Shown: positions 1 through 64,000 of the stretch, in pieces
How positions within the stretch are numbered: position 1 is the stretch's first letter
Layout: every line of letters begins with the position of its first letter
From: Rhodothermales bacterium
GTDB lineage: Bacteria > Bacteroidota > Rhodothermia > Rhodothermales > Bin80
NCBI GenBank assembly: GCA_951812585.1
Contig: OX638318.1
Span: 400,819 to 464,818, forward strand
Reading direction: 5' to 3'
DNA: 64,000 bases
Position numbers and translations under genes: made by a program
Notes under the pieces: model-generated
What the model was told of the DNA's origin: nothing
The model's input: the letters and a program-made list of their open reading frames with translations, nothing else
The model's database searches: none

Positions 1-110
1 GACACAGGGTCACTGCTGCTACGAGAGGCCGACCAGACGTTCGACGTCATAGGCCGCTTGGCCGCCGTTGGATTCTCGGCGCGGCGTGGTATCTCAAGCC
101 CGGGACCTGT

Positions 111-1277
111 TTACGTGAATACATCCGTGACGCGGTTGAAAAACGAGCGAATCTTGGACCTTGCGCTCGGACGGAAAGAGGGCGACTTGCGCAGGCGTGC
201 AAGCGTATGCCGATCCTCTTTGGTGAGGGTGCGCGGCGTCCATACATGAACAGTAACCAGGAGATCCCCGCGGCGGCCGGAGTTGATGTCCTGGATGCCC
301 TTGCCTGCGATCCGCAGCAAATGGCCCGACTGCGTTCCAGGCTTGATGTTCAGTGGCGCAGTCCCGTCCAGCGTAGGTACCGCGACTGCAACGCCCAGTG
401 CAGCGTCGGGAAAGGAAATGTACAGATCGTGAAACAGATCGGTGCCCCTGCGCTCAAAGTCATCGCTGGGAATCTCCTTGATCACCACCCGCAGATCTCC
501 GGGCGGCCCGCCGCGCTTGCCGGCGTTGCCTTCCCCGCGCAGCGATAGGTACTGCCCCTCCGAAACACCCGCCGGGACCCGAACCGAAACCGTCTTTTCG
601 GCATCCACGCGGCCCTCGCCCCAGCACTCGCCGCACTTGTCCTCGATCACCTGCCCCTCGCCATGACAAGCGCGACAAGGACGCACGTTGACAATCTGGC
701 CCAGCATCGTTTGCCGGGCCTGCCGCTGCTCGCCATAACCATCGCAGGTGCCGCACATACGCAAAGCCTTTCGACCTCCCTTGGCACCCGTGCCCTCGCA
801 GGCCTCGCAGACAATGAATCGGCGCAACTTGACCTTCTTGCCCGCAATCCCCTGGGCGACTTCTGCAAGCGTGAGCCTGAGCGTTATTCTGAGATTTTCG
901 CCGGGTTGCCCGATCGACGCGCGGCGACGCGGACCTGAGCCACCCCCAAAAAAATCGCTCCAAGGACTCCCGCCCCCTGCAGACTGGGAAAAGATGTCGC
1001 TGAACGCACTGAAGATGTCCTGTACGTTGCTGAAAGGAGAACCGGTGGCTCCGTTGCCGCGAACCCCGGCATGCCCAAATCGGTCATACCGCGCACGCTT
1101 GTCGTCGTCGGAGAGCACTTCATAGGCCTCGGCGGCCTCCTTGAACTTCTCCTCTGCTCCCTTGTCGCCCGGGTTGCGGTCCGGGTGATAATGAAGGGCC
1201 TTCTTGCGGTACGCCTTCTTGATGTCGGAAGCCGTTGCATCGCGCGCAACGTCCAGTATATCGTAGTAATCTCTCAT
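111..1277 (-). CDS. dnaJ: Chaperone protein DnaJ
   Basis: Cytosolic Hsp40 co-chaperone that delivers unfolded clients to DnaK and stimulates its ATPase. The 388-residue product has the full type I layout: a J domain at residues 1-70 with the HPD motif at 31-33, a Gly/Phe-rich linker at about 70-120, four CxxCxGxG zinc repeats from about residue 157 (CEACEGTG, CGTCDGYG, CRACHGEG, CGECWGEG), then the two C-terminal client-binding sheets. The ATG lies 15 bp after grpE, so it is the third gene of hrcA-grpE-dnaJ. dnaK itself is not in the window. Confidence 0.97.
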   Translation of the reverse strand: MRDYYDILDVARDATASDIKKAYRKKALHYHPDRNPGDKGAEEKFKEAAEAYEVLSDDDKRARYDRFGHAGVRGNGATGSPFSNVQDIFSAFSDIFSQSAGGGSPWSDFFGGGSGPRRRASIGQPGENLRITLRLTLAEVAQGIAGKKVKLRRFIVCEACEGTGAKGGRKALRMCGTCDGYGEQRQARQTMLGQIVNVRPCRACHGEGQVIEDKCGECWGEGRVDAEKTVSVRVPAGVSEGQYLSLRGEGNAGKRGGPPGDLRVVIKEIPSDDFERRGTDLFHDLYISFPDAALGVAVAVPTLDGTAPLNIKPGTQSGHLLRIAGKGIQDINSGRRGDLLVTVHVWTPRTLTKEDRHTLARLRKSPSFRPSARSKIRSFFNRVTDVFT

Positions 1278-1292
1278 GGCATCTTAATGGAT

Positions 1293-2417
1293 TCACGCGG
1301 CCACGATGACCTGCGCATAGCGAAGCACCTGATCTCCGTACATGTAGCCGCGGCGCACTTCATAGACTACCGTGCCGGCCTCCTTTCCTGGCATATGGGT
1401 CTGCCCAACGGCCTCATGGCAAGCAACCTCAAAAGGCCGATCCAAGACCTCCATGATGCGCACCCCAAAGGTCTGCAGCGCCGCGCTGAACTGCGTAGAC
1501 ACTGCGACAAGTGCCGCTTCCAGACGCGCATATGCACAGGACGCGTCTGTATCTTCCTGCTCATCCAGCGCCGCACGGAGTGCCTCGAGTACAGGTTGCA
1601 AGGCGTCGATCACTTCCGCACGCGCGCGTTGCTCTTCGTACGTCCGCTCCAGCTTAGCGCGCCGGGTGTACGCCCGGTAGGCCCCCGCGACGCGCCGAAG
1701 TCTGACGTGCGCTTCCTCCAGTGCCTCTTCCAGCGTAGGCGGCGTAGCATCGTCCGCAAAATCGTCTGTTGTATCATGTGCGGCATCGTCCGCTGGCGCG
1801 CCTGCCGCGGTGCCAAGCGGCACTGGTGCTTCGAAGGCGAAGCGTGCAATCGTTTGTGCGAAGACCTGGTAGACAAGCTCAGCCCCGTCCTTTTGCGCGT
1901 CGTAGGCCTCTGCGGTCAACGTCGGCATCGCATCCAGCCACCGCTGCAGGTCGTCAAACACGGTAAGCGACTCCTCAAGCACCGCCTTGCGCGCACGCTG
2001 GGCCCACTGCGGCCGCTGCTCCTCGGTGCGCCGCCTGAAGTTGTCAAAGTCGCGCTGGAGCCGCTCGCGCTGATCCTCGACCGCAAGGAGCGACCGCTCA
2101 AGTGCCGCGATGCGCGCGGTCTCTGCAGCCTGGGCTGCTTCCGCAGCCGCCGCTGTGGCAACCTCCGGGTCGCCATCATCCGGGGGCTCCTGCTCCGCTG
2201 AAGAGACGCCACTGATGCCTGCATCGGTGTACGCTTCCTGCGCGCCCTCGGCCTCCACAGCATCCACACGTTGCAGCTCCGCCGGCGCGGAGGCCTCGTC
2301 CGCACCCTCCAGCCTGCGCGCACCATTGGCTGATGGCGCAGCGCCGACATCGCTGCACGGCATCTCATCCGGCGCTTCCTGCTCCATGGTCGTTACCGTG
2401 GTCTCATTCGTCTCCAT
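1293..2417 (-). CDS. grpE: GrpE nucleotide exchange factor with duplicated helical unit
   Basis: Nucleotide exchange factor for DnaK. At 374 residues it is nearly twice the usual ~200. Residues 1-100 are acidic and Ala-rich. Residues 103-205 form a GrpE-type long helix plus four-helix-bundle segment (motif LQRDFDNFRRRTEEQ, then VFDDLQRWLD and a YQVFAQ-like turn). An acidic linker follows at 206-228. Residues 229-320 repeat the same helical pattern (AYRAYTRRAKLE, LQPVLEALRAALD), and 320-374 form the C-terminal beta domain with the conserved FEVACHEAVG segment. GrpE normally works as a homodimer, so this may be a single-chain pseudo-dimer with only one complete beta domain; that is inference. 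It sits between hrcA (9 bp gap) and dnaJ (15 bp gap). Confidence 0.88.
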   Translation of the reverse strand: METNETTVTTMEQEAPDEMPCSDVGAAPSANGARRLEGADEASAPAELQRVDAVEAEGAQEAYTDAGISGVSSAEQEPPDDGDPEVATAAAAEAAQAAETARIAALERSLLAVEDQRERLQRDFDNFRRRTEEQRPQWAQRARKAVLEESLTVFDDLQRWLDAMPTLTAEAYDAQKDGAELVYQVFAQTIARFAFEAPVPLGTAAGAPADDAAHDTTDDFADDATPPTLEEALEEAHVRLRRVAGAYRAYTRRAKLERTYEEQRARAEVIDALQPVLEALRAALDEQEDTDASCAYARLEAALVAVSTQFSAALQTFGVRIMEVLDRPFEVACHEAVGQTHMPGKEAGTVVYEVRRGYMYGDQVLRYAQVIVAA

Positions 2418-2426
2418 CGCGCTGAT

Positions 2427-3497
2427 CTATCGCTGTATCGTTTGACTTATCGCGGGGCGGTTGAGCAGTGATGCCATGTTCTCAACCAACGCTATTGCCC
2501 GTTCGTAGTCCATCCGCATCGGCCCCAGAATACCCACGGTGCCCACGGACTCGCCGAGCTGGTACCGCGCAGTAACGATTGAATAGGCCTGGGCGGTGCT
2601 CTGGTTGATTTCGCTCCCAATGCTCACCGCAGCCTGCCCCATCACATCCGCTTGGCGCTGCCCCTCAAAAAGCTGCACCACGAAGCCCTCATCCTCGATC
2701 ATCCTGATGACATGGCGAACCTCTTCAGAATCATCGAATTCCGGTTGCCGGAGCAGTTGCTGCGTACCCCCATGGCTGACCCGACCCGTCACAGAGTCGC
2801 TGAACAGCACGGCCTTCTCCTTGAGAATCAGTTGAACGATCCCCGTTTCATCGTCATCAAGGTCGCGTGTGCGGTCTTCGTACGTCCGGCGGATCTCATC
2901 CAGCCGCAGCCCAGCGAGCCGCTCGTTCAGCAGCTGTACGACGCGATCCAGCGCATATCGCCTGATATCCACGCGCGTTTCGTAGATGATGGTTTGGACC
3001 AGTCGGTTGCGCACACTGATGACAATCATGACCCGCGGCACCGCGAGCGGCACCACATCCAGGCGCTCGAGAATTCCCGTGGATATCCGCGGACTCAGCA
3101 CCACGCCCAAAAGCCGTGACATCCGGCTCAAGATCCTTGAGCCCTCCTTAAACAACTCGTCGGCATTGTCCATGAGCCGATCCAGCTTCGCCTTGAGCAA
3201 GCGCTTTTCCACGATGGACAGTTCGGGCAAGTCCATCAGGTCGTCCACAAAGACACGATAGCCCAACTGCGTCGGCATCCGCCCCGCTGAGGTGTATGGA
3301 TGGCGGAGATAGCCCCAGGCTTCCAGATCCCCCATCGTGTTGCGCACCGATGCAGCACTTAGACCCACCGGATGCCGACGGGTCAGCGTTCGCGACCCTA
3401 CAGGCCCTGCGGTGTCTATGAAGCTGCGCACAACCAGGCGCAGAATCATCTGCTCACGCGGCCCCAGTGGGCGTTCTAATTCCCTTGACGCTGTCAT
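2427..3497 (-). CDS. hrcA: Heat-inducible transcription repressor HrcA
   Basis: Repressor of class I heat-shock genes. In the family, a winged-helix N-terminus binds the CIRCE inverted repeat, and GroEL keeps the protein active. The 356-residue length and the N-terminal pattern (LGPREQMILRLVVRSFI, then GPVGSRTL and LSAASVRNTMGDLE) fit HrcA, as does the central GAF-like domain. It is the first gene of hrcA-grpE-dnaJ. I see no canonical CIRCE (TTAGCACTC-N9-GAGTGCTAA) in the ~80 bp between it and the divergent sppA; a different palindrome is present there. Confidence 0.96.
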   Translation of the reverse strand: MTASRELERPLGPREQMILRLVVRSFIDTAGPVGSRTLTRRHPVGLSAASVRNTMGDLEAWGYLRHPYTSAGRMPTQLGYRVFVDDLMDLPELSIVEKRLLKAKLDRLMDNADELFKEGSRILSRMSRLLGVVLSPRISTGILERLDVVPLAVPRVMIVISVRNRLVQTIIYETRVDIRRYALDRVVQLLNERLAGLRLDEIRRTYEDRTRDLDDDETGIVQLILKEKAVLFSDSVTGRVSHGGTQQLLRQPEFDDSEEVRHVIRMIEDEGFVVQLFEGQRQADVMGQAAVSIGSEINQSTAQAYSIVTARYQLGESVGTVGILGPMRMDYERAIALVENMASLLNRPAISQTIQR

Positions 3498-3570
3498 CGT
3501 CCAATATGCTCATGTAGGCTCATGCAAGAGTCTTGCCACCGCCATTTGCTGCACACCTTGAACCCCACGG

Positions 3571-3586
3571 TGGCAGGTGTCTGCCA
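3571..3586. promoter_or_regulatory. Perfect palindrome TGGCAG-N4-CTGCCA between hrcA and sppA
   Basis: The sequence TGGCAGGTGTCTGCCA is a perfect 6-bp inverted repeat with a 4-nt centre, 74 bp upstream of the hrcA ATG and overlapping the most upstream possible sppA start. Its location in the divergent hrcA/sppA control region makes an operator role possible. It does not match CIRCE. Confidence 0.3.
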
Positions 3587-5487
3587 GATTTGCAGAGTAC
3601 CCTTTGCAAGGACGGCTGTTTCGCACGGCGGCCCTCAGCGCAACATGCAGCAGCCGTCAGCGTATTCGTTGGTACACTTTGCTTATTGCCACCAATACGA
3701 AACAGACCGTGCGTTTTTTGTCCGCACTCGCCGCCAGCGTCCTGGGCACCTTTATCGCGGTGGCCCTTGTGATGTTTGTCGGGTTCATGTTCTTTGCCGC
3801 GCTCTTGGCCACCACGGCTTCCACCTCCACCGTTCCCCGCGCCGGCTCAGTCCTGGAGATCCAGCTGTCGGGTGCTGTACCGGAGCTGGCATCCAATGAC
3901 CCCATAGACCAGGTCCTCAAGATCTCCCCGGCCTTCGATTTGCCCAGGCTCAAGGCGGGACTCAAGCGTGCAGCGACCGACAACCGCATTGAAGCAGTGT
4001 GGCTCCGCACGCACGGCATTGCCGCCTCTTGGGGCACCCTGCAGGAAATCCGCCAGGCGCTCATCGAATACAAGGAGAGCGGCAAGCCGCTGATTGCCTC
4101 CAGCGGAGAATCCTTCATCACGGAGAGAGACTACTTCCTGGCCAGCGCGGCAGACGAGGTCTACGCAGCGCCTGGCTCGTTTTTTGAATTCAACGGCCTG
4201 TACGCCCAGACTTTCTACTACAAAGGCCTTCTGGACAAACTCGACATCGAGCCTACCATCGTGCGGGCCGGTTCCTTCAAGTCGGCCGTTGAGCCGTTTA
4301 TGCGGACGGATATGTCCGAGGAAAGCCGCCTGCAGCTTCAGACCCTGTTGCAAACGCATAGCGAGGTTCTGACCACAGCCATCGCCGAAAGCCGCAGCAC
4401 GACGCCGGATCACATCGAAAGGCTGATGCGCGACGAAGCTTTCATCACCGTAGACGACGGTCACCGGGTCGGCCTGGTGGATTCACTGCTGTTTGATGAG
4501 GCGGTGGAAGACGCCATCAAGGACCGCATTGGCACAGCCTCGGAAGACGCGCTCAAGACCATCAGCCTGGGCGCCTACGCTTCATCAGCCGCGCCCGCGA
4601 ATACGGGCACGGAAGGAACCATTGGCATTGTCTATGCCGTGGGTGCCATCGTTAGCGGAGAAAGTAATGTCGCTGGTGGCACAGTGGGCTCGTCCACATT
4701 CGGCAAGGCCATGCAATCGGTCCGCGACAAAGACGATGTCAAGGCTGTGGTGCTTCGGATCAATTCTCCGGGCGGATCGGCGATCGCATCCAATGCCATG
4801 TGGCAGGAGATTGACAAGACGGCAGCGGTCAAGCCGGTCGTCGTGTCGATGGGTGACCTTGCTGCCAGCGGCGGATACTGGATCGCCACCGCGGGCGACA
4901 CGATTGTCGCTGATCCCACAACGCTGACCGGATCCATCGGCGTCTTCGGGATGCACTTCAATGTGGGAGAAATGCTGGAATCCAAGTTAGGTGTAACCAC
5001 CGACCGCGTTGCCACCAGCGATTATGCGGATATGTTTTCGGGCATGCGTCCGCTGCGCAGCGAAGAACAAGCGATGCTGGCACGCGTCATTGACGCAACC
5101 TACTCGGATTTCCTGAACCTGGTCGCCGAAAGCCGTGGGCTGGATGTGGATGCGGTGCACGCCATCGCGCAAGGACGTGTCTGGACCGGAGCGGATGCCA
5201 TGGACATTGGGCTGGTGGATGTGCTGGGAGGCATGGACACAGCCATTGGCATCGCAGCCGAGCAGGGTGGTCTTGACCCGGGCACCTTTCGCCTCCTTCG
5301 CCTGCCGCAGCCCAAATCATTCATGGATGAACTGGAGGACGCCCTGCTGATGCGTGTGGGTCGCCTGCTGCGCCTGTCGGTTGCGCCACCCCTGGTGCTA
5401 GAGCCGCACGCAACGCTTATTGATGAAGTCGTGCGCATGCATGGCACTCCGCAGTCGCGCATGCTGCTTGACATTACGATCAAGTAG
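3577..5487 (+). CDS. sppA: Signal peptide peptidase SppA, 67-kDa type
   Basis: Membrane-anchored serine protease of family S49 that degrades cleaved signal peptides. The duplicated long form is present. A hydrophobic anchor lies at residues 47-80. The lysine of the catalytic dyad is in SFKSAVEP (K235) and the serine in DLAASGGYW (S431), equivalent to E. coli K209/S409. The start is uncertain: the open frame begins with GTG at 3577, but the family usually starts just before the anchor, which would favour TTG at 3679. It is divergent from hrcA and convergent with gpmI, whose stop lies 9 bp away. Confidence 0.93.
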   Translation: MSARFAEYPLQGRLFRTAALSATCSSRQRIRWYTLLIATNTKQTVRFLSALAASVLGTFIAVALVMFVGFMFFAALLATTASTSTVPRAGSVLEIQLSGAVPELASNDPIDQVLKISPAFDLPRLKAGLKRAATDNRIEAVWLRTHGIAASWGTLQEIRQALIEYKESGKPLIASSGESFITERDYFLASAADEVYAAPGSFFEFNGLYAQTFYYKGLLDKLDIEPTIVRAGSFKSAVEPFMRTDMSEESRLQLQTLLQTHSEVLTTAIAESRSTTPDHIERLMRDEAFITVDDGHRVGLVDSLLFDEAVEDAIKDRIGTASEDALKTISLGAYASSAAPANTGTEGTIGIVYAVGAIVSGESNVAGGTVGSSTFGKAMQSVRDKDDVKAVVLRINSPGGSAIASNAMWQEIDKTAAVKPVVVSMGDLAASGGYWIATAGDTIVADPTTLTGSIGVFGMHFNVGEMLESKLGVTTDRVATSDYADMFSGMRPLRSEEQAMLARVIDATYSDFLNLVAESRGLDVDAVHAIAQGRVWTGADAMDIGLVDVLGGMDTAIGIAAEQGGLDPGTFRLLRLPQPKSFMDELEDALLMRVGRLLRLSVAPPLVLEPHATLIDEVVRMHGTPQSRMLLDITIK

Positions 5488-5495
5488 TCGCGGGG

Positions 5496-7034
5496 CTACA
5501 ATAGCACCCTGCCCGTCATCGCAGGCAATAGCGGCTCGCCGAGCAGCGCCAGGATGGTTGGCGCAATGTCGCCAAGCTTGCCGTGCTGGATGGGTCCGTG
5601 GAAACCATTCTTGATGATCAGGTGCGGCACCAGCGCCGTTGTATGGGCCGTGTGCGGACTGCCATCAGGGTTGCGCATCTTGTCGGCATTGCCATGATCT
5701 GCCAGGATGGTTACGCTGTAGCCGTGTGTGCGGGCCGCTTCCACAACAGTGCGCGTACCGGCATCGACCGCCTCCACGGCCCTGACGGCAGCGTCAAACA
5801 CACCGGTGTGCCCCACCATGTCAGGATTGGCAAAGTTGAGGCACACAAAGTGATACTTCTCTTCGGCGAGCGCAGCAGCGCAGCGACGTGCAACCTCTGG
5901 CGCACTCATCTCGGGCTGCAAGTCGTACGTAGGCACCTTCGGCGAAGGAATGAGGAGCCGGTCTTCGCCAGGAAAGGGCGTTTCCCGGCCGCCGTTGAAG
6001 AAGTATGTCACATGCGGGTACTTCTCTGTTTCGGCGACCCGCAGCTGACGCGCACCGCGCGCTGACAGCGCCGCGCCGAGGGTGTCGGACAGATCCACCT
6101 TTTCGAAGGCCACCGGTAGCGCAAAGGTGCGATCATATGGCGTGAGCGTGGCCATCAGAAGGTTGGAAGGCCGCCGGATTGCCAGGGGGGTCTCCTGCGT
6201 AAACGCGCGTACCAACTGTCGCCCCCGGTCTGCGCGAAAGTTGAAAAACAAAACGGCGTCATTGTCGGCGACGCGCCCGCTAGTGCCATCTCCGCAGTCC
6301 ACCCGTGCAGGTGCCACAAACTCGTCCGTGACGCCTCGGGCATAGCTGTCCTGTATGGCCGCATCGGGGCTACTGAACACCTGTCCCGTCCCTGCGACGA
6401 GCAGGTCGTAGGCAATCCGTGTGCGCTCCCAGCGAAGGTCACGATCCATGGCGTAGTACCTGCCGATGATGCTCACGATGCGGGCGGCCGACCCTATCTG
6501 CTTTTGGAATCGCTGTACGTACTTCGCCCCGCCGTGTGGATCGGTGTCGCGGCCATCGGTGAAGGCATGGATGCACAGGCGCGCGGGCGGCACACCCGCC
6601 CGGCGGGCCATGGTACATAGCGCGACCAGGTGATCCAAGTGGCTGTGCACACCCCCGTCGGAGAACAGGCCCATCAGGTGCAGCGTGCTGCGATGGCGCA
6701 GCACGTGCCTGGCAACGCGCTGCAGCACTTCGTTCTTGAACAGCGTTCCGTTTTCTATTGCCAGGTCAATGCGCGTAATCTCCTGATTGACCGTACGCCC
6801 GGCGCCCAGGTTCATATGCCCAACCTCCGAGTTGCCCATCAGCCCGCTGGGTAGTCCTACAGCGCGTCCTGATGCCTCAAGGGTCGCGTGTGGGAAGGTG
6901 CTGAACAGAGCATCCAGGTACGGCGTACGGGCATGGTGGATGGCGCTTACGCTGGGATCTTCCGCAATGCCGTAGCCATCCAGAATGATCAGTATGTGGC
7001 GCTGGTGCAGCTGAATGCTGCGAAGGGGCTGCAT
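5496..7034 (-). CDS. gpmI: 2,3-bisphosphoglycerate-independent phosphoglycerate mutase
   Basis: Interconverts 3- and 2-phosphoglycerate in glycolysis and gluconeogenesis using a two-manganese centre and a phosphoserine. The 512-residue product starts at an ATG just before the LIILDGYG metal motif. The nucleophile serine is in MGNSEVGH, and TDGRDTDP, NFRADR and LADHGNAD carry further metal and substrate residues. The frame is open some 336 bp further upstream, but that stretch lies inside nth and has no family similarity. It probably follows nth in one transcript (14 bp gap). Confidence 0.96.
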   Translation of the reverse strand: MQPLRSIQLHQRHILIILDGYGIAEDPSVSAIHHARTPYLDALFSTFPHATLEASGRAVGLPSGLMGNSEVGHMNLGAGRTVNQEITRIDLAIENGTLFKNEVLQRVARHVLRHRSTLHLMGLFSDGGVHSHLDHLVALCTMARRAGVPPARLCIHAFTDGRDTDPHGGAKYVQRFQKQIGSAARIVSIIGRYYAMDRDLRWERTRIAYDLLVAGTGQVFSSPDAAIQDSYARGVTDEFVAPARVDCGDGTSGRVADNDAVLFFNFRADRGRQLVRAFTQETPLAIRRPSNLLMATLTPYDRTFALPVAFEKVDLSDTLGAALSARGARQLRVAETEKYPHVTYFFNGGRETPFPGEDRLLIPSPKVPTYDLQPEMSAPEVARRCAAALAEEKYHFVCLNFANPDMVGHTGVFDAAVRAVEAVDAGTRTVVEAARTHGYSVTILADHGNADKMRNPDGSPHTAHTTALVPHLIIKNGFHGPIQHGKLGDIAPTILALLGEPLLPAMTGRVLL

Positions 7035-7048
7035 GCTTTGTTGCAAAG

Positions 7049-7915
7049 CTAGATGCGATAGTCTCGCACGGTCTTGGTGGTCATGCCCGTGCTTGACCGA
7101 AACACGTTCATGGAGCCGCAGCGGGGGCAAGCGTTTTGGGACACGCCCGAATGGTCGGTTCGCGCAGCACAGTGATCGAAGTAGTGGCGGCGCGTCTTGC
7201 AGTAGTAGGCACCTTTTGATGGATCCAGCCCTTCCAGAGGCTTCGGCAAACGTTGGTGCGCCGCGTAGTACTGGCAGGCCGGCACTACCACACATGAGGC
7301 GCACTGCGGGCGACGTGCTGTGCAGGTGTAGCGGCCGTGCAGGATGAGCAGGTGATGTGCCTCGCCCCACGACCCCCGCGGCAGGACTGACTTAAGGCCG
7401 CGCTCAACCTTGAGCGGCGTGGGCGCGTTATGCACGAGGCCTATGCGGTTGGCCACCCTGAACACATGCGTGTCCACTGGAAGCGCCTCCGGGTCGCCGA
7501 AGGCCACCGATGCAACAACCTGCGCCGTCTTGCGTCCCACGCCGGCCAAGGTCAAGAGTGCCTTTTGCGTTCGGGGCAGTTGCCCGCCATGCTGCTTCTG
7601 GACCTGCCGGGCCATCCGCACCAGGCTCTTGGCCTTATTGTTCGGGTAAGAGATGCTGCGGATGAAGGGGACGACATCGGTCGGCTCGGCCTGCGCCAAC
7701 GCCGCAAACGTCGGAAAGGCAGCAAACAGTTCGGGCGTAACGAGGTTGACGCGTGCATCGGTGCACTGCGCCGAAAGGATCACTGCCACGATGAGCTCGT
7801 ACTCATCCACGTATGACAACTCGGTGGCCGGCCGGGCGATAACCGTACGGAGCTGTTCTAGCGTAAATGCGGCGCGTTGCGTCCGGCTGTATCCCTCCGG
7901 TTTAATCACGGGCAC
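7049..7915 (-). CDS. nth: Endonuclease III with C-terminal Cys-rich extension
   Basis: Bifunctional DNA glycosylase/AP lyase for oxidised pyrimidines in base-excision repair. The helix-hairpin-helix and catalytic Lys are in LAGVGRKTA (K129), the catalytic Asp in PVDTH (D148), and the [4Fe-4S] loop is C198-x6-C205-x2-C208-x5-C214. A normal Nth ends soon after this. Here about 70 more residues follow, containing YYCKT, HC and ACPRCGSM, a possible zinc ribbon. The start is GTG. It is divergent from lnb (17 bp gap). Confidence 0.93.
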   Translation of the reverse strand: MPVIKPEGYSRTQRAAFTLEQLRTVIARPATELSYVDEYELIVAVILSAQCTDARVNLVTPELFAAFPTFAALAQAEPTDVVPFIRSISYPNNKAKSLVRMARQVQKQHGGQLPRTQKALLTLAGVGRKTAQVVASVAFGDPEALPVDTHVFRVANRIGLVHNAPTPLKVERGLKSVLPRGSWGEAHHLLILHGRYTCTARRPQCASCVVVPACQYYAAHQRLPKPLEGLDPSKGAYYCKTRRHYFDHCAARTDHSGVSQNACPRCGSMNVFRSSTGMTTKTVRDYRI

Positions 7916-7932
7916 CTTCTAACCGTTTCCCT

Positions 7933-9117
7933 ATGAGGACGTTTCGCTGGGCTATCGCCGCCACGCTGCTTGTTGGCGCGCGCCCTACCGCAGCGCAGCT
8001 GACTGAGCTGTCTGACGCGGCGCAGGTGTCGCTGGTTACCATCTATCCCGGCGAGGCCATCTATGCGTTGTGGGGACACAGTGCCCTGCGCATTTACGAC
8101 CCTGGGCGAAGCCTGGACATCTTATACAACTATGGCACGTTCGACTTTGGGGACCCGCTGGCCTTCGTAGCGCGCTTTGCCTATGGAAAGCTGGACTACG
8201 CACTGTCGCGGCAGCACTACCGGTTGGCCGTAGACCATGCGCAGCATGTGCAGGGTCGCAGCGTGGTGGAACAACACCTGCGCTTGAGTACCGCGCAGAA
8301 GGAAATGCTTTTTCAGTTTCTGGAAGGCAACGCACGCCCGGAGAACCGCACGTACCGCTACGATTTCCTGTTCGACAACTGCGCTACGCGCATTCGCGAC
8401 CTCTTTACCGAGGTGCTGCAAATCCCGCTGCCCGCCGCGGCAGCATCCACGGACACCTACCGGGAGATGCTGCGTCCATATGCATCAGGCCGCTCGCTTT
8501 TGAATCAGGGCATCAACCTGGGCATGGGACTGCCTGCTGATCAGCCGGTCACCGACCGCTCCTTCCTGCCGTTGGAGCTGATGCATGTCGTTGCGGCCAT
8601 GCAAACAGATGCCGGCACCCTCGTCGCTCAGACTGACACGCTGTACGCTGCGCCGAGCGCGGCGGGACGGGCCATCCCGTGGGCCGTGCTGGGCGCGTGG
8701 CTGGCACTGGCGCTCGGCATCGCAATCTCCTTCAAGGGCGACGCACGGACTACCCGCGCCTTTGATGGGATCCTATACCTGCTCCTGGGTCTGGCGGGAC
8801 TGCTTATTGTATTCCTTTGGCAGGTCTCACTCCACAACGTGACCCAGCCCAACTACAATGTGGCTTGGCTTTGGCCTACGCACGTCGTAGTGACCTTTTG
8901 GCGCGGCCAGGCGCGCTGGCTCCGCACATACCATCTGGCGGCCGCCATCACGGCGGTATGCTTTGTCCTGTTGATCCCCGTACTGCCGCAGAGCATTCCT
9001 GCCGCCGCACTCCCACTGGCGGCCTTGGCGGCGCTTAGAAGCATGCAACGCGCAGGCCTATTGTACCGCGTACGGGATTTGAACCCGTGTTACCGGCGTG
9101 AAAGGCCGGCGTCCTAG
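7933..9117 (+). CDS. lnb: Lnb-type lipoprotein N-acyltransferase (DUF4105)
   Basis: Candidate for N-acylation of mature lipoproteins in bacteria that lack Lnt. An N-terminal signal/anchor precedes a periplasmic DUF4105 domain. The conserved His (WGHSALRIY, H49) and Cys (LFDNCATRIRD, C150) match the residues proposed for thioester chemistry in Bacteroides Lnb. Several membrane helices follow after residue 245. Odd feature: the last ~18 residues are read from the antisense strand of tRNA-Glu, so the coding end overlaps that gene by 54 bp. Function is by family analogy. Confidence 0.75.
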   Translation: MRTFRWAIAATLLVGARPTAAQLTELSDAAQVSLVTIYPGEAIYALWGHSALRIYDPGRSLDILYNYGTFDFGDPLAFVARFAYGKLDYALSRQHYRLAVDHAQHVQGRSVVEQHLRLSTAQKEMLFQFLEGNARPENRTYRYDFLFDNCATRIRDLFTEVLQIPLPAAAASTDTYREMLRPYASGRSLLNQGINLGMGLPADQPVTDRSFLPLELMHVVAAMQTDAGTLVAQTDTLYAAPSAAGRAIPWAVLGAWLALALGIAISFKGDARTTRAFDGILYLLLGLAGLLIVFLWQVSLHNVTQPNYNVAWLWPTHVVVTFWRGQARWLRTYHLAAAITAVCFVLLIPVLPQSIPAAALPLAALAALRSMQRAGLLYRVRDLNPCYRRERPAS

Positions 9118-9136
9118 ACCCCTAGACGAACGCGGC
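9064..9136 (-). tRNA. tRNA-Glu (UUC)
   Basis: Read on the minus strand, the 73-nt sequence folds as a cloverleaf: a 7-bp acceptor stem GCCGCGT/ACGCGGT (first pair G-U), D arm TCGTCTAGG, anticodon loop CCTTTCACG with anticodon TTC, and T arm GGGTTCAAATCCC. The discriminator is A and CCA is not encoded. It lies 4 bp from tRNA-His on the same strand and overlaps the 3' end of the convergent lnb. Confidence 0.95.
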
Positions 9137-9140
9137 ATGG

Positions 9141-9215
9141 GGTGACCGAGGGGACTTGAACCCCCGACCTCCAGGGCCACAACCTGGCGCTCTAACCGCC
9201 TGAGCTACGGTCACC
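9141..9215 (-). tRNA. tRNA-His (GUG)
   Basis: On the minus strand the cloverleaf has acceptor stem GTGACCG/CGGTCAC, anticodon loop GGTTGTGGC with GTG, and T arm GGGGGTTCAAGTCCCC. The extra 5' G (G-1) opposite C73, the identity element for histidyl-tRNA synthetase, is encoded. It is probably transcribed ahead of tRNA-Glu. Confidence 0.96.
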
Positions 9216-9318
9216 GTTGCACGCAGCTGATGCAAGCCCCCGCCTTGCGGCAGCGTACACCGCCCGTGTAAAATTTACCCACAACGGCGGCCGATTGCTT
9301 AATCCCTGCTGCAAAACT

Positions 9319-11655
9319 TTAGCGAATCACGGAAATCTTGCCGTAGGCGACCCCTTCACCATTATTGCCTATTGCGACTACCAGATACAGTCCGGACGGT
9401 ACCAGTGCCCCGCTGTGGTCCCGTCCGTCCCACACCGCCTTGCCGCCCCGCGCCGAGAATCCTGCCACCTCTTCGCCGTGAATAGCCAGGATCTTGATGT
9501 CGGTGGCCGCCACCAGCCCCTCAATAAAGATTTCAGGAGCCTGCTCATTGGTAATCGTTACCGGGTTGGGATAGACAAACAGGTTCTGCACGGCGGCAGC
9601 CGGACCTATGGCATTGCTCTGGTAGCTGACGAGTCCCTTGTCGGTTGCGATAAAGATCAGTCCCGTGTTCTCATCGACCGCAATGGCATTGACGCGGTCA
9701 GAAAACAGTGGAGTGTTGTGCGACGCAAAGTGTTCCCCAAGCTCAAAGCCGTGCGCATCGCGCACCACGTATACCCCTTCGTTGGTGCCGAACCACAGCT
9801 GCCCGGCAGGATCGAGAGCGATCGTGCTGATCTCCAGCCCGCGCAGCATGTACGAACTCTGCGACGCGACGGTCCAAACCGGCCAGGTGGCTTGCACCGT
9901 CGCGTCCGTAGCTGCCAATGTGCTGGAGATGAAGTAGGCGGGACCTTCATCGGTGCCGACCCAGATGCGGCCGCTGGCATCCTCGACGATCGCGTTGATA
10001 TGCACGCTGGGCAAACCGCGCCCGGCCGCACCTCTTCCTCCGAAGTACTGGCACTGGTCGTCTGCCGGATCTGTCGGCGTTTCGCCCGTATCGAGCACTA
10101 GCACGCCGGTGGTAAGCCTGAGGTCCATGCGGTTGACGACCACAATCCACTTGAGCCCAGAGGAGTCTACGATGATGCGTCCCAAGGCGGTGGTAGTCCC
10201 CAGGTTCGTGCATATCGGCGGCGGCAGTGCGGTCCACTCACCATCAGCCGTCCTGACGTGCAGAGGATGGGGTGCGACCAGGTTGGTTACCCACAATGCA
10301 CCGTCTGCATCATTGGCCATCCCCGCCACGATGACGAAGCTGGCCTCACCTGCAGCAGGCAGGAGCGTAGAGTTGGTGTGATCGTAAATCGTAATCGCCT
10401 GACTGGCATCCACTTGCGCCAGTCCGTTGCCGCGCGACCCGGCCCAGGCGTTGCCCTGCGCGTCTGCGTAGATGCGCCAGTAGTTGCTGCGCCTGCCCAA
10501 CTCGCTATAGAACCGTTGCGTAAAGCTTGTCCAGCGCCCTTCCCTGCTAAGCGTGTAGAAGCCAGAGCGTGCTATCCCCTCGACTGCCGCGGCCCACAGG
10601 TTGCCTTCCGCATCCACGATCAGGTCTCCAAAGGGGCTGTCGTACGGCCCGTCCGGGTAAATCTCTCCGGTAATCAGGGCCGGACGCGCATTACCGCTGG
10701 GGCGTTCGAAGTGGTTGAGCCCGGTTTCAGAATCGCCAATCCACATGTGGCCATCGGCGTCAACCACCAGGCTTCGCAGGTTGACATAGCCATCCGCCTG
10801 CACGACGGCACCGCCCGATGCAAAGGCCGCCAGGACGTTGAACGGGGTCATCACCAGAAGCCGGTCCGGCAGCGCTGCCAGATCAATGACGGCGCGTGTG
10901 GTCAGGTTGGTGTTTTCATAGTGGCTGTCAGCGCTGCGCTTGCCCAGCCCAAAGGCCGTACCCACATAGATGGTGCCACCAAATGCCTCGATGCTCAAGA
11001 CATCAGGGGAGGGTCGCACATTACTCTCAACCGTCCAGGCGGTCGGATCCTGCAGGTTGGGCGCACTCAGCGGCGCATGGACCACGCCTTGATCCGTTGC
11101 AAGCCAGAGCCCCGGCCCCCCTTGGGGCACTTCTGCCAGTGTAATGTCCCGTACTGCAACAGGAGAAGAAAGCGTTCCAAGTTGGCTGTAGGTATCCCGC
11201 ACCTCAGTGCGTGCAGGGTCGAACACTACGAGCCCAAACGCCGTGGCCACCATCAGCGAGTCGCCATACAAGTACAGGCGGTTGATCTCTTTGGACGGGA
11301 AGCGGTCGCTGCGCTGAATGTCAAAGAAGGTAGTAACGACTCCGGAAGCCAGGTCAAGCCGGTCGATCACACCGTCCGCGTAGCCGCTCCAGATCACGTC
11401 TCTGCGCGCATCGTATGCTATCGCACGCGCCTGGACATCGTACAAGCCTTCTGCAGCCGTATAACGGCTGACCTCTCCCGTGCTTGTGTCGTAGCGAAAG
11501 ATGCCGCCGGTTGACCCAGCCCACATGGCACCGGGTGCAGGTGCCAGTGCGTTCACGTCGCGCGAAGAGGTGTGGGCTGTCCACTGAGCACGCGCGGAAT
11601 CGGTTAAGCCTAATCCCACCAACAGTCCGCACAATACTATCACGACCCAGCGCAT
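9319..11655 (-). CDS. PorZ-like two-propeller protein with T9SS sorting domain
   Basis: Predicted exported protein of 778 residues. A signal peptide (MRWVVIVLCGLLVG to ARAQ) is followed by repeated propeller blades of the two-component-regulator type (for example DARRDVIWSGYADGV and GQLWFGTNEGVYVV). It ends in a FlgD-like/type A sorting domain: VYPNPV, then GKAVWDGRD, SGLYLVV and a terminal KISVIR. Length and layout match PorZ, the surface component of the type IX secretion attachment complex that delivers anionic LPS. The ATG at 11655 was chosen because it begins the signal peptide; upstream frame lies in ribH. It overlaps the end of the ribH frame by a few nucleotides only in spacing, so the two are likely co-transcribed. 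It could instead be a generic T9SS cargo. Confidence 0.7.
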   Translation of the reverse strand: MRWVVIVLCGLLVGLGLTDSARAQWTAHTSSRDVNALAPAPGAMWAGSTGGIFRYDTSTGEVSRYTAAEGLYDVQARAIAYDARRDVIWSGYADGVIDRLDLASGVVTTFFDIQRSDRFPSKEINRLYLYGDSLMVATAFGLVVFDPARTEVRDTYSQLGTLSSPVAVRDITLAEVPQGGPGLWLATDQGVVHAPLSAPNLQDPTAWTVESNVRPSPDVLSIEAFGGTIYVGTAFGLGKRSADSHYENTNLTTRAVIDLAALPDRLLVMTPFNVLAAFASGGAVVQADGYVNLRSLVVDADGHMWIGDSETGLNHFERPSGNARPALITGEIYPDGPYDSPFGDLIVDAEGNLWAAAVEGIARSGFYTLSREGRWTSFTQRFYSELGRRSNYWRIYADAQGNAWAGSRGNGLAQVDASQAITIYDHTNSTLLPAAGEASFVIVAGMANDADGALWVTNLVAPHPLHVRTADGEWTALPPPICTNLGTTTALGRIIVDSSGLKWIVVVNRMDLRLTTGVLVLDTGETPTDPADDQCQYFGGRGAAGRGLPSVHINAIVEDASGRIWVGTDEGPAYFISSTLAATDATVQATWPVWTVASQSSYMLRGLEISTIALDPAGQLWFGTNEGVYVVRDAHGFELGEHFASHNTPLFSDRVNAIAVDENTGLIFIATDKGLVSYQSNAIGPAAAVQNLFVYPNPVTITNEQAPEIFIEGLVAATDIKILAIHGEEVAGFSARGGKAVWDGRDHSGALVPSGLYLVVAIGNNGEGVAYGKISVIR

Positions 11656-11657
11656 GC

Positions 11658-12119
11658 CTAAATCTTTTGCATGAGGATGACCATCTCCACGGCGGCCATC
11701 GCGGCTTCCCTGCCTTTGTTGCGGTGGTCGCGTCCAGATCGGGCGTGCGCCTGCGCGGCATCGAGCGGCGTGATAACGCCCAGCGTCACCGGAATGCCCG
11801 TGTCCAGAGCCACCTGCTGAATGGCGCGCACTACCGTGTCGCTGATCACCTCGAAGTGATAGGTCTGGCCCTTCACGACTGCGCCGAGGCATACAATAGC
11901 GTCAACGTTGCCGCTGGCAGCTAGCCGCTTGGCCACCAGCGGGATCTCAAAAGCTCCTGGACAGCGGTATACTGTGATGTTGGAAGCACCGCAATCAGAA
12001 AGAGCGGCCTTGGCTCCATCCAGCAGGCCCGCGGTCACCGGCTCATTGAAGCAGCTCACCACGATGGCAAAACGCGCGGTGTCTGCGCCTAGTGCTTCCC
12101 TTAGGAATGATTCTGCCAC
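11658..12119 (-). CDS. ribH: 6,7-dimethyl-8-ribityllumazine synthase
   Basis: Penultimate enzyme of riboflavin synthesis. It condenses 5-amino-6-ribitylaminouracil with dihydroxybutanone phosphate, normally in a 60-mer shell or a pentamer. The 153 residues hold FNEPVTAGLLDGA, PGAFEIP, CLGAVVKGQTYHFE and GVITPLDAAQA...NKG, all positioned as in RibH. The start is GTG, directly abutting the TAG stop of the upstream PHP gene, which points to translational coupling. No other rib gene is in the window. Confidence 0.95.
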   Translation of the reverse strand: MAESFLREALGADTARFAIVVSCFNEPVTAGLLDGAKAALSDCGASNITVYRCPGAFEIPLVAKRLAASGNVDAIVCLGAVVKGQTYHFEVISDTVVRAIQQVALDTGIPVTLGVITPLDAAQAHARSGRDHRNKGREAAMAAVEMVILMQKI

Positions 12120-12950
12120 CTAGTCTGCGTAAACCTTGTGGCGCCTTGCGCGGGCCTGCGCCGCTGCAAGCCAGCCGTAGGGCACTGTACATTTGCCCAG
12201 CATCTCATTGGGATCTGGCCTGTGAAAATCTGAACCGCCGGTTTCGATCAGTCCGAAGTCATGTGCCAACTGCCTATAGTACAGTGTAAGCGGCTCATCA
12301 TGCATAGGGTGTATCGTTTCCAGGCCATCCATCCCCATGTCCACAAGTGCCTGGATCGTGCTGGCGGCTGTGAAATGCCCCGGGTGCGCAAGCACGCCGA
12401 TCCCGCCTGCCGCATGCACGAGTGCCAACGCATCTTCGGCAGGATACAGCGGCTTAGGGACATAGGCCGGCTTACCGTCCCCCAAGTACAGCGCAAACGC
12501 CTCGCGCACTGAATCCACATGGCCGGCTTCCACCAGAGCTGCTGCCGCATGCGGGCGGCAAGGCGTTCGGATCGCGACCCAATCCAGTTCGATCGGCATC
12601 CCTTGTGCGGCCAGACGCGCCTGCATCTGCCGCATGCGCGTCCGTCGGTTCTCTCTAACGGTAGCCAGGTGATGCCGCAACGCGGGAAATGCCGTATCAA
12701 AGAAGTACCCCAGCAGATGGATATGCTCCGGCCCTACCGAGGCACTGAGTTCAACGCCCGCAGCCACTTCGACGCCGTAGTATGCGCCCGCCGCCGCGGC
12801 TTCCGCCAGGCCATCCACGCAGTCATGGTCGGTAATCGCGATCCCTTTCAGGCCCTTCTGATATGCTCTAGCGACCAGCGCAGCCGGCGACATGCTGCCA
12901 TCTGAATGGTGCGTATGCGTGTGCAGGTCAACCCTGCGTACATCTACCAT
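12120..12950 (-). CDS. PHP-domain phosphoesterase (RNase AM/YciV-like)
   Basis: Cytosolic metal-dependent phosphoesterase of the PHP superfamily, 276 residues. Metal ligands are visible in VDLHTHTHHSDG, AITDHD, a Glu in AGVELS, LAHPGH and GGSDFH. The size and the insert after the first beta strands match the YciV/TrpH group, which hydrolyses 3',5'-nucleoside bisphosphates and trims 5' RNA ends. It is the first gene of a minus-strand unit with ribH and the PorZ-like gene, and is divergent from the UPF0104 gene. Confidence 0.85.
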   Translation of the reverse strand: MVDVRRVDLHTHTHHSDGSMSPAALVARAYQKGLKGIAITDHDCVDGLAEAAAAGAYYGVEVAAGVELSASVGPEHIHLLGYFFDTAFPALRHHLATVRENRRTRMRQMQARLAAQGMPIELDWVAIRTPCRPHAAAALVEAGHVDSVREAFALYLGDGKPAYVPKPLYPAEDALALVHAAGGIGVLAHPGHFTAASTIQALVDMGMDGLETIHPMHDEPLTLYYRQLAHDFGLIETGGSDFHRPDPNEMLGKCTVPYGWLAAAQARARRHKVYAD

Positions 12951-13036
12951 AGGCTGCGCAGCCCTGTGCCAAAGCGGTACATTTGATACGAATTCGAGCG
13001 CCTTGTTGTTCTAGCGGCCCACAGTTCGGCCTCCTT

Positions 13037-13082
13037 TGTTGCAGCAGCGCGTATCCTTGTGTTGCAGCAGCGCGTATCCTTG
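13037..13082. repeat. Exact 23-bp tandem duplication
   Basis: Two adjacent identical copies of a 23-nt unit (beginning TGTTGCAGCAGCGCGT) lie in the divergent spacer between the PHP gene and the UPF0104 gene, ending 30 bp before the ATG at 13113. It looks like a recent replication-slippage duplication. Confidence 0.9.
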
Positions 13083-13112
13083 CATCCATGTTGCGGCTTT
13101 AATCCTCTACCC

Positions 13113-14180
13113 ATGGTCAAGCGCTTGCTCCACCCGGTACCCGGTGAACCCCAACGGAACACCGGCTCGAAGGTGACTGCCGCAAATATTGCCTTCTCTG
13201 TGGGCCTGAGCCTTGTGGTGCTGGGCCTTATTGCCACCTTCACCATTGAACCGGACTCGCTTGCGCTTTTGGTCCGCATGCAATGGTGGATGCCCCTGGC
13301 AGCCTTTCTTAGCGTAGCGCTTCGGGTGTTTCTGGGCGCTTGGCGCCTACGGTTTATTGATCAGGACGGACTGTCCTGGACGGGTGCGCTGCGCGCGCAG
13401 GTGGCCTGGGACTTTTTTTCCAATGTAACGCCATCAGCGGTGGGAGGCGGGCCGTTGGCTGCAGCCTACATTGCCCAAGACAGTAACATCAAGTTAGGCG
13501 ATGCCACGGCTATGATGCTGTTCGCGATGCTCATGGACCAGATATGGTTTGCAGCGGCTATCGTGATCGTACTGGTCACCAGCCCCTTCATGGCGCTGAT
13601 TCCCCCGAGCCTTGGCACGGCCGGTGATGTGACCTTTTCCGTCTACTTCGTGCTATTCTTGATATGGGTCTGCCTGTTCGCTTATGCCACCTTGGTGCGG
13701 CCCAAGGTATTGACGAGTCTGGTGGACTTTGTTTTTCGCGTGCCGTGGCTTAGGCGTTTCCACCCGGAAGCGCGGGGAATCATGTCACGGCAGCGCAAGC
13801 GCGCGGTGATCCTTCGCACGCAGCAGCCGCTGTTCTACCTGAAGAGTTTTGCCCTGACTATTCTGATCTGGCTCTGTCGTTATGCGCTGGTAGTCATCGT
13901 GCTTATTGGCCTCCATTCTGCTGTTGATCCGCTCCTTGCGACATTTCGGTCCGTGGTAATGATGCTGGGCGCGCTGGTTATGCCTACGCCGGGCGGTGCG
14001 GGCGGCGTGGAAGGCCTGTTTGCCCTCATGCTGGGACCGCTCATCCCTGCTGCCCTTCTGGCACCGGCGCTATTAGTGTGGCGGCTCCTAGGCTACTATG
14101 TATTCATCGCGCTTGGCGCATTCCTAACCGTCCATCAATTCCAGCGGACACTGCAGGCGCGCGCAGGTACCTCCGGCTGA
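13113..14180 (+). CDS. UPF0104/LPG-synthase-TM family membrane protein
   Basis: Integral membrane protein of 355 residues with about eight hydrophobic segments. Family signatures are an N-terminal W-R-L substrate region (RVFLGAWRLRF), FFSNVTPSAVGGGPLAA and PTPGGAGGVEG. The family is homologous to the flippase part of MprF; members are proposed to move lipids or lipid-linked glycans. The specific substrate cannot be read from sequence. The ATG at 13113 was chosen over the longer frame because the first hydrophobic segment begins soon after it and the longer form would run into the tandem duplication. Confidence 0.85.
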   Translation: MVKRLLHPVPGEPQRNTGSKVTAANIAFSVGLSLVVLGLIATFTIEPDSLALLVRMQWWMPLAAFLSVALRVFLGAWRLRFIDQDGLSWTGALRAQVAWDFFSNVTPSAVGGGPLAAAYIAQDSNIKLGDATAMMLFAMLMDQIWFAAAIVIVLVTSPFMALIPPSLGTAGDVTFSVYFVLFLIWVCLFAYATLVRPKVLTSLVDFVFRVPWLRRFHPEARGIMSRQRKRAVILRTQQPLFYLKSFALTILIWLCRYALVVIVLIGLHSAVDPLLATFRSVVMMLGALVMPTPGGAGGVEGLFALMLGPLIPAALLAPALLVWRLLGYYVFIALGAFLTVHQFQRTLQARAGTSG

Positions 14181-14390
14181 AGAAACTGCCCAGCGAGACG
14201 AAGAAACCGCACATGTGGCGCACGCGCAAGGATCCGTTTGCGGGTGTGTGGTACGAAGCCCGTGCTATTCTAGAGATGAATCCAGGTCTTGAAGTGACCG
14301 TACTTTTTGAGGAGCTACAGCGTCGTTACCCGGGCAGGTTCACCTTGGACCGCTGCGTACATTGCGGCGTGGGAGCGTCTTACTGTTCCA
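14176..14390 (+). pseudogene. IS21-family transposase (IstA) fragment
   Basis: A short stretch reads like the N-terminal third of IstA: LKKLPSE, then MWRTRKDPF, a W and LEMNPGLEVTVLFEELQRRYPGRF. The next conserved block, normally LRTLQRR, appears only in another frame (LRTLRRG near 14358), so a frameshift is present. The catalytic DDE core and istB are absent. The fragment overlaps the tail of the UPF0104 gene in a different frame and marks an old insertion. Confidence 0.6.
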
Positions 14391-14696
14391 GCAGTCTGGC
14401 AACGGCATTGTGTCCAGCGCGGGCGCCGCGGGCTTGCCATCACAGACGGAGAACGGCAGATGTCGGCGTCCCGTGCACGGCGCGACTTAAGCCGGCCCAA
14501 GCTTGAGCGCCGCTTTGAGCTGTCCCTCGAGGATCACCCCGGGGGGGGGCATCGCCGGCATGACTTCCGGCACTATGAGCCGGCGCGGTGCCAGGGCAGA
14601 TCGATCAAGATCGCATGGACCTGAACCAAGTCCTATGTGGCGAGAAGCGTATCCAAGCACGTACGGCACTTTCTGTGGACGTAGGCGTAGCAGAGG
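14391..14696. other. Non-coding stretch with a 9-G run
   Basis: No credible gene is seen after the IstA fragment. It contains a run of nine G residues (14541-14549) preceded by four C residues. Composition and lack of open frames suit eroded insertion-sequence DNA. Confidence 0.4.
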
Positions 14697-14737
14697 TTGC
14701 GTAAGTCGCTGACGTGTGCTATACTTGTGCTATACTT
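14697..14737 (+). promoter_or_regulatory. Promoter with tandemly duplicated -10 box
   Basis: TTGCGT (14697-14702) is separated by exactly 17 bp from TATACT (14720-14725). The 11-bp unit GTGCTATACTT is then repeated exactly (14716-14726 and 14727-14737), giving a second TATACT at 14731-14736. It lies 45-80 bp upstream of the lipoprotein start. A sigma-70-like reading is used here; Bacteroidota promoters often differ. Confidence 0.45.
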
Positions 14738-14781
14738 CTGTCTTGCAAATTCGCAAACGGTATTATCATGCGTAAGCCTGT

Positions 14782-15684
14782 ATGCCCCTGTTGCGACACC
14801 CTGCCCGGATAGCGAACCGCGAGAAAAAAAACGTATGGGTTCTCGCCTTCACTCACTACTGTACTGCCACCATTAAACGCACACGTACACACACGGCCCT
14901 GACCATTGCCTGCTGCCTGTTGATCGTCGCAGGCTGCGAATACGACATTGATTCAAAGGATGATGACACCCTGCCCGGCGTTGAGTTTGCCCAGGTTGAT
15001 CCCTTCCAATTGGAGGCCTTGGAAGCTGTGATCAGAACACTGGCCGTGCGAATGGTGGACGCCTTTGAAGACAATGCTGCCTGCATTTCCCCGCCCTACG
15101 ACAGCGATGATATAGCCTCACTGGAAGCTGATCTTGACGACTTGTTTGGGCAGCTGGGGCACGAGATCACTCGAGTCAAATTTTCTGATCAGCTGGCTAC
15201 GCTGGACTCTACAGATTTTGCAGAAGTGGATTCTGCAGCCGCCAACATATTGAGGAGGGAGGCGACAGATCTATGGGGAAAGTATGAGGCTGGATGTCCA
15301 GAAATGGCCCAGGTTCGTGAAACGGCGGAAACGGTTTTCAATGAGCATCTCCATGTTATTAGAACCATGGACTCCAGTGCCCTTCAAGATTTTGTGGCCA
15401 GTATTGTAAATGACCAATACGCACAAGGCCAAGACTGGTGCAAATTTAGGTGTTACGGCAGATCTGGAGCCGTAGTTATTGGATTAGCGGGGCTTATAAT
15501 TGTCTGCCAAGCACCTATGGTTCTGCCTGTGGTTGGCCAGATCGCTATGGGAACGTGCGTCACTATTGTCATAACTGCTGGAGCGGCTATCATTATTTCT
15601 CAAGCGACTTACCTTTGGGAATGCCTCCAGGAATGCGACGAAGACGAAAGTGCTATCGGGGTCAAGACAGGGGGGAGGATTTAG
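14782..15684 (+). CDS. Unrecognised lipoprotein with Cys-bracketed hydrophobic C-terminus
   Basis: I do not recognise this 300-residue protein. A positively charged stretch (KRTRTHT) leads into a lipobox, LLIVAGC, so it should be exported and lipidated. The mature part is acidic and predicted helical up to about residue 215. The C-terminus then shows WCKFRC (CX3C), a long hydrophobic segment with two single Cys, and WECLQEC (CX3C) before an acidic tail. This faintly recalls halocin-C8-type Cys-rich peptides carried at the end of a precursor. The true start may lie nearer the lipobox. The region is lower in GC than its neighbours and is flanked by eroded mobile DNA, consistent with transfer. 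Confidence 0.65.
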   Translation: MPLLRHPARIANREKKNVWVLAFTHYCTATIKRTRTHTALTIACCLLIVAGCEYDIDSKDDDTLPGVEFAQVDPFQLEALEAVIRTLAVRMVDAFEDNAACISPPYDSDDIASLEADLDDLFGQLGHEITRVKFSDQLATLDSTDFAEVDSAAANILRREATDLWGKYEAGCPEMAQVRETAETVFNEHLHVIRTMDSSALQDFVASIVNDQYAQGQDWCKFRCYGRSGAVVIGLAGLIIVCQAPMVLPVVGQIAMGTCVTIVITAGAAIIISQATYLWECLQECDEDESAIGVKTGGRI

Positions 15685-16326
15685 AGGTGAAAAACACAAT
15701 ATTCAACAGCCCGCGGCTCGCAGCTTGAAAGCTGTCACCATTGATACATAGGGGGGGGGGGATTTGGGCTTCGGCCATAGCTATGTTAGTCACACCGGAC
15801 TATATCGATAGTCTTGGCTTTGGTCAATGGTTCGCCACTGGGATGATCCCGCTGGCTTGCTTCCTCCCTGGGTATGGAGTCGCTGTCTTCTCTGCCTTCC
15901 GCCAGCAGCGGAGTTGTTTATAAAAAAACAAACCCCAAGAGCCCCCTACGACGTAAGCGTCAATTCGGGCCTATAGTGGACCTCCATTCCGAATCGTTGC
16001 GTCGATGCTGTACATGTCCGGGTCTGGACCCCTCTGCATGGGGCGCCTGTTCCTTGCCGCAAGTGCAGCAAGGAAGGCGTGGGAGATTCCGCCTTGCGCT
16101 GGCAAGAGTGCGTGTGTCACGGGGTTGGGTTTCCTTTCGGGCTACGGATTGCCTTGGCAAAATCACGTACCAGGATCGTAGTCCCGTTCAATAGGTGTAG
16201 AGTCAGGAGGTGGGACGATCCTTTAGGATCCTGTGTTCTATCCGTCGCTTTCGCTCCGGCACGCAGTCTTTATCAGGCCTCCATGGGACGCCCCACCTCC
16301 TGCTCGTCAAACCCAGCGTGCGGTTT
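15685..16326. other. Non-coding, hairpin-rich stretch
   Basis: No convincing gene. A 46-residue hydrophobic frame at 15783-15923 is the only candidate and matches nothing I know. An 11-G run (15751-15761), a perfect TTCCTTGC/GCAAGGAA hairpin (16050-16075) and a larger foldable element (16204-16302) are present. Confidence 0.5.
16204..16302 (-). ncRNA. Candidate structured RNA closed by a 14-bp stem
   Basis: The ends CAGGAGGTGGGACG (16204-16217) and CGCCCCACCTCCTG (16289-16302) pair over 13 of 14 positions. Inside lie GATCC-TTTA-GGATC (16218-16231) and, on the minus strand, CCG-GA-GC-GAAA-GC-GA-CGG (16259-16242), a GNRA-capped hairpin with tandem G-A mismatches. The minus-strand flank AAACCGCACGCTGGGTTTGA recalls segments of bacterial group II introns, but no reverse transcriptase is present. 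Assignment of strand and class is inference. Confidence 0.3.
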
Positions 16327-16509
16327 TCATTCCGGTAGGGACCTAGGTTTCCCCGGCCCCCGCAGCACGAGATCGAGGCCGCTACCCTCGTGACCCCGGC
16401 CGTTGACACGGTCGCCATACGCCCACACCTCCACACCGGGCAGATGCTCTTGCAGCAACGTGTTCAGGACTCGCCGGTGCCTGGCCAAAAGATGCAGCCG
16501 GTCAGTCAT
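16327..16509 (-). pseudogene. MntA-type nucleotidyltransferase, truncated and active-site mutated
   Basis: A 60-residue remnant of a minimal nucleotidyltransferase. The family motif GSRxxG...SDLDL is changed to GDRVNGRGHEGSGLDL: the serine is Asp and the first metal-binding Asp is Gly. The frame then stops shortly after LVLRGPG, where the family usually continues for 40 or more residues. The ATG overlaps the stop of the upstream HEPN gene by 8 bp, the usual arrangement of HepT/MntA-like toxin-antitoxin pairs. AMPylating activity is unlikely. Confidence 0.65.
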
Positions 16510-16924
16510 CGCTGCCCCGCTCGATCACACCAGCGAAGACTTTCGTGTCCTCGATGAAGGCCGGAAGCAGCTTGAGGGTGGCTTCCGCGAAATCCTCGCC
16601 ATAGTCGTGCGCCGTGAAGCTGCGGTTGTCTCGATACGGTAGCCCAGCCACCGCGTCCGGCGCGATCAGGCCATGACGCGCCGCGTGGCGGAAGAGGTCC
16701 TTGAAGTGGAGGCGGTCGACCTGTCTGTTGCTGGCGAACCAGGCAGCCAGTCGCTTGCGTAGCAGCTTGCCGCTCTGTTCGAGCACAAGTTCGAACTCCT
16801 TGACGCACGTGGCGTAGTAGATGTCGTACATGACATCATCGTGTCCCTCGTGATGTCCGATTCTCTCCACCGCTCGCTCGAGCGAGGCAATACAGCGGCG
16901 AAGGAAGGTCGTGTCGATACTCAC
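16502..16924 (-). CDS. HEPN/HI0074-family nucleotidyltransferase partner (HepT-like)
   Basis: Helical protein of 140 residues belonging to the nucleotidyltransferase substrate-binding (HI0074) group of HEPN proteins. The C-terminal YRDNRSFTAHDYG block keeps R101-x4-H106-x-Y108, the motif required for HEPN RNase activity and the Tyr AMPylated by MntA in HepT systems. Start is GTG. Its partner downstream is degraded, so if this protein is still toxic it would be unneutralised; more likely it is inactive or also decaying. Confidence 0.8.
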   Translation of the reverse strand: MSIDTTFLRRCIASLERAVERIGHHEGHDDVMYDIYYATCVKEFELVLEQSGKLLRKRLAAWFASNRQVDRLHFKDLFRHAARHGLIAPDAVAGLPYRDNRSFTAHDYGEDFAEATLKLLPAFIEDTKVFAGVIERGSDD

Positions 16925-17034
16925 CGGCCCCCGGCCTCCGAACCCCAGCGCCTTCAGATTCTCAGTGATCGCGGCATCGAGCCGGGACGCTGCATGGACC
17001 AGGGCGCCGCCGCGGTAGCATAGATGCCGTTGGG

Positions 17035-19605
17035 CTAACGGCGGCCGCGCGACCTGCGGCGCTTGGGCTTGCCCTTCGCAGCGCGGGCATCAATAAGACT
17101 TACCGCCTCGGCCAATGTGATGGTCTCCACAGACTGATCATCGCGCAAGGATGCGTTCGTCCGCCCATGCTTGACGTACGGGCCATACCGACCCGAACCT
17201 ACGGAAACGTCTTTGCCAGTGGACGGGTGTTGGCCTAAAACACGCATGGACGACCGCTTCTTGGCTGCCAAGAGCTCTAATGCGCGCGGCAACCCGATGG
17301 AAAACAGATCATCGTCCGCCTTCAGCGAGGCAAAGGTCCGGTCCATGCGCACGTACGGGCCGTAGCGCCCCATGCCAACCACGACTACCGCGCTGGTCTC
17401 AGGATGGACGCCAATTTCGCGCGGAAGCGCCAGCAGCTGGATCGCAATGTCAAGGGTGACATCCTCTGGCTGGATCGACTTCGGCAGGGAAACACGCCGC
17501 GGCTTCGCTTGCCCCTTAACGGTCTCCCCCAGCTGACAATACCACCCGTAAGGCCCCTGCTTCAAGTAGATGTCCTGGCCTGTCTCCGGGTACTTCCCGA
17601 GTGGCGCCGCAGAGCCCGCACGCATCTGATCGGCCAACGCAGCTATCTGCTCGGCGGTCACATCACCCGGAAGCCAGTCCAATGGCAACTGTGCGCGCTG
17701 GACGACGCCATCAACCGTGGATTCCAGATACGCACCGTAGCGACCGACACGAACCTCCACATCGTTCCACTTGGGCGAAGTGATCGTTGAAATCTTCCGT
17801 GCGTCAACGGTAACCCTGGCATCGGCTACGCGTCGCGCCAATCCCCCCTCGCCCTGGTAGAACGAGCGCAGGAAGGCGGTCCTGTTGTGAGCACCGGCGG
17901 CAATACTGTCCAGATCCGCCTCCAAAGAAGCCGTAAAGCCCGTATCCACCAAAGGAGCAAAACTGAACTCCAACAGGTTGTTTGAAGCAAATGCCGTAAA
18001 GGTGGCAGCCAGCGCGCGCCCCGTCTTCTGCGCATAACCCACGCGCTGCACCCGCCCCATCACCTCCGCATAGGTGCTCGGCCGGCCGATGCCCTCCTGT
18101 TCCAGCCGCTGGATCAACGAAGCTTCCGTGTAACGCCTCGGAGGCTTGGTTTCATGGGACTGCGCAGCAATGCCCCGGCACGCCAACACATCGCCTTCGG
18201 CCAGACTGGGCAGCAGCTTTTCGCTCTTGGCCAGCGCTGCATCAGGATCATCCGCGCCCTCTACATATGCCCGCATGAAGCCGGGAAAAAGCACCGTCTG
18301 CCCAGTTGCCCTGAACAGCGCCACGGGCTCATCCTGGGCCGCTATCGTCGCCGCGACCTTCCGCAGCTTCGCATCGGCCATCTGCGAGGCCACAGTGCGC
18401 TTCCAGACCAGATCGTAAAGTCGCGCCTCCCGCTTGTCGGTCAGCGGCAATTCCCGCACCGGCAGCATCTTGGTGCCCGAAGGGCGGATAGCCTCATGTG
18501 CTTCCTGCGCATTGCGCACCTTGCCCTTGTAACGACGCGGCTTGCTGCTGAGATACTCGGTTCCGTAACGCGCACGGACGGCCTCACGACTAGCGCCAAT
18601 CGCCTCGCTGGATAGCTGCACTGAATCCGTGCGCATATACGTGATATGCCCCTTTTCGTACAGCTTCTGGGCTACGCGCATAGTCTGCATTGCGGACCAG
18701 CCAAACTTGCGACCAGCCTCCTGCTGCAGCGTAGAGGTGATGAACGGCGCACTGGGTGATCGGCGAGCAGTCTTGGACACCACCTTCGTAACACGCCATT
18801 CGGCCGCCTGGATACGGGATTTCAACGCCTTTGCGCGTTCCTCCTCCAGCACAAGCACCTTGCCCTGAAGCGACTCCTTGAGCACGCCCGTGGACTCATC
18901 AAAGTCCTTGCTCGTTGCTATGCGCTGGCTCCCAAGGTGGGTCAAGGCCGCTTCAAATCGCCTGTCCCCGCTGGCTAATGTGGCCTTGACACTCCAGTAG
19001 TCAGCAGACACAAACACCATGCGCTCCCTTTCACGCTGCACCAGCAGGCGCACCGCAACGCTCTGGACGCGGCCAGCGGACAGCTTCGGCTTGATCTTCT
19101 GCCACAACACAGGCGATACTTCGAATCCCACCAGCCGGTCCAGCACGCGCCGTGTTTCCTGGGCATCCACCAGACGCTGATCAATCTGGCGCGTTTCGTC
19201 CAGCGCGTGCGCAATGGCGCTCCGGGTAATCTCGTGAAACACCATGCGGCGCACCGGCACCTTCGGCTTGAGCACTTCCAACAGATGCCACCCGATCGCC
19301 TCCCCTTCCCGATCCTCGTCGGTCGCAATCAAAAGCTCATCAGCATCTCGCAGCGCTTCCTTAAGGTCGCGAACGACCTTCTTCTTGGCGCTGCTGACCA
19401 CATAGATCGGCTCAAAGCCGTTGTCAATACGCACACCCAGGCGCGCCCACGGCTCCTTGCGATACTTTGCCGGCACCTCTGCGGCAGCAGCAGGCAGGTC
19501 GCGGATGTGCCCCATGCAGGCCATGACCTTGTACCCACGCTTGGGCAGGAACCTGCTGATCGTCCGCGCCTTCGTCGGCGACTCAACAATGAGCAATCTG
19601 TGCAT
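17035..19605 (-). CDS. topA: DNA topoisomerase I
   Basis: Type IA topoisomerase relaxing negative supercoils. The 856 residues begin with a Toprim domain (LLIVESPTKA; acidic triad in ATDEDREGE at about 95-102). The active-site tyrosine is Y323 in ITYMRTDSV. SAGRVQSVAVRL marks the DNA-binding core. The C-terminus carries several TOP1 C-terminal repeats (for example GRYGAYL, GPYGWYC, GRYGPYV twice) instead of Cys4 zinc fingers, then an Arg/Lys-rich tail. It is divergent from ppdK. Confidence 0.97.
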   Translation of the reverse strand: MHRLLIVESPTKARTISRFLPKRGYKVMACMGHIRDLPAAAAEVPAKYRKEPWARLGVRIDNGFEPIYVVSSAKKKVVRDLKEALRDADELLIATDEDREGEAIGWHLLEVLKPKVPVRRMVFHEITRSAIAHALDETRQIDQRLVDAQETRRVLDRLVGFEVSPVLWQKIKPKLSAGRVQSVAVRLLVQRERERMVFVSADYWSVKATLASGDRRFEAALTHLGSQRIATSKDFDESTGVLKESLQGKVLVLEEERAKALKSRIQAAEWRVTKVVSKTARRSPSAPFITSTLQQEAGRKFGWSAMQTMRVAQKLYEKGHITYMRTDSVQLSSEAIGASREAVRARYGTEYLSSKPRRYKGKVRNAQEAHEAIRPSGTKMLPVRELPLTDKREARLYDLVWKRTVASQMADAKLRKVAATIAAQDEPVALFRATGQTVLFPGFMRAYVEGADDPDAALAKSEKLLPSLAEGDVLACRGIAAQSHETKPPRRYTEASLIQRLEQEGIGRPSTYAEVMGRVQRVGYAQKTGRALAATFTAFASNNLLEFSFAPLVDTGFTASLEADLDSIAAGAHNRTAFLRSFYQGEGGLARRVADARVTVDARKISTITSPKWNDVEVRVGRYGAYLESTVDGVVQRAQLPLDWLPGDVTAEQIAALADQMRAGSAAPLGKYPETGQDIYLKQGPYGWYCQLGETVKGQAKPRRVSLPKSIQPEDVTLDIAIQLLALPREIGVHPETSAVVVVGMGRYGPYVRMDRTFASLKADDDLFSIGLPRALELLAAKKRSSMRVLGQHPSTGKDVSVGSGRYGPYVKHGRTNASLRDDQSVETITLAEAVSLIDARAAKGKPKRRRSRGRR

Positions 19606-19798
19606 ACGGCGTCCTCAAGTGATGACCATCGTCAGGGAGAAGCAGAAAGGCCGTATAACGTACAGCAACACGGTTCGTTACACCCACTGGCGGGCTGACA
19701 GCGCAGCACAGGCCATGTCTTCATAGGTACTACATAATCTTACACGCTATTTTGCTGAGCTGTTGAACACTCGAAAATTGACTCTGAATCGAACGGCT

Positions 19799-22435
<2,637 letters not shown>

Positions 22436-22450
22436 GGGCATGCGCGTCTC

Positions 22451-24133
22451 GTGAGCTGGCTGTTTGGATTTGCAGGTCCGGTGACCCCGACCTTGCGGGC
22501 CAAGCTCAGTAGCCATCATGGCGCGCCCTCATGCAGCGCCGAGAGTAGCAGATACTACCTTAAGGCAGGCGGTCTGCCGGTAACCTGCCGGAAGGGGTCA
22601 CTGCGGGGCGGTCAAGGACGATGGCTGGTGGTAGGCCTGGGCTTTGCGCAGCACCGCCTGCTTGACAACGAGGCGTGGGCTTCCGCGCTGTCCGGACCCC
22701 CGGAGACGCTGCGCCAGGTGGACGGGCATTTCGTGGCCGCTGTTGCGGACAAGGATCAGGTCGTGGTAAGGACCGATCAGTTGGGTACGCGAACCTTGCA
22801 CTACGCGCCATATGCGGGCGGCTATGCGTTCTCCTCAAGGCTGGACTGGATAGCCGGACTCTGCGGAGGGCTGGATGTTGACTACGATGCATTCGGCTCG
22901 CACTGGATCACCTTTAATCAGCTCTCGACCAGGAGCCAGGTCCAAGGGCTGTCGCGCCTCGGGCCTGGAGGAGTGCTCACGCTGCGTGGTGGCAAAGCAG
23001 CGGCTGCGGAGCGCCTGTGGGCATGCGACTTCGGCGATACCGACCGGGATGGCGATGTCTTCACGCGCGCCCTGTCCGGATATTGTCGACCCTTGGGCAT
23101 GGGCAAGGTAAGCCTGGGACTTTCGGGCGGATTGGATTCGCGGCTGCTTTTGGCGCTCGGCGCCGAGCACACGCATGTCTTTGGGCCGAAGGACCATATC
23201 GATGTGCGCCTGGCGCAGCGCATCGCAAGAGGCGAGGGCGTGCCACAGCGCCACCTGCACCAACCCTGCGGGGATGCTGAAAAAGCCTGGGGACTCCTGA
23301 TGGCGCGCAGCGAAACCACGCAGGTTGTCTCTGCGGCCTCATCCGTGATGGATCTCGAGCATTACGTTGCCTTGCGTCGGGAAGGTTTCAGCATCATTGA
23401 TGGCGGCTTTGGTGAAGTGGCCCGGCGGCAATTCATGAACCGCCTGCTGCGCTTTGGCAAGGGCTGGGCGAAGCCATCACAGGTCTTGCCACACATCCGT
23501 GTCGGACGCGCGGCGGTGTTCAGCAAGGACGCACAGGCGGCGATGACACGCGGGGCACTGCGCGACATCACGTTTCAGCGCGACGCGCTGCCCAACGGGA
23601 TCAATCCAGAAGACGCCGCAGACCTTATCGGTGTCCGCACGCGGCTTCCCAACTTCTTTGGGCTGGAGCAGAACCGGCTCGACCACCTGGCTGCCTGCCT
23701 TATGCCGTTTGCCCAGCCGTCGGTCTTGCGGGCGCTGTTTCGGCTCCCCTTAGTCCTGCGACGTAATGGCACGCTGTTCAAGAGGCTGATCCGTTCGCGA
23801 AGGCCCGGCCTGGCTCGATATCCACTGGTCAAGGGCGCGACCGTTTATCCGTTCCGCCTGCCCACCCTGGGCGCGCACCTCGTGAGCCGCTTCAAGAAGA
23901 AGGCTGGACTAGCTTATCGCGACCCGCGACCCCACCAGTACCTCGAAGCGGTCAAGCCCTATGCGCTTGATCTGGTACATGCCACCGATGTGCGTACGTA
24001 CGCCGCCTACGACTACCAGAGGCTGAAGCGACTGGTGCTTGGCTATTACGAGGGCCAAACGGCCCTCGCCGGTTCCGTAGACTGGTGGCTGGCCTTTGAG
24101 CTGTGGCGGCAGACCCTCAAGGGACCGCGCTGA
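22451..24133 (+). CDS. Asparagine-synthase-related protein lacking the Cys nucleophile
   Basis: Resembles asparagine synthetase B over 560 residues. The N-terminal Ntn domain is recognisable (FGFAGPV, then RTDQLGTRTLHYA), but position 2 is Ser rather than the nucleophilic Cys, so it cannot use glutamine as AsnB does. The C-terminal half has an intact PP-loop, LGLSGGLDSRLLLAL, for ATP binding and substrate adenylation. Related enzymes include beta-lactam synthetase and amide-forming enzymes of natural products. GTG start, 15 bp after ppdK, so probably in its transcript. The substrate is unknown. Confidence 0.75.
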   Translation: MSWLFGFAGPVTPTLRAKLSSHHGAPSCSAESSRYYLKAGGLPVTCRKGSLRGGQGRWLVVGLGFAQHRLLDNEAWASALSGPPETLRQVDGHFVAAVADKDQVVVRTDQLGTRTLHYAPYAGGYAFSSRLDWIAGLCGGLDVDYDAFGSHWITFNQLSTRSQVQGLSRLGPGGVLTLRGGKAAAAERLWACDFGDTDRDGDVFTRALSGYCRPLGMGKVSLGLSGGLDSRLLLALGAEHTHVFGPKDHIDVRLAQRIARGEGVPQRHLHQPCGDAEKAWGLLMARSETTQVVSAASSVMDLEHYVALRREGFSIIDGGFGEVARRQFMNRLLRFGKGWAKPSQVLPHIRVGRAAVFSKDAQAAMTRGALRDITFQRDALPNGINPEDAADLIGVRTRLPNFFGLEQNRLDHLAACLMPFAQPSVLRALFRLPLVLRRNGTLFKRLIRSRRPGLARYPLVKGATVYPFRLPTLGAHLVSRFKKKAGLAYRDPRPHQYLEAVKPYALDLVHATDVRTYAAYDYQRLKRLVLGYYEGQTALAGSVDWWLAFELWRQTLKGPR

Positions 24134-24153
24134 TCCAGTCCGCGAGCGGATCA
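24131..24153 (+). terminator. Possible hairpin after the asparagine-synthase-like gene
   Basis: TGATCC and GGATCA form a perfect 6-bp stem around an 11-nt loop, beginning at the stop codon. There is no clear T tract, so the terminator reading is weak. The downstream gene is convergent. Confidence 0.25.
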
Positions 24154-24297
24154 AAGGCCTGGCCAGGCTGCATCGGCTTGGCGCAGCATCCTCGATCTGA
24201 CTGAATTCCACAGGGCTTGCGGAACATGATGGCCCTGACCGAGCAGCGATATCCGCTCTGAATGCTGCGAACAAGCAAGGACCCTACTGCGCGCTGG

Positions 24298-25509
24298 TCA
24301 AAGGTCGTTGCCGCGCGGCACAAAGGCCTGGATGCCTGTGATCGCTCGCCCCAGAATCAACCCGTGGATGTCGTACGTGCCCTCGTACGTGTTGACGCTT
24401 TCCATATTCATCATGTGGTGCACCACGCGGAACTCGCCGCTGATGCCGTTGCCGCCCAGCATATCGCGGGCAACGCGGGCAATCTCCAAGGCCCGGCCGC
24501 AGTTGTTGCGCTTAGCCAGAGATACCATCTCGGGCGCGGCGCGGCCTTCGTCCATAAGCTGCCCCAGGCGCCATGCCAACAGCTGCATCTGCGTGATGGA
24601 AGTGAGCATGTTTGCCAACTTCGTCTGAATCAGCTGCATGGATCCCAGCGGATATCCAAACTGTTGCCGCTCCATCACATAGCGGCGCGCGCGATGGTAG
24701 CAGTCTTCTGCAGCACCCAAGGCGCCCCATACGATGCCGTAGCGGGCGCTGTTGAGACAGGTGAACGGTCCTTTGAGCCCGCGGATCTCGGGAAACACGC
24801 GCGATGCCGGAACAAAGACATCACGCAGAACAATTTCGCCCGTAAGCGAAGCGCGCAGTGACATCTTGTGCCCGGTCTTCGGAGTTGTGTAGCCCTCCGC
24901 GCCACGCTCAACCAGGAATCCGCGAATACGCCCGTTCTCCTTGGAAGCGTCCTTCACCTTGGCCCACACGACGGCCACATCGGCTATGGGGGAATTGGTG
25001 ATCCACATCTTGGCACCGTTAAGCACCCAGCCGCCCTGAGCAGGCGTGGCCGTCGTTTCCATAGACCCGGGGTCCGAACCGTGATTCGGTTCCGTGAGCC
25101 CAAAACAGCCGATAAGCGCTCCAGTGGCCAGCCTGGGCAGAAACGTCCGCCGTTGCTCCTCGGTCCCAAACACATGAATGGGCAGCATCACCAGCGACGA
25201 TTGCACCGACATGAACGACCGATAGCCGCTGTCTATGCGCTCCAATTCGCGCGCCACGAGACCGTACGACGTGTAGCTGACCCCCGCCCCGCCATACTCC
25301 TCGGGAATAAAGCTGCCCAAAAGGCCCAGCGCCCCCATCTCGCGCGGGATCTCCGCATGAAAAATCTCGTCTTGGTTGCCTTCCAGCGCGCGTGGCTCCA
25401 GCTTTTCCTGGGCGTACCGATGGGCGACCTGCATGATCATCCGCTCCTCCTCGCCCAGGAGTGCGGTCATCCGAAAGGCATCATCGGCATCAAGGTATCG
25501 ACGAGGCAT
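24298..25509 (-). CDS. gcdH: Glutaryl-CoA dehydrogenase
   Basis: FAD-dependent acyl-CoA dehydrogenase that oxidises and decarboxylates glutaryl-CoA to crotonyl-CoA in lysine and tryptophan breakdown. Within 403 residues the substrate segment [15 protein letters not shown], the Arg in LNSARYGI, and the catalytic Glu in [12 protein letters not shown] match this subfamily rather than medium-chain enzymes, as does the ending [13 protein letters not shown]. It is convergent with the preceding gene and divergent from the outer-membrane protein at 25664. Electron-transfer flavoprotein genes are not in the window. Confidence 0.9.
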
Positions 25510-25663
25510 ATCAACCCATTAACTTTAACTCATTAACGTATAGTCGAGCACCTGATACGCCGTGCGTCTACGATTGATTTGGCAGCACGGTTTTTCCAAC
25601 GCATTCGCGCAAATTGGTTATTCTACGGCAAACGCCGACCCGCTAATCAACGCCTCCTATAGT

Positions 25664-26176
25664 ATGCGCGCATCTTGGATCGCATGGCTTGTGCTGCTGA
25701 CTTTTGTTTGGGTGCCTGCCGCTTCATCGGCGCAGTCGCTACGTCCGCGGATCGGATTTGGGCTCACTACCACCGTGACAACAGACTCCGAAAATCCCGT
25801 CGGTCTTGGAGTGCATGTGCGCGGCTCGTTACCGGTTAATCCCGACCTTTCCTTTGGTGTAGATGCGGGCATAGCCGGATTTGTTTTTGGCGGTCACGAA
25901 GAAGCATCCTACTACGCTACGCCGCAGGTGCTCGCCATCGTAACGTTGAATTCAGCGCAGTTTCGGTCACCCTACGTCCTGTTTGGACTCGGAGGATATC
26001 TGCCGCTGGGCGGCAAGACTGAACAAAGCGCAAGCGGGCCATCCATAACCCTCGGCATGGGATGGGCCGTGAGCTTGCAGCAAACCTCGGTCTACTTCGA
26101 ACTGAAACCGTCGCTCGTCATCGCCAAGGATTCGGCCAAGCTCAACCTACCGCTGAATATTGGCGTAGTGCTTTGA
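25664..26176 (+). CDS. Small outer-membrane beta-barrel-like protein
   Basis: Unrecognised 170-residue exported protein. A signal peptide (WIAWLVLLTFVWVP to SSAQ) is followed by alternating hydrophobic/polar strands rich in Gly and aromatic residues (for example PYVLFGLGGYLP and TSVYFELKPSLVIA), typical of a small eight-strand barrel. The ATG at 25664 is preferred to an upstream frame because it begins the signal peptide. Its last 35 bp overlap the end of the convergent gene at 26142. Confidence 0.6.
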   Translation: MRASWIAWLVLLTFVWVPAASSAQSLRPRIGFGLTTTVTTDSENPVGLGVHVRGSLPVNPDLSFGVDAGIAGFVFGGHEEASYYATPQVLAIVTLNSAQFRSPYVLFGLGGYLPLGGKTEQSASGPSITLGMGWAVSLQQTSVYFELKPSLVIAKDSAKLNLPLNIGVVL

Positions 26177-26708
26177 TCTCCAAAGCAACGCGGCGCAAGA
26201 TGGACTGCAGCCGCTCCACATCGTCCCTCAGCAGCCGACTCAGCATCTTGCCCGCTTCCACGACTGCCCGGCTGTCGCCGGCCGGATGCGCCCGCTTAAG
26301 GCCTGACAGCACCACCACAAGAAGGTCATCCGTAAAGGCCGAGGCCTCCGCGTTGATCAGCAGCACGCGCAGGAAGTCGTAGGGCGAAGCGATCTCGCAA
26401 ATCGGCTGGGGCGGCACCGCGAACACCGGCGTATGTATGCGGGGCGGATATGGAGGCAGCATCTGCCGGATGGCCATGCCGAATTCGCGATGGGCTACGA
26501 CCTGCACGCGCACCACCGTCCGAAGCAGCTCCATCACCTGCGGCATCTCGCGCCGGAGCTCGTCCTGCGTCTTTTCCAGCGCGACCGCCTTGCGTCCTTC
26601 ATCCAGCGGCACCATCTCCACGTAACTCACGATTCCGTACGCCTCAATACCGTCCGCGGGCGCTACCTGAACCCACTGCCCGAGTGCAGACAGCTGCTCG
26701 TCGAACAC
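26142..26708 (-). CDS. Hypothetical protein, possible HAS-barrel (HerA N-terminal-like)
   Basis: No firm family call for this ~188-residue protein. The beginning (ALGQWVQVAP, then EAYGIVSYVE) and PPYPPRIHTPVF resemble the HAS-barrel that precedes the ATPase of HerA. The matching upstream frame GRGYVFDEQ suggests the true start may lie a little upstream of the GTG at 26708. No Walker motifs follow; instead there is a helical C-terminus. It sits directly downstream of the broken nurA, the usual HerA partner, which supports but does not prove the idea. Confidence 0.45.
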   Translation of the reverse strand: MFDEQLSALGQWVQVAPADGIEAYGIVSYVEMVPLDEGRKAVALEKTQDELRREMPQVMELLRTVVRVQVVAHREFGMAIRQMLPPYPPRIHTPVFAVPPQPICEIASPYDFLRVLLINAEASAFTDDLLVVVLSGLKRAHPAGDSRAVVEAGKMLSRLLRDDVERLQSILRRVALEIKALRQYSAVG

Positions 26709-26729
26709 ATAACCTCTGCCAGTGGGCCA

Positions 26730-27889
26730 TCACACTACACTACGGGCTCCGCTTGGAGAGCTGCTTGCGGCTGCTGACAAAGTCCGCATTGCGCCTGGCC
26801 ATCTCCTTTCCAGCAAGCGATAGAACAGCATCCGGTCCTTCGCTTTCACCACCGCCTTCTGGTGAGCCTCCGCCAGTATCATGGGATAGCCATCGCCCTT
26901 TTCGCAGTCGCTGACCACCGCCGCGTGCACAAGATCAAGCAGGCTCGGAACCGCTGCCACCCAGCGCAGAATCTCTGCGCGTGCAATCTCCGATGCTCCG
27001 CGCTTGGAAACAACCCTGAGGTAGAAGAAGCAGATGGGGTCCGCCGTGTCGTACGCGCTCAGGATGTGGGAATCGCACGCGAAGAGAGCCGAGCGCTGCC
27101 ACGGTGCAAGAAATGGGTCATACAACGACCGATCCAGTATGCCGGCGACGGTATCCTTTTGCGACTCCTTCGTCTCGCCCCGCAGCCCGCGCAACAGGTT
27201 GACTACCTCCGTACTGTGGGGCATGCGCACGAAGGAGCAGATTGGAATCTGATGCGAACGAAACCGCGCCAGCTGCGTGGCATAGCGAGCAATGAAGTCC
27301 TTCTTCACATGATCGACCTCTATCCGCTGAAGCATCCAGCGAATCAGCGTTCCGTCCGCCATGGCAAGAATCGGGCGACCCTGTCGCTGCACCGCAAGTG
27401 TAAGATTAGCAAAGACTTAAAGCTCCATAAGATCCCGCTGGGCCGACACCACATCTGCCGAGATGTGCGGTACCTCCCCTCCGCTTATGTCCTGGCCTGT
27501 GCCCAAAAGCGTCGCGGCAGCCATCAGTGGACTTTCCAGCGTTCCGTACTGGAAGGCAATCTGGCTTATGTTGAGCAGATATACCAGCGGCATGATGTGG
27601 CGATCCGTGTATATCTGGGATTCATCTGTGGCTACAGCAGGCAGCGGCGTAAGCCGTGCTTTGGGCGTGCTTTGGGAGCGACGCTGCGCGTTGAATCCTC
27701 CAACGGCGTCGCCATCAGCCAGGACACCCTCAGGCCGCGCTGGTGCTGCTGATCCCAAGTATCCGTCTGCGCGCGCAGCAGCTTGCGCGCCGTGGCCAAG
27801 GCCTTCTTGCGCGCGGGCCAAGCCTCCGCCTGCACCTGAGAAAAGCGCGCAAGCTCGCGTGAAAGCTGGGCAATGTTAAGATTGACCAC
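26730..27889 (-). pseudogene. nurA: NurA 5'-3' nuclease, disrupted
   Basis: NurA-domain nuclease that normally works with the HerA translocase in end resection. Three frames carry consecutive family blocks: MVNLNIAQLSREL (from GTG 27889), AVATDESQIYTDRH and YLLNISQIAFQYG, then RPILAMADGTLIRW with later IPICSFVRMPHS. A frameshift between the first two coincides with an exact 11-bp tandem duplication (27655-27676); removing one copy restores the frame. An in-frame TAA at 27417-27419 separates the second and third, one C-to-T change from Gln. A probable further slip near 26800 hides a more family-like end (SSRKQLSKRSP) in another frame, with its stop at 26740. Confidence 0.75.
27655..27676. repeat. 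Exact 11-bp tandem duplication inside nurA
   Basis: CGTGCTTTGGG occurs twice in immediate succession. The extra 11 bp shifts the minus-strand reading frame exactly from that of the upstream block to that of the downstream nurA block. Confidence 0.92.
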
Positions 27890-27921
27890 CCGTCAGCTAA
27901 TGAACACCCCTGATTAGCACC

Positions 27922-29070
27922 ATGGCCGGGCTCTATATCCATGTGCCGTTCTGCAGACAGCGGTGCACATACTGCGACTTCTACTTTGTCGCCGGCCAAC
28001 GGGACCACAGCGCATTCGTTGCTGCGTTGTGTAGGGAACTGCGCCAAGTCGCGCGCCGTGGATTTAGCGAACCGGTAAGCACCATTTACATCGGCGGGGG
28101 CACGCCATCGCAGCTCACAAGCCAGGACATTGCCCGCATCCTTCGCGGGCTTCGCAAGGCCTACGACGCAGCAGCAGCCGAGGAAGTGACCATCGAGCTC
28201 AACCCGGAAGATGTCACCGCACCGTACCTCCAGGCGCTGAAGAAACTGGGCATCAGCCGCGTGAGCGTGGGCATCCAGTCGTTCTTCGACGACGAACTGA
28301 CCTTCATGAATCGCAGCCATGATGCGCGCCAAGCGCATGACGCCTTGGCACTGGTCGCTGGCGCAGGCTTCAGGAGCTACACCGTGGACCTGATTTTCGG
28401 CCTGCCCGGGCAAACGGAAGACCGCTGGGCTCAGAACCTGGATCGCCTCCGGGCCTTTGATGCGCCACATGTGTCCACCTATTCGCTCACGATAGAGCCC
28501 AAGACACCGCTGCAGAAGCAAGTCGCGCGGGGGCTGGTGTCGCCGCTGCCGGATCAGGCCATGGCCACACTCTACCAGATGGCGATGGATACGCTAAGCA
28601 GCCACGGCTATGAGCACTACGAAATTTCCAGCTTTGCCCAGCCTGGACACCGTGCACAGCACAACAGCCGCTACTGGTCCCATGCCAACTACCTTGGATT
28701 TGGCCCCTCCGCTCATTCGTTCTGGTGGCAGCGGACCGGCGGAGCCGCGCGCTGGCGCAACGTCAGAAGCCTGCGCCAATACGTGGCGCTGATCCGTGGC
28801 GGACAATCCGATGCCGTTTGCGAAGACCATGAAATCCTCTCGCTGCCGGCACTCGGACTGGAACGCATCATGCTGGCCCTCCGCACCGCCGAAGGTGTGG
28901 ATCTTCTTGTGCTTAAGGAGACCTACGACATGGATCTTCTAGCCACAAAAGGCGAAACCATTGCGCGCCTCGCCCAAGCCGGCCTCGTGACAACGGATGC
29001 GCGGTCCCTGCGCCTGACCGACCGCGGCAAGCACATCTGTGATCGCGTGACGGCAAGCCTGCTTCCGTAG
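27922..29070 (+). CDS. hemW: HemW, radical SAM heme chaperone
   Basis: Radical SAM protein of the HemN superfamily; HemW binds heme and is thought to insert it into respiratory enzymes rather than oxidise coproporphyrinogen. The 382 residues show the cluster motif C11-x3-C15-x2-C18 (CRQRCTYCDF), IGGGTPSQL, and GLPGQTEDRW. The additional N-terminal Cys typical of true HemN is missing, as in HemW. It is divergent from the nurA remnant by 32 bp. Confidence 0.9.
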   Translation: MAGLYIHVPFCRQRCTYCDFYFVAGQRDHSAFVAALCRELRQVARRGFSEPVSTIYIGGGTPSQLTSQDIARILRGLRKAYDAAAAEEVTIELNPEDVTAPYLQALKKLGISRVSVGIQSFFDDELTFMNRSHDARQAHDALALVAGAGFRSYTVDLIFGLPGQTEDRWAQNLDRLRAFDAPHVSTYSLTIEPKTPLQKQVARGLVSPLPDQAMATLYQMAMDTLSSHGYEHYEISSFAQPGHRAQHNSRYWSHANYLGFGPSAHSFWWQRTGGAARWRNVRSLRQYVALIRGGQSDAVCEDHEILSLPALGLERIMLALRTAEGVDLLVLKETYDMDLLATKGETIARLAQAGLVTTDARSLRLTDRGKHICDRVTASLLP

Positions 29071-29210
29071 CGGCGAACCGGCCCCACGCACTGCTGCAGC
29101 GGTAACAAGACGCCATGCGCTGCCGCAAGGCGAATGGGTCCAGCATGACGGTAAGGCGAACAGGCTGGACGCGCTGCGGTAAAAGGCTTGGAAGCAACAT
29201 CCCTCGCTTT

Positions 29211-29690
29211 ATGCGTGCGAAGACTGCCTTCTGCCTTATGATCCTGCCGCTCGTGGCGCTGGGTTGTGGACGGGCCGGAGAGCCGGCCCCGGAAACAGGT
29301 ATTCGCGTGGACGGCACGCTGGACTTTGTTGGGAGTGATGGCTCCGTTATTCACGCAATATCCATTGAGATCGCGGACACGGATGCAGCGCGGCAACGCG
29401 GCCTCATGAACCGCCGCGGCATGGCCATTGACGAAGGCATGCTGTTCATCTTCCCGGAGCCGGATTCTCTCAGCTTCTGGATGCGCAACACGGCTATGCC
29501 CCTGGACATCATCTTCGTGGATGCGGAAATGAATATTGTGAACATCGCGGAGCGCACCCGGCCGCTGTCCGATGACTTTATTCGTGCCACGGCACCCGCT
29601 CAGTATGTGGTGGAGGTGCGCGGAGGCGTCAGCGCACGCTTCGGTATCGACGAGCGCACAGCCATCCGCTGGAAACGAAGCAGCCCGTAA
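29211..29690 (+). CDS. DUF192 lipoprotein, copy 1
   Basis: Predicted lipoprotein of 159 residues: signal ending LPLVALGC, then one DUF192 domain with ARQRGLMNRR, GMLFIFPEP and FWMRNTAMPLDIIFVD. DUF192 folds into a small beta barrel of unknown role, generally exported. The ATG at 29211 is chosen because it starts the lipoprotein signal. It is followed after 3 bp by a second, related gene. Confidence 0.85.
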   Translation: MRAKTAFCLMILPLVALGCGRAGEPAPETGIRVDGTLDFVGSDGSVIHAISIEIADTDAARQRGLMNRRGMAIDEGMLFIFPEPDSLSFWMRNTAMPLDIIFVDAEMNIVNIAERTRPLSDDFIRATAPAQYVVEVRGGVSARFGIDERTAIRWKRSSP

Positions 29691-29693
29691 CAG

Positions 29694-30176
29694 ATGCGTA
29701 TACCATCCCTTTGCTTGCTTCTGGTGCTATTCGGCTGCGCCAGTGGTGAGAACAGCCCTGCGCACGAAGCCGCCGCGGAGCCGGACGCCATTCCCTTTCG
29801 CATCGACGGGGCACTGGAAATCGTCCGCGACGGGGCGACCCTGCTGACGATTGACATTGAGATCGCCGACAACGATTCCACGCGGGAGCGCGGCATGATG
29901 CAGCGAAACGCATTTCCTGATCGCACCGGAATGCTGTTTGTATTTGACCAGGCACAGCCGCAGCAATTCTGGATGGGCAATACGCCGCTGGCCCTGGACT
30001 TGCTCTTCGTCGATGCGGATCTGAAGATTGTGGACTTTGCCAAGTATGCCGTGCCCTTTTCCAACGAACCACTCACCTCGCGCGTGCCCGCTCAGTATGT
30101 GCTGGAAGTCCCCGCGGGCTGGGTCGATTCGAACGGCATCGTGGAAGGCGACGAAATCCGCTGGCACCGGAACTAA
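29694..30176 (+). CDS. DUF192 lipoprotein, copy 2
   Basis: Paralogue of the preceding gene, 160 residues. Lipobox LVLFGC; the domain repeats the same blocks (RERGMMQRN, GMLFVFDQ, FWMGNTPLALDLLFVD, and a final AQYVLEVP). The highly conserved MRNT is changed to MGNT here. A 3-bp gap to copy 1 indicates one transcript. Its end overlaps the convergent iscA-like gene by 4 bp. Confidence 0.85.
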   Translation: MRIPSLCLLLVLFGCASGENSPAHEAAAEPDAIPFRIDGALEIVRDGATLLTIDIEIADNDSTRERGMMQRNAFPDRTGMLFVFDQAQPQQFWMGNTPLALDLLFVDADLKIVDFAKYAVPFSNEPLTSRVPAQYVLEVPAGWVDSNGIVEGDEIRWHRN

Positions 30177-30505
30177 AGTCCGAACGACTCGCCGCATGCG
30201 CAGGTGCGGGCTGCCTGCGCATTCTGAAAGTGGAATCCCTTGCCCTGCAGGCCGTCGGTGAAGTCCAACTCAACGTCTTCCATGTACAGCATGCTGCGCC
30301 GATCTATAGCGATGCGCAGCTCTTCCACCGTAACGATCTCATCGCCATCGCGCATAGCCGTGTCCCAGCCCAGATCATAGGTCAAGCCGGAGCAGCCGCC
30401 CGGCACGACCGCCACGCGCAACAGGTGCGATTGGCTCGTCACTGCTTCACCCTCGGCAATCTGCCGGATTCTTTCCAGTGCGCGCGGTGTAATTCTCAAG
30501 GTCAT
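30173..30505 (-). CDS. A-type Fe-S carrier (SufA/ErpA/IscA family)
   Basis: Carries assembled Fe-S clusters from the SUF scaffold to target proteins. In 110 residues the three conserved cysteines are present: C38 in PGGCSGLTY and C102/C104 in TCACGESF. It is divergent from sufB across about 150 bp, which presumably contains both promoters. The exact member of the family cannot be settled from sequence, though the location next to sufB suggests a SufA role. Confidence 0.92.
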   Translation of the reverse strand: MTLRITPRALERIRQIAEGEAVTSQSHLLRVAVVPGGCSGLTYDLGWDTAMRDGDEIVTVEELRIAIDRRSMLYMEDVELDFTDGLQGKGFHFQNAQAARTCACGESFGL

Positions 30506-30652
30506 GGGAGTGCAAGCTTGTGGGCAATTGATCTCAGTCTTACGCGTGGATTCACTACAAGACCCGCGGCAGCCTAGGAACAGTAAACGCGCACTGCGGT
30601 ATACCAGTTCTACTCTATGGCCAGGCCTGTGCCTGCCAAACTAGTGCGCCTT

Positions 30653-32110
30653 ATGAACACTGATACGCAATATCTGCACGAGGTTGCCGCCAGCGATTAC
30701 GAACACGGATGGGTTGCTGACCTCGTTTCGGATACGATCCCAAAGGGGCTTGACGAAGACGTCATACGCCTCATCGCGTCCAAAAAACGGGATCCAGACT
30801 GGATGCTGGAAAACCGTCTTCGCGCCTTCCGGTACTGGAAAAGCCTGGAAGCGGCCGATCAGCGGCCGGACTGGGCCCACCTAACAATTCCCGACATCGA
30901 CTTTCAGAGCATCAGCTACTACTCCGCGCCCGGCAACAAGCCGAAGTACGAGAGTCTGGACGAGGTCGATCCGGAGGTGCTGGCCACCTTTGAGCGGCTG
31001 GGCATTCCGCTGCAGGAGCAGAAGCTTTTGGCAGGCGTCGCGGTGGACGCGGTTATCGACAGCGTGTCGGTCGCCACCAGCTTCAAGGATGAATTGGCGG
31101 AGCATGGCATCATCTTCTGCTCCTTTTCGGAGGCGGTCGAAAAGCACCCGGCGCTGGTGCGCAAGTACATGGGCTCGGTTGTACCGTATACGGACAACTT
31201 CTATGCCGCACTGAATACCGCCGTCTTCAGCGACGGCTCCTTCTGCTACATTCCGCCCGGCGTGCGCTGCCCCATGGAGCTTTCCACATACTTCCGCATC
31301 AACGAAGCCGGCACCGGACAGTTTGAGCGCACCCTGATCGTGGCGGACAAGGGCTCGTATGTCTCCTACCTGGAGGGCTGCACGGCCCCCATGAGGGACG
31401 ACAACCAGCTGCATGCCGCTGTCGTGGAGATCATTGCGCACGAAGATGCAGAGGTGAAATACTCCACCATTCAGAACTGGTATCCGGGCGATCAAGCCGG
31501 TACCGGCGGCGTGTTCAACTTTGTGACAAAGCGCGGCATCTGCCAGGGTGATCGGGCCAAAATATCGTGGACGCAGCTGGAGACGGGTTCGTCCATCACC
31601 TGGAAGTATCCGAGCGTCATCCTCAAGGGAGACGACACCAAAGGCGAATTCTATTCGGTGGCCTTCACCAAGGCAAAACAGCAGGCCGATACCGGTACGA
31701 AGATGCTCCACCTGGGGCGAAACACTGCGAGCACCATCATTTCGAAGGGCATCTCGGCGGGGCGTTCCAACAACAGCTATCGGGGCCTGGTGCGCATCAA
31801 CAAGAATGCCGACAACGCGCGCAACTTTTCCCAATGCGACTCCATGCTGCTGGGAGACCGCTGCGGCGCGCATACGTTTCCGTATCTGGAAACGAGCAAT
31901 CCGACGGCACAGGTCGAGCACGAAGCCACGACCTCGAAGGTTGGGGAAGATCAGATCTTCTACTGTAAGCAGCGCGGCATCAGCGAGCAAGACGCCATCA
32001 AGCTGATCGTGAGTGGCTTCTGCCAAGAAATCCTCGCGCAGCTGCCTATGGAGTTCGCCGTTGAAGCCCGCAAACTTCTGGCTATCGAGCTGGAAGGATC
32101 GGTCGGCTAG
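30653..32110 (+). CDS. sufB: Fe-S cluster assembly scaffold SufB
   Basis: Scaffold subunit of the SufBCD complex, where nascent Fe-S clusters form. About 485 residues with family blocks [43 protein letters not shown], and the C-terminal RGISEQDA...IVSGFCQEI. The frame is open to an ATG at 30617, but [11 protein letters not shown] at 30653 matches the normal start. First gene of the suf operon; 29 bp before sufC. Confidence 0.96.
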
Positions 32111-32139
32111 GCGGCCATAGGCTGAACTTTGCAAAGCAT

Positions 32140-32904
32140 ATGACACCCATCTTACAGATCAACAGTCTGAAGGCCTCCGTTAATGGCATGCCTATACTCA
32201 AGGGTGTGGACCTGACCGTCAACACCGGCGAGCTGCATGCCATCATGGGTCCCAACGGATCCGGCAAGAGCACACTGGCCGCCGTCCTGGCTGGGCGTGA
32301 AGACTATGAAGTAGACGCTGGCAGCATCCTGTACCAGGGAGCAGACCTTCTGGAGATGGAGGTCGATGAACGGGCACGCGAAGGGCTGTTCCTGGCTTTT
32401 CAGTATCCGGTAGAGCTGCCGGGCGTCAGCATGATGAACTTTCTGAAGACGGCCGTAAATTCAGTGCGCGAACACCGAGGGCTCCGTCCCCTCGGCGCGG
32501 CTGCGCTGCTGCGATTGGCTCGCGAAAAGGCGGCGCTTATCCACTTGGACTCCAGGCTCAAGAAGCGCTCCGTCAACGAAGGATTTTCAGGTGGCGAGAA
32601 AAAACGCAACGAGATCTTTCAGCTCGCAATGCTGGAACCGCGCCTGGCGATTTTGGACGAGACGGATTCAGGCCTGGACATTGATGCGCTGCGCAATGTG
32701 GCCGATGGCGTCAACGGGCTGCGAACAAATGACCGCGCCTTTGTGGTGATTACGCACTACCAGCGTCTATTGGACTACATCATTCCCGACTTCGTCCATG
32801 TGATGTACGACGGCTGCATCGTAATGAGCGGCGGCAAGGAACTCGCACTAGAGCTCGAGGCAAGGGGATACGATTGGATCAGCGAGAATGGGGTTCCCGC
32901 GTAA
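32140..32904 (+). CDS. sufC: Fe-S assembly ATPase SufC
   Basis: Cytosolic ABC ATPase that drives conformational change in SufBCD. 254 residues with Walker A GPNGSGKST, SufC-type Q-loop AFQYPVELPGV, signature FSGGEKKRNEI, Walker B LAILDETDSGLD and the H-loop VVITHYQR. Its TAA overlaps the sufD ATG (TAATG), implying translational coupling. Confidence 0.97.
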   Translation: MTPILQINSLKASVNGMPILKGVDLTVNTGELHAIMGPNGSGKSTLAAVLAGREDYEVDAGSILYQGADLLEMEVDERAREGLFLAFQYPVELPGVSMMNFLKTAVNSVREHRGLRPLGAAALLRLAREKAALIHLDSRLKKRSVNEGFSGGEKKRNEIFQLAMLEPRLAILDETDSGLDIDALRNVADGVNGLRTNDRAFVVITHYQRLLDYIIPDFVHVMYDGCIVMSGGKELALELEARGYDWISENGVPA

Positions 32905-34214
32905 TGCCTATGGCACGCGGGACACGGCAGGACGACGTTGAAGCGCGCTTCATCGAGGCGCACCACCGGCTGTTTGGGCCAGGCCTCAATGGCGAGCCCG
33001 GCTTTTTGCACAACCTGCGGCAGAAGGCCATAGGGCGCTTCGGCTCGATGGGATTTCCCAGTAAGAAAGACGAGGCTTGGAAGTACACGAGCCTGCGCGG
33101 CATCTTGCGTACGCCCTTGGCGGTCGCGCCCGACTGCACGGCACCACCCCCCTCGGTGCGCGCCATCCACGGCTTGGACGCCCATATCGGCGTGTTCGTC
33201 AATGGCCGGTTGCATGCTGGCCTCTCGGTACTGGCGTCCCTGCCCGCGGGCGTCACCATTGCTGGCCTCGGCGACGCACCGCCAGCGCTGGTTGCAGCCC
33301 ACCTCGCACGGCAGGCCGATTTCAGGGGCCACGCCTTCGTGGCCCTCAACACGGCTTTTCTGTCGGATGGCGCTTTCGTGCATGTGCCGGATGGTACGGT
33401 GCTCGACAAGCCCGTCCACCTGATCCATGTGATCTCCGGCAGAGCCCCTACGCTCGCCCAGCCGCGCACCTTGGTCATAGCCGGTACGGGCGCACAGGTG
33501 AACCTGATTGATACCATCAGCGCGGACTTGGCCGCACCCTCTCTAGTTAATAGCGTGACCGAGGTGTTTGTCGCCGCGGGTGCGCGTGTGGCACGCTTTG
33601 AGGTGCAAGACCCGGCCGCACATGTGAGCCTGGTGACCGCCCTTAGCGCGTATCAGCTGCAGGACAGCCACTTTCAGAACAACAGCTTTACGTTCGGAGG
33701 ACAGGTGGTTCGCAACAACATCGCCATGCTGCCGGACGCAGCGGGCTGCGAAACGCTGCTGCACGGCCTCTTCATTGCGCGCGGCCGCGCCCATGTGGAC
33801 AATCACACGCTGGTCGACCACGCCAAACCCGATTGCTATAGCGCAGAAAACTACCGCGGCATTCTGGACGACCGCGCCACGGGTGTCTTCAACGGCAAGG
33901 TCCTGGTGCGCCAGGATGCGCAGCGGATCAACGCCTACCAGTCCAACAAGAGCATCGTGCTGTCCAACACCGCACGCATGTTTGCGAAGCCTGAACTGGA
34001 GATCTATGCGGACGATGTCAAATGCAGCCACGGAGCTACGACTGGACAGTTGGACGCGGAAGCACTATTTTATCTGCGTGCCCGTGGTCTGACGATGCCC
34101 CAAGCGCGCACTCTCATGCTCCAGGCTTTTGCGCGGGACATCGTAGACAAAGTCCCGATTGAACCGCTACGCTCTGTATTGGACGAGCGCATTGCCGCGA
34201 TTTTGGCACGCTAG
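32904..34214 (+). CDS. sufD: Fe-S assembly protein SufD
   Basis: SufB homologue that completes the SufBC2D complex and is needed for iron acquisition. About 436 residues: N-terminal KDEAWKYTSLRGILR, a right-handed beta-helix core, and the C-terminal signature VKCSHGATTGQLDAEALFYL with RARGLTMPQAR. Start at the ATG inside TAATG at the end of sufC, not the longer open frame. Confidence 0.95.
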   Translation: MPMARGTRQDDVEARFIEAHHRLFGPGLNGEPGFLHNLRQKAIGRFGSMGFPSKKDEAWKYTSLRGILRTPLAVAPDCTAPPPSVRAIHGLDAHIGVFVNGRLHAGLSVLASLPAGVTIAGLGDAPPALVAAHLARQADFRGHAFVALNTAFLSDGAFVHVPDGTVLDKPVHLIHVISGRAPTLAQPRTLVIAGTGAQVNLIDTISADLAAPSLVNSVTEVFVAAGARVARFEVQDPAAHVSLVTALSAYQLQDSHFQNNSFTFGGQVVRNNIAMLPDAAGCETLLHGLFIARGRAHVDNHTLVDHAKPDCYSAENYRGILDDRATGVFNGKVLVRQDAQRINAYQSNKSIVLSNTARMFAKPELEIYADDVKCSHGATTGQLDAEALFYLRARGLTMPQARTLMLQAFARDIVDKVPIEPLRSVLDERIAAILAR

Positions 34215-34234
34215 TCCGCACAAGTGCCGACGTT

Positions 34235-35914
34235 ATGGCCGGATGTGAACAGTTTCGGGCGGATTTTCCTGCGCTTCGGCAAAAGGTGCACGGAAAGCCG
34301 CTTGTCTTTCTGGACAGCGCTGCCAGCTCGCTCAAGCCCCGGGCGGTCGTTGACCGCATCGCGCACTACTACGCTTTCGAACACAGTAATGTGCATCGGG
34401 GAGCCTACCAGTTAAGCCAGGTGGCCACCGATCACTTCGAGCAGTCCCGACGCACAGTCGCCCGCTACGTCAATGCGGCGCACGAACACGAAATCATCTT
34501 TACGCGCGGCACTACGGAATCCATCAACCTGGTGGCGGACACCTTCGGGGCGATCCAGGTCAGCGCGGGCGATGAAATCCTGGTCACCGGCTTGGAGCAC
34601 CATTCCAACATGGTGCCATGGCAGATGCTGTGCCAGCGTCGCGGAGCAACACTCAAGATCATCCCAGTTGACAAGCGTGGCGAACTGGAACTGGACTTGG
34701 ACACCCAGCTCACGCCGCGCACTAAACTGGTTGCGGTCACCCATGTATCCAACAGCCTGGGAACCGTGGTGCCCCTTGAGGACATCGTGGCGGCTGCCCA
34801 TGCCGAAGGCATCCCGGTCCTGGTGGATGGCGCGCAGGGCGCACCCCATTGCCCGATAGATGTGCAAGCACTGGACTGCGACTTCTATTGCTTCAGCGGA
34901 CACAAGGTCTACGGACCCACCGGCATCGGCGTGGTCTACGGCAAGGAAGCGCTGCTGGATGCGGCACCGCCCTGGCAGGGCGGTGGCGACATGATCCAGA
35001 TGGTCACCTATGAAGGGTTCACGCACGACACGCTGCCGCACAAGTTCGAAGCAGGCACCCCTCACATCGCCGGCGTGATCGGCTTGGCGGCGGCGCTGGA
35101 GTACGTAGAAGGCGTTGGCATCGAAGCAATCCAGCGGCATGAAGCGGACCTGCTAGCATACGCGCATAGGAGGCTGGAAGCGATGGACGGGGTTCGGCTC
35201 GTCGGCACGGCCCGCCACAAGGCGGGCGTGATCAGCTTCGTGGTTGATGGCGCACACCACCTCGATATTGGACGGCTCCTGGATGAGCACGGCGTAGCTG
35301 TGCGCGTTGGACACCACTGCACGATGCCGCTGATGATGCGGCTCAACCTGCCAGGCACAGTGCGGGCATCGCTGGGGCTGTACAACACCCACGACGATAT
35401 TGACGCTCTGGTGGAGGGCATTCAGCGCGCGCAGACAAAGCTGAGTGCCATCAAAGCGCGCCCGCACGACATGCCTGCCTGTGCAGGCACCTTTGAAGAG
35501 CGGCAACACGCGCTTCTGGAGGACTTTGCGCTCTTTGAAACCGCGGACGAAAAGCGCGAGTACCTTATGGAGTTAGGGGACAGCCTGCCGCGCTACAACG
35601 ACATGTTCCGCACCGAGGACTACCGCATCCACGGTTGCCAGTCCATGGTTTGGCTACGCACCGCGTGCGAGGGAAACCTGCTGCAGTTCATAGCGGACAG
35701 CGATGCCTTGATCACCAAAGGTATGATCGCCCTTCTGGTCCACCTTTTGACTGGCTTGACACCGCAGGCGGTATACGATATGGACCTTGATGCGCTAGTG
35801 CACCGGGTCGGGCTGCCGAGTCTGGTCACGGCGCGGCGCAAGAACGGTCTGGCTGCCATGACCGCGCGCATCAAACGAGACGCACTAAAGCATGGAGCCC
35901 ATCATCATCAATAA
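34235..35914 (+). CDS. sufS: SufS cysteine desulfurase fused to SufE
   Basis: Bifunctional sulfur donor for SufBCD. Residues 1-405 are a group II cysteine desulfurase: LDSAASSLKP, the PLP lysine K224 in SGHKVYGP, and the persulfide Cys C362 in GHHCTMPL. Residues about 415-555 are a SufE domain, with its acceptor Cys C468 in RIHGCQSMVWL. Normally SufE is a separate protein that takes the persulfide from SufS; the fusion would keep donor and acceptor together. 20 bp follow sufD; its last 23 bp overlap sufT. Confidence 0.95.
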   Translation: MAGCEQFRADFPALRQKVHGKPLVFLDSAASSLKPRAVVDRIAHYYAFEHSNVHRGAYQLSQVATDHFEQSRRTVARYVNAAHEHEIIFTRGTTESINLVADTFGAIQVSAGDEILVTGLEHHSNMVPWQMLCQRRGATLKIIPVDKRGELELDLDTQLTPRTKLVAVTHVSNSLGTVVPLEDIVAAAHAEGIPVLVDGAQGAPHCPIDVQALDCDFYCFSGHKVYGPTGIGVVYGKEALLDAAPPWQGGGDMIQMVTYEGFTHDTLPHKFEAGTPHIAGVIGLAAALEYVEGVGIEAIQRHEADLLAYAHRRLEAMDGVRLVGTARHKAGVISFVVDGAHHLDIGRLLDEHGVAVRVGHHCTMPLMMRLNLPGTVRASLGLYNTHDDIDALVEGIQRAQTKLSAIKARPHDMPACAGTFEERQHALLEDFALFETADEKREYLMELGDSLPRYNDMFRTEDYRIHGCQSMVWLRTACEGNLLQFIADSDALITKGMIALLVHLLTGLTPQAVYDMDLDALVHRVGLPSLVTARRKNGLAAMTARIKRDALKHGAHHHQ

Positions 35915-36227
35915 TACGTCCCAGCCCGAGCTGGTCAAGGACATTATTGATTCCATCCGGCAGATCTACGACCCGGAAATTCCCGTTAACGTGTATGATC
36001 TAGGCCTGATTTACAAGATCCAGGTGGATGACGATGCGCGCGTGATCGTGACGATGACGCTCACTACGCCCAACTGCCCCGTTGCCGACAGCCTCCCTAA
36101 TCAAGTGGAATCCGTCGTGATGCTGACCGAAGGCGTGAGCGATGCGCATGTAGAGCTTACATTCACGCCACCGTTCACTATTGATATGATGTCCGACGAG
36201 GCCAAGCTGGAACTGGGACTTTTGTGA
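35892..36227 (+). CDS. sufT: SufT, MIP18/DUF59 Fe-S assembly factor
   Basis: Small factor (111 residues) of the MIP18 family, implicated in Fe-S maturation or transfer under high demand. Signatures: RQIYDPEIPVNVYDLGLIY, and the conserved Cys in LTTPNCPVA. The ATG lies inside the 3' end of sufS, so it is the last gene of the suf operon. Confidence 0.93.
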   Translation: MEPIIINNTSQPELVKDIIDSIRQIYDPEIPVNVYDLGLIYKIQVDDDARVIVTMTLTTPNCPVADSLPNQVESVVMLTEGVSDAHVELTFTPPFTIDMMSDEAKLELGLL

Positions 36228-36276
36228 TCATTCGGGGCACCTGTTCCGCCCCCTATGGCACTTGCCTCGCGGTGTT

Positions 36277-38517
36277 ATGATGAAATCTCGCCTTGCCCTT
36301 GCCAGCTTGGTGCTGACAGCTTGGATAGGGACAACCCATGCGCAGGATGCCTCCGTTCGCGGCTTTATCACCGATGCCGCCGATGGGGAGCCGCTGCAGG
36401 GCGTCAACGTAGCCATCCTCGACCCGATGGGCGCGCTGCGCGGCAGCGTCACGGACGACGATGGCTTCTTCATCGTCGTCCGCCTGGCCCCGGGCCAGTA
36501 CACGCTGCGCGCTTCCTACATCGGCTATGTAACGATCGTCGACACGCTGGTCCTGGAGCCCGACGACACTTACCGCACCCGGATCAGTATGGTCACCAGC
36601 ATTGAAGAGGGCGCCGAGATTGTAGTGGAGGCTGAACGAGAAGGCGGCGCTACGATTGCAGCCGGGCTGCAGACCGTGCGCCCGCGCGACATTGACCTCG
36701 TCCCGACTACCGATGTTTCAGGGGATTTGGTGTCCTATCTCGCCACCATGCCGGGCGTAGTCTCTATCGGAGACCGGGGTGGACAGGTATTTATTCGGGG
36801 CGGGGAGCCATCGCACAACTTGTCGCTCCTGGACGGCATGTATCTGTACCAGCCCTTCCACATCCTGGGCTTCTATTCCGCGTTCTCATCGGACATCCTT
36901 CGCAACGCGGACATCTATGCGGGCGCCTTCAGCAGCAAGTATTCGGGGCGTATGTCATCCGTTATTGATGTACATACGCGCAATGGCAACAGCCAGAAGA
37001 TGCGCCGCACAATCTCGATCGCGCCGTTCGTCAGCATGGGGATGCTGGAAGGGCCAGTGAAGAAAGGCGTCATGTCGTTTCTCTTTTCTGCGCGCGCCTC
37101 CACGGTTGAACGTGTCGCTACGGAGTATGTGGATCAGCCTCTGCCCTACACCTTCGGCGACTTCTTCGGCAAGCTGCACACCGTCATCAACGAGAGCCAT
37201 CAGTTTTCGGTCAGCGCCATCCGGACGTATGACCGGGGCACGCTGGAGCAGGAAGTGGCCGATCCGGATCAAATTCGGTGGAACAACACCGCGTACGGCC
37301 TGCGCTACCTGGTTGCTCCGCCGGCGCTGCCCATCCTAGGCGAATTGCTGTTCTCCGTGTCCGAGCTTCAGATGGAGCTAGGTCCAGAAGACGAGCCCGT
37401 GCGCAGTACGGCGATCGACGGCTTCAACCTCGCGGTAAACGTGACAAACTTCGGGCAGCGCACCCAGGTTGACTGGGGGTTCTTTCTGCGTGCTCCGCGT
37501 TTGGATGCAGAGCTCGGCGGATTGTATCAGAATCTGGACTTCACCAGTGATCGCATCCTGTCGACGGGTGCGTACCTGGAGCCAGAAGTAGCCATCACGC
37601 AAGAGCTGGAGCTGCGCGCTGGCGTGGTTGTACAATTTTTGGGAGATCAGGGCGTCTTCGCGGAGCCCCGCCTGCGCATGACGTATGAGCAAGAACCGCA
37701 TCAGTTCAGCCTGGCGGGCGGCATCTACCGCCAGGAAGCGGTTGGACTCAACGACCGGCGTGATGCAACGAACATCTTCACGGCATGGGCCGGTTCGCCT
37801 ACAGGCAGCTTGCCCAACTCTGTGCATCTTTTGGCAGGCTATCAGATTGCACCTCGCCCTTGGCTGCGGCTAAGCGCCGAGGCCTTCTACAAGCGCCTGT
37901 CCAGCCTGTTTGTATCGGAGTGGACCGCTTTTCCGCGTTTCACCACCAGGCTGCAGGAAGCATCCGGACGCGCTGCGGGGCTGGACTTGCGCGCTGAGAT
38001 TCAACGACCGCGGCTCTATGCCTTTGTCAACTATGGGCTGTCGACGGTTGAATACAACGCGATGCAGGAGACTTTGCCCATATGGTTTGGATCAAACGAG
38101 GTGCGCTATCGGCCGCCGCACGACCGGCGACACCAACTCAATGCGCTGGCCAGCATGGCGCTCGGCAGGTTTGATATAAGTCTGCGATGGAATATCGGCA
38201 GTGGCTTGCCGTACAGCCAGATTCGTGGCTTTGATGGCTTTGTGCTGATGAACGGGCCAACCGATGTCAGCAGCGATCCTGGCCAGGCGCGCGTCATCTA
38301 CGACCAGCCCTACGGAGGCGTGCTGCCACCCTATCACCGGCTGGACATATCAGTTGAGCGGGTTTTTCAATACCGGGACGACTCCTTTGTCACGCTGCAG
38401 GCCGGCCTGATCAACGCATACAACCAGTCCAACGTGTTCGCCTTGGACATCTTCACGCTTCGCCGGAGCGATCAGCTTCCTCTGATTCCTACCGCGGGCA
38501 TAAAGTTTGAATTCTGA
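36277..38517 (+). CDS. TonB-dependent receptor with carboxypeptidase-regulatory domain, copy 1
   Basis: Outer-membrane active transporter, about 746 residues. Signal peptide ending THAQ, an N-terminal CarboxypepD-regulatory-like fold (VRGFITDAADGEPLQGVNV to ASYIGYVTIVDTL), a plug domain (DVSGDLVSYL, GGQVFIRGGEPSHNLSLLDGM) and a barrel ending in KFEF. The ligand is unknown. It closely parallels the receptor at 52557. The TGA overlaps the ATG of the next gene (TGATG). Confidence 0.9.
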   Translation: MMKSRLALASLVLTAWIGTTHAQDASVRGFITDAADGEPLQGVNVAILDPMGALRGSVTDDDGFFIVVRLAPGQYTLRASYIGYVTIVDTLVLEPDDTYRTRISMVTSIEEGAEIVVEAEREGGATIAAGLQTVRPRDIDLVPTTDVSGDLVSYLATMPGVVSIGDRGGQVFIRGGEPSHNLSLLDGMYLYQPFHILGFYSAFSSDILRNADIYAGAFSSKYSGRMSSVIDVHTRNGNSQKMRRTISIAPFVSMGMLEGPVKKGVMSFLFSARASTVERVATEYVDQPLPYTFGDFFGKLHTVINESHQFSVSAIRTYDRGTLEQEVADPDQIRWNNTAYGLRYLVAPPALPILGELLFSVSELQMELGPEDEPVRSTAIDGFNLAVNVTNFGQRTQVDWGFFLRAPRLDAELGGLYQNLDFTSDRILSTGAYLEPEVAITQELELRAGVVVQFLGDQGVFAEPRLRMTYEQEPHQFSLAGGIYRQEAVGLNDRRDATNIFTAWAGSPTGSLPNSVHLLAGYQIAPRPWLRLSAEAFYKRLSSLFVSEWTAFPRFTTRLQEASGRAAGLDLRAEIQRPRLYAFVNYGLSTVEYNAMQETLPIWFGSNEVRYRPPHDRRHQLNALASMALGRFDISLRWNIGSGLPYSQIRGFDGFVLMNGPTDVSSDPGQARVIYDQPYGGVLPPYHRLDISVERVFQYRDDSFVTLQAGLINAYNQSNVFALDIFTLRRSDQLPLIPTAGIKFEF

Positions 38518-39518
38518 TGCTTCGCATGCCAGTCCCCCGCCGAATTCTTTCCTTCGTCTTCGTGGCGGCGATGGTGCTTTCGGTTACGCGCTGTGAGCAG
38601 ACGATAGAGCCGCTGGTGGGGGAAGATCGCCCCTTCACGCTGTGGGGATTCCTTGACGCCCATGCCGACACGCAGCGCGTGCGCGTCTTTACGATAGAGC
38701 AGCGGCTCGGCACTGATCGGGGCGGCCCTATCGACGCGGTCGTCACCTCCACCAACATCGGAACGGGCGAGGTGATTGAATGGACAGACGAAGAGGTTGT
38801 TTTCAGTGACAGTAGCGTCGGCCATGTGTTTTATGCGGCATTCCGGGCTTCGTATGAAAGCTCATATCGCCTGGATGTGCGCCGCCCGGACGGCGCTACC
38901 GCCAGCGCCACCGTCACGATTCCGCCCGCCGTGCGGGTGGAGCTCGTGGACGCACCCAATCGCATCGTGGTTCCGGTCTTTATTCACGGCAAGCCGCCCA
39001 ACCTGGTCGGCGTCAACGTACTGTACGACGCGGCAACCTTGCCGCCTGCCAACCCTTGGCCACCCGGGACGCCTGCGCCGCCTGGCTACGAGCTGGCCGT
39101 TTCCGTCCCGTATGACGGCCAGGAGGAACCCACAGACGACGGCTGGTACTTTGAGGTAAACCTGCGAAGCGACTTTGCGATTATCCAAGACACCTACACG
39201 CTGAACTGCTTGTCTGCAGACCACATTGGCTTGCGGCGCATCAAGTTTCAGTTCCTTGCTGCGGATGAGCAGTGGGCACCGCCCGGCGGCTCATTCGATC
39301 CAAACCTGCTCATCGAGCCCGGCGCTTTCTCCAATGTGGAGAATGGCTACGGCTTTTTTGGCGGCGGCTATTCAGTTTCCGAAGGCTGGCTTCCCAGCCT
39401 TGTCGTACAACGCTCTGTGGGCTTTCGAACCGATGGGCCGTGCCCACTGACACCCGCGAATATTCCCGAATGTCAACTGCCCCCGGAGCCCTGCTTCCGT
39501 GATGGCCGTAGCGGATAG
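38517..39518 (+). CDS. DUF4249-like exported protein, copy 1
   Basis: 333-residue exported protein, partner of the upstream receptor. The N-terminus has a signal followed by VTRCEQ, a poor lipobox. Beta-rich body; FSNVENGYGFFGGGY near residue 280 is the kind of motif seen near the end of DUF4249 proteins, which accompany TonB receptors in Bacteroidota. The C-terminal tail has four extra Cys absent from copy 2 at 54860. A surface ligand-binding role is inferred from pairing. Confidence 0.65.
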   Translation: MLRMPVPRRILSFVFVAAMVLSVTRCEQTIEPLVGEDRPFTLWGFLDAHADTQRVRVFTIEQRLGTDRGGPIDAVVTSTNIGTGEVIEWTDEEVVFSDSSVGHVFYAAFRASYESSYRLDVRRPDGATASATVTIPPAVRVELVDAPNRIVVPVFIHGKPPNLVGVNVLYDAATLPPANPWPPGTPAPPGYELAVSVPYDGQEEPTDDGWYFEVNLRSDFAIIQDTYTLNCLSADHIGLRRIKFQFLAADEQWAPPGGSFDPNLLIEPGAFSNVENGYGFFGGGYSVSEGWLPSLVVQRSVGFRTDGPCPLTPANIPECQLPPEPCFRDGRSG

Positions 39519-39733
39519 CCCTGCCGCACTGCTACTCGACCCATTGGCGTTCCTATTGCTCCGCGGTACGTCCGCATATAGCAGATCACCGGACTAGCGG
39601 CTGCCCGGGCCCCGTCGCGTCCTTTCCGACGCATTGCGGAAGTCCGTGAACTTTAGTCAAAGACAAAACATAGACAGGCGCTTGTCGTACACTGGCACGT
39701 AGTTTAACATTTCACCTGCAGCAAAACACACTC

Positions 39734-39943
39734 ATGGATGTACGTGAACAAGGCAAAGTCAAGTGGTTTAACCCGGATAAAGGTTACGGCTTTATAGAGC
39801 GCGACAGTGGCGGCGACGTCTTTGTGCACCACTCAGAGATACGCACAGATGGCTATCGCACGCTAGATGAACGCCAACGGGTCGAATTCCTTGTCACCCG
39901 CGGAAAGAAAGGGGACCAGGCACAGGATGTGACTCCACTCTAG
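39734..39943 (+). CDS. Cold-shock domain protein
   Basis: Single-stranded nucleic-acid chaperone of the CspA type, 69 residues. RNP1 is KGYGFIE and RNP2 is VFVHHSEI, with VKWFNPDKG in front. A 215-bp leader separates it from the preceding gene and a strong terminator follows, so it is a single-gene unit. Confidence 0.95.
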   Translation: MDVREQGKVKWFNPDKGYGFIERDSGGDVFVHHSEIRTDGYRTLDERQRVEFLVTRGKKGDQAQDVTPL

Positions 39944-39968
39944 CGCTGTCTCCAACAGTAACTTCCGG

Positions 39969-40005
39969 CCCCCGGGGCGCTTGTCGCCCTGGGGGTTGTC
40001 TTTTT
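39969..40005 (+). terminator. Rho-independent terminator after the cold-shock gene
   Basis: CCCCCGGGGCG pairs with CGCCCTGGGGG over 11 bp (one G-U) with a 5-nt loop, followed by TTGTCTTTTT. It begins 26 bp after the stop codon. Confidence 0.9.
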
Positions 40006-40776
40006 GGGGCTCGCGGTGCCGTTGCGCGCAGCGCAGCACGGCTTCCACACGCTGCGCCAGTCTACGAGATCTCTGCATCCGGCAGCGCGGCCGGCCTTGC
40101 TTGCCGCTGGGATTGCGGCGCGCCATCAATGGCCAGAAGCAGCCTGTCCATGTGCGTGCATGGGGACATGGTGTCAAACTTAGTTGGGCTTGGGCGACCG
40201 CAATCGGTTTGAGGAGGGCTCAATATAGTGCTTCGACGAGCAGTCTAACGTGCCTTTTGCAGTTTCGATAGGTGTTTCACCGAGGGTAATTTGGCTTAAC
40301 GCCAAGTAAACCCATGGAACCAAAGGGCGTGCAAGGTGCCCAATCATCACCGTAGGGTGACGGAAGGCGCTTCCGCTGCAGTCAGGCAGGGCCAGCTGTA
40401 AACGGCTGGACAAGCCGGCGAGAGCGTACCACATACTGCGGCGCGCCATCATAGTGGACACTGTGCTATACGGTGCAGCAGTCCAGCATCCCTCCTTGGG
40501 CTACAACGGCACCGACCTGCTGCTCCCGCAGCAGGTGCATGCGGCCCGGTTTCATGGCGCAATCTGCTTTGAGGGCGCCGACGCGCTAACGCTGGGCTTT
40601 GGATAGGTGGGCCCTTACCTTACAGCCTCGCAGCCGTCCGCGCTCTCCGCTGCCATCGCTGCCCGCATTAAGTCGGTATTTTCGGACCCCAAGGCGTAAT
40701 CACCAAAGGACTCCAGAAGAGTTCCGGGGCATCCTGTACCGGCTCTGATTAGCGCCGCGTTACGGATGTAGGCTGC
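40006..40776. other. 771 bp without a convincing gene
   Basis: No intact gene is seen. A plus-strand frame from about 40453 to 40698 stays open except for one TAG (GALTLGFG-type segment, then YLTASQPSALSA) and may be a gene remnant, but I do not recognise it. The 17-nt word at 40220-40236 recurs at 42713. Confidence 0.4.
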
Positions 40777-41736
40777 TCAAAGCTCCAAGAGTACCTTGAC
40801 GGCACCTTCGCGCTTGGACTCGGCTAGGCTAAACCCGCGCACGATATCGGCGAATGGCAGCTGATGGGACATGAGCGGCGACGGGTCCACACGGCCGCTG
40901 GAAATGAGTGCCAGCGCCAAGCGAAAGGACCGCAGGCCTGCTTCGCGCTGCGCAAATATGCTGGTGATGATACGAGCATTCTTGCGCATGAAGTGCTCGA
41001 GCATCAGGGGAATGCGTTCGTGCTTAGGTACGCCAAAGATGGCCACCTCGCCTCCGCTGCGGACCAGGCGAGCACATAGGTTGATCGTTTCCGTCTTGCC
41101 TACGGCTTCCACCACAAGGTCCGCCATAGCGCCGCCGGTATGATGGTGCACCGCGTCCACAGGGTCGGCGTGCTCGCAGTGCACAGTATGCGTCGCCCCG
41201 AGTCGACGTGCGAGCGCCAGGCGATGATCCACAATATCCAGCCCCGTCACTGTGGCTGCGCCCATTCGCTGCAGCATCATGGTGAAGAGCAGCCCTGCGG
41301 GCCCCTGCCCTACCACGACAACATGCCGGTCCACCACCGTGGAAAGCTTCCGGCAGCAGAACACCACCGTTCCCAGTTGCTGCGCCAAGAGCGCCTGCGC
41401 AGTAGCAATCCCTTCCGGCACGGGGATCACGGACGCCGGCCTGGCAACCAGGTACTCGGCGAATGCATCGTAGTCTGGTGCCAGCGCAAGCACGCGCTGA
41501 CCCGTATGGAATCCCGACTCCACAGGGGCCTCCATGACCGATGCAATGCACTCGTGGCCTGAGAAGCCGGGCTTGGCAGGATAGGAGGCCGGCGGGCTGT
41601 CGTACAGAAAATGCAGATCGCTGCCGCAGATGCCAAGCAGCGTAGGCCGAAGCACAAGGTCCTGCGGACCGGGCTCTGGATCTGGCACCGTGACAAGCGC
41701 TGCGCGGCCGGGTGCCGCGTACTCAACGGCCCGCAT
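40777..41736 (-). CDS. Zinc-type medium-chain dehydrogenase
   Basis: NAD(P)-dependent dehydrogenase of the alcohol/polyol/threonine dehydrogenase superfamily, 319 residues. Catalytic zinc ligands are in GICGSDLH and SGHE; the nucleotide-binding fold is at VVVVGQGPAGL. The structural-zinc loop with four Cys, usually just after GHE, is missing and the protein is shorter than usual. It lies 11 bp downstream of a sugar isomerase gene on the same strand, so an oxidised-sugar or polyol substrate is plausible. Confidence 0.85.
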   Translation of the reverse strand: MRAVEYAAPGRAALVTVPDPEPGPQDLVLRPTLLGICGSDLHFLYDSPPASYPAKPGFSGHECIASVMEAPVESGFHTGQRVLALAPDYDAFAEYLVARPASVIPVPEGIATAQALLAQQLGTVVFCCRKLSTVVDRHVVVVGQGPAGLLFTMMLQRMGAATVTGLDIVDHRLALARRLGATHTVHCEHADPVDAVHHHTGGAMADLVVEAVGKTETINLCARLVRSGGEVAIFGVPKHERIPLMLEHFMRKNARIITSIFAQREAGLRSFRLALALISSGRVDPSPLMSHQLPFADIVRGFSLAESKREGAVKVLLEL

Positions 41737-41747
41737 GGCAGGGTGCG

Positions 41748-42683
41748 TTAGCTGAATGCGCTGCGAAGCAGCTCCAAGCTCTGCGGAATGGCGACCGCAG
41801 CCTCCTCCTTGCCTTCGAACTCCAGAGATACGTAGCCGCCATAGTCCACGGCGCGCATGATGGCGGCGATGCGATCATAGTCCAAATCCAGCGTATACCA
41901 CGTTCCGCCCCCGTAGTAAGTCTTGGCCTGCACCAGCACCGTGTAGGGTGCCAGCATCTCCAGCTTGTCGTAGGGGTCTTCGAGGAAGTTGCCAGTATCG
42001 AGCGTCACCTGCAACCACGGAGAGTCCAGCGCCTGCACGATGCGAAGCACGCCCTCGGGCGTGCGGCCAAGGCCCCAGTGATTCTCCAAGCCCAGCAGCA
42101 CGCCGCATTCCTCGGCCTTGGGCAGAAACTGCTCAATGGATGCGATCACCCATCCAAACGCATCTTCGTCCGTGTACCCTTCGATCGCGGGCTCAATGCC
42201 GCGGTTCGCCATTAGTGCGCTGAACGAGGTGGATGTGCCCCAGCGGCCGGTGTTGAGCCGCATGGTTGGTATACCCAGCGTGTAGCATAGCTCTATCTGG
42301 TGGATGGTCTTTTCCACCTCGGCCTTGCGCCGCTCCGGATCGGGCGACATGAATCCCTGGTGCGTAGAGAAGCCCATAAGGTCCAAGCCGTTGACAAAGG
42401 CACGCCGCTTCAGGTCCTGCAGATAACTCGGCTCTTCCGATGTCATCTGCACATGCAGAAGCTCTATGCCATCAAACCCCATGGCAGCGGCTTGGTCTAT
42501 GCAGTCCTCAATCGGATAGCTTTCCTTCGGTCCATTAAACCGCCAGAATGAATAGGTGGAAACCCCTATGGGGTTGGAACGCCTGACAGCCGGCTGGCTG
42601 CGTGCGGGCATTGCCGGGAGCATAGCCAAGCCGGCGGCACCCGCAGCAGTGCTGCGCAGGAAGTCACGTCGGTTCTGGTTCAT
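41748..42683 (-). CDS. Tat-exported sugar phosphate isomerase/epimerase-like protein 1
   Basis: TIM-barrel protein of the xylose-isomerase-like group, 311 residues. The start at 42683 gives a Tat signal, NRRDFLRSTAAGAAGLAMLP, implying folded export. Barrel blocks: IGVSTYSFWR, GFDGIELLHVQ, LGLENHWGLG, VTLDTGNFLE and a C-terminal YVSLEFEGKE, with metal-binding Glu/Asp/His visible. Such proteins often act on 3-keto-sugars alongside DUF1080 enzymes, as in this locus. Confidence 0.85.
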   Translation of the reverse strand: MNQNRRDFLRSTAAGAAGLAMLPAMPARSQPAVRRSNPIGVSTYSFWRFNGPKESYPIEDCIDQAAAMGFDGIELLHVQMTSEEPSYLQDLKRRAFVNGLDLMGFSTHQGFMSPDPERRKAEVEKTIHQIELCYTLGIPTMRLNTGRWGTSTSFSALMANRGIEPAIEGYTDEDAFGWVIASIEQFLPKAEECGVLLGLENHWGLGRTPEGVLRIVQALDSPWLQVTLDTGNFLEDPYDKLEMLAPYTVLVQAKTYYGGGTWYTLDLDYDRIAAIMRAVDYGGYVSLEFEGKEEAAVAIPQSLELLRSAFS

Positions 42684-42784
42684 GGCGGCACCTCGCGCTA
42701 GTATTACTGCGGTCAATATAGTGCTTCGAGCCGTTCAGCGCGGCGCAGTTGGCGGATGAATCGGTCAATTCGCATCTTGGGCGC

Positions 42785-43978
42785 ATGGCTATTGCTACGC
42801 GCGCTGAGCGCCAGACGTACGCAGATCGCTTTGAGGAGGAGCTGTTTGCGCAGGTGCTTCCCTTCTGGGAACGCCACTCGCCTGACCGCATCCACGGCGG
42901 CTTCTATAACAACCTGGACCGCGATGGATCGGTCTACGACACCACCAAGCACATCTGGCTCTTGGCTCGACAGGTTTGGATGTTCAGCAAGCTCTACCGA
43001 AGCCATGAGGCACGACCGGTCTGGCTGGCACTGGCGCGGCTCGGCATGGATTTTCTGCGCACCCATGCCGTAAGGCCTAACGGACAGGTGTACTTCTGCC
43101 TGGCGCAAGACGGCAAACCCATCTACCAGCAGCGCAAGACCTTCACGGAGTGCTTCTATGTGATGGCGCTGGCCGAGTACGGCCGCGCGGCGGATCAGCC
43201 CGGCCTGGTCCAAGAGGCCAAAAGCGCCCTGGAGTTGCTCTGGACACGGTCCTATGACTGGTCTACCGTGGGGCGGCCCGCCCTGGCTGGCTCGCCACCA
43301 TCCCAGGCCCTTGCCATCCCCATGATGCTGCTGAACGTACTGGATGAGGTCATGGCTGATGAGTTGAAGTCATGCATGCGCGAAGTAGAAGATTGCATCC
43401 GGCGCATCACGCTGCATGTGAACGCCGCAGATCAGCTGGTCTACGAGCATGTCACGCCTGAAGGCGGCCGGCTGCCCGGGCCGACAGGACGCCTGATCAA
43501 CCCCGGCCACGCCATTGAAGCCGGATGGTTCTTGCAACACCTGGCGCAACGGCTCGGGCGCGCCGATGTATCCCGAATGGCACTGGATATGGTACGCTGG
43601 TCTCACCGCCGCGGATGGGATGCAGAACATGACGGGCTGTACTATTTCCTGGACAGCGAGGCGCACGCGCCTGTTCAGCTGGAGTGGTCGATGAAGCTCT
43701 GGTGGCCGCATTGTGAAGCGCTCTACGCCCACCTCTTGAATTACGCAGTGTCCGGCGAAGCAGCCGATTGGGCAGCGTTCAACGCAGTGGAACAGTATAC
43801 CTTTGCGCATTTTCCTGACGCCTCCCATGGCGAGTGGTTCGGTTACCTGGACCGTGAAGGCCGCCGCACGCACCGCTTCAAGGGCGGGCCCTACAAGGGA
43901 TGCTTCCATGTACCACGGGCGCTTTGGCTGTGCCTGCGTCTTTTGAAGCAGTGGCCTGCGGGCCGGCCAGCGCCGTAA
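42785..43978 (+). CDS. AGE-family epimerase/isomerase
   Basis: (alpha/alpha)6-barrel enzyme of the N-acylglucosamine 2-epimerase family, 397 residues. Motifs RIHGGFYNNLDRDG, KHIWLLARQVWMFSKLY, NPGHAIEAGWFL and KLWWPHCEAL carry the catalytic His residues and aromatic platform. The family includes N-acetylglucosamine, cellobiose and mannose epimerases/isomerases; the substrate is not decided by sequence. The ATG at 42785 is preferred to an upstream TTG. First gene of the plus-strand sugar cluster. Confidence 0.9.
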   Translation: MAIATRAERQTYADRFEEELFAQVLPFWERHSPDRIHGGFYNNLDRDGSVYDTTKHIWLLARQVWMFSKLYRSHEARPVWLALARLGMDFLRTHAVRPNGQVYFCLAQDGKPIYQQRKTFTECFYVMALAEYGRAADQPGLVQEAKSALELLWTRSYDWSTVGRPALAGSPPSQALAIPMMLLNVLDEVMADELKSCMREVEDCIRRITLHVNAADQLVYEHVTPEGGRLPGPTGRLINPGHAIEAGWFLQHLAQRLGRADVSRMALDMVRWSHRRGWDAEHDGLYYFLDSEAHAPVQLEWSMKLWWPHCEALYAHLLNYAVSGEAADWAAFNAVEQYTFAHFPDASHGEWFGYLDREGRRTHRFKGGPYKGCFHVPRALWLCLRLLKQWPAGRPAP

Positions 43979-44090
43979 GTACAGGGCGAAAGAATGGCAT
44001 CGCTTCCACTTGGCCAGTACCGCCGTATGAGTACTGCAGAATTGGCCGGGGTACACTATTATTTGAACGCTTTCTTGCTAGTGGACTCTG

Positions 44091-45686
44091 ATGAACGTCG
44101 CGTTTACGACCCTGGACTGGATCTGGGTGGGGCTTTTCCTGGGGCTGATGATCGGGAGCGGCGTGTTGTTCTACCGGCTGGGCAAGCGATCTGAATCCGA
44201 TTTCTTTCTTGCTGGACGCGGCCTGCCCTGGTGGCTGCCCGCGTCCAGCGTCTACGCGACGCATACGGCCACGGACACACCTATGTGGATCACGGGCGTG
44301 ATCTATCAGCATGGGATGGCCGGCATCTGGTATACGTTCTTTTCGGCGTGGGCTGCGATCAGCTCGTTTGTGTCTACACGGATTTTTCGGCGATCTCTTG
44401 CCTACACACAGGCAGAGTGGAATGTTGTACGCTTCACCGGACTGGGCTCCGAACTCCTGCGCGGGTGGATGGCCGGATGGCAGTTCTTCATGAACATGTT
44501 CGTGCTGGGCTGGGTCGGCATCGCGATGGGCAAGGTATGCGTGTTTCTCTTTGGCTGGCCCGTGTGGGTAGGACTCATCGCCTTTTCACTGGTCTGCGCC
44601 ATCTACGTCTTGGCCGCTGGATACTGGGGCGTGGTGATGGCAGACTTTCAGCAGGGCATCATCGCGTTTCTGGTGATCCTCATCGTGTCTTTTTGGGGCA
44701 TCAGCATCGCCGGCGGACCAACCGGCATTATCGAAAAGCTTGCCGCACTGGGGCAACTGGAGCGAATGAACCCGTTCGCTTTCACCGGCTGGTGGTCCGG
44801 GTCCTTCCCTGCCGCCTGGTTCATCACCATGCTGTTTATCGCCCTGTTGGGCGGCTTCGGGATGGGCACGACGGTGGACTGGTATGTGGAAGCGCAACGC
44901 ATCCAATCGGCGAAAACAGTGCGGGATGCCAGTTACAGCATCTGGTGGGGCACACTCCTGGGCCTGGTACGCAACTCCGTATGGGCTGTCTCTATCCTGG
45001 CATTCTTTGTGCTCTTTCCCGGCCTGACGGAAACCGCAGAGTACGAGATGGGATGGTTTCGTCTCGGCTTCGATTACCTGCCGGCCGGCATGGTGGGATT
45101 CTTCTTTGCTGCCATTCTCGCAATCCACCTGTCCACCATCAGCTCCCACCTGAACCTGGGCGCACTGTACGCGACACGCGATCTGTATCAGCACTATGTC
45201 AATCCTGGGGCGAGCGAGGCGCGACTGGTACTTGTTGGACGCATCTCGACGGTAATCCTCCTGATCGGATCTTTCTTCTACGGGCTCATGATGGAGGATC
45301 TGACCTCATGGCTCATCTTCGCGCTGTGGATCATGGCGGCGGGCATCTGGTTGCCCAACATTCTGCAGGTCGTGTGGTGGCGATTCAATGCCTGGGGATA
45401 CCTTTCCGCCTGGATTGCCAACCTCGGCTTCAGTTGGCTGGTCGTGTGGATTCTGCCGGCGCTTGGCGTAATCCCGGAACTGCTGGACTACCAGCAGTTC
45501 TGGTTGCTAATGGTGCTCGGCGCATTGGTGTACCTTCCTGTGACCTTTACGACGAAGCCCGAAAACATGGATCACCTAGTCAAGTACTACATCCAGTCCC
45601 GGCCGCTTGGCTGGTGGGGTCCCGTACGGCGCGAAGCGGAGCGCCAAGGATTGCTGCAGCCCGGCAGCACCACAGCCCGCGATTAG
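44091..45686 (+). CDS. Sodium:solute symporter, SSS family
   Basis: Inner-membrane Na+-coupled transporter, 531 residues with about 13 hydrophobic helices. Family blocks: DFFLAGRGLPWWLPASSVYATHTATDTPMW cut here into the usual SSS helix-1 region, IHLSTISSHLNLGALYATRDLY near helix 8, and many Trp-rich helices. The neighbouring sugar enzymes suggest a sugar or sugar-acid substrate. Three very small membrane proteins follow. Confidence 0.92.
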   Translation: MNVAFTTLDWIWVGLFLGLMIGSGVLFYRLGKRSESDFFLAGRGLPWWLPASSVYATHTATDTPMWITGVIYQHGMAGIWYTFFSAWAAISSFVSTRIFRRSLAYTQAEWNVVRFTGLGSELLRGWMAGWQFFMNMFVLGWVGIAMGKVCVFLFGWPVWVGLIAFSLVCAIYVLAAGYWGVVMADFQQGIIAFLVILIVSFWGISIAGGPTGIIEKLAALGQLERMNPFAFTGWWSGSFPAAWFITMLFIALLGGFGMGTTVDWYVEAQRIQSAKTVRDASYSIWWGTLLGLVRNSVWAVSILAFFVLFPGLTETAEYEMGWFRLGFDYLPAGMVGFFFAAILAIHLSTISSHLNLGALYATRDLYQHYVNPGASEARLVLVGRISTVILLIGSFFYGLMMEDLTSWLIFALWIMAAGIWLPNILQVVWWRFNAWGYLSAWIANLGFSWLVVWILPALGVIPELLDYQQFWLLMVLGALVYLPVTFTTKPENMDHLVKYYIQSRPLGWWGPVRREAERQGLLQPGSTTARD

Positions 45687-45707
45687 TTCACGCAATACAA
45701 GAGACGA

Positions 45708-46007
45708 ATGGCATATATCCGACGCACATGGACCGCGCACGAGGCCGAGGAATGGACGCGCGAAGACTGGCTGGCGATAATAATCTCACCGATCTGCTAC
45801 GTTCTCCTGACCGTGGGCTTGGCGCTTACGCTGCTGCTTCAGACATCCGGCTACGTGATGCTCGGCGTGGGCATCGTGCTCACCGTGGTATTGCACTGGA
45901 TCATCGACCCAAAGCTCAAGGCCGTGTCCACCGAGTACGAGCGCAAACAGCAGACATACCTGCGTCAGCTGGAGGCTCAGGTACGCTGGCAAGATACCGA
46001 GCGCTGA
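45708..46007 (+). CDS. Small two-helix membrane protein
   Basis: 99 residues, not recognised. An acidic start (HEAEEWTREDW) is followed by two transmembrane helices (IIISPICYVLLTVGLALTLL and YVMLGVGIVLTVVLHWII) and a charged coil. It lies 21 bp after the symporter gene, so an accessory role to that transporter is likely. Confidence 0.75.
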   Translation: MAYIRRTWTAHEAEEWTREDWLAIIISPICYVLLTVGLALTLLLQTSGYVMLGVGIVLTVVLHWIIDPKLKAVSTEYERKQQTYLRQLEAQVRWQDTER

Positions 46008-46010
46008 CGC

Positions 46011-46130
46011 ATGGATAATCAGGCCCTCGCCACGGTCATCGGCATGACGATCGCCTATGCCGCCTCCTTACTGGGGCTCGTGCTGGCGTACCTCGCGTAT
46101 AAGAAACACAAGAAACACGCCCAGCCATGA
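46011..46130 (+). CDS. 39-residue single-helix membrane protein
   Basis: ATG at 46011, TGA at 46128-46130. One hydrophobic segment (ATVIGMTIAYAASLLGLVLAY) followed by a KKHKKH tail, which fits insertion with the basic end in the cytoplasm. Starts 3 bp after the previous stop; its stop overlaps the next start (ATGA). It resembles the small accessory proteins found beside SSS symporters. Confidence 0.7.
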   Translation: MDNQALATVIGMTIAYAASLLGLVLAYLAYKKHKKHAQP

Positions 46131-46252
46131 CCGCACTTTTGCAGCAAGCCGCTTCGGTGCCATGGTGGGGCATCCTTGTGCCCGCCATCATCTTTCTTAT
46201 CGCCTTTGGCGTTACGTGGCTCCTGTACCGCCATTTTGCGGGGCAGCGATAA
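46127..46252 (+). CDS. 41-residue single-helix membrane protein
   Basis: ATG at 46127 within ATGA of the previous gene; TAA at 46250-46252. One helix (WWGILVPAIIFLIAFGVTWLLY) after a short N-terminus, with a basic end RHFAGQR. The tight overlaps favour translation coupled to the symporter and a role in its complex. Confidence 0.65.
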   Translation: MTALLQQAASVPWWGILVPAIIFLIAFGVTWLLYRHFAGQR

Positions 46253-46256
46253 CACC

Positions 46257-47117
46257 GTGCCTGATCGAAAGGTTTTCGACGCCCACTTCCATATCGGGGC
46301 CTACGGCACACAGTCCGTGTACGGCCGTGACATCCGCCCCATTGCACGAGCGCTCGACCATCGTACTGGAGACGACTGTGCTGCATACCTCGTGCGGAAC
46401 GGAGTCCAGGGCGGCGTTGTCGTGCCGACGTATCTGGACGAACAGGAGATCGCCTTCTCGTACAACACACTCGTACTGGATGCAGTCCAGCGGCATGCTT
46501 CCCTGGTAGGTGGATTGTGGGTATCACCGCTGCCGGTGGTAGAATATGCGTTGAGCAAGACCCTGGCTTCGCTGCCCCACCCCCGAATCCGCGCGCTGAA
46601 GATTGCCTCCAACACCTGGCGACCCTACGGCATCAACCCCAGTACTTGGACCAAAAGCGTCCGGCGCAACGTGGAACAGATCCTGGACGCTGCACGGGAT
46701 CACGAACTGGTGATCCATTTTCACACCGGCCATGCGGAAGGCGCCGATCCGCTCGCTTTGGAAGCGTACATGCGCCGCTACGGCCACGCTGCTACGTACC
46801 AGCTTGTGCACATGGGAGAAGCCATCGCGCCTGCCTTTGCGTTTGTGCCCCGCTTCATCGAATGGATTGCAAGTGGTTATAACGTCTACACTGATACGTC
46901 TCTGGTGCCAGCATTCGGCCCGTCTTGGCTGCTTCGCGAACTCGACCGTCACAACATGGGCTTTGACCGCGTCCTGTTCGCGACGGATGCGCCTTGGGAA
47001 TCGTTTGCCGCTGCATACGCCAAGGTCGCAAGCATGGATGTGATCGACACCGTGTTAGACAAGCTCTTCTGGAAGAATGCGACCGCGCTGTACGGCTTTA
47101 CGGAACCTGCCTCCTGA
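46257..47117 (+). CDS. Amidohydrolase-family TIM-barrel protein
   Basis: Metal-dependent hydrolase or decarboxylase of the amidohydrolase-2 group, 286 residues. Ligands: HxH in FDAHFHIG, His in VIHFHTGH and Asp in FATDAPWE. The GTG at 46257, 4 bp after the preceding stop, starts at the barrel; upstream frame overlaps the small membrane gene. Substrate unknown; cluster context suggests a sugar derivative such as a lactone. Confidence 0.8.
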   Translation: MPDRKVFDAHFHIGAYGTQSVYGRDIRPIARALDHRTGDDCAAYLVRNGVQGGVVVPTYLDEQEIAFSYNTLVLDAVQRHASLVGGLWVSPLPVVEYALSKTLASLPHPRIRALKIASNTWRPYGINPSTWTKSVRRNVEQILDAARDHELVIHFHTGHAEGADPLALEAYMRRYGHAATYQLVHMGEAIAPAFAFVPRFIEWIASGYNVYTDTSLVPAFGPSWLLRELDRHNMGFDRVLFATDAPWESFAAAYAKVASMDVIDTVLDKLFWKNATALYGFTEPAS

Positions 47118-47132
47118 TATCCTTTCGCACGC

Positions 47133-48953
47133 ATGAAACCTTGGCATTTTCTCTTTGCCTGCCTCATGGTGCAGGCTGCGGCCGCGCAGGAAGGGTCCAC
47201 CTTGACCCGTATCAACCTTGCATCCTTGGAGGCCTTCCATGCACCAGGCGCCAACTGGCGCCTGGCCTCCGCGGCTGGCAGCGACCGGTCCGATCGACAC
47301 TCCCTGGTACCGACTGAAGGCTCGGGCATCCTCGTCAACCTGCCGAGCGAAACGGCCCGCACCAACCTGTTCACAGCGTGGCAGCATGGTGATCTGGAAC
47401 TGGCGCTGGAATTCATGATGCCGAAGGGGTCCAACGCCGGCGTCTACCTCCAGGGACGGTACGAGGTGCAGCTCTTCGACTCATGGCAGGTCTCCAATCC
47501 GGGATTCGGGGATATGGGCGGCCTCTACCAGCGCTGGGACGAAGTCGCACGGCGAGGGTACGAAGGACACCCACCGCGCTCGAATGCGAGCCGCGCCCCG
47601 GGGCTTTGGCAATCGCTGCACATCGTGTTTCGTGCGCCCCGCTTTGATGCAGCAGGCAAAAAGATTGCGCATGCGCGCTTTGAGATTGTAACGCTCAACG
47701 GCGCCGTGCTACACCAGAATGTGACTGTCACGGGTCCCACGCGTGCAGCCGCATTTGCAGACGAACGACCTTTGGGGCCGCTGATGATCCAGGGCGACCA
47801 TGGACCCGTCGCCCTGCGCAATATCCGCTACAAACACTATGGCGGTGCGCCCGTCGCTACCCATGACGTCACGTATCGCCTGTTCGAAGGGGACCATCTG
47901 ACGGTCTCGCTGATGGAATCCCCCACAGAAGAAGGTTCGCTCGAGAGCCTCGCAGCACACAACATAGGAGTGTCCAAGCCGCTCCTGATCGAATACCAGG
48001 GCCAGATCAGCGTGCCGACGAGTGGGCGCTACCAATTCACCGTTGCGCTGGACTGGATCACAGGAGATCCGCACTTTCGCGACAGGCGGATTGGCCGCGC
48101 TGAGCTTACCACCGGCAACGAACTGGTTGTGCTCCATGACACCAATGCCACCGCAGTGACGGGGGGCACTGTCCTGCAGGCTGGTGCACACCCATTCACC
48201 TTTGCTGTCCACAAGTTCGCAGGCGGGCGTCCGCCCGGCATCACGCTTACTGTAGAAGGGCCCGATACACCCGTGCATGCGCTCATGCAGGCAAGGCGCC
48301 GAGGCGTGCCGGCCGCCCCGATACCGGTCCGCGTTGCAGGAGCGCCGACCGTCCTGCGCGGGTTCGTCGACCACGACGGCCGCAAGCGCACCCATGCCGT
48401 AAGCATCGGCGACCCCTCTGGTGTGCACTACAGCATAGACCTCGCTTCCGCAGCCCTCCTGTTTGTTTGGCGTGGGGTCTTCCTCGATGCTACGGGAATG
48501 TGGCACAACCGCGGCCATGACCAACTGGTCGTACCGCAAGGCAGCGTACTCGCCCTTTCGGGGCATCCCGCCATCGTCTGGCCCGGCGCTCGCGACTCGC
48601 TTCGATCGCTTGGATATCGCATGGATGAGCACGAACAGCCGGTGTTTCTGTATTCCATGGGGCCGCTGCAGATCACCGATCAGCTCACGCCTGCCGACAC
48701 GGGACCGTACCTGTGGCGCACTTTGACCTTCGATATCAATGGGGCGGCACCAGAGGAGCTCTGGGTGGAGGCGGCCCGCGGCTCCTCGATTCAGCACCTT
48801 CGCGAAGGCGCTTATGAGGTTGAGGATCGAACGTACTATGTGGAGGTACTGCAAGACGCGCATATTCGCCCTGAGGCGGATGCGTCTACACTGATGCTGC
48901 CGGTTCGCTTCGAAGATGGTGCGGCCCGCATCACCTATGCCATTGTCTGGTAA
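47133..48953 (+). CDS. DUF1080-PA14-like exported glycoside-processing protein
   Basis: 606-residue exported protein. Signal MKPWHFLFACLMVQAAAAQ; residues about 25-235 form a DUF1080 (3-keto-disaccharide hydrolase) lectin-like fold with FMMPKGSNAGVYLQGRYEVQLFD cut at its central strand, and GPLMIQGDHGPVALRNI. A PA14-like carbohydrate-binding region follows at about 240-390, then a C-terminal beta domain I do not recognise. DUF1080 proteins cleave 3-keto-glycosides. The TAA overlaps the next ATG. Confidence 0.8.
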   Translation: MKPWHFLFACLMVQAAAAQEGSTLTRINLASLEAFHAPGANWRLASAAGSDRSDRHSLVPTEGSGILVNLPSETARTNLFTAWQHGDLELALEFMMPKGSNAGVYLQGRYEVQLFDSWQVSNPGFGDMGGLYQRWDEVARRGYEGHPPRSNASRAPGLWQSLHIVFRAPRFDAAGKKIAHARFEIVTLNGAVLHQNVTVTGPTRAAAFADERPLGPLMIQGDHGPVALRNIRYKHYGGAPVATHDVTYRLFEGDHLTVSLMESPTEEGSLESLAAHNIGVSKPLLIEYQGQISVPTSGRYQFTVALDWITGDPHFRDRRIGRAELTTGNELVVLHDTNATAVTGGTVLQAGAHPFTFAVHKFAGGRPPGITLTVEGPDTPVHALMQARRRGVPAAPIPVRVAGAPTVLRGFVDHDGRKRTHAVSIGDPSGVHYSIDLASAALLFVWRGVFLDATGMWHNRGHDQLVVPQGSVLALSGHPAIVWPGARDSLRSLGYRMDEHEQPVFLYSMGPLQITDQLTPADTGPYLWRTLTFDINGAAPEELWVEAARGSSIQHLREGAYEVEDRTYYVEVLQDAHIRPEADASTLMLPVRFEDGAARITYAIVW

Positions 48954-50893
48954 TGCTTGCTGACGGTAAACGACTGCTCCTGGCCGCCCTGCTTTGCGCC
49001 CCGATCGTAGCCCGGGCCCAACTCACAGCCGACTACTACAGGATCGAAACAGTCCCTGTCCCGGAAGGCATCGTGCTGGAAGTCGGCGGGCTGGCATTCA
49101 TGCCGGGCGGCACCCTCGCGGTTGCGACGCGGCGCGGTGAAGTATGGCTCGTCGACAACCCTGCCATGCAGGGCGGTGCCGCGCACTTCCGGCGCTTTGC
49201 TCATGGCCTTCATGAGGCGCTGGGGCTCGCGTATCACAGCGGCGCGTTGTTTGCGGTGCAGCGCGGGGAGCTCACACGCCTGGCCGACCTTGACGGAGAT
49301 GGCATCGCTGATCGCTACACCACTGTATATTCCTGGCCCTTGGAAGGCAACTATCACGAGTACTCTTATGGCCCCCTGTTGCGGGGCGACGGGTCTATGG
49401 TGGTTGCACTCAACTTGGCATGGATCGGCTTTGGGGCCAGCCTGTCGCCTTGGCGCGGCTGGATGCTGTCCATAGCTCCGGACGGTACCATGACGCCTAT
49501 CGCCACTGGCATGCGCTCGCCTGCGGGCATGGGCACCACGATGGATGGGGCCCTCTTCTACGCCGAAAACCAGGGAGATTGGGTGGGTTCCGGCTACATC
49601 ACCCACGTGGAAGAAGGCGACTTTGTGGGCAATCCGGCGGGGCTACGCTGGACCAGCGATCCGGCTGCTTCGCTGTCGCTGCGCGTGGAGGATGTACCTG
49701 ACACGGGTGCACCGATGTTTGAGGTGGCGAAGGATATCCCTTCGCTGAAGCCGCCCGCCGTATGGATACCCCATGGCATTCTGGGAATTTCCACCTCGGA
49801 CATCGTCCCGGACTCTACGGGTGGCCTCTTTGGGCCATTTTCCGGACAGCTTTTTGTCGGCGACCAGGGCCACAGCAAGATTACGCGCGTATTCCTGGAG
49901 AAGGTTAAGGGCGTATATCAGGGGGCAGCGTTTCCGTTTGTGGAAGGATTCGCATCGGGCGTGCTCCGTCTGGCGTGGGCGCGTGACGGCTCACTCTTTG
50001 TCGGCATGACGAATCGCGGCTGGGCGTCCACCGGCAAGGCGCCCTTTGGCCTTCAACGCTTGGTATGGACGGGCAAAGTGCCATTCGAAGTCAAAGAAGT
50101 ACGCGCCATGCCCGATGGATTTGAGCTTGTATTTACGAAGGCGGTTTCTCCTGCGGCGGCGGCATCACCGGCAACGTACGCTGTAGAGAGCTTCACATAC
50201 AAGTACCATTCCACCTATGGCAGCCCGCCGATTCGGCAGATGGCGCACGCGATACGGGCGATACAGGTCAGCGAGGATGCCATGCGCGTGCGCATCGCTA
50301 TCGATGAACTGCGCGAGGGATATGTTTATCAGATCAGCCTGGCCGGCCTGCGCGATGCATCCCATGCGCCGCTCATGAGCGATGTAGCCTACTATACGCT
50401 CAATCGTATTCCAGATGGTTCGCGGCTGCCTGCAAACCCCACGCCATTGGTGCGTACGGTCGGATCGCCGGAAGAGGAAGCGGCAAAAAGCGCAAACGCA
50501 CCGCCAGCGGCCTGGGATGGCGCGGTAGACGCGACGCTTACCGTCGGCACGCGGCCAAACCTCCTCTTCGATGTCGAATTGCTGACGATTACTGCAGGTG
50601 CGCGGGTGGCGCTTACCTTCAATAACGACGACGACATGCTGCATAACCTGGTGGTCACTTCGCCTGGCCAGGCTGACGACATCGCCCTGCAGGCCATGCA
50701 GCTGGGCCTGAGCGGACACGCTATGGCCTATGTGCCAAAGGATGACGATGTACTTTTCCACACCGCACTCCTGGAGCCTGGCACCTCCGAGACCATCTAC
50801 TTCAGAGCGCCCGCGCGCCGCGGTGACTACGTGTTCGTTTGCACCTTTCCGGGCCATGCCCAGACCATGCGCGGCATCCTCCGCGTCATGTAA
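48953..50893 (+). CDS. Exported beta-propeller dehydrogenase-like protein with C-terminal azurin-type cupredoxin
   Basis: 646 residues with a signal ending ARAQ. The N-terminal ~390 residues form a propeller like those of glucose/sorbosone-dehydrogenase-type proteins (GLAFMPGGTLAVATRRGEV, then GMRSPAGMG and LFVGDQGHSKI). A linker beta domain follows. The last ~120 residues are a cupredoxin with type 1 copper ligands: His in DMLHNLVV and Cys-x4-His-x4-Met in VCTFPGHAQTM. This suggests periplasmic oxidation of a substrate with electrons passed to copper. Coupled to the DUF1080 gene by a TAATG overlap. Confidence 0.8.
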   Translation: MLADGKRLLLAALLCAPIVARAQLTADYYRIETVPVPEGIVLEVGGLAFMPGGTLAVATRRGEVWLVDNPAMQGGAAHFRRFAHGLHEALGLAYHSGALFAVQRGELTRLADLDGDGIADRYTTVYSWPLEGNYHEYSYGPLLRGDGSMVVALNLAWIGFGASLSPWRGWMLSIAPDGTMTPIATGMRSPAGMGTTMDGALFYAENQGDWVGSGYITHVEEGDFVGNPAGLRWTSDPAASLSLRVEDVPDTGAPMFEVAKDIPSLKPPAVWIPHGILGISTSDIVPDSTGGLFGPFSGQLFVGDQGHSKITRVFLEKVKGVYQGAAFPFVEGFASGVLRLAWARDGSLFVGMTNRGWASTGKAPFGLQRLVWTGKVPFEVKEVRAMPDGFELVFTKAVSPAAAASPATYAVESFTYKYHSTYGSPPIRQMAHAIRAIQVSEDAMRVRIAIDELREGYVYQISLAGLRDASHAPLMSDVAYYTLNRIPDGSRLPANPTPLVRTVGSPEEEAAKSANAPPAAWDGAVDATLTVGTRPNLLFDVELLTITAGARVALTFNNDDDMLHNLVVTSPGQADDIALQAMQLGLSGHAMAYVPKDDDVLFHTALLEPGTSETIYFRAPARRGDYVFVCTFPGHAQTMRGILRVM

Positions 50894-51560
50894 CGGCGTG
50901 CGGCCTCCTGTCGTCGCACTTTCGTCTGGTGCCTGGAAGCACCCTCAGGCGACGTTGCGAGTGTGTCAGGTGCTGTTGCAGCGCCAGTCCGATGTGGGGA
51001 CGTGGCAAATAGCCAGAGCAACCTTGCAGGACTGGCGCCGCACATCGCGCTGGTGGCCACGATGTTCATCGTCTGGGCTTGGATGCATACCACTGGCTCT
51101 CAGGAGCTGTGCAAACAGGCAGCCCCCAGGCGCATACGTAAATTGGGCTGGCCTGGAGCCCTTGGTGAAATATCCGGTCTAACTGCGCACACCCGATTGA
51201 ATAACCATCGGATCCGTCCCGCTCCGCTGTCCAGAGGCCAGGGCCAGCATTCTCGTGTAGCCTGAACCTGGGTTTCAGTCTGAAATTCGGCAAATCACCC
51301 AGCAGAGCTGACAGAGTCGGGATCGCTGGTAGTCAGGATGCACTATACTGTCGTAGTCATTTCATGCTTGAGCCGATTGATGCCGCTCTGGGCTGATCGT
51401 TGACCTGGGTTGCATCATTTCGACTCTCCATCCAACCAGCCCTCTTTTTTACTACGCAGTCCAAGTGCAGTCCAGATAAGTCCAAATCATGCCCCTTCTT
51501 CGGCTACATGGACCACAGAGCAGAAGCCAGCAGCCTCGCTTGTCCGCTACGCGCGCAGGC
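50894..51560. other. 667 bp without a recognisable gene
   Basis: Spacer between the end of the plus-strand sugar cluster and the convergent isomerase gene. No open frame shows a signal, domain or coding bias, and no strong terminator is visible. Function unknown. Confidence 0.4.
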
Positions 51561-52418
51561 TCATCCACCGCCGACAGCAAAACCCGACGACGTCAGGTAG
51601 TCATAGCTCTTCGCGACCGCATCGAACATGTCGGTCTTGCAATCGTCAAGCTCAACAATCATGTACTGCGTATGGCCGCGGCCTGCTTCCGCAATAGCGG
51701 CGAAGTCCTGCACACCGTCCCCCAAAGCGACCATGGGGCCCTCTTCGTTGAGCACTGCGCCGTCCTTCATGTGCAGTAGCGGTGCACGGTCCCCGAAGTC
51801 GGCTACGACCTTGGCCGGGTCTCTGCCCGCAACCCTGGTCCAGTACATATCCAGCTCGAAGAATATCTCGGGCTCAATGAGCTCGCGCAGCACATAGTAC
51901 GGGATGCCCACATCGGATATCGCTTCCATCTCCCACCAATGGTTATGCAATCCGAATCGCAACCCATTGGACTTTGAAAAAACAAACGACTCGTTGTAAA
52001 TGTCGGCTAGCGCCTTGATGCCGTCGAGAGACTGATACCGCGTGTCTTCGGGCCAGCCGTGCCACACCATCAGGTCGCAGTCGAAGGCCTCGGCGGTATC
52101 CAGAAATGCAGATCGGTGATCGCCAACGGGGATCTCTACATGGCAGGCAATCGCATGCAGGCCTGCATCACGAAGCAGTGCGGCCGCTGTGGCGCGTGTC
52201 ATCCCCTCGGGAAAAAAGGCGGTTTCAACCGCCCTGTACCCCATTGCCGCTACGCGCCGCAGCGCAGCAGCCGTATCCACGGCCATCGCTTCGCGAATCG
52301 AGTAGAGCTGCAATGCTACCTGCGGAGCAGACCGCACGCGGCCAAAGCCAGCCCCCAGCGCCGTTGCCGCAGCAGCAGCGCCCACGGTGTTCAGAAATGT
52401 TCGGCGAGAAATCGTCAT
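51561..52418 (-). CDS. Tat-exported sugar phosphate isomerase/epimerase-like protein 2
   Basis: 285 residues, same superfamily as the gene at 41748 but clearly diverged. Tat signal SRRTFLNTVGAAAAATALG; barrel blocks VALQLYSIREA, GYRAVETAFFPEG, FGLHNHWWEM, FELDMYWTRVAG and HMKDGA with metal ligands. A periplasmic keto-sugar isomerase or lyase role is inferred from the DUF1080 cluster nearby. It is divergent from the second TonB receptor. Confidence 0.83.
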   Translation of the reverse strand: MTISRRTFLNTVGAAAAATALGAGFGRVRSAPQVALQLYSIREAMAVDTAAALRRVAAMGYRAVETAFFPEGMTRATAAALLRDAGLHAIACHVEIPVGDHRSAFLDTAEAFDCDLMVWHGWPEDTRYQSLDGIKALADIYNESFVFSKSNGLRFGLHNHWWEMEAISDVGIPYYVLRELIEPEIFFELDMYWTRVAGRDPAKVVADFGDRAPLLHMKDGAVLNEEGPMVALGDGVQDFAAIAEAGRGHTQYMIVELDDCKTDMFDAVAKSYDYLTSSGFAVGGG

Positions 52419-52556
52419 GGCACCAACACGCACAGTGAAGTCTGAAGGTACGAACCAGAAAAGGCTGCCGCTGCATCAGCCGCACAACCCCCTGGCAACA
52501 TCGGAATCGGAAAGGCAATCATCAACGCTCCCCTAACAGTTTCTTATTTTGCAGAC

Positions 52557-54860
52557 GTGCTTCGACCTTCTGATAGCGTTCTAGTGCCGACATCGCGCAC
52601 GGTTCGTCTCCTGTTCATGATGGCTGCCTTCGCGGCATTCGGCCTAGCCGGCCCAACGCAAACGCGTGCGCAACTAGCGTCCGTTCGCGGCTTTGTAAGC
52701 GACAAAGTCAATGGCGAAGCCCTCGTGGGTGTGAACGTGCTCCTGGAGTCCGGTGGCGGCGATCTCCGCGGGAGCATCACCGATACCGATGGCATCTACA
52801 GCATCACGCGCGTTCCGCCCGGCGTGTATCTTTTCCGGGTTTCATACGTGGGATACACAAGCCACCTTGACACACTTCGGCTTGCGACAGGCCAGCGCCA
52901 AACTATCAATGTGGATTTGGCCCCGTTGGAAACGGAACTGGGCGAACTCGTGGTCGAAGGCGAGCCTGAAACTGGTGCGGCCCGCGTAACCGCAGGCCAA
53001 CAGGTGGTCACGCCGCGCGATATTGACCTTATTCCCACGCCTGACATCTCGGGCGATCTGGCCAGCTTCCTGACTGCGCTGCCAGGCGTGGTGAGCCTCG
53101 GTGACCGGGGCGGACAGCTTTTTGTACGCGGCGGAGAGCCATCGCATAACCTCACGCTGATTGACGGCATGTACGTCCACCAGCCCGCGCACATTCTGGG
53201 TTTCTATTCTGCCTTTCCATCTGACATTATTCGTCAGGCCGACATATACACCGCAGGTCACGGCGGCCCCTACTCCGGGCGTATCGCTTCCGTGATCGAC
53301 GTCAAATCGCGTAACGGAAACAAACGCGAATACAACGCTGCAGTGGCCGTAGCGCCCTTCGTGAGCACCTTCTTGTTCGAAGGGCCCCTGGTGCGCAACC
53401 GCGTGTCCATTATCGGATCCGCACGGCAGTCCATGATTCGGCAGTTTGCGCAGCGCTACGTGCCGCAGGATCTGCCCTATACCTTTGGCGACATGTTCGC
53501 CAAAGTGCACATGATCATTAGCCAGACCAGCCAGCTCTCAATCAGCAGTTTGTATACGCACGATGTGGGCACCATCGGACTGCCTTCGGAAGACCGTATT
53601 CTGGAAGAGGTCGGCTGGAAGAACTATGCGATCGGTGCCCGCTACGTCGTGCTTCCAAGGGCGCTTCCATTCGTGGCAGAAGTGCTGCTTTCCTGGTCGC
53701 GGCTACATACCGAGCAAGGCCCCCCAGGAAAGCCGGTTCGGTGGTCGCGCCCGGAAGGATTCAGCTACGCTGTAAACATGACCAGCTTCTACCAGCGCGC
53801 AGAGTGGCATTGGGGCCTGTACTGGCGTGCGCCACAAATCACTTCGGAGCTGGGCGGACTGTACCAGGAGTTGGAATACGGCTACAGCCGACGCCACAAG
53901 GCGGGCCTGTACATCGAGCCGGACTTCTATATCACGCCCGCGCTGAAGGCCCGGCTGACGCTTATCGGAGAGCTTTTTCCCGGACAAGACCAGCAGAGCA
54001 TCTTAGAGCCGCGCCTGCGTCTGATCTGGGAGCGCGATAACCATCAGGCTAGTGCTGCCGCGGGCATCTACCACCAAGAAGTGTTTGGGTTGAACGACCG
54101 GCGGGATGCCACCAATGTGTTCACCGCGTGGCGCAGCGCACCCACGACCGATCTCTCGCGGGCATTGCATGCGCTTGTAGGCTATCGGTACAGCCTGTCG
54201 CCAGGAATGGAGTTGGCAGCGGAAGGATTCTACAAGCGGCTGCGCAATCTCTTCATCTCGGAGTGGACCTCGTTTCCGCGCTTTACCAGTCGCCTGCAGC
54301 GCGCCGATGGCCGCGTCATCGGAATAGACCTGCGCGCCGAGTTTCAGCACAAGGGCTTCTACGGGTACGTCAACTACGGACTGTCCTCCGTCGAATACGA
54401 AGCCAAGCAGCCCGCCATCAACCTGTGGTTTGGGCAGGAGCGACTTCTCTTCAGGCCGCCGCATGATCGGCGGCATCAGTTCAATGTGGTGGGCAACACG
54501 AAGCTGGGCGAATATGAAATCAGCGCCCGCTGGAATTTCGGGTCGGGACGCCCCTTCAACTTGGTATACGGCTTCGATGGCTTTGTGAACATGGATGGGT
54601 ACCAGGATATCTTTTCGGCGCCTGACGACCAGCGCGTCATCTACGGCCCGCCCTTCAGCGGCATCCTGCCCACATATCACCGCCTGGATGTAACGGTGGC
54701 GCGGCGCTTTGAAGTCGGCAACAACCGTCTGACCGCGCAGGCCGGGGCAATCAACCTGTATGATCGCCGCAACCTGTTTGCGCTGGACCTCTTCACGACC
54801 GAGCGGAGCTATCAGTTGCCATTTGTGCCCACCATCAGCCTGAAGGTCGAGACCCGGTGA
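52557..54860 (+). CDS. TonB-dependent receptor with carboxypeptidase-regulatory domain, copy 2
   Basis: 767-residue outer-membrane transporter, paralogue of the gene at 36277. The same blocks appear: VRGFVSDKVNGEALVGVNV, ASFLTALPGVVSLGDRGGQ, FVRGGEPSHNLTLIDGMYV, and a barrel with FGLNDRRDATNVFTAW. It ends LKVETR. GTG start; the signal ends TRAQ. The TGA overlaps the ATG of its partner (TGATG), exactly as in copy 1. Confidence 0.9.
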   Translation: MLRPSDSVLVPTSRTVRLLFMMAAFAAFGLAGPTQTRAQLASVRGFVSDKVNGEALVGVNVLLESGGGDLRGSITDTDGIYSITRVPPGVYLFRVSYVGYTSHLDTLRLATGQRQTINVDLAPLETELGELVVEGEPETGAARVTAGQQVVTPRDIDLIPTPDISGDLASFLTALPGVVSLGDRGGQLFVRGGEPSHNLTLIDGMYVHQPAHILGFYSAFPSDIIRQADIYTAGHGGPYSGRIASVIDVKSRNGNKREYNAAVAVAPFVSTFLFEGPLVRNRVSIIGSARQSMIRQFAQRYVPQDLPYTFGDMFAKVHMIISQTSQLSISSLYTHDVGTIGLPSEDRILEEVGWKNYAIGARYVVLPRALPFVAEVLLSWSRLHTEQGPPGKPVRWSRPEGFSYAVNMTSFYQRAEWHWGLYWRAPQITSELGGLYQELEYGYSRRHKAGLYIEPDFYITPALKARLTLIGELFPGQDQQSILEPRLRLIWERDNHQASAAAGIYHQEVFGLNDRRDATNVFTAWRSAPTTDLSRALHALVGYRYSLSPGMELAAEGFYKRLRNLFISEWTSFPRFTSRLQRADGRVIGIDLRAEFQHKGFYGYVNYGLSSVEYEAKQPAINLWFGQERLLFRPPHDRRHQFNVVGNTKLGEYEISARWNFGSGRPFNLVYGFDGFVNMDGYQDIFSAPDDQRVIYGPPFSGILPTYHRLDVTVARRFEVGNNRLTAQAGAINLYDRRNLFALDLFTTERSYQLPFVPTISLKVETR

Positions 54861-55768
54861 TGCCCGTTAACTGCCGGATCATTGCATTGGCGCTCACGCT
54901 TGGAGCCATCCTGGTTACGGGTTGCTCCGAAAACGTAACCACGCGCCTGCGACTGGATCAGCCGTTCTCCATATACGGCCTGATCAATCCCAAGGCCGAT
55001 ACGCACGGCGTCCGGGTCTTTGAGATCCAGCACAACATCATGCTGGTTCGGCCCGAACCCATCGATGCTACGGTGACATCCACGCTCGTGCAGACGGGAG
55101 AAAAACAGCTTTGGCGCGACAGCGTGATACAGCTGGATGATGGCGACTATCGGCATGTGTTCTGGGCGGCATTTCGCGCAGCAACCGGAGAAACCTACCA
55201 CCTGAAAGTCGTACGGTCTGATGGCGAAACCTCCTCGGCTACGACAACCATCCCTGGACCCATTGAGCTGGAGGTGCTAGAGGCCGACACGCTCAAGCCC
55301 GGACAGGCGCTGATGCCCGTATTTGTCCATGGCGATCCGCCGGCGGTCCCCCGCATTGACGTGGAATACGTAGTGGTTGGATTCAGTGAAGGCGGCAGCG
55401 ACCCCATCTTCAAGTCTGTCGTCTTCAACTATGTCGGGCGCCTCGAGCAGCGGCCGGGCGGCTTGCTGCTGGAAATCGACATGGTGGACGACTTCCTCGC
55501 GATCTTCGAGGAGTTTGATTCGGACAACGTGGTCACGACCGAAGTCATTGATCTGCGAGAAATCATTCTGCGGATCCATGTGGGTGACGCCAACTGGGTC
55601 TCACCCATCGGTGTCTTTGATGAGGAGTTTCTGGTAGAGCCGGGTTCGTTCTCCAACGTCGAAAACGGGTTTGGCTACTTCGGCAGCGCCTATGTCGACT
55701 CAATCGCCTTTCGGCCTCCGCTGGCATTGATACGGCGTGCCGGCTTTTATGTCGTGGGCGACGAATGA
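54860..55768 (+). CDS. DUF4249-like lipoprotein, copy 2
   Basis: 302 residues with a clean lipobox, LGAILVTGCSEN, so a surface or periplasmic lipoprotein. Homologous to copy 1 at 38517: both share FSIYGLINPKADT/FTLWGFLDAHADT-like starts, DATVTS, and the closing SFSNVENGFGYFGSAY. The ATG in TGATG is used rather than the GTG one codon upstream. Presumed ligand-binding partner of the receptor. Confidence 0.7.
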   Translation: MPVNCRIIALALTLGAILVTGCSENVTTRLRLDQPFSIYGLINPKADTHGVRVFEIQHNIMLVRPEPIDATVTSTLVQTGEKQLWRDSVIQLDDGDYRHVFWAAFRAATGETYHLKVVRSDGETSSATTTIPGPIELEVLEADTLKPGQALMPVFVHGDPPAVPRIDVEYVVVGFSEGGSDPIFKSVVFNYVGRLEQRPGGLLLEIDMVDDFLAIFEEFDSDNVVTTEVIDLREIILRIHVGDANWVSPIGVFDEEFLVEPGSFSNVENGFGYFGSAYVDSIAFRPPLALIRRAGFYVVGDE

Positions 55769-55784
55769 TCCGCCTGCCCTGCCT

Positions 55785-56873
55785 ATGCGCCCTCTCTTTG
55801 ACGCCCACCTTGACCTGGCCTGGAACGCCCTGTACTTCGACCGCGACCTCTCGCTGCCGCTTGCCGCGCTGCGCGCTGCCGAATCGCATATGACGGATGT
55901 CCGGTGGCGAGGACGGGCAGCCGTAAGCCTCCCCGCACTGCGTCAGGCACAGGTCGCCGTATGCGTCGCAACGGTACTCGCCCGCGCCGGCCCTTTGCCC
56001 ACTGGGCGCTTAGCCTACCAGCGCATTGACCTGGACTATGCCACGCCACCTGCAGCGTACGCCCACGCACAAGGGCAGCTCGCCTACTACAAGCTGCTGC
56101 AATCGCAGGGCGCCGTGGCCATTCTGTCTACGGCGCAGGCGCTAGACAATCATTGGGCGCGCTGGCAGACTGATCCCGCCGGCACGCCCCTCGGAATCAT
56201 CCTCAGCATGGAAGGCTGTGATCCCATACCCTCGCCCGCATACGCGGAACAATGGTACGCAGACGGGCTGCGTACAGCAAGCCTCGCGCATTACGGGGTG
56301 GGACGATACGCTTGCGGCACCGGAACGGATGGGCCGCTTACGGATGCAGGGCGTGTGCTCCTTAACGAGTTCAGCCGGCTAGGCATCGCGCTGGACGTCA
56401 CGCACCTTAGCGATCAGAGCATGGCGGAAGCACTGGACATCTACGAGGGACCGGTCCTGGCCAGTCATCACAACTGCCGTGCGCTCGTCCCGGGTGATCG
56501 GCAGCTGACCGACCGGCAGATCCGCCGGTTGGTTGCCCGTGGCGCTGTGGTCGGTGCCGTTATGGACGCCTGGATGCTCTACCCCGGCTGGGAGCGGGGA
56601 GTCACCTCGAACGAAATCGTGGCCTTCGAAGCCGTAGCAGACCATATAGATCATGTCTGTCAGCTTGCCGGCAACGCGGACCATGCTGCCATTGGTACAG
56701 ACCTGGATGGCGGCTTCGGCAACGACCAGACGCCTTTTGAGCTGAACAGCATCGCAGATGTGCACAAGCTCGCGCCGCTCCTTTGCAGCCGCGGCTACCG
56801 CGATAGTGATGTGGATGCGATCTTTTTTGACAACTGGCTGCGCTTTTTCAGGGCAGCATTACCCGCCGCTTAG
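55785..56873 (+). CDS. Membrane-dipeptidase-type peptidase, family M19
   Basis: Zinc dipeptidase of the renal dipeptidase family, 362 residues, no signal peptide. Metal ligands: HxD in FDAHLDLAW, Glu in SMEGCDP, His in DVTHLSD and in SHHNCRALVPGDRQLTD. AIGTDLDGGFG is the conserved C-terminal block. The ATG at 55785 is preferred to an upstream frame overlapping the lipoprotein. Fits processing of imported peptides with the RidA and symporter genes behind it. Confidence 0.92.
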   Translation: MRPLFDAHLDLAWNALYFDRDLSLPLAALRAAESHMTDVRWRGRAAVSLPALRQAQVAVCVATVLARAGPLPTGRLAYQRIDLDYATPPAAYAHAQGQLAYYKLLQSQGAVAILSTAQALDNHWARWQTDPAGTPLGIILSMEGCDPIPSPAYAEQWYADGLRTASLAHYGVGRYACGTGTDGPLTDAGRVLLNEFSRLGIALDVTHLSDQSMAEALDIYEGPVLASHHNCRALVPGDRQLTDRQIRRLVARGAVVGAVMDAWMLYPGWERGVTSNEIVAFEAVADHIDHVCQLAGNADHAAIGTDLDGGFGNDQTPFELNSIADVHKLAPLLCSRGYRDSDVDAIFFDNWLRFFRAALPAA

Positions 56874-56897
56874 CGCTTCACACTTCTTGCCTGCCGT

Positions 56898-57365
56898 ATG
56901 CACGCACTGGACAAACGCTTTGAAGACCTCGGCTATTCACTGCGAGAATCAGCAGCTCCTGCCGCCATTTACAAGCCAGCCGTAATCGTCGGCAACCTCG
57001 CCTACTGCTCCGGCGCAGTGCCTGTCACCGGAGGAAAACTCCGCTTTCACGGCAAGGTGGGGCGTGACATCAGCCTTGAAGACGCCCGGCAATCCGCTGC
57101 ACTTTGCGCGGCCAACAACCTGCGCCAAGTGTATTCGGTTGTCGGATCGCTGGGACGCATTGCGCAGGTCGTTCGGCTGACGGGATTCGTCAACAGCGAC
57201 CCGGACTTTATCGATCAGCATCTGGTGATCAACGGCGCGAGCGAGCTTTTGAGAGCTGTCTTCGGGGATGCAGGCGTAGGCGCGCGATCCGCCGTCGGCA
57301 TGGCGAGCCTCCCCTTGGGCGCGGCAACCGAAACAGAGCTCATCGTAGCACTCCATCCGGCATGA
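56898..57365 (+). CDS. RidA/YjgF-family protein
   Basis: 155 residues. RidA proteins hydrolyse reactive enamine/imine intermediates made by PLP enzymes. Seen here: GNLAYCSGAVPVTGG, GRIAQVVRLTGFVNSD and an ending GAATETELIVALHP. The catalytic Arg usually found near the fourth strand appears in the region ARSAVGMASLPLGA. This is the longer (YjgH/TdcF-like ~150 aa) form. Its TGA overlaps the next start (ATGA). Confidence 0.88.
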   Translation: MHALDKRFEDLGYSLRESAAPAAIYKPAVIVGNLAYCSGAVPVTGGKLRFHGKVGRDISLEDARQSAALCAANNLRQVYSVVGSLGRIAQVVRLTGFVNSDPDFIDQHLVINGASELLRAVFGDAGVGARSAVGMASLPLGAATETELIVALHPA

Positions 57366-57595
57366 TGGACCCTGCCTTTCTGCGCGCCCGCAAGGAAGCC
57401 GCCTACATCCTTTTGGCATGGGCCGTATGCCTCGTAATCACCGTGGGCATCAGCTGGCTCCTGGGCCAAACAGGACTCCCCATCGCTTCTATTGGGGGCA
57501 TCCCGGCTTGGGTGTTCTTCGGAGTGCTGGTGCCGTGGGCTTTAGCCACGGCCTTCAGCACATGGTTCAGCCTCCGGTTCATGCGGGATGAGTAG
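57362..57595 (+). CDS. YhdT-like small symporter subunit (DUF997)
   Basis: 77 residues with two hydrophobic helices: YILLAWAVCLVITVGISWLL and AWVFFGVLVPWALATAFSTW. YhdT proteins are encoded directly before PanF-type symporters, as here, and are thought to assist them. Start overlaps the RidA stop and its end overlaps the symporter start by 8 bp. Confidence 0.8.
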   Translation: MMDPAFLRARKEAAYILLAWAVCLVITVGISWLLGQTGLPIASIGGIPAWVFFGVLVPWALATAFSTWFSLRFMRDE

Positions 57596-59516
57596 TGAGG
57601 CGGCTGCCTCACTTGGGGCTTTTCTGCTGTACACGGCCGCCGTGCTGGCGCTCGCATGGCTTGCCCACCGCGTCGGATCGCGAAAGTCATTCCTGAGCGA
57701 GTACTTCCTCGGCAGTCGCAGCCTCGGGATGGTCGCACTGGCTCTTACGTTTGGGGCTACGAGTGCATCAGCCGGATCATTTGCAGGCTTCCCGTCGCTC
57801 ATATACGCGCATGGCTGGGTCCTTGCGCTCTGGATTGCGAGCTACATGGTTTTTCCGCTGTGCGGAATGGGCCTCCTGGGCAAGCGCCTGAACCATGTTG
57901 CACGGCGTACCGGAGCAATCACCGTGCCGGATGTCCTGCGCGCCCGCTTTGAAAGCCGGGCGCTCCCACTGATTAGCACGGTACTCCTGGCACTCCTGCT
58001 CACGGTGTATCTCATTCCGCAGTTTACGCTGGCCTCGCTCATCGTGCAGCAGCTCCTGGGCAATGTGAATGCCTTTCAGCGCATGGCCTTGGGTCTTGCT
58101 CACACCATGCCCTGGATCGTGCCCACGGGCAGCAGTGCAGAGTATGTGCTGGGCCTGGTCCTGTTTTCTGTCCTGGTCGTGGGCTATACCGCATTCGGAG
58201 GATTCCGGGCCGTAGTATGGACCGACATCTTGCAAGGCTTTGTAATGGTAGCCGGCGTACTGGTGATGCTGGTCCTCGCCCTTTGGCAAGCAGGCGGCCT
58301 GAGGAACGCCACGGCGATGATGACCGACATGGAGCCGCCGCGCCTCGGCGAGGTGACTTTTGTCCGCGCAGATTCTATGCAACGGGAAGGCATCCGTGTT
58401 GCCGTGGACTCGTGGTTTACCGTTGGTGATCGGCTCTTTCGCACCAATGAGACAGCGTTCATTGTGCCCGGCACCCGCACCTCTGCACCAGTGAAGATGG
58501 TAGAGATTGTGACGCCCCAGGAAAAGGCCCGCGTCAAGCAGCACGGCTTCACGCCGCTTCCTGCCGCCATCATTCCAGAGCTTCAGAGCGTGCGATCTTA
58601 TGCACGCGGTGCTGACGAGCCGGGCGTGTACGTTTCAGCGCCGGGGCCCAGCCCCACGGATCCTGACGGCTTCTTGCCCTTTGGGCTGGCCGTTTCGTTC
58701 TTTGCTTTTTGGGCGCTTTCGGGCACCGGGCAGCCCGGCAACATGGTGCGACTTATGGCCTTTTCCAACACGGTCACCCTCCGGCGTGCGATCGCTTCGT
58801 TGTCGATCTACTTCACGCTCATCTATGTGCCACTTGTGATCATCTTTTGCTGCGCGCGTGTGCTTTCACCCGGCCTGGACCATACGCCTGACCGTATCAT
58901 GCCTGTAATGGCGTTCCTCCTGGCCGATGGGGCCCATGTGCCGTGGCTGGCAGGACTGCTCATTGCCGCACCTTTTGCTGCAGCGATGAGCACCGTAGAC
59001 AGCTTCATGCTGATGATCACCTCCAGCGTGGTGCGCGACATCTACCAACAGAACGTACGTCCCTCGGCGCGCGAGCGCACCTTGAAGCGGATGAGCTACG
59101 CCTGCATCATAACCGTTGGCGTGTTGGCCACCGCCGGGGCGCTGTATCCGCCCCAGTTTCTGCAGTACATCATCGTGTTTACGGGCGGCGGCCTGGCAGT
59201 CGCCTTTCTGGGACCGGTGGCGCTAGCACTTTACTGGCCGCGGTTCAACACGATTGGCGCTTTGGCGTCCATAATAGGCGGCTTTGCGGCATATCTGGCG
59301 CTGTATGTCCTAGGCTTTGCAACGCTGGGAGCAATCACGCCGGTGCGACCGCTGGGGCTCGATCCCCTCATCTGGGGATTTGTGGCGTCGCTTGGCTGCG
59401 CCACAATCGGCACCTTGGCCAGCCCGCCGCCCCCAGACCGCCTGGTGCGTCAATTCTTCCATGTACCGACCGCCCGCACGGCGGCTCCGGGTCCGGAGTC
59501 CGCAGAAGGCTTGTAG
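57588..59516 (+). CDS. PanF-like sodium:solute symporter
   Basis: 642-residue inner-membrane transporter of the SSS family closest to sodium/pantothenate symporters. Family blocks include FFLGSRSLG-like SEYFLGSRSLGMVALALTFG, GMGLLGKRLNHVARRTGAIT, and AAPFAAAMSTVDSFMLM. An extra soluble loop of about 100 residues (roughly 245-345) lies between helices. The preceding peptidase suggests amino acids, peptides or a vitamin as possible substrates. It is convergent with the M20 gene. Confidence 0.88.
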   Translation: MSSEAAASLGAFLLYTAAVLALAWLAHRVGSRKSFLSEYFLGSRSLGMVALALTFGATSASAGSFAGFPSLIYAHGWVLALWIASYMVFPLCGMGLLGKRLNHVARRTGAITVPDVLRARFESRALPLISTVLLALLLTVYLIPQFTLASLIVQQLLGNVNAFQRMALGLAHTMPWIVPTGSSAEYVLGLVLFSVLVVGYTAFGGFRAVVWTDILQGFVMVAGVLVMLVLALWQAGGLRNATAMMTDMEPPRLGEVTFVRADSMQREGIRVAVDSWFTVGDRLFRTNETAFIVPGTRTSAPVKMVEIVTPQEKARVKQHGFTPLPAAIIPELQSVRSYARGADEPGVYVSAPGPSPTDPDGFLPFGLAVSFFAFWALSGTGQPGNMVRLMAFSNTVTLRRAIASLSIYFTLIYVPLVIIFCCARVLSPGLDHTPDRIMPVMAFLLADGAHVPWLAGLLIAAPFAAAMSTVDSFMLMITSSVVRDIYQQNVRPSARERTLKRMSYACIITVGVLATAGALYPPQFLQYIIVFTGGGLAVAFLGPVALALYWPRFNTIGALASIIGGFAAYLALYVLGFATLGAITPVRPLGLDPLIWGFVASLGCATIGTLASPPPPDRLVRQFFHVPTARTAAPGPESAEGL

Positions 59517-59562
59517 CACAGCGGCGCAACAGCACTTCGGGACTCCGCTGCGAGCATTGGCC

Positions 59563-60984
59563 TTACTTTCGGTAGTCCAGGGGAGGCTCCCGATCCCCCA
59601 CCAGCGGCTCGTAGGTGAAGTCGGGACCGCGGCGGTGCTCAAATTCAGCCTTTGCCGCGGCAAGCACGGCTGCATCGCGGTAGAGATCTACCGCGGTCAT
59701 GGCCAGCGCCTTTGCCGCCAGCGTTAACCCCTTGGAACCAATGCTCATGCCACCAGCAGCGACAGCCTGCCAACTGTGCGCGGCCGTGCCAGGAACCCAG
59801 GTGGCAGCATCGAATCCTGCTGTTGGGGCAGCGTAGCTGACATCACCTACGTCAGTGGAGGTCATGTCGGACTTCGGCTCGTAGGGTTGGATCTGCTCCT
59901 CTGATCCCAGTTCCAGATCAGGGCTGTTGAGCGTGGAACGGATGGCCTGGGCAAACGACAATTCCTCCGCACTATACTTCACGCCGCCCAGCGCCTGCAG
60001 GTTTGCATATAACGCCCGAGAGAGAACCTCATTCGGAAGCACACTGTGGATGCCATGAATGATCTCGTAATCCATCGTGGTACCCGTGCCCAGCGCAGCT
60101 CCTTCTGCGGCACGAATGATACGAGAAAAGATTTCCAAAAGCGCCGCAGCGCTCGGGTTGCGCACGTAGTAGTACACCTCACTGAAGTCTGGCACGACAT
60201 TGGGCGCAAGACCGCCGTGGGTGATTACGTAGTGTATGCGTGTTTCCTGCGGCACATGCTCGCGCATCATGTTGACCATGAGATTCATCGCTTCAACGCC
60301 ATCCAATGCACTCCGGCCACGGTCCGGCGCTCCCGCCGCATGCGTTGATCGCCCATAAAAACGAAACTTGGCCGATCTGTTGGCCAGGTTGGTCATCGGG
60401 CTGGCGTCAGTCCGGTCGCTAGGATGCCAGTGCAGCACCGCATCCACATCGTCAAACAGCCCTTCGCGCACCATGTACACCTTGCCAGCACCGCCCTCTT
60501 CGGCAGGCGTTCCATAGAGGCGTATGGTGCCGTGCCCGTCGCGGCGGCTCAGAAACTCCTTTACGGCCACCGCCGCCGCTACCGATGCCGCGCCAAAAAG
60601 GTGGTGGCCGCAGGCATGACCCGCTGCACCTTCTGCGACAGGCTCCCTCTGCGCAATGGCCGCCTGGGACAGCCCCGGCAACGCGTCATATTCTGCAAGA
60701 ATGCCGATGACCGGCGCGCCGGTGCCGTATTCCGCTACGAATGCGGTGGGAATGCCCGCGACACCTGCACGAATGACGAACCCTTCCTCCTCCAGCGTCT
60801 TCATTAGCAGCCCTGCGCTGCGTGTCTCCTGATAGCCGACCTCGGCCCATTCCCAGATTTGCCGCGCGATGTCAAAATACTGCCCGCCGCGCACATCAAT
60901 AGCACCAGACACATCAAAGTCCTGGGCTTTAGCGACGACGGGGCACAGCGCGATGATCAGTGCCACCAGCGATCTCGTAATCAT
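59563..60984 (-). CDS. M20-family amidohydrolase (AbgB-like)
   Basis: 473 residues including a signal peptide (ALIIALCPVVAKAQ). Di-metal ligands are in EYDALPG, GHACGHHLFGAA and GTPAEEGGAGK, with a lid domain between. The length and HCGHH-type pattern match AbgB/aminobenzoyl-glutamate hydrolase-like proteins. Exported, so it may cleave amides in the periplasm. The ATG at 60984 begins the signal peptide; it lies 1 bp after the nitrilase stop. Confidence 0.88.
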   Translation of the reverse strand: MITRSLVALIIALCPVVAKAQDFDVSGAIDVRGGQYFDIARQIWEWAEVGYQETRSAGLLMKTLEEEGFVIRAGVAGIPTAFVAEYGTGAPVIGILAEYDALPGLSQAAIAQREPVAEGAAGHACGHHLFGAASVAAAVAVKEFLSRRDGHGTIRLYGTPAEEGGAGKVYMVREGLFDDVDAVLHWHPSDRTDASPMTNLANRSAKFRFYGRSTHAAGAPDRGRSALDGVEAMNLMVNMMREHVPQETRIHYVITHGGLAPNVVPDFSEVYYYVRNPSAAALLEIFSRIIRAAEGAALGTGTTMDYEIIHGIHSVLPNEVLSRALYANLQALGGVKYSAEELSFAQAIRSTLNSPDLELGSEEQIQPYEPKSDMTSTDVGDVSYAAPTAGFDAATWVPGTAAHSWQAVAAGGMSIGSKGLTLAAKALAMTAVDLYRDAAVLAAAKAEFEHRRGPDFTYEPLVGDREPPLDYRK

Positions 60985-60985
60985 G

Positions 60986-61819
60986 CTATTTACCTTGCTT
61001 CTGCCACGCATCTGCGTAGACATGTTCAGGAAAGTCCAGATACCCTGGGTATCCGCGCTTGGCTTGGACTGCTTTGCGAAGGTCCAATGCGACCACCGCT
61101 ACCGCATCCGTTGTTTGCAGTACGACCTCGCCTTCAGGATCAACCACCAGCGAAGGTCCGCCGATCTGAACCCCCGCCTCGGGCCCCGGTCGGTTTACCG
61201 ATACGACGAAAGCACTAGCCGTCAGCGCCATCGCCCGGTATGCCAAAAGCCACCGTCCATAAGTTGCCGCCGAGGTTGCGCGCGGTGCCAGAATGACTTC
61301 TACACCTTGCGCGGCCAGTACCTGCGCGCCGACCGGTCGATTGGCATCCGAACATATCTGAATGCCGACCTGTACGTTCAAGGCATCGATAACGCGCGGT
61401 GGATGGCGTCCAGGAAGGTAATGGTCGGTTTCCCAAAAGCCCTCTTCTTGAGGCAGGTGGAGCTTTTCATAGGTGGCGGTCACCTGCCCGGCCGGATCAA
61501 TGAAGAGCGCCGTGTTGTATCGTCCACCCATAGACGAATCGCGAAGAATCGCGCCGCCGAGGAGTGTCAGGCCGTACTCGACTGCAACGCCGCGAAGCAG
61601 CTGCATTCGCCATCCCGCGGGGCCATCCACATCGTCTTCACGCGCCACGGGCGTGGCCGGCGACCATGGGTTTAGTGGCAGCTCTGGCAAGATGACCCAG
61701 TCGGCCTGCGCCGCGCGCGCCTCCGCCAGATGTGCATGCAGCCTCGCCGCATGGTCAGCGTAAGGAAACACCTCCGTGACCAGCGCCACCTTCACTGTCC
61801 GAACCCCTGTGTCAGGCAT
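60986..61819 (-). CDS. Carbon-nitrogen hydrolase (nitrilase superfamily)
   Basis: About 277 residues. The Glu-Lys-Cys triad is present: E in LPELPLNPW, K in TYEKLHLP and C in GIQICSDANRP. Members hydrolyse nitriles, amides or N-carbamoyl compounds; the substrate cannot be assigned. Chosen start ATG at 61819; the frame is open 11 codons further upstream. Adjacent M20 gene suggests joint action on an amide substrate. Confidence 0.88.
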   Translation of the reverse strand: MPDTGVRTVKVALVTEVFPYADHAARLHAHLAEARAAQADWVILPELPLNPWSPATPVAREDDVDGPAGWRMQLLRGVAVEYGLTLLGGAILRDSSMGGRYNTALFIDPAGQVTATYEKLHLPQEEGFWETDHYLPGRHPPRVIDALNVQVGIQICSDANRPVGAQVLAAQGVEVILAPRATSAATYGRWLLAYRAMALTASAFVVSVNRPGPEAGVQIGGPSLVVDPEGEVVLQTTDAVAVVALDLRKAVQAKRGYPGYLDFPEHVYADAWQKQGK

Positions 61820-61909
61820 CAGCGTTGGCTGTTTCGCACTAAGCGTCAGCACATTGGATAACGCACGTAAAGGTAGGCAACAAACACCTTCGAGATCGAG
61901 CCGTGCCGC

Positions 61910-63419
61910 TCACACAAGGCCCACGGACACAGGCAGTCGCGTGATCAAGGCCAGATCCGACGCAGACTCGCGGTAGCGGCCCTGCAGAATGCCTGCCGCC
62001 AACTGCTTGGCCTCGTCGATGCGATCTACGAACTGGTTGAGCGGGATTCTCTTAAGTACTGCAAGGGAATACAGCACATGAGCAAACTCTCCTTTGAGCC
62101 CCATTACGATGCACGCCACACCCTTGTCCATCGCGGAATCTATCAAGCGTTCGAATGCCAGCGCAGCGCTGTCGTCAACCGTGGTCGCTGCCGCAAAGTC
62201 GAGGATGACCACATCGTGGTCTTCTATGTCCTTGAAGACCGTGCGCACAAGCTCGTTGGAACTCGCCACGGTGAAGCGCCCCGTCAGCCTGATAATGCCA
62301 ACCGGTACAGAGAATGGATCGAGATCGTCAACATCCTGCGCGAACGAGAAATAGTTCGGATCGACAATGGGAAAGGACATGATGCTGTCCAGTTCGCGCT
62401 GCTGCGAACGTCTGGCGGTAAGTACGCCGGATGTGATCAAGCCGAGCGCCACCGCGGTGATGAGATCGACCAGAACGGTGAGGACGAACGTCATTGCCAT
62501 CACCAAGACATACTCCGTCCGGGTGTGCACGAGTCGCTTGATGAAGCGCCAGTCGATGATGTCCCAGCCGATCTTGATAAGGATGCCAGCAAGTACGGCC
62601 AATGGGATCGGTTCCACCATTCTTCCCAAGCCTAAAAGCAGTGCAAGCAAGACGAGCGCCGCGAATGCACCCGCCATGGGCGTGCGACCGCCCACGCGTA
62701 TGCTGGTGACAGTGCCCATCGTGGCACCGGCTCCTGGAAGCGCTCCTAATCACACGAACATCGCTGAACCAGAGAATTGAAGCACAGGTGCCTACGATCA
62801 GGGCGGCCAAGGGAGCCGGCACGAACTTATGCAGGTGCCGCGGCCAAAAGATGCAGATGCCGAGCGCCAACGTGCCTACGATCACCGCGTCCAAATGCAT
62901 CGCTGCCAAGGCACCCGGCAAATCGCGCAACTGCTCCACGATACTGCCCGTTATGGCCTCCACGCCCAAATTTGGATGAAGCTGAAGCGCGATGATGATG
63001 ATGCCGATACCTGACATGAAGCCGGAAATCACCGAATATGGCGTATAACTCACGAACGTGCCCATGCGGAGCGCACCGAGGGCGACCTGGAGAAGCCCCG
63101 CCAGCATCACGATCGCGAATGCCGTTGCAAGATCGTCGCTGTAGATCACAACGACGGACGCCATGGCGATTGTCATCGGACCCGTGGGACCCGATACCTG
63201 CGAGGGCGTACCACCGAAGATCGCAGCGAAAAAGCCTACGAAGATCGCGCCGTAGATGCCGGCGACCGGCCCAAGACCAGAGGCCACGCCAAAGGCCAGT
63301 GCCATGGGCAGCGCCACCACGGCGGACGTCAGCCCGCCCGTGAGATCTCCCATCAAGCGTCGTCCGCTGTAGGGCTCGTTGCCAGGAAGAAAGAAGAACG
63401 CCTGTTTGAAAAGAGACAA
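61910..63419 (-). pseudogene. SulP/SLC26 anion transporter with central deletion
   Basis: The N-terminal half of a SulP transporter (from TTG 63419: ALPMALAFGVASGLGPVAGIYGA, FGGTPSQVSGPTGPM) runs intact to about 62747, residue 225. It then jumps, with a frame change, to the late membrane region (GAGATMGTVTSIRVGGRTPMAGA) and a complete STAS domain at the C-terminus (GRFTVASSNELV, VVILDF). The ~80-90 residues normally between the LIVGT helix and GLPGAGAT are missing. Helices 8-10 would be lost, so transport is not expected. Confidence 0.8.
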
Positions 63420-63877
63420 AAGAGAACCAATCTAGCCATAGCGTTTTCAGCGAAGCCAGCCGTATACGTACAGTCCCTGAAGGAGGACGAATTGCCGCTT
63501 AATCGTCGACATCATACATGAAATGTAAGTGACAAAAGAAGGTGTGGTGCGGCTTATACCATCGAATGCATGGACGTTTTCGGAGAACACCGGTTAGACG
63601 AATGCATACGTAATGCTCAGCGCACACGCACAGAATCTAAGACATCGGCTCTGCACAACGGCAGCGCCGCGGATCAAGCACCAGCCACGAGGCATATCAC
63701 CGCGCGGCATTTCGACTGCGTAGCGCGGCGGTACCGGTAACCTCTGCATGGTACGTCCCTACAGAGATAATGTCATGGCGCTACGAACAGCATCGCACCG
63801 TTGGCATTGCGCCATACTTCCTTGCAGGTGCGCAACATGCCTGAGATTCGACAGCGGTTCATCTTCGACAGTTGTGC
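63420..63877. other. 458 bp without a recognisable gene
   Basis: Leader of the sulP remnant plus a spacer up to the LacI-like fragment. All frames are broken and I find no domain, repeat or strong hairpin. It may include eroded sequence of the regulator that follows. Confidence 0.4.
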
Positions 63878-64000
63878 ATGAGTACGATTACGGATGTGGC
63901 CGTTGGATGCATTGACGACATCGAGGTGGCCGCGCTCGTCAATCCCTTCCTCACGGTTGTTGCGCAGCCGACCTACGAGATGGACTCCAAGGCGATGGAA
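63878..64000 (+). pseudogene. LacI-family regulator C-terminal fragment, running off the window
   Basis: From an ATG at 63878 the frame reads VAVGCIDDIEVAALVNPFL then VVAQPTYEM, matching the effector-domain end of LacI-type repressors (usual pattern VGFDDIE...LTTVAQP). The upstream two thirds of such a protein, including the DNA-binding domain, are not seen in the preceding 450 bp. It could be a truncated remnant; the 3' end is outside the window. Confidence 0.5.

Follow-up and report, generated by a model that had tools for sequence, protein, structure and literature searches.

RESULTS

The only GrpE of this Rhodothermales bacterium contains two GrpE helical units in one chain, each one made of a long stalk helix and a short bundle helix. 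Judged by its sequence, its operon and its beta-wing the protein is a GrpE, although it departs from the usual architecture of one unit per chain. The ORF, which starts with ATG, is the middle one of three co-directional genes, hrcA-grpE-dnaJ (Table 1); the same operon is found across the Rhodothermales, and it links grpE to the genes of the DnaK system. A Pfam search of the 3.2-Mb single-contig genome gave one GrpE, and a single DnaK is encoded away from the operon. Because it is the sole GrpE beside one DnaK and is sited in this operon, the tandem protein should do the normal job of a functional GrpE, as the exchange factor of the only DnaK of the organism.

Table 1. Location of the grpE locus and of the parts of the tandem GrpE in the window
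Feature	Position	Strand	Basis or remarks
dnaJ	111..1277	-	directly downstream of grpE in the operon, 15 bp gap
grpE, tandem (single-chain) GrpE, 374 aa	1293..2417	-	only GrpE of the genome; Pfam matches
hrcA	2427..3497	-	directly upstream of grpE in the operon, 9 bp gap
N-terminal tail, residues 1-83, acidic (21 D/E, 3 K/R), probably disordered	2169..2417	-	composition
Unit 1, residues 84-193, wingless, with its stalk helix at 85-162 and its short bundle helix at 169-193	1839..2168	-	profiles and model
Linker, residues 194-228, acidic, low model confidence	1734..1838	-	model and composition
Helical part of unit 2, residues 229-317, with a shortened stalk helix (229-285) followed by the short bundle helix (292-315)	1467..1733	-	profiles and model
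Single beta-wing, residues 318-374 (RPFEV..HEAVG...GTVVYEVRRGY...VLRYAQVIVAA)	1296..1466	-	sequence comparison

Despite the presence of hrcA, no CIRCE-like operator (up to 3 mismatches to the full inverted repeat) was found upstream of this gene (3498-3600) or anywhere in the window, that is, the whole stretch of 64,000 nucleotides that was analysed (1-64000). Elsewhere in the window there were a gene for a PorZ-like N-terminal beta-propeller protein of type IX secretion (9319-11892, minus strand) and, just after the gene of a PEP-utilising enzyme, a 560-aa ORF (22451-24133) with no Pfam match at E 1e-5.

Two GrpE matches in one protein

The whole protein scored 122.9 bits with the Pfam GrpE model (PF01025, curated cut-off 25.8 bits), which in the genome search matched it twice, over the N-terminal half (model 7-111, 44.6 bits) and over residues 228-373 (model 22-164, 77.6 bits). 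A sequence-only reading of this DNA had claimed two successive GrpE-like segments, and the separate scan of its first half had been set beforehand as the test of that claim. Each half exceeded the cut-off when scanned apart: residues 100-227 reached 44.0 bits (E 2.4e-11) and the second half 79.4 bits (E 3.2e-22). Units 1 and 2 scored 78.0 and 100.9 bits with a profile derived from 41 single GrpEs of the Rhodothermales. When excised, unit 1 gave 84.7 bits with this profile, and the highest score among its shuffled versions, 2,000 of them plain and about 2,000 heptad-preserving, was 11.6 bits, indicating that it is not a generic coiled coil. The two units shared 30% identity over 71 residues.

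The same reading had placed the first segment at residues 103-205, where a GrpE unit indeed lies, starting somewhat earlier (the modelled helix begins at about residue 85). It was right about the acidic linker that joins the segments (7 D/E and no K/R in residues 198-228) and about the beta domain, since the wing sequence follows unit 2 only and unit 1 consists of stalk and short helix alone. A C-terminal wing with the F..HEA and VLR.A.V.V motifs was present, once per chain, in all three tandem proteins known to us (see below); these chains differ from an ordinary GrpE in having two helical units instead of one.

The length of the N-terminal tail varied among the tandem relatives; in the protein of G005 (L034:3594-5108) it is acidic, rich in Glu, Asp and Ala, and has about 190 residues, versus 83 in the window protein. 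An internal start giving a wing-only partner was rejected because no ATG, GTG or TTG with a good site occurs close to where unit 2 begins. At residue 153, within unit 1, a GTG preceded by AGGAG (window 1959-1975) was seen; G005 does not conserve this residue, and the arrangement is probably due to chance.

Conserved residues in the units, the wing and DnaK

Near-invariant positions R248, D275, D276, R279 and G303 of the profile were kept by unit 1 (R128, D155, D156, R159 and G178 in the numbering of the window protein) and lost by unit 2, while A242, R249, L270, S280 and L315 were kept by unit 2 and lost by unit 1. By alignment, G303 is equivalent to E. coli G122, and R239 and R250, which both units keep in most members, correspond to R64 and R75 of M. 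tuberculosis. The near-invariant N246 and G262 were lost or altered in both units of most tandem members. At the shared helical positions unit 1 was closer to ordinary GrpE than unit 2 (summed log-odds of 96 versus 47). Since unit 1 keeps near-invariant GrpE residues lost by unit 2, and vice versa, these sequences suggest that unit 1 is probably more than a mere scaffold. A clean reciprocal loss of conserved residues was not significant at several thresholds (Fisher p 0.18-0.66), and M. tuberculosis K74 and the human linker-contact positions, which are protomer B contacts in those species, appear better kept in unit 2.

In the wing, F330, H335, E336, A337 and the C-terminal strand were kept in the tandem proteins. 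G327, found in 41/41 singles, was replaced by D, E and Y in the three tandem proteins, and D331 (human D171, a lid contact on face S) by E, E and N, versus 34 D and 7 N in the singles; as a mark of the tandem form the latter change is suggestive only, because N occurs in singles too. Both changes fit, but do not prove, a relaxed second face of the wing.

The sites of DnaK contacted by GrpE, namely the interdomain linker and the NTTIP loop, were canonical in sequence. There were 19 clade-fixed differences in DnaK, one of them at lid residue 521 (R or H in the single-GrpE relatives, L in 3/3 tandem species), which by alignment adjoins the equivalent of mortalin R574. Coevolution of DnaK with the lost wing was rejected, given the ordinary linker and NTTIP loop and because one in 19 is no more than expected by chance. 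A second DnaK-like sequence, probably a broken Hsp70 paralogue, was observed in three pieces in G002 (G002:C25:1916-2947, L063 region), and there were extra Hsp70-like matches in G001 (G001:C24:1-999, L062) and G003 (G003:C7:5577-6701, L061).

Predicted structure and proposed pairing of the units

Residues 84-374 of the window protein were modelled with AlphaFold as a monomer, using an alignment of the three tandem sequences. Adding single GrpEs to this alignment was tried and dropped, because MAFFT aligned the helices of a single GrpE with unit 1 but its wing with unit 2, and the packing might be biased as a result. The model (mean pLDDT 76.8, pTM 0.65) showed the four helices listed in Table 1, long and short in each unit, with a low-confidence linker between the pairs and the wing strands at the end, rather than the one continuous coil that would have spoken against two units. 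A separate query with the G005 protein and the same three sequences gave the same order of helices (mean pLDDT 78.4, pTM 0.65). In both models the long helices had pLDDT values mostly of 85-97 and the wing was of low confidence; the lower-ranked models were poor, with mean pLDDT down to 45-49.

Judged by its structural matches, the predicted structure appears to bring the helices of both units together, as the sequence-only reading would require, in what resembles four-helix bundles formed by a single chain. The window model was superimposed on 6dhz over 99/99 residues at 2.9 A (model 62-235), and its single-chain matches as a group covered model residues of about 60-235. The G005 model matched 2lfd over 114/115 residues at 2.9 A with Z 12.5 (model 74-255), as well as many FAT-type four-helix bundles. 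Both short helices and the end of each stalk fall within these ranges, but the matches are below the Z of 13 under which the tool advises caution, four-helix bundles being common and middling Z values arising by chance. Foldseek gave no significant match for the whole model (all E above 0.01); GrpE chains ranked 2-3. Taken as support and not as proof, the models suggest that the helices of both units may form a four-helix bundle within one chain. In canonical GrpE the equivalent bundle takes two chains. The linkers, of 35 residues in the window protein and about 25 in G005, can bridge the approximately 50 A estimated from the helix lengths for parallel pairing within the chain.

Distribution and origin of the tandem form

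We found the tandem form in three of the 16 species of the family, namely in the window genome, in its congener G001 and in G005, which belongs to a different genus; the remaining 13 have one ordinary GrpE unit each. As G001 and G005 have the design too, assembly error is ruled out; the relatives compared were Rhodothermales metagenome-assembled genomes. No other tandem GrpE was found among 114 genomes of the order. In addition, a sample of 218 genomes of the phylum was searched (21 of them also in the order survey), and 16 genomes with two GrpE matches (nine from the phylum sample, among the matches listed, and seven of the order) were re-searched with no tandem being found, the double matches being separate genes, fragments or split frames. 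Scanning the genome contigs with a single tandem sequence gave no matches, and with the three-way tandem alignment only the already known G001 and G005. A weak GrpE match of 26.9 bits (L039, G010:C18:47192-47662) was noticed within a 626-aa open frame of the family relative G010, which also has a normal GrpE.

In a tree of HrcA and DnaJ the three tandem species formed one clade (support 1.00) nested among single-GrpE genera. A FastTree analysis of the helical units grouped the three unit 1 sequences together (1.0) and the three unit 2 sequences together (1.0), implying that the duplication is older than the split of the two genera, and unit 1 was placed with the ordinary GrpEs of the family at 0.80. 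The tandem proteins have diverged to approximately 42-50% identity among the three species. The trees show a single origin and conservation of the design, which arose by one internal duplication of the helical half of GrpE in an ancestor of a small Rhodothermales clade.

DISCUSSION

In published structures DnaK and GrpE form asymmetric 1:2 complexes with one wing on the nucleotide-binding domain (NBD), and both GrpE protomers contact DnaK (PMC10803776, PMC11685456). Protomer A grips the NBD with its wing and stalk, and protomer B uses its stalk to hold the substrate domain and the interdomain linker; in the human complex the wing of protomer B also touches the Hsp70 lid (PMC10803776, PMC11685456, review PMC12987570). 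We consider it probable that the tandem protein is a covalent pseudo-dimer, which brings both halves of the GrpE dimer and one beta-wing together in one chain, with the wing-bearing unit 2 as protomer A and unit 1 as protomer B. Unit 1 would fold back via the flexible acidic linker and pair in parallel with unit 2, giving a stalk and a four-helix bundle inside one chain. Unit 2, as the sole bearer of a wing, would use it to open the nucleotide-binding domain of DnaK, and unit 1 would contact lobe IIB, the substrate-binding domain and the interdomain linker through its stalk and short helix. Of the two wings of a canonical dimer, the one that makes the lid contact in the human complex would be missing. 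The pairing of the units within the chain is suggested by the models, and the role of each unit, the 1:1 stoichiometry with DnaK and the activity are inferred. If the published mode of action applies, the presence of only one wing means that unit 2 must be A and unit 1 B; this assignment is drawn mainly from the location of the wing, because the split of residues is not exclusive and some protomer B contacts are better kept in unit 2. The sequence-only reading had likewise proposed a covalent pseudo-dimer, a notion the models favour, with one protomer structural and the other catalytic, a division that needs refining as both protomers contact DnaK (PMC10803776, PMC11685456).

An assembly artefact or a chance coiled-coil similarity, which might be suspected because weak spurious matches are frequent with long helices, can be practically dismissed: the design occurs in three genomes at the same place of the operon with no internal stop, the scores of the shuffles were far below that of unit 1, and this explanation is already refuted. 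In another reading unit 1 is an appendage, decaying or regulatory, that extends the N-terminal stalk or tail of a working GrpE made of unit 2 and the wing and dimerising via unit 2. This would agree with the higher score of unit 2 plus wing on the GrpE models and with the reported action of GrpE N-terminal tails on the substrate-binding domain of DnaK (PMC12915176). We hold it to be very unlikely, however, because unit 1 is the nearer of the two to ordinary GrpE at the shared helical positions, has the near-invariant D, D, R and G residues absent from unit 2 and is retained in 3/3 tandem species.

A more serious competitor, though still an unlikely one, is that the tandem chains dimerise, pairing unit 1 with 1' and 2 with 2' or swapping 1 with 2', to give an assembly of four units and two wings with room for one DnaK or two, in which the extra unit would lengthen or stiffen the stalk. 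Work cited in PMC6987454 describes canonical GrpE as dimeric, with higher oligomers forming at high concentration, and interchain pairing is compatible with our single-chain models because a monomer predictor cannot weigh dimers. Nevertheless, both models match single-chain four-helix bundles to which each unit contributes helices, the linkers have the length needed for pairing within the chain, and the divergence of the units from each other suits a heteromeric pair more than two symmetric pairs. Going beyond the covalent pseudo-dimer itself, the fuller proposal that the protein evolved into a pseudo-heterodimer binding DnaK 1:1, with each role of the dimer taken by one of two diverged units and with the second wing and its lid contact discarded, has in our opinion about an even chance of being correct.

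With canonical bacterial GrpE (PF01025; E. coli, M. tuberculosis, G. kaustophilus) the tandem protein shares the stalk helix, short bundle helix, beta-wing, acidic N-terminal tail, hrcA-grpE-dnaJ operon and conserved signature residues, but canonical GrpE has one unit and one wing per chain and forms a two-winged homodimer, whereas the tandem has two units and one wing per chain. In mitochondrial GrpEL1/GrpEL2 and Mge1 the two protomers are used asymmetrically on one Hsp70, as proposed here, although they are separate chains, each with its own wing and with no covalent fusion, GrpEL1 and GrpEL2 being separate paralogues. The tandem protein has its nearest precedents in heterodimers encoded by separate genes, among them plant chloroplast CGE1/CGE2, in which two diverged GrpE units work as a heterocomplex (PMC6987454) but come from two genes, each with its own wing. 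The GrpE family is thus known, and what appears to be new, judging from the sequences, is the combination of two helical units and one wing in one chain; in agreement with the sequence-only reading, which knew of no such GrpE, we found no earlier report of a tandem GrpE in the open-access literature, subscription journals being outside the scope of the search.

According to current descriptions, GrpE acts as a homodimer whose identical chains have to assume different roles on the same DnaK. The tandem form, carrying both roles and a single wing, amounts to a natural separation-of-function experiment. With it each half can be mutated alone, so as to find conserved residues needed in one protomer only, and one can ask whether exchange and substrate release can do without the second wing, which contacts the Hsp70 lid in the human complex. 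The tandem GrpE could also supply an obligate 1:1 GrpE for structural work.

Follow-up and report, generated by a model that had tools for sequence, protein, structure and literature searches.

Introduction

The closest described systems are the NurA-HerA complexes of Deinococcus radiodurans and of archaea. The Deinococcus complex (entries 7f6d and 7wrw/7wrx) also combines a NurA nuclease with a HerA that carries a HAS barrel and a RecA-like core; in the part of the paper drawn on here, the HAS barrel is the docking site of NurA, via acidic HAS residues (PMC9960219). For Thermococcus, the corresponding excerpt describes NurA as bound by helix α1 and a loop of the HAS domain (PMC12977600). According to the same portions of both papers, the NurA dimer is seated in either organism on a ring formed by the HAS barrels of HerA (PMC9960219, PMC12977600). 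The archaeal herA and nurA genes sit together with mre11-rad50, as far as this excerpt goes (PMC12977600).

Here we describe a locus of a Rhodothermales bacterium that is very probably the remnant of a three-gene set composed of nurA, a gene for a stand-alone HAS-barrel protein, and herA.

The nurA pseudogene and its surroundings

The window, i.e. the whole stretch of 64,000 nucleotides that was analyzed, belongs to a 3.2-Mb genome (G000) consisting of one contig. Its family, f1, comprises 16 genomes, G000 included. The features of the locus are:

25562-26176, plus strand: outer-membrane β-barrel-like gene, convergent (Pfam OMP_b-brl, E = 9.6e-5, below cut-off)
26142-26708, minus strand: stand-alone HAS-barrel gene, damaged; 188-residue open reading frame (ORF) from an internal GTG, first two strands gone, reading beyond the stop of the relatives
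26730-27889, minus strand: nurA pseudogene in two-frame pieces; Pfam NurA above cut-off when read through the stop; orthologues intact in G001, G012 and G014
26730-26810, minus strand: frame-shifted 3' end of nurA, flanked by length changes of 1 nt and 4 nt
27417-27419, minus strand: in-frame TAA within nurA; sense codon in G001 and G012 (alignment)
27655-27676, no strand assigned: 11-nt tandem duplication within nurA; two identical copies (27655-27665 and 27666-27676, plus-strand letters)
27922-29070, plus strand: hemW-like gene, divergent, upstream of nurA; aligns with the nurA loci of G001 (60% identity) and G012 (57%)

The initial annotation had reported an 11-bp duplication frameshift and an in-frame TAA in nurA, and both are present in the sequence. 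In an alignment with G000, the genes of G001 and G012 are 11 nt shorter at the duplication site and have a sense codon at the position of the TAA (27417-27419, minus strand). The 3' end of the gene differs as well: compared with G001 and G012, G000 has 1 nt fewer near position 26805 and 4 nt more near position 26742. The basic C-terminus of the protein, which is conserved in the relatives (alignment A2), is missing from G000. Read through the stop, the gene still matches the Pfam NurA family above cut-off (E = 2.1e-16), as does its C-terminal piece (E = 2.9e-14). When a NurA nuclease is defined by a match to PF09376 together with an open frame, G000 thus combines a match above cut-off with a broken frame, while the frames of G001, G012 and G014 are open.

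We also inspected the 53 nurA columns that are invariant in 21 sequences from outside f1. Nine of them are broken in G000, seven in G001 and four each in G012 and G014. Since the three relatives break invariant columns too, residue changes in nurA alone are no proof of decay; the frame lesions are. Substitutions in the C-terminal part of nurA, counted by codon position, gave no clear separation of G000 from G001.

The convergent gene at 25562-26176 ends within the run-on part of the barrel ORF. Similar genes hold the same place in G001, G012, G013 and G014, and the order of barrel gene and nurA is kept there too. The gene at 27922-29070 is called hemW-like on the basis of its sequence. Further out, the window contains a tandem pair of DUF192 family genes (29115-30176, each with E ~3e-31) and an ORF of 560 residues that includes the motif SGGLDSR (22451-24133). 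For the latter, no Pfam family was matched at E ≤ 0.001; it is putatively asparagine-synthetase-like.

Damage to the barrel gene

Open counterparts of both genes exist within f1. The initial annotation had suggested looking in relatives for an intact nurA beside a homologue of the 188-residue protein, and this arrangement is found in G001, G012 and G014, where an open nurA is directly followed by an open barrel gene of ~195 codons. The nurA stop and the barrel start overlap, or nearly so, in all three. Compared with the proteins of these relatives, the 188-residue ORF of G000 begins ~20-30 residues later. A 34-nt gap takes away most of the N-terminal stretch, the ATG is lost too, and the absence of the relatives' stop codon results in an additional C-terminal tail. 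No Pfam family matches the ORF at E ≤ 1. A structural model of the G000 protein reached a pLDDT of 78.1 and is devoid of the first two strands.

The barrel gene of G000 is under relaxed constraint. It shows 23 amino-acid changes found in G000 only, versus nine in the sister genome G001 (p = 0.02). Three flanking genes have no such excess, with 15 versus 19, 29 versus 40 and 11 versus 25 unique changes for G000 and G001, respectively. By codon position, the changes in the barrel gene are distributed 17/18/25 in G000 and 11/6/34 in G001 (Fisher p = 0.013). G000 retains all 13 barrel columns that do not vary in other families, and the loss of constraint is therefore recent. The idea of a decaying NurA module in the initial annotation thus holds with regard to decay, as judged by lesions and relaxed constraint; the 188-residue ORF, too, is damaged, being both truncated and run-on.

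Fold of the stand-alone barrel protein

The stand-alone proteins comprise 188-209 residues and end in a helical tail. An AlphaFold model of the relative from G014 (pLDDT 85.8) resembles the HAS barrels of HerA proteins. A comparison with the HerA chain 9c1m_M resulted in a VIA Z-score of 13.4 and an r.m.s.d. of 2.5 over 105 residues. A Foldseek search identified HerA chains of archaeal HerA-NurA complexes (Sulfolobus, 4d2i; Thermococcus, 9x1l/9x1m) as the best matches, with E = 5.2e-7 to chain 9x1l_A of the Thermococcus complex. The best 50 matches are HerA, HerA-defence or TdpA entries throughout, including as HerA one set of entries titled just "a bacterial protein", which was identified as such. 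The N-terminal barrels of F1 ATP synthase have the same small barrel fold (Z ~10-11 to the G014 model); Z-scores and numbers of aligned residues are, however, lower than for HerA, and the stand-alone protein has no ATPase core.

Pfam agrees with the structural comparison. Of 33 family members, 28 match the HAS-barrel family PF09378 at E ≤ 1 (best E = 8.3e-8), and its cut-off of 25.2 bits is passed by the stand-alone proteins of G018 (32.3), G028 (29.6) and G094 (25.9). The RecA-like ATPase core (PF01935) is absent from the families found for these 33 members; the barrel protein is not a HerA. Judged by the predicted structure, the protein downstream of nurA is a member of a HAS-barrel family, and the HAS-barrel resemblance noted in the initial annotation is confirmed. 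The inter-strand helix region, which contains an invariant Glu and an invariant Pro, ranks with the most strongly conserved portions of the stand-alone family.

Sequence profiles do not connect the barrel proteins with the HerA of the same genome (hhalign probability 0.3%, E = 0.18, 49 columns), so that a recent copy of HerA is not indicated. In a sequence search of solved structures, barrel profile A1 gave no hits and profile A4 gave seven hits at chance level, none of them a HerA.

Intact herA genes and the remnant in G000

The HerA proteins of the relatives have ~550 residues, with an N-terminal HAS-barrel region of their own and a conserved ATPase core. In f1, herA comes after a putative rlmN gene and lies away from nurA. 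At this position G000 has ~6.4 kb of DNA between rlmN and the last ~41 codons of herA:

L091:2496-8914 (G000:C1 ~2110496-2116914): DNA at the herA position of the relatives, with an IS1595-type transposase and an amidohydrolase-like ORF

The transposase (PF12762, E = 4e-40) is flanked by 29-nt inverted repeats. Over 42 residues, the remnant of herA shares 66.7% identity with its G001 counterpart. G000 thus lacks the combination of NurA with an ATPase-competent HerA and has the 3' remnant of herA only.

According to the initial annotation, the locus might represent a HerA that lost its ATPase core. This is contradicted by the separate full-length HerA near rlmN in the relatives and by the 3' remnant in G000. 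The fold of the small protein is indeed that of the HerA N-terminal domain, as expected for a HAS-barrel fragment left behind, but a stand-alone form of ~195 residues is kept in 34 of 395 genomes, 33 of which also have this HerA, and the true remnant of herA lies near rlmN. A truncation of HerA to its barrel is ruled out by the separate herA, and it is scarcely conceivable that the gene is such a fragment; for G000 this reading is refuted.

Two other genomes of f1 have damaged herA genes as well. In G001 a single in-frame TAG is located near codon 42 (L086:6548-6550), though nurA and the barrel gene are open. In G013 nurA, the barrel gene and herA are all in pieces. herA thus seems to be lost early in f1. 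The nurA halves of G013 (C189 ~18494-22822, L007/L089) are split by ~3.3 kb containing an AAA-ATPase-like frame, which resembles transposition proteins.

These observations also bear on the reliability of the sequence. It is very improbable that errors of sequencing or assembly account for the broken nurA and that the system is functional. Single-nucleotide changes alone could be such errors, because the sequence is known from the assembly only. The lesions, however, are several, affect two genes and include an 11-nt duplication and a 34-nt gap; in addition, herA is replaced by other DNA and the barrel gene changes faster.

Co-occurrence of the three genes

We searched 395 genomes of the phylum with profiles for the barrel protein, NurA and HerA. 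Because PF01935 alone is unspecific for herA and also catches other P-loop ATPases, HerA was counted by matches above 500 bits to alignment A5, which was built from these genomes. A further 50 genomes match A5 at E ≤ 1e-10 but with at most 63.2 bits, mostly in the C-terminal part, and were left out of the count. The barrel protein was found in 34 genomes, NurA in 38 and HerA (>500 bits) in 34; barrel and HerA occur together in 33, NurA and this type of HerA in 33 and all three in 32, counts that take no account of shared ancestry. The sole genome with a barrel protein and no HerA is G000, and the sole one with HerA and no barrel protein is G346, which is 81% complete and has HerA and NurA. A barrel protein without NurA was found in G288 only, and NurA without barrel or this HerA type in G036, G067, G121 and G371. 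The relatives fall in Rhodothermales, Rhodothermus, Roseithermus and Chloroherpetonaceae. Within f1, 11 of the 16 genomes have no match to NurA or the barrel protein, and in G012 and G014 nurA, the barrel gene and herA are all open.

Among the 33 genomes with NurA and the barrel protein, the genes are on the same strand, in the same order and at most 3 kb apart in 26 (15 adjacent, 11 non-adjacent), and they are unlinked in the other seven. Nine of the 11 non-adjacent pairs are from Chlorobi-type genomes and have a stretch of about one gene in between. In the three of these loci that were read, the stretch encodes a protein of ~700 residues (L056:6803-8893, L059:6996-9050, L061:4008-6146); the two proteins scanned, from L056 and L061, match redoxin/AhpC-TSA families.

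The alternative of the initial annotation, a distinct two-protein NurA module, is partly supported by these data. The conserved partnership with nurA stands, and the restriction to two proteins does not, given 32 genomes with all three genes; a pure two-protein module was rejected based on the co-occurrence of barrel, NurA and HerA across the 395 genomes. In the open-access literature searched, just two papers name NurA, HerA and the HAS barrel together, and none came up that treats a separate HAS-barrel protein as a partner of NurA-HerA; the FtsK-HerA survey of Iyer et al. 2004 may mention such proteins.

Could the set be a discarded anti-phage defence module instead of a repair machine? Of the numerous HerA models in PADLOC, several are matched by this HerA, with a best E-value of 9.6e-36, whereas NurA and the barrel protein have no counterpart in PADLOC at E ≤ 0.001. 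The identified neighbors of the set, those of herA coming from f1, look like housekeeping genes (the putative rlmN, hemW-like and pyrD-like genes). The presence of the set follows clades, and no relatives were found on plasmids or viral contigs. An origin from a plasmid or virus was rejected, since none of 72,556 plasmid records was matched by tblastn at E ≤ 1e-3 and a scan of viral contigs gave no relative. An antiviral role has been proposed for archaeal HerA-NurA in the part of the literature cited here (PMC12977600). Taken together, we consider a defence module improbable.

AddAB-like genes

Genomes with and without the set differ in their content of AddAB-like genes, defined as open frames of at least 880 residues that match PF12705 at E ≤ 1e-6. 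Among 26 genomes, picked by hand and not at random, 12 of the 14 that lack the set (G000 included) carry an AddAB-like pair, as against 2 of the 12 that have it (Fisher p = 0.0011, uncorrected for the shared ancestry of the chosen genomes and with a profile to which RecBCD would be invisible). As exceptions, G012 and G162 combine the NurA-HerA set with AddAB-like genes, and G013 and G015 have neither.

The pairs of G000, G003, G012 (one of two) and G100 were compared with NCBIfam models (eight proteins), and five proteins of G000, G003, G012 and G162, three of them also in the NCBIfam check, with Pfam. The large partners resemble AddA/RecB models but do not reach the curated thresholds. G003 alone has a smaller partner that passes an NCBIfam cut-off (TIGR03623); the smaller partners scanned with Pfam exceed the PDDEXK_1 cut-off. 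For the genomes scanned, an AddA/AddB-like identity is thus supported, though mostly at scores under the NCBIfam thresholds. The two AddAB-like pairs of G012 are located at C1:139616-143880 and C3:620654-624789, in addition to intact nurA, barrel and herA genes. G012 possibly represents a transitional state. The distribution suggests that an AddAB-like pair may have replaced the NurA-HerA set.

Proposed role and decay of the set

Based on the gene content, the structural models and the described complexes we propose the following account, to which we assign a probability of roughly 0.6 as a whole: a three-gene DNA-end-processing set with the barrel protein at the NurA-HerA interface is decaying in G000, and an AddAB-like pair has taken over. 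The set would consist of the NurA nuclease, the barrel protein of ~195 residues from the gene that follows nurA and, from a separate locus, a full HerA translocase. In the working members of the family, the small protein would most likely be located at the interface of NurA and HerA. HerA HAS barrels are the docking site of NurA, and the matching helix region is well conserved in the barrel family; the small protein would therefore contact NurA by the same helix region, which was matched to the docking helix by topology only. It could adapt NurA to HerA, or load and hold NurA until the arrival of HerA. By analogy with the known complexes, the chances that the barrel protein is an adaptor between NurA and HerA are about even. 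The seven genomes with unlinked nurA and barrel genes, the gene-sized stretch between the two in Chlorobi-type genomes, the weak profile link of the barrel to HerA and the two-protein descriptions of known complexes speak against the account.

The small protein could also be a partner of NurA that stabilizes or inhibits the nuclease and guards its HerA-docking face outside the working complex. The near-overlapping nurA and barrel genes of f1, which suggest coupled production, would fit such a guard, and so would the strong conservation, within the barrel family, of the helix region by which HerA docks NurA. A guard of NurA only would not need HerA, however, and the co-occurrence with HerA is as tight as that with NurA; moreover, 7 of 33 genomes have nurA and the barrel gene apart. 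We regard this role as unlikely.

For G000, the proposed account includes the loss of herA, which would have been displaced by inserted DNA, and a drift of nurA and the barrel gene that is now under way. The AddAB-like helicase-nuclease pair of G000 has probably assumed end resection.

Comparison with known NurA-HerA systems

A third, separate HAS-barrel gene whose presence or absence goes with that of HerA suggests an unrecognized component of bacterial NurA-HerA, and the lineages concerned include the named genera Rhodothermus and Roseithermus. We tentatively propose, at somewhat less than even odds, that the stand-alone barrel is a conserved third subunit of bacterial NurA-HerA in Rhodothermales and Chlorobi-type genomes, and that this machine and AddAB interchange as the main enzyme for double-strand-break resection. 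The AddAB contrast makes NurA-HerA testable as the resection enzyme where AddAB is missing; for archaea such a role is disputed in the cited part of PMC12977600.

A related pairing may exist in cyanobacteria. In the portion of the paper at hand, the list for the UCYN-A1 group names NurA together with a "HAS barrel domain protein", as if both were lost in UCYN-A2 (PMC12234771). By analogy, this may be the same pairing as here. Archaeal HerA-NurA is described with two proteins, and the excerpt mentions no stand-alone barrel (PMC12977600). The Deinococcus complex is likewise described with two proteins, six HerA and two NurA, in the part of the source cited (PMC9960219). Unlike the Deinococcus complex, the Rhodothermales set has a separate small HAS-barrel protein, and its herA is not located beside nurA.
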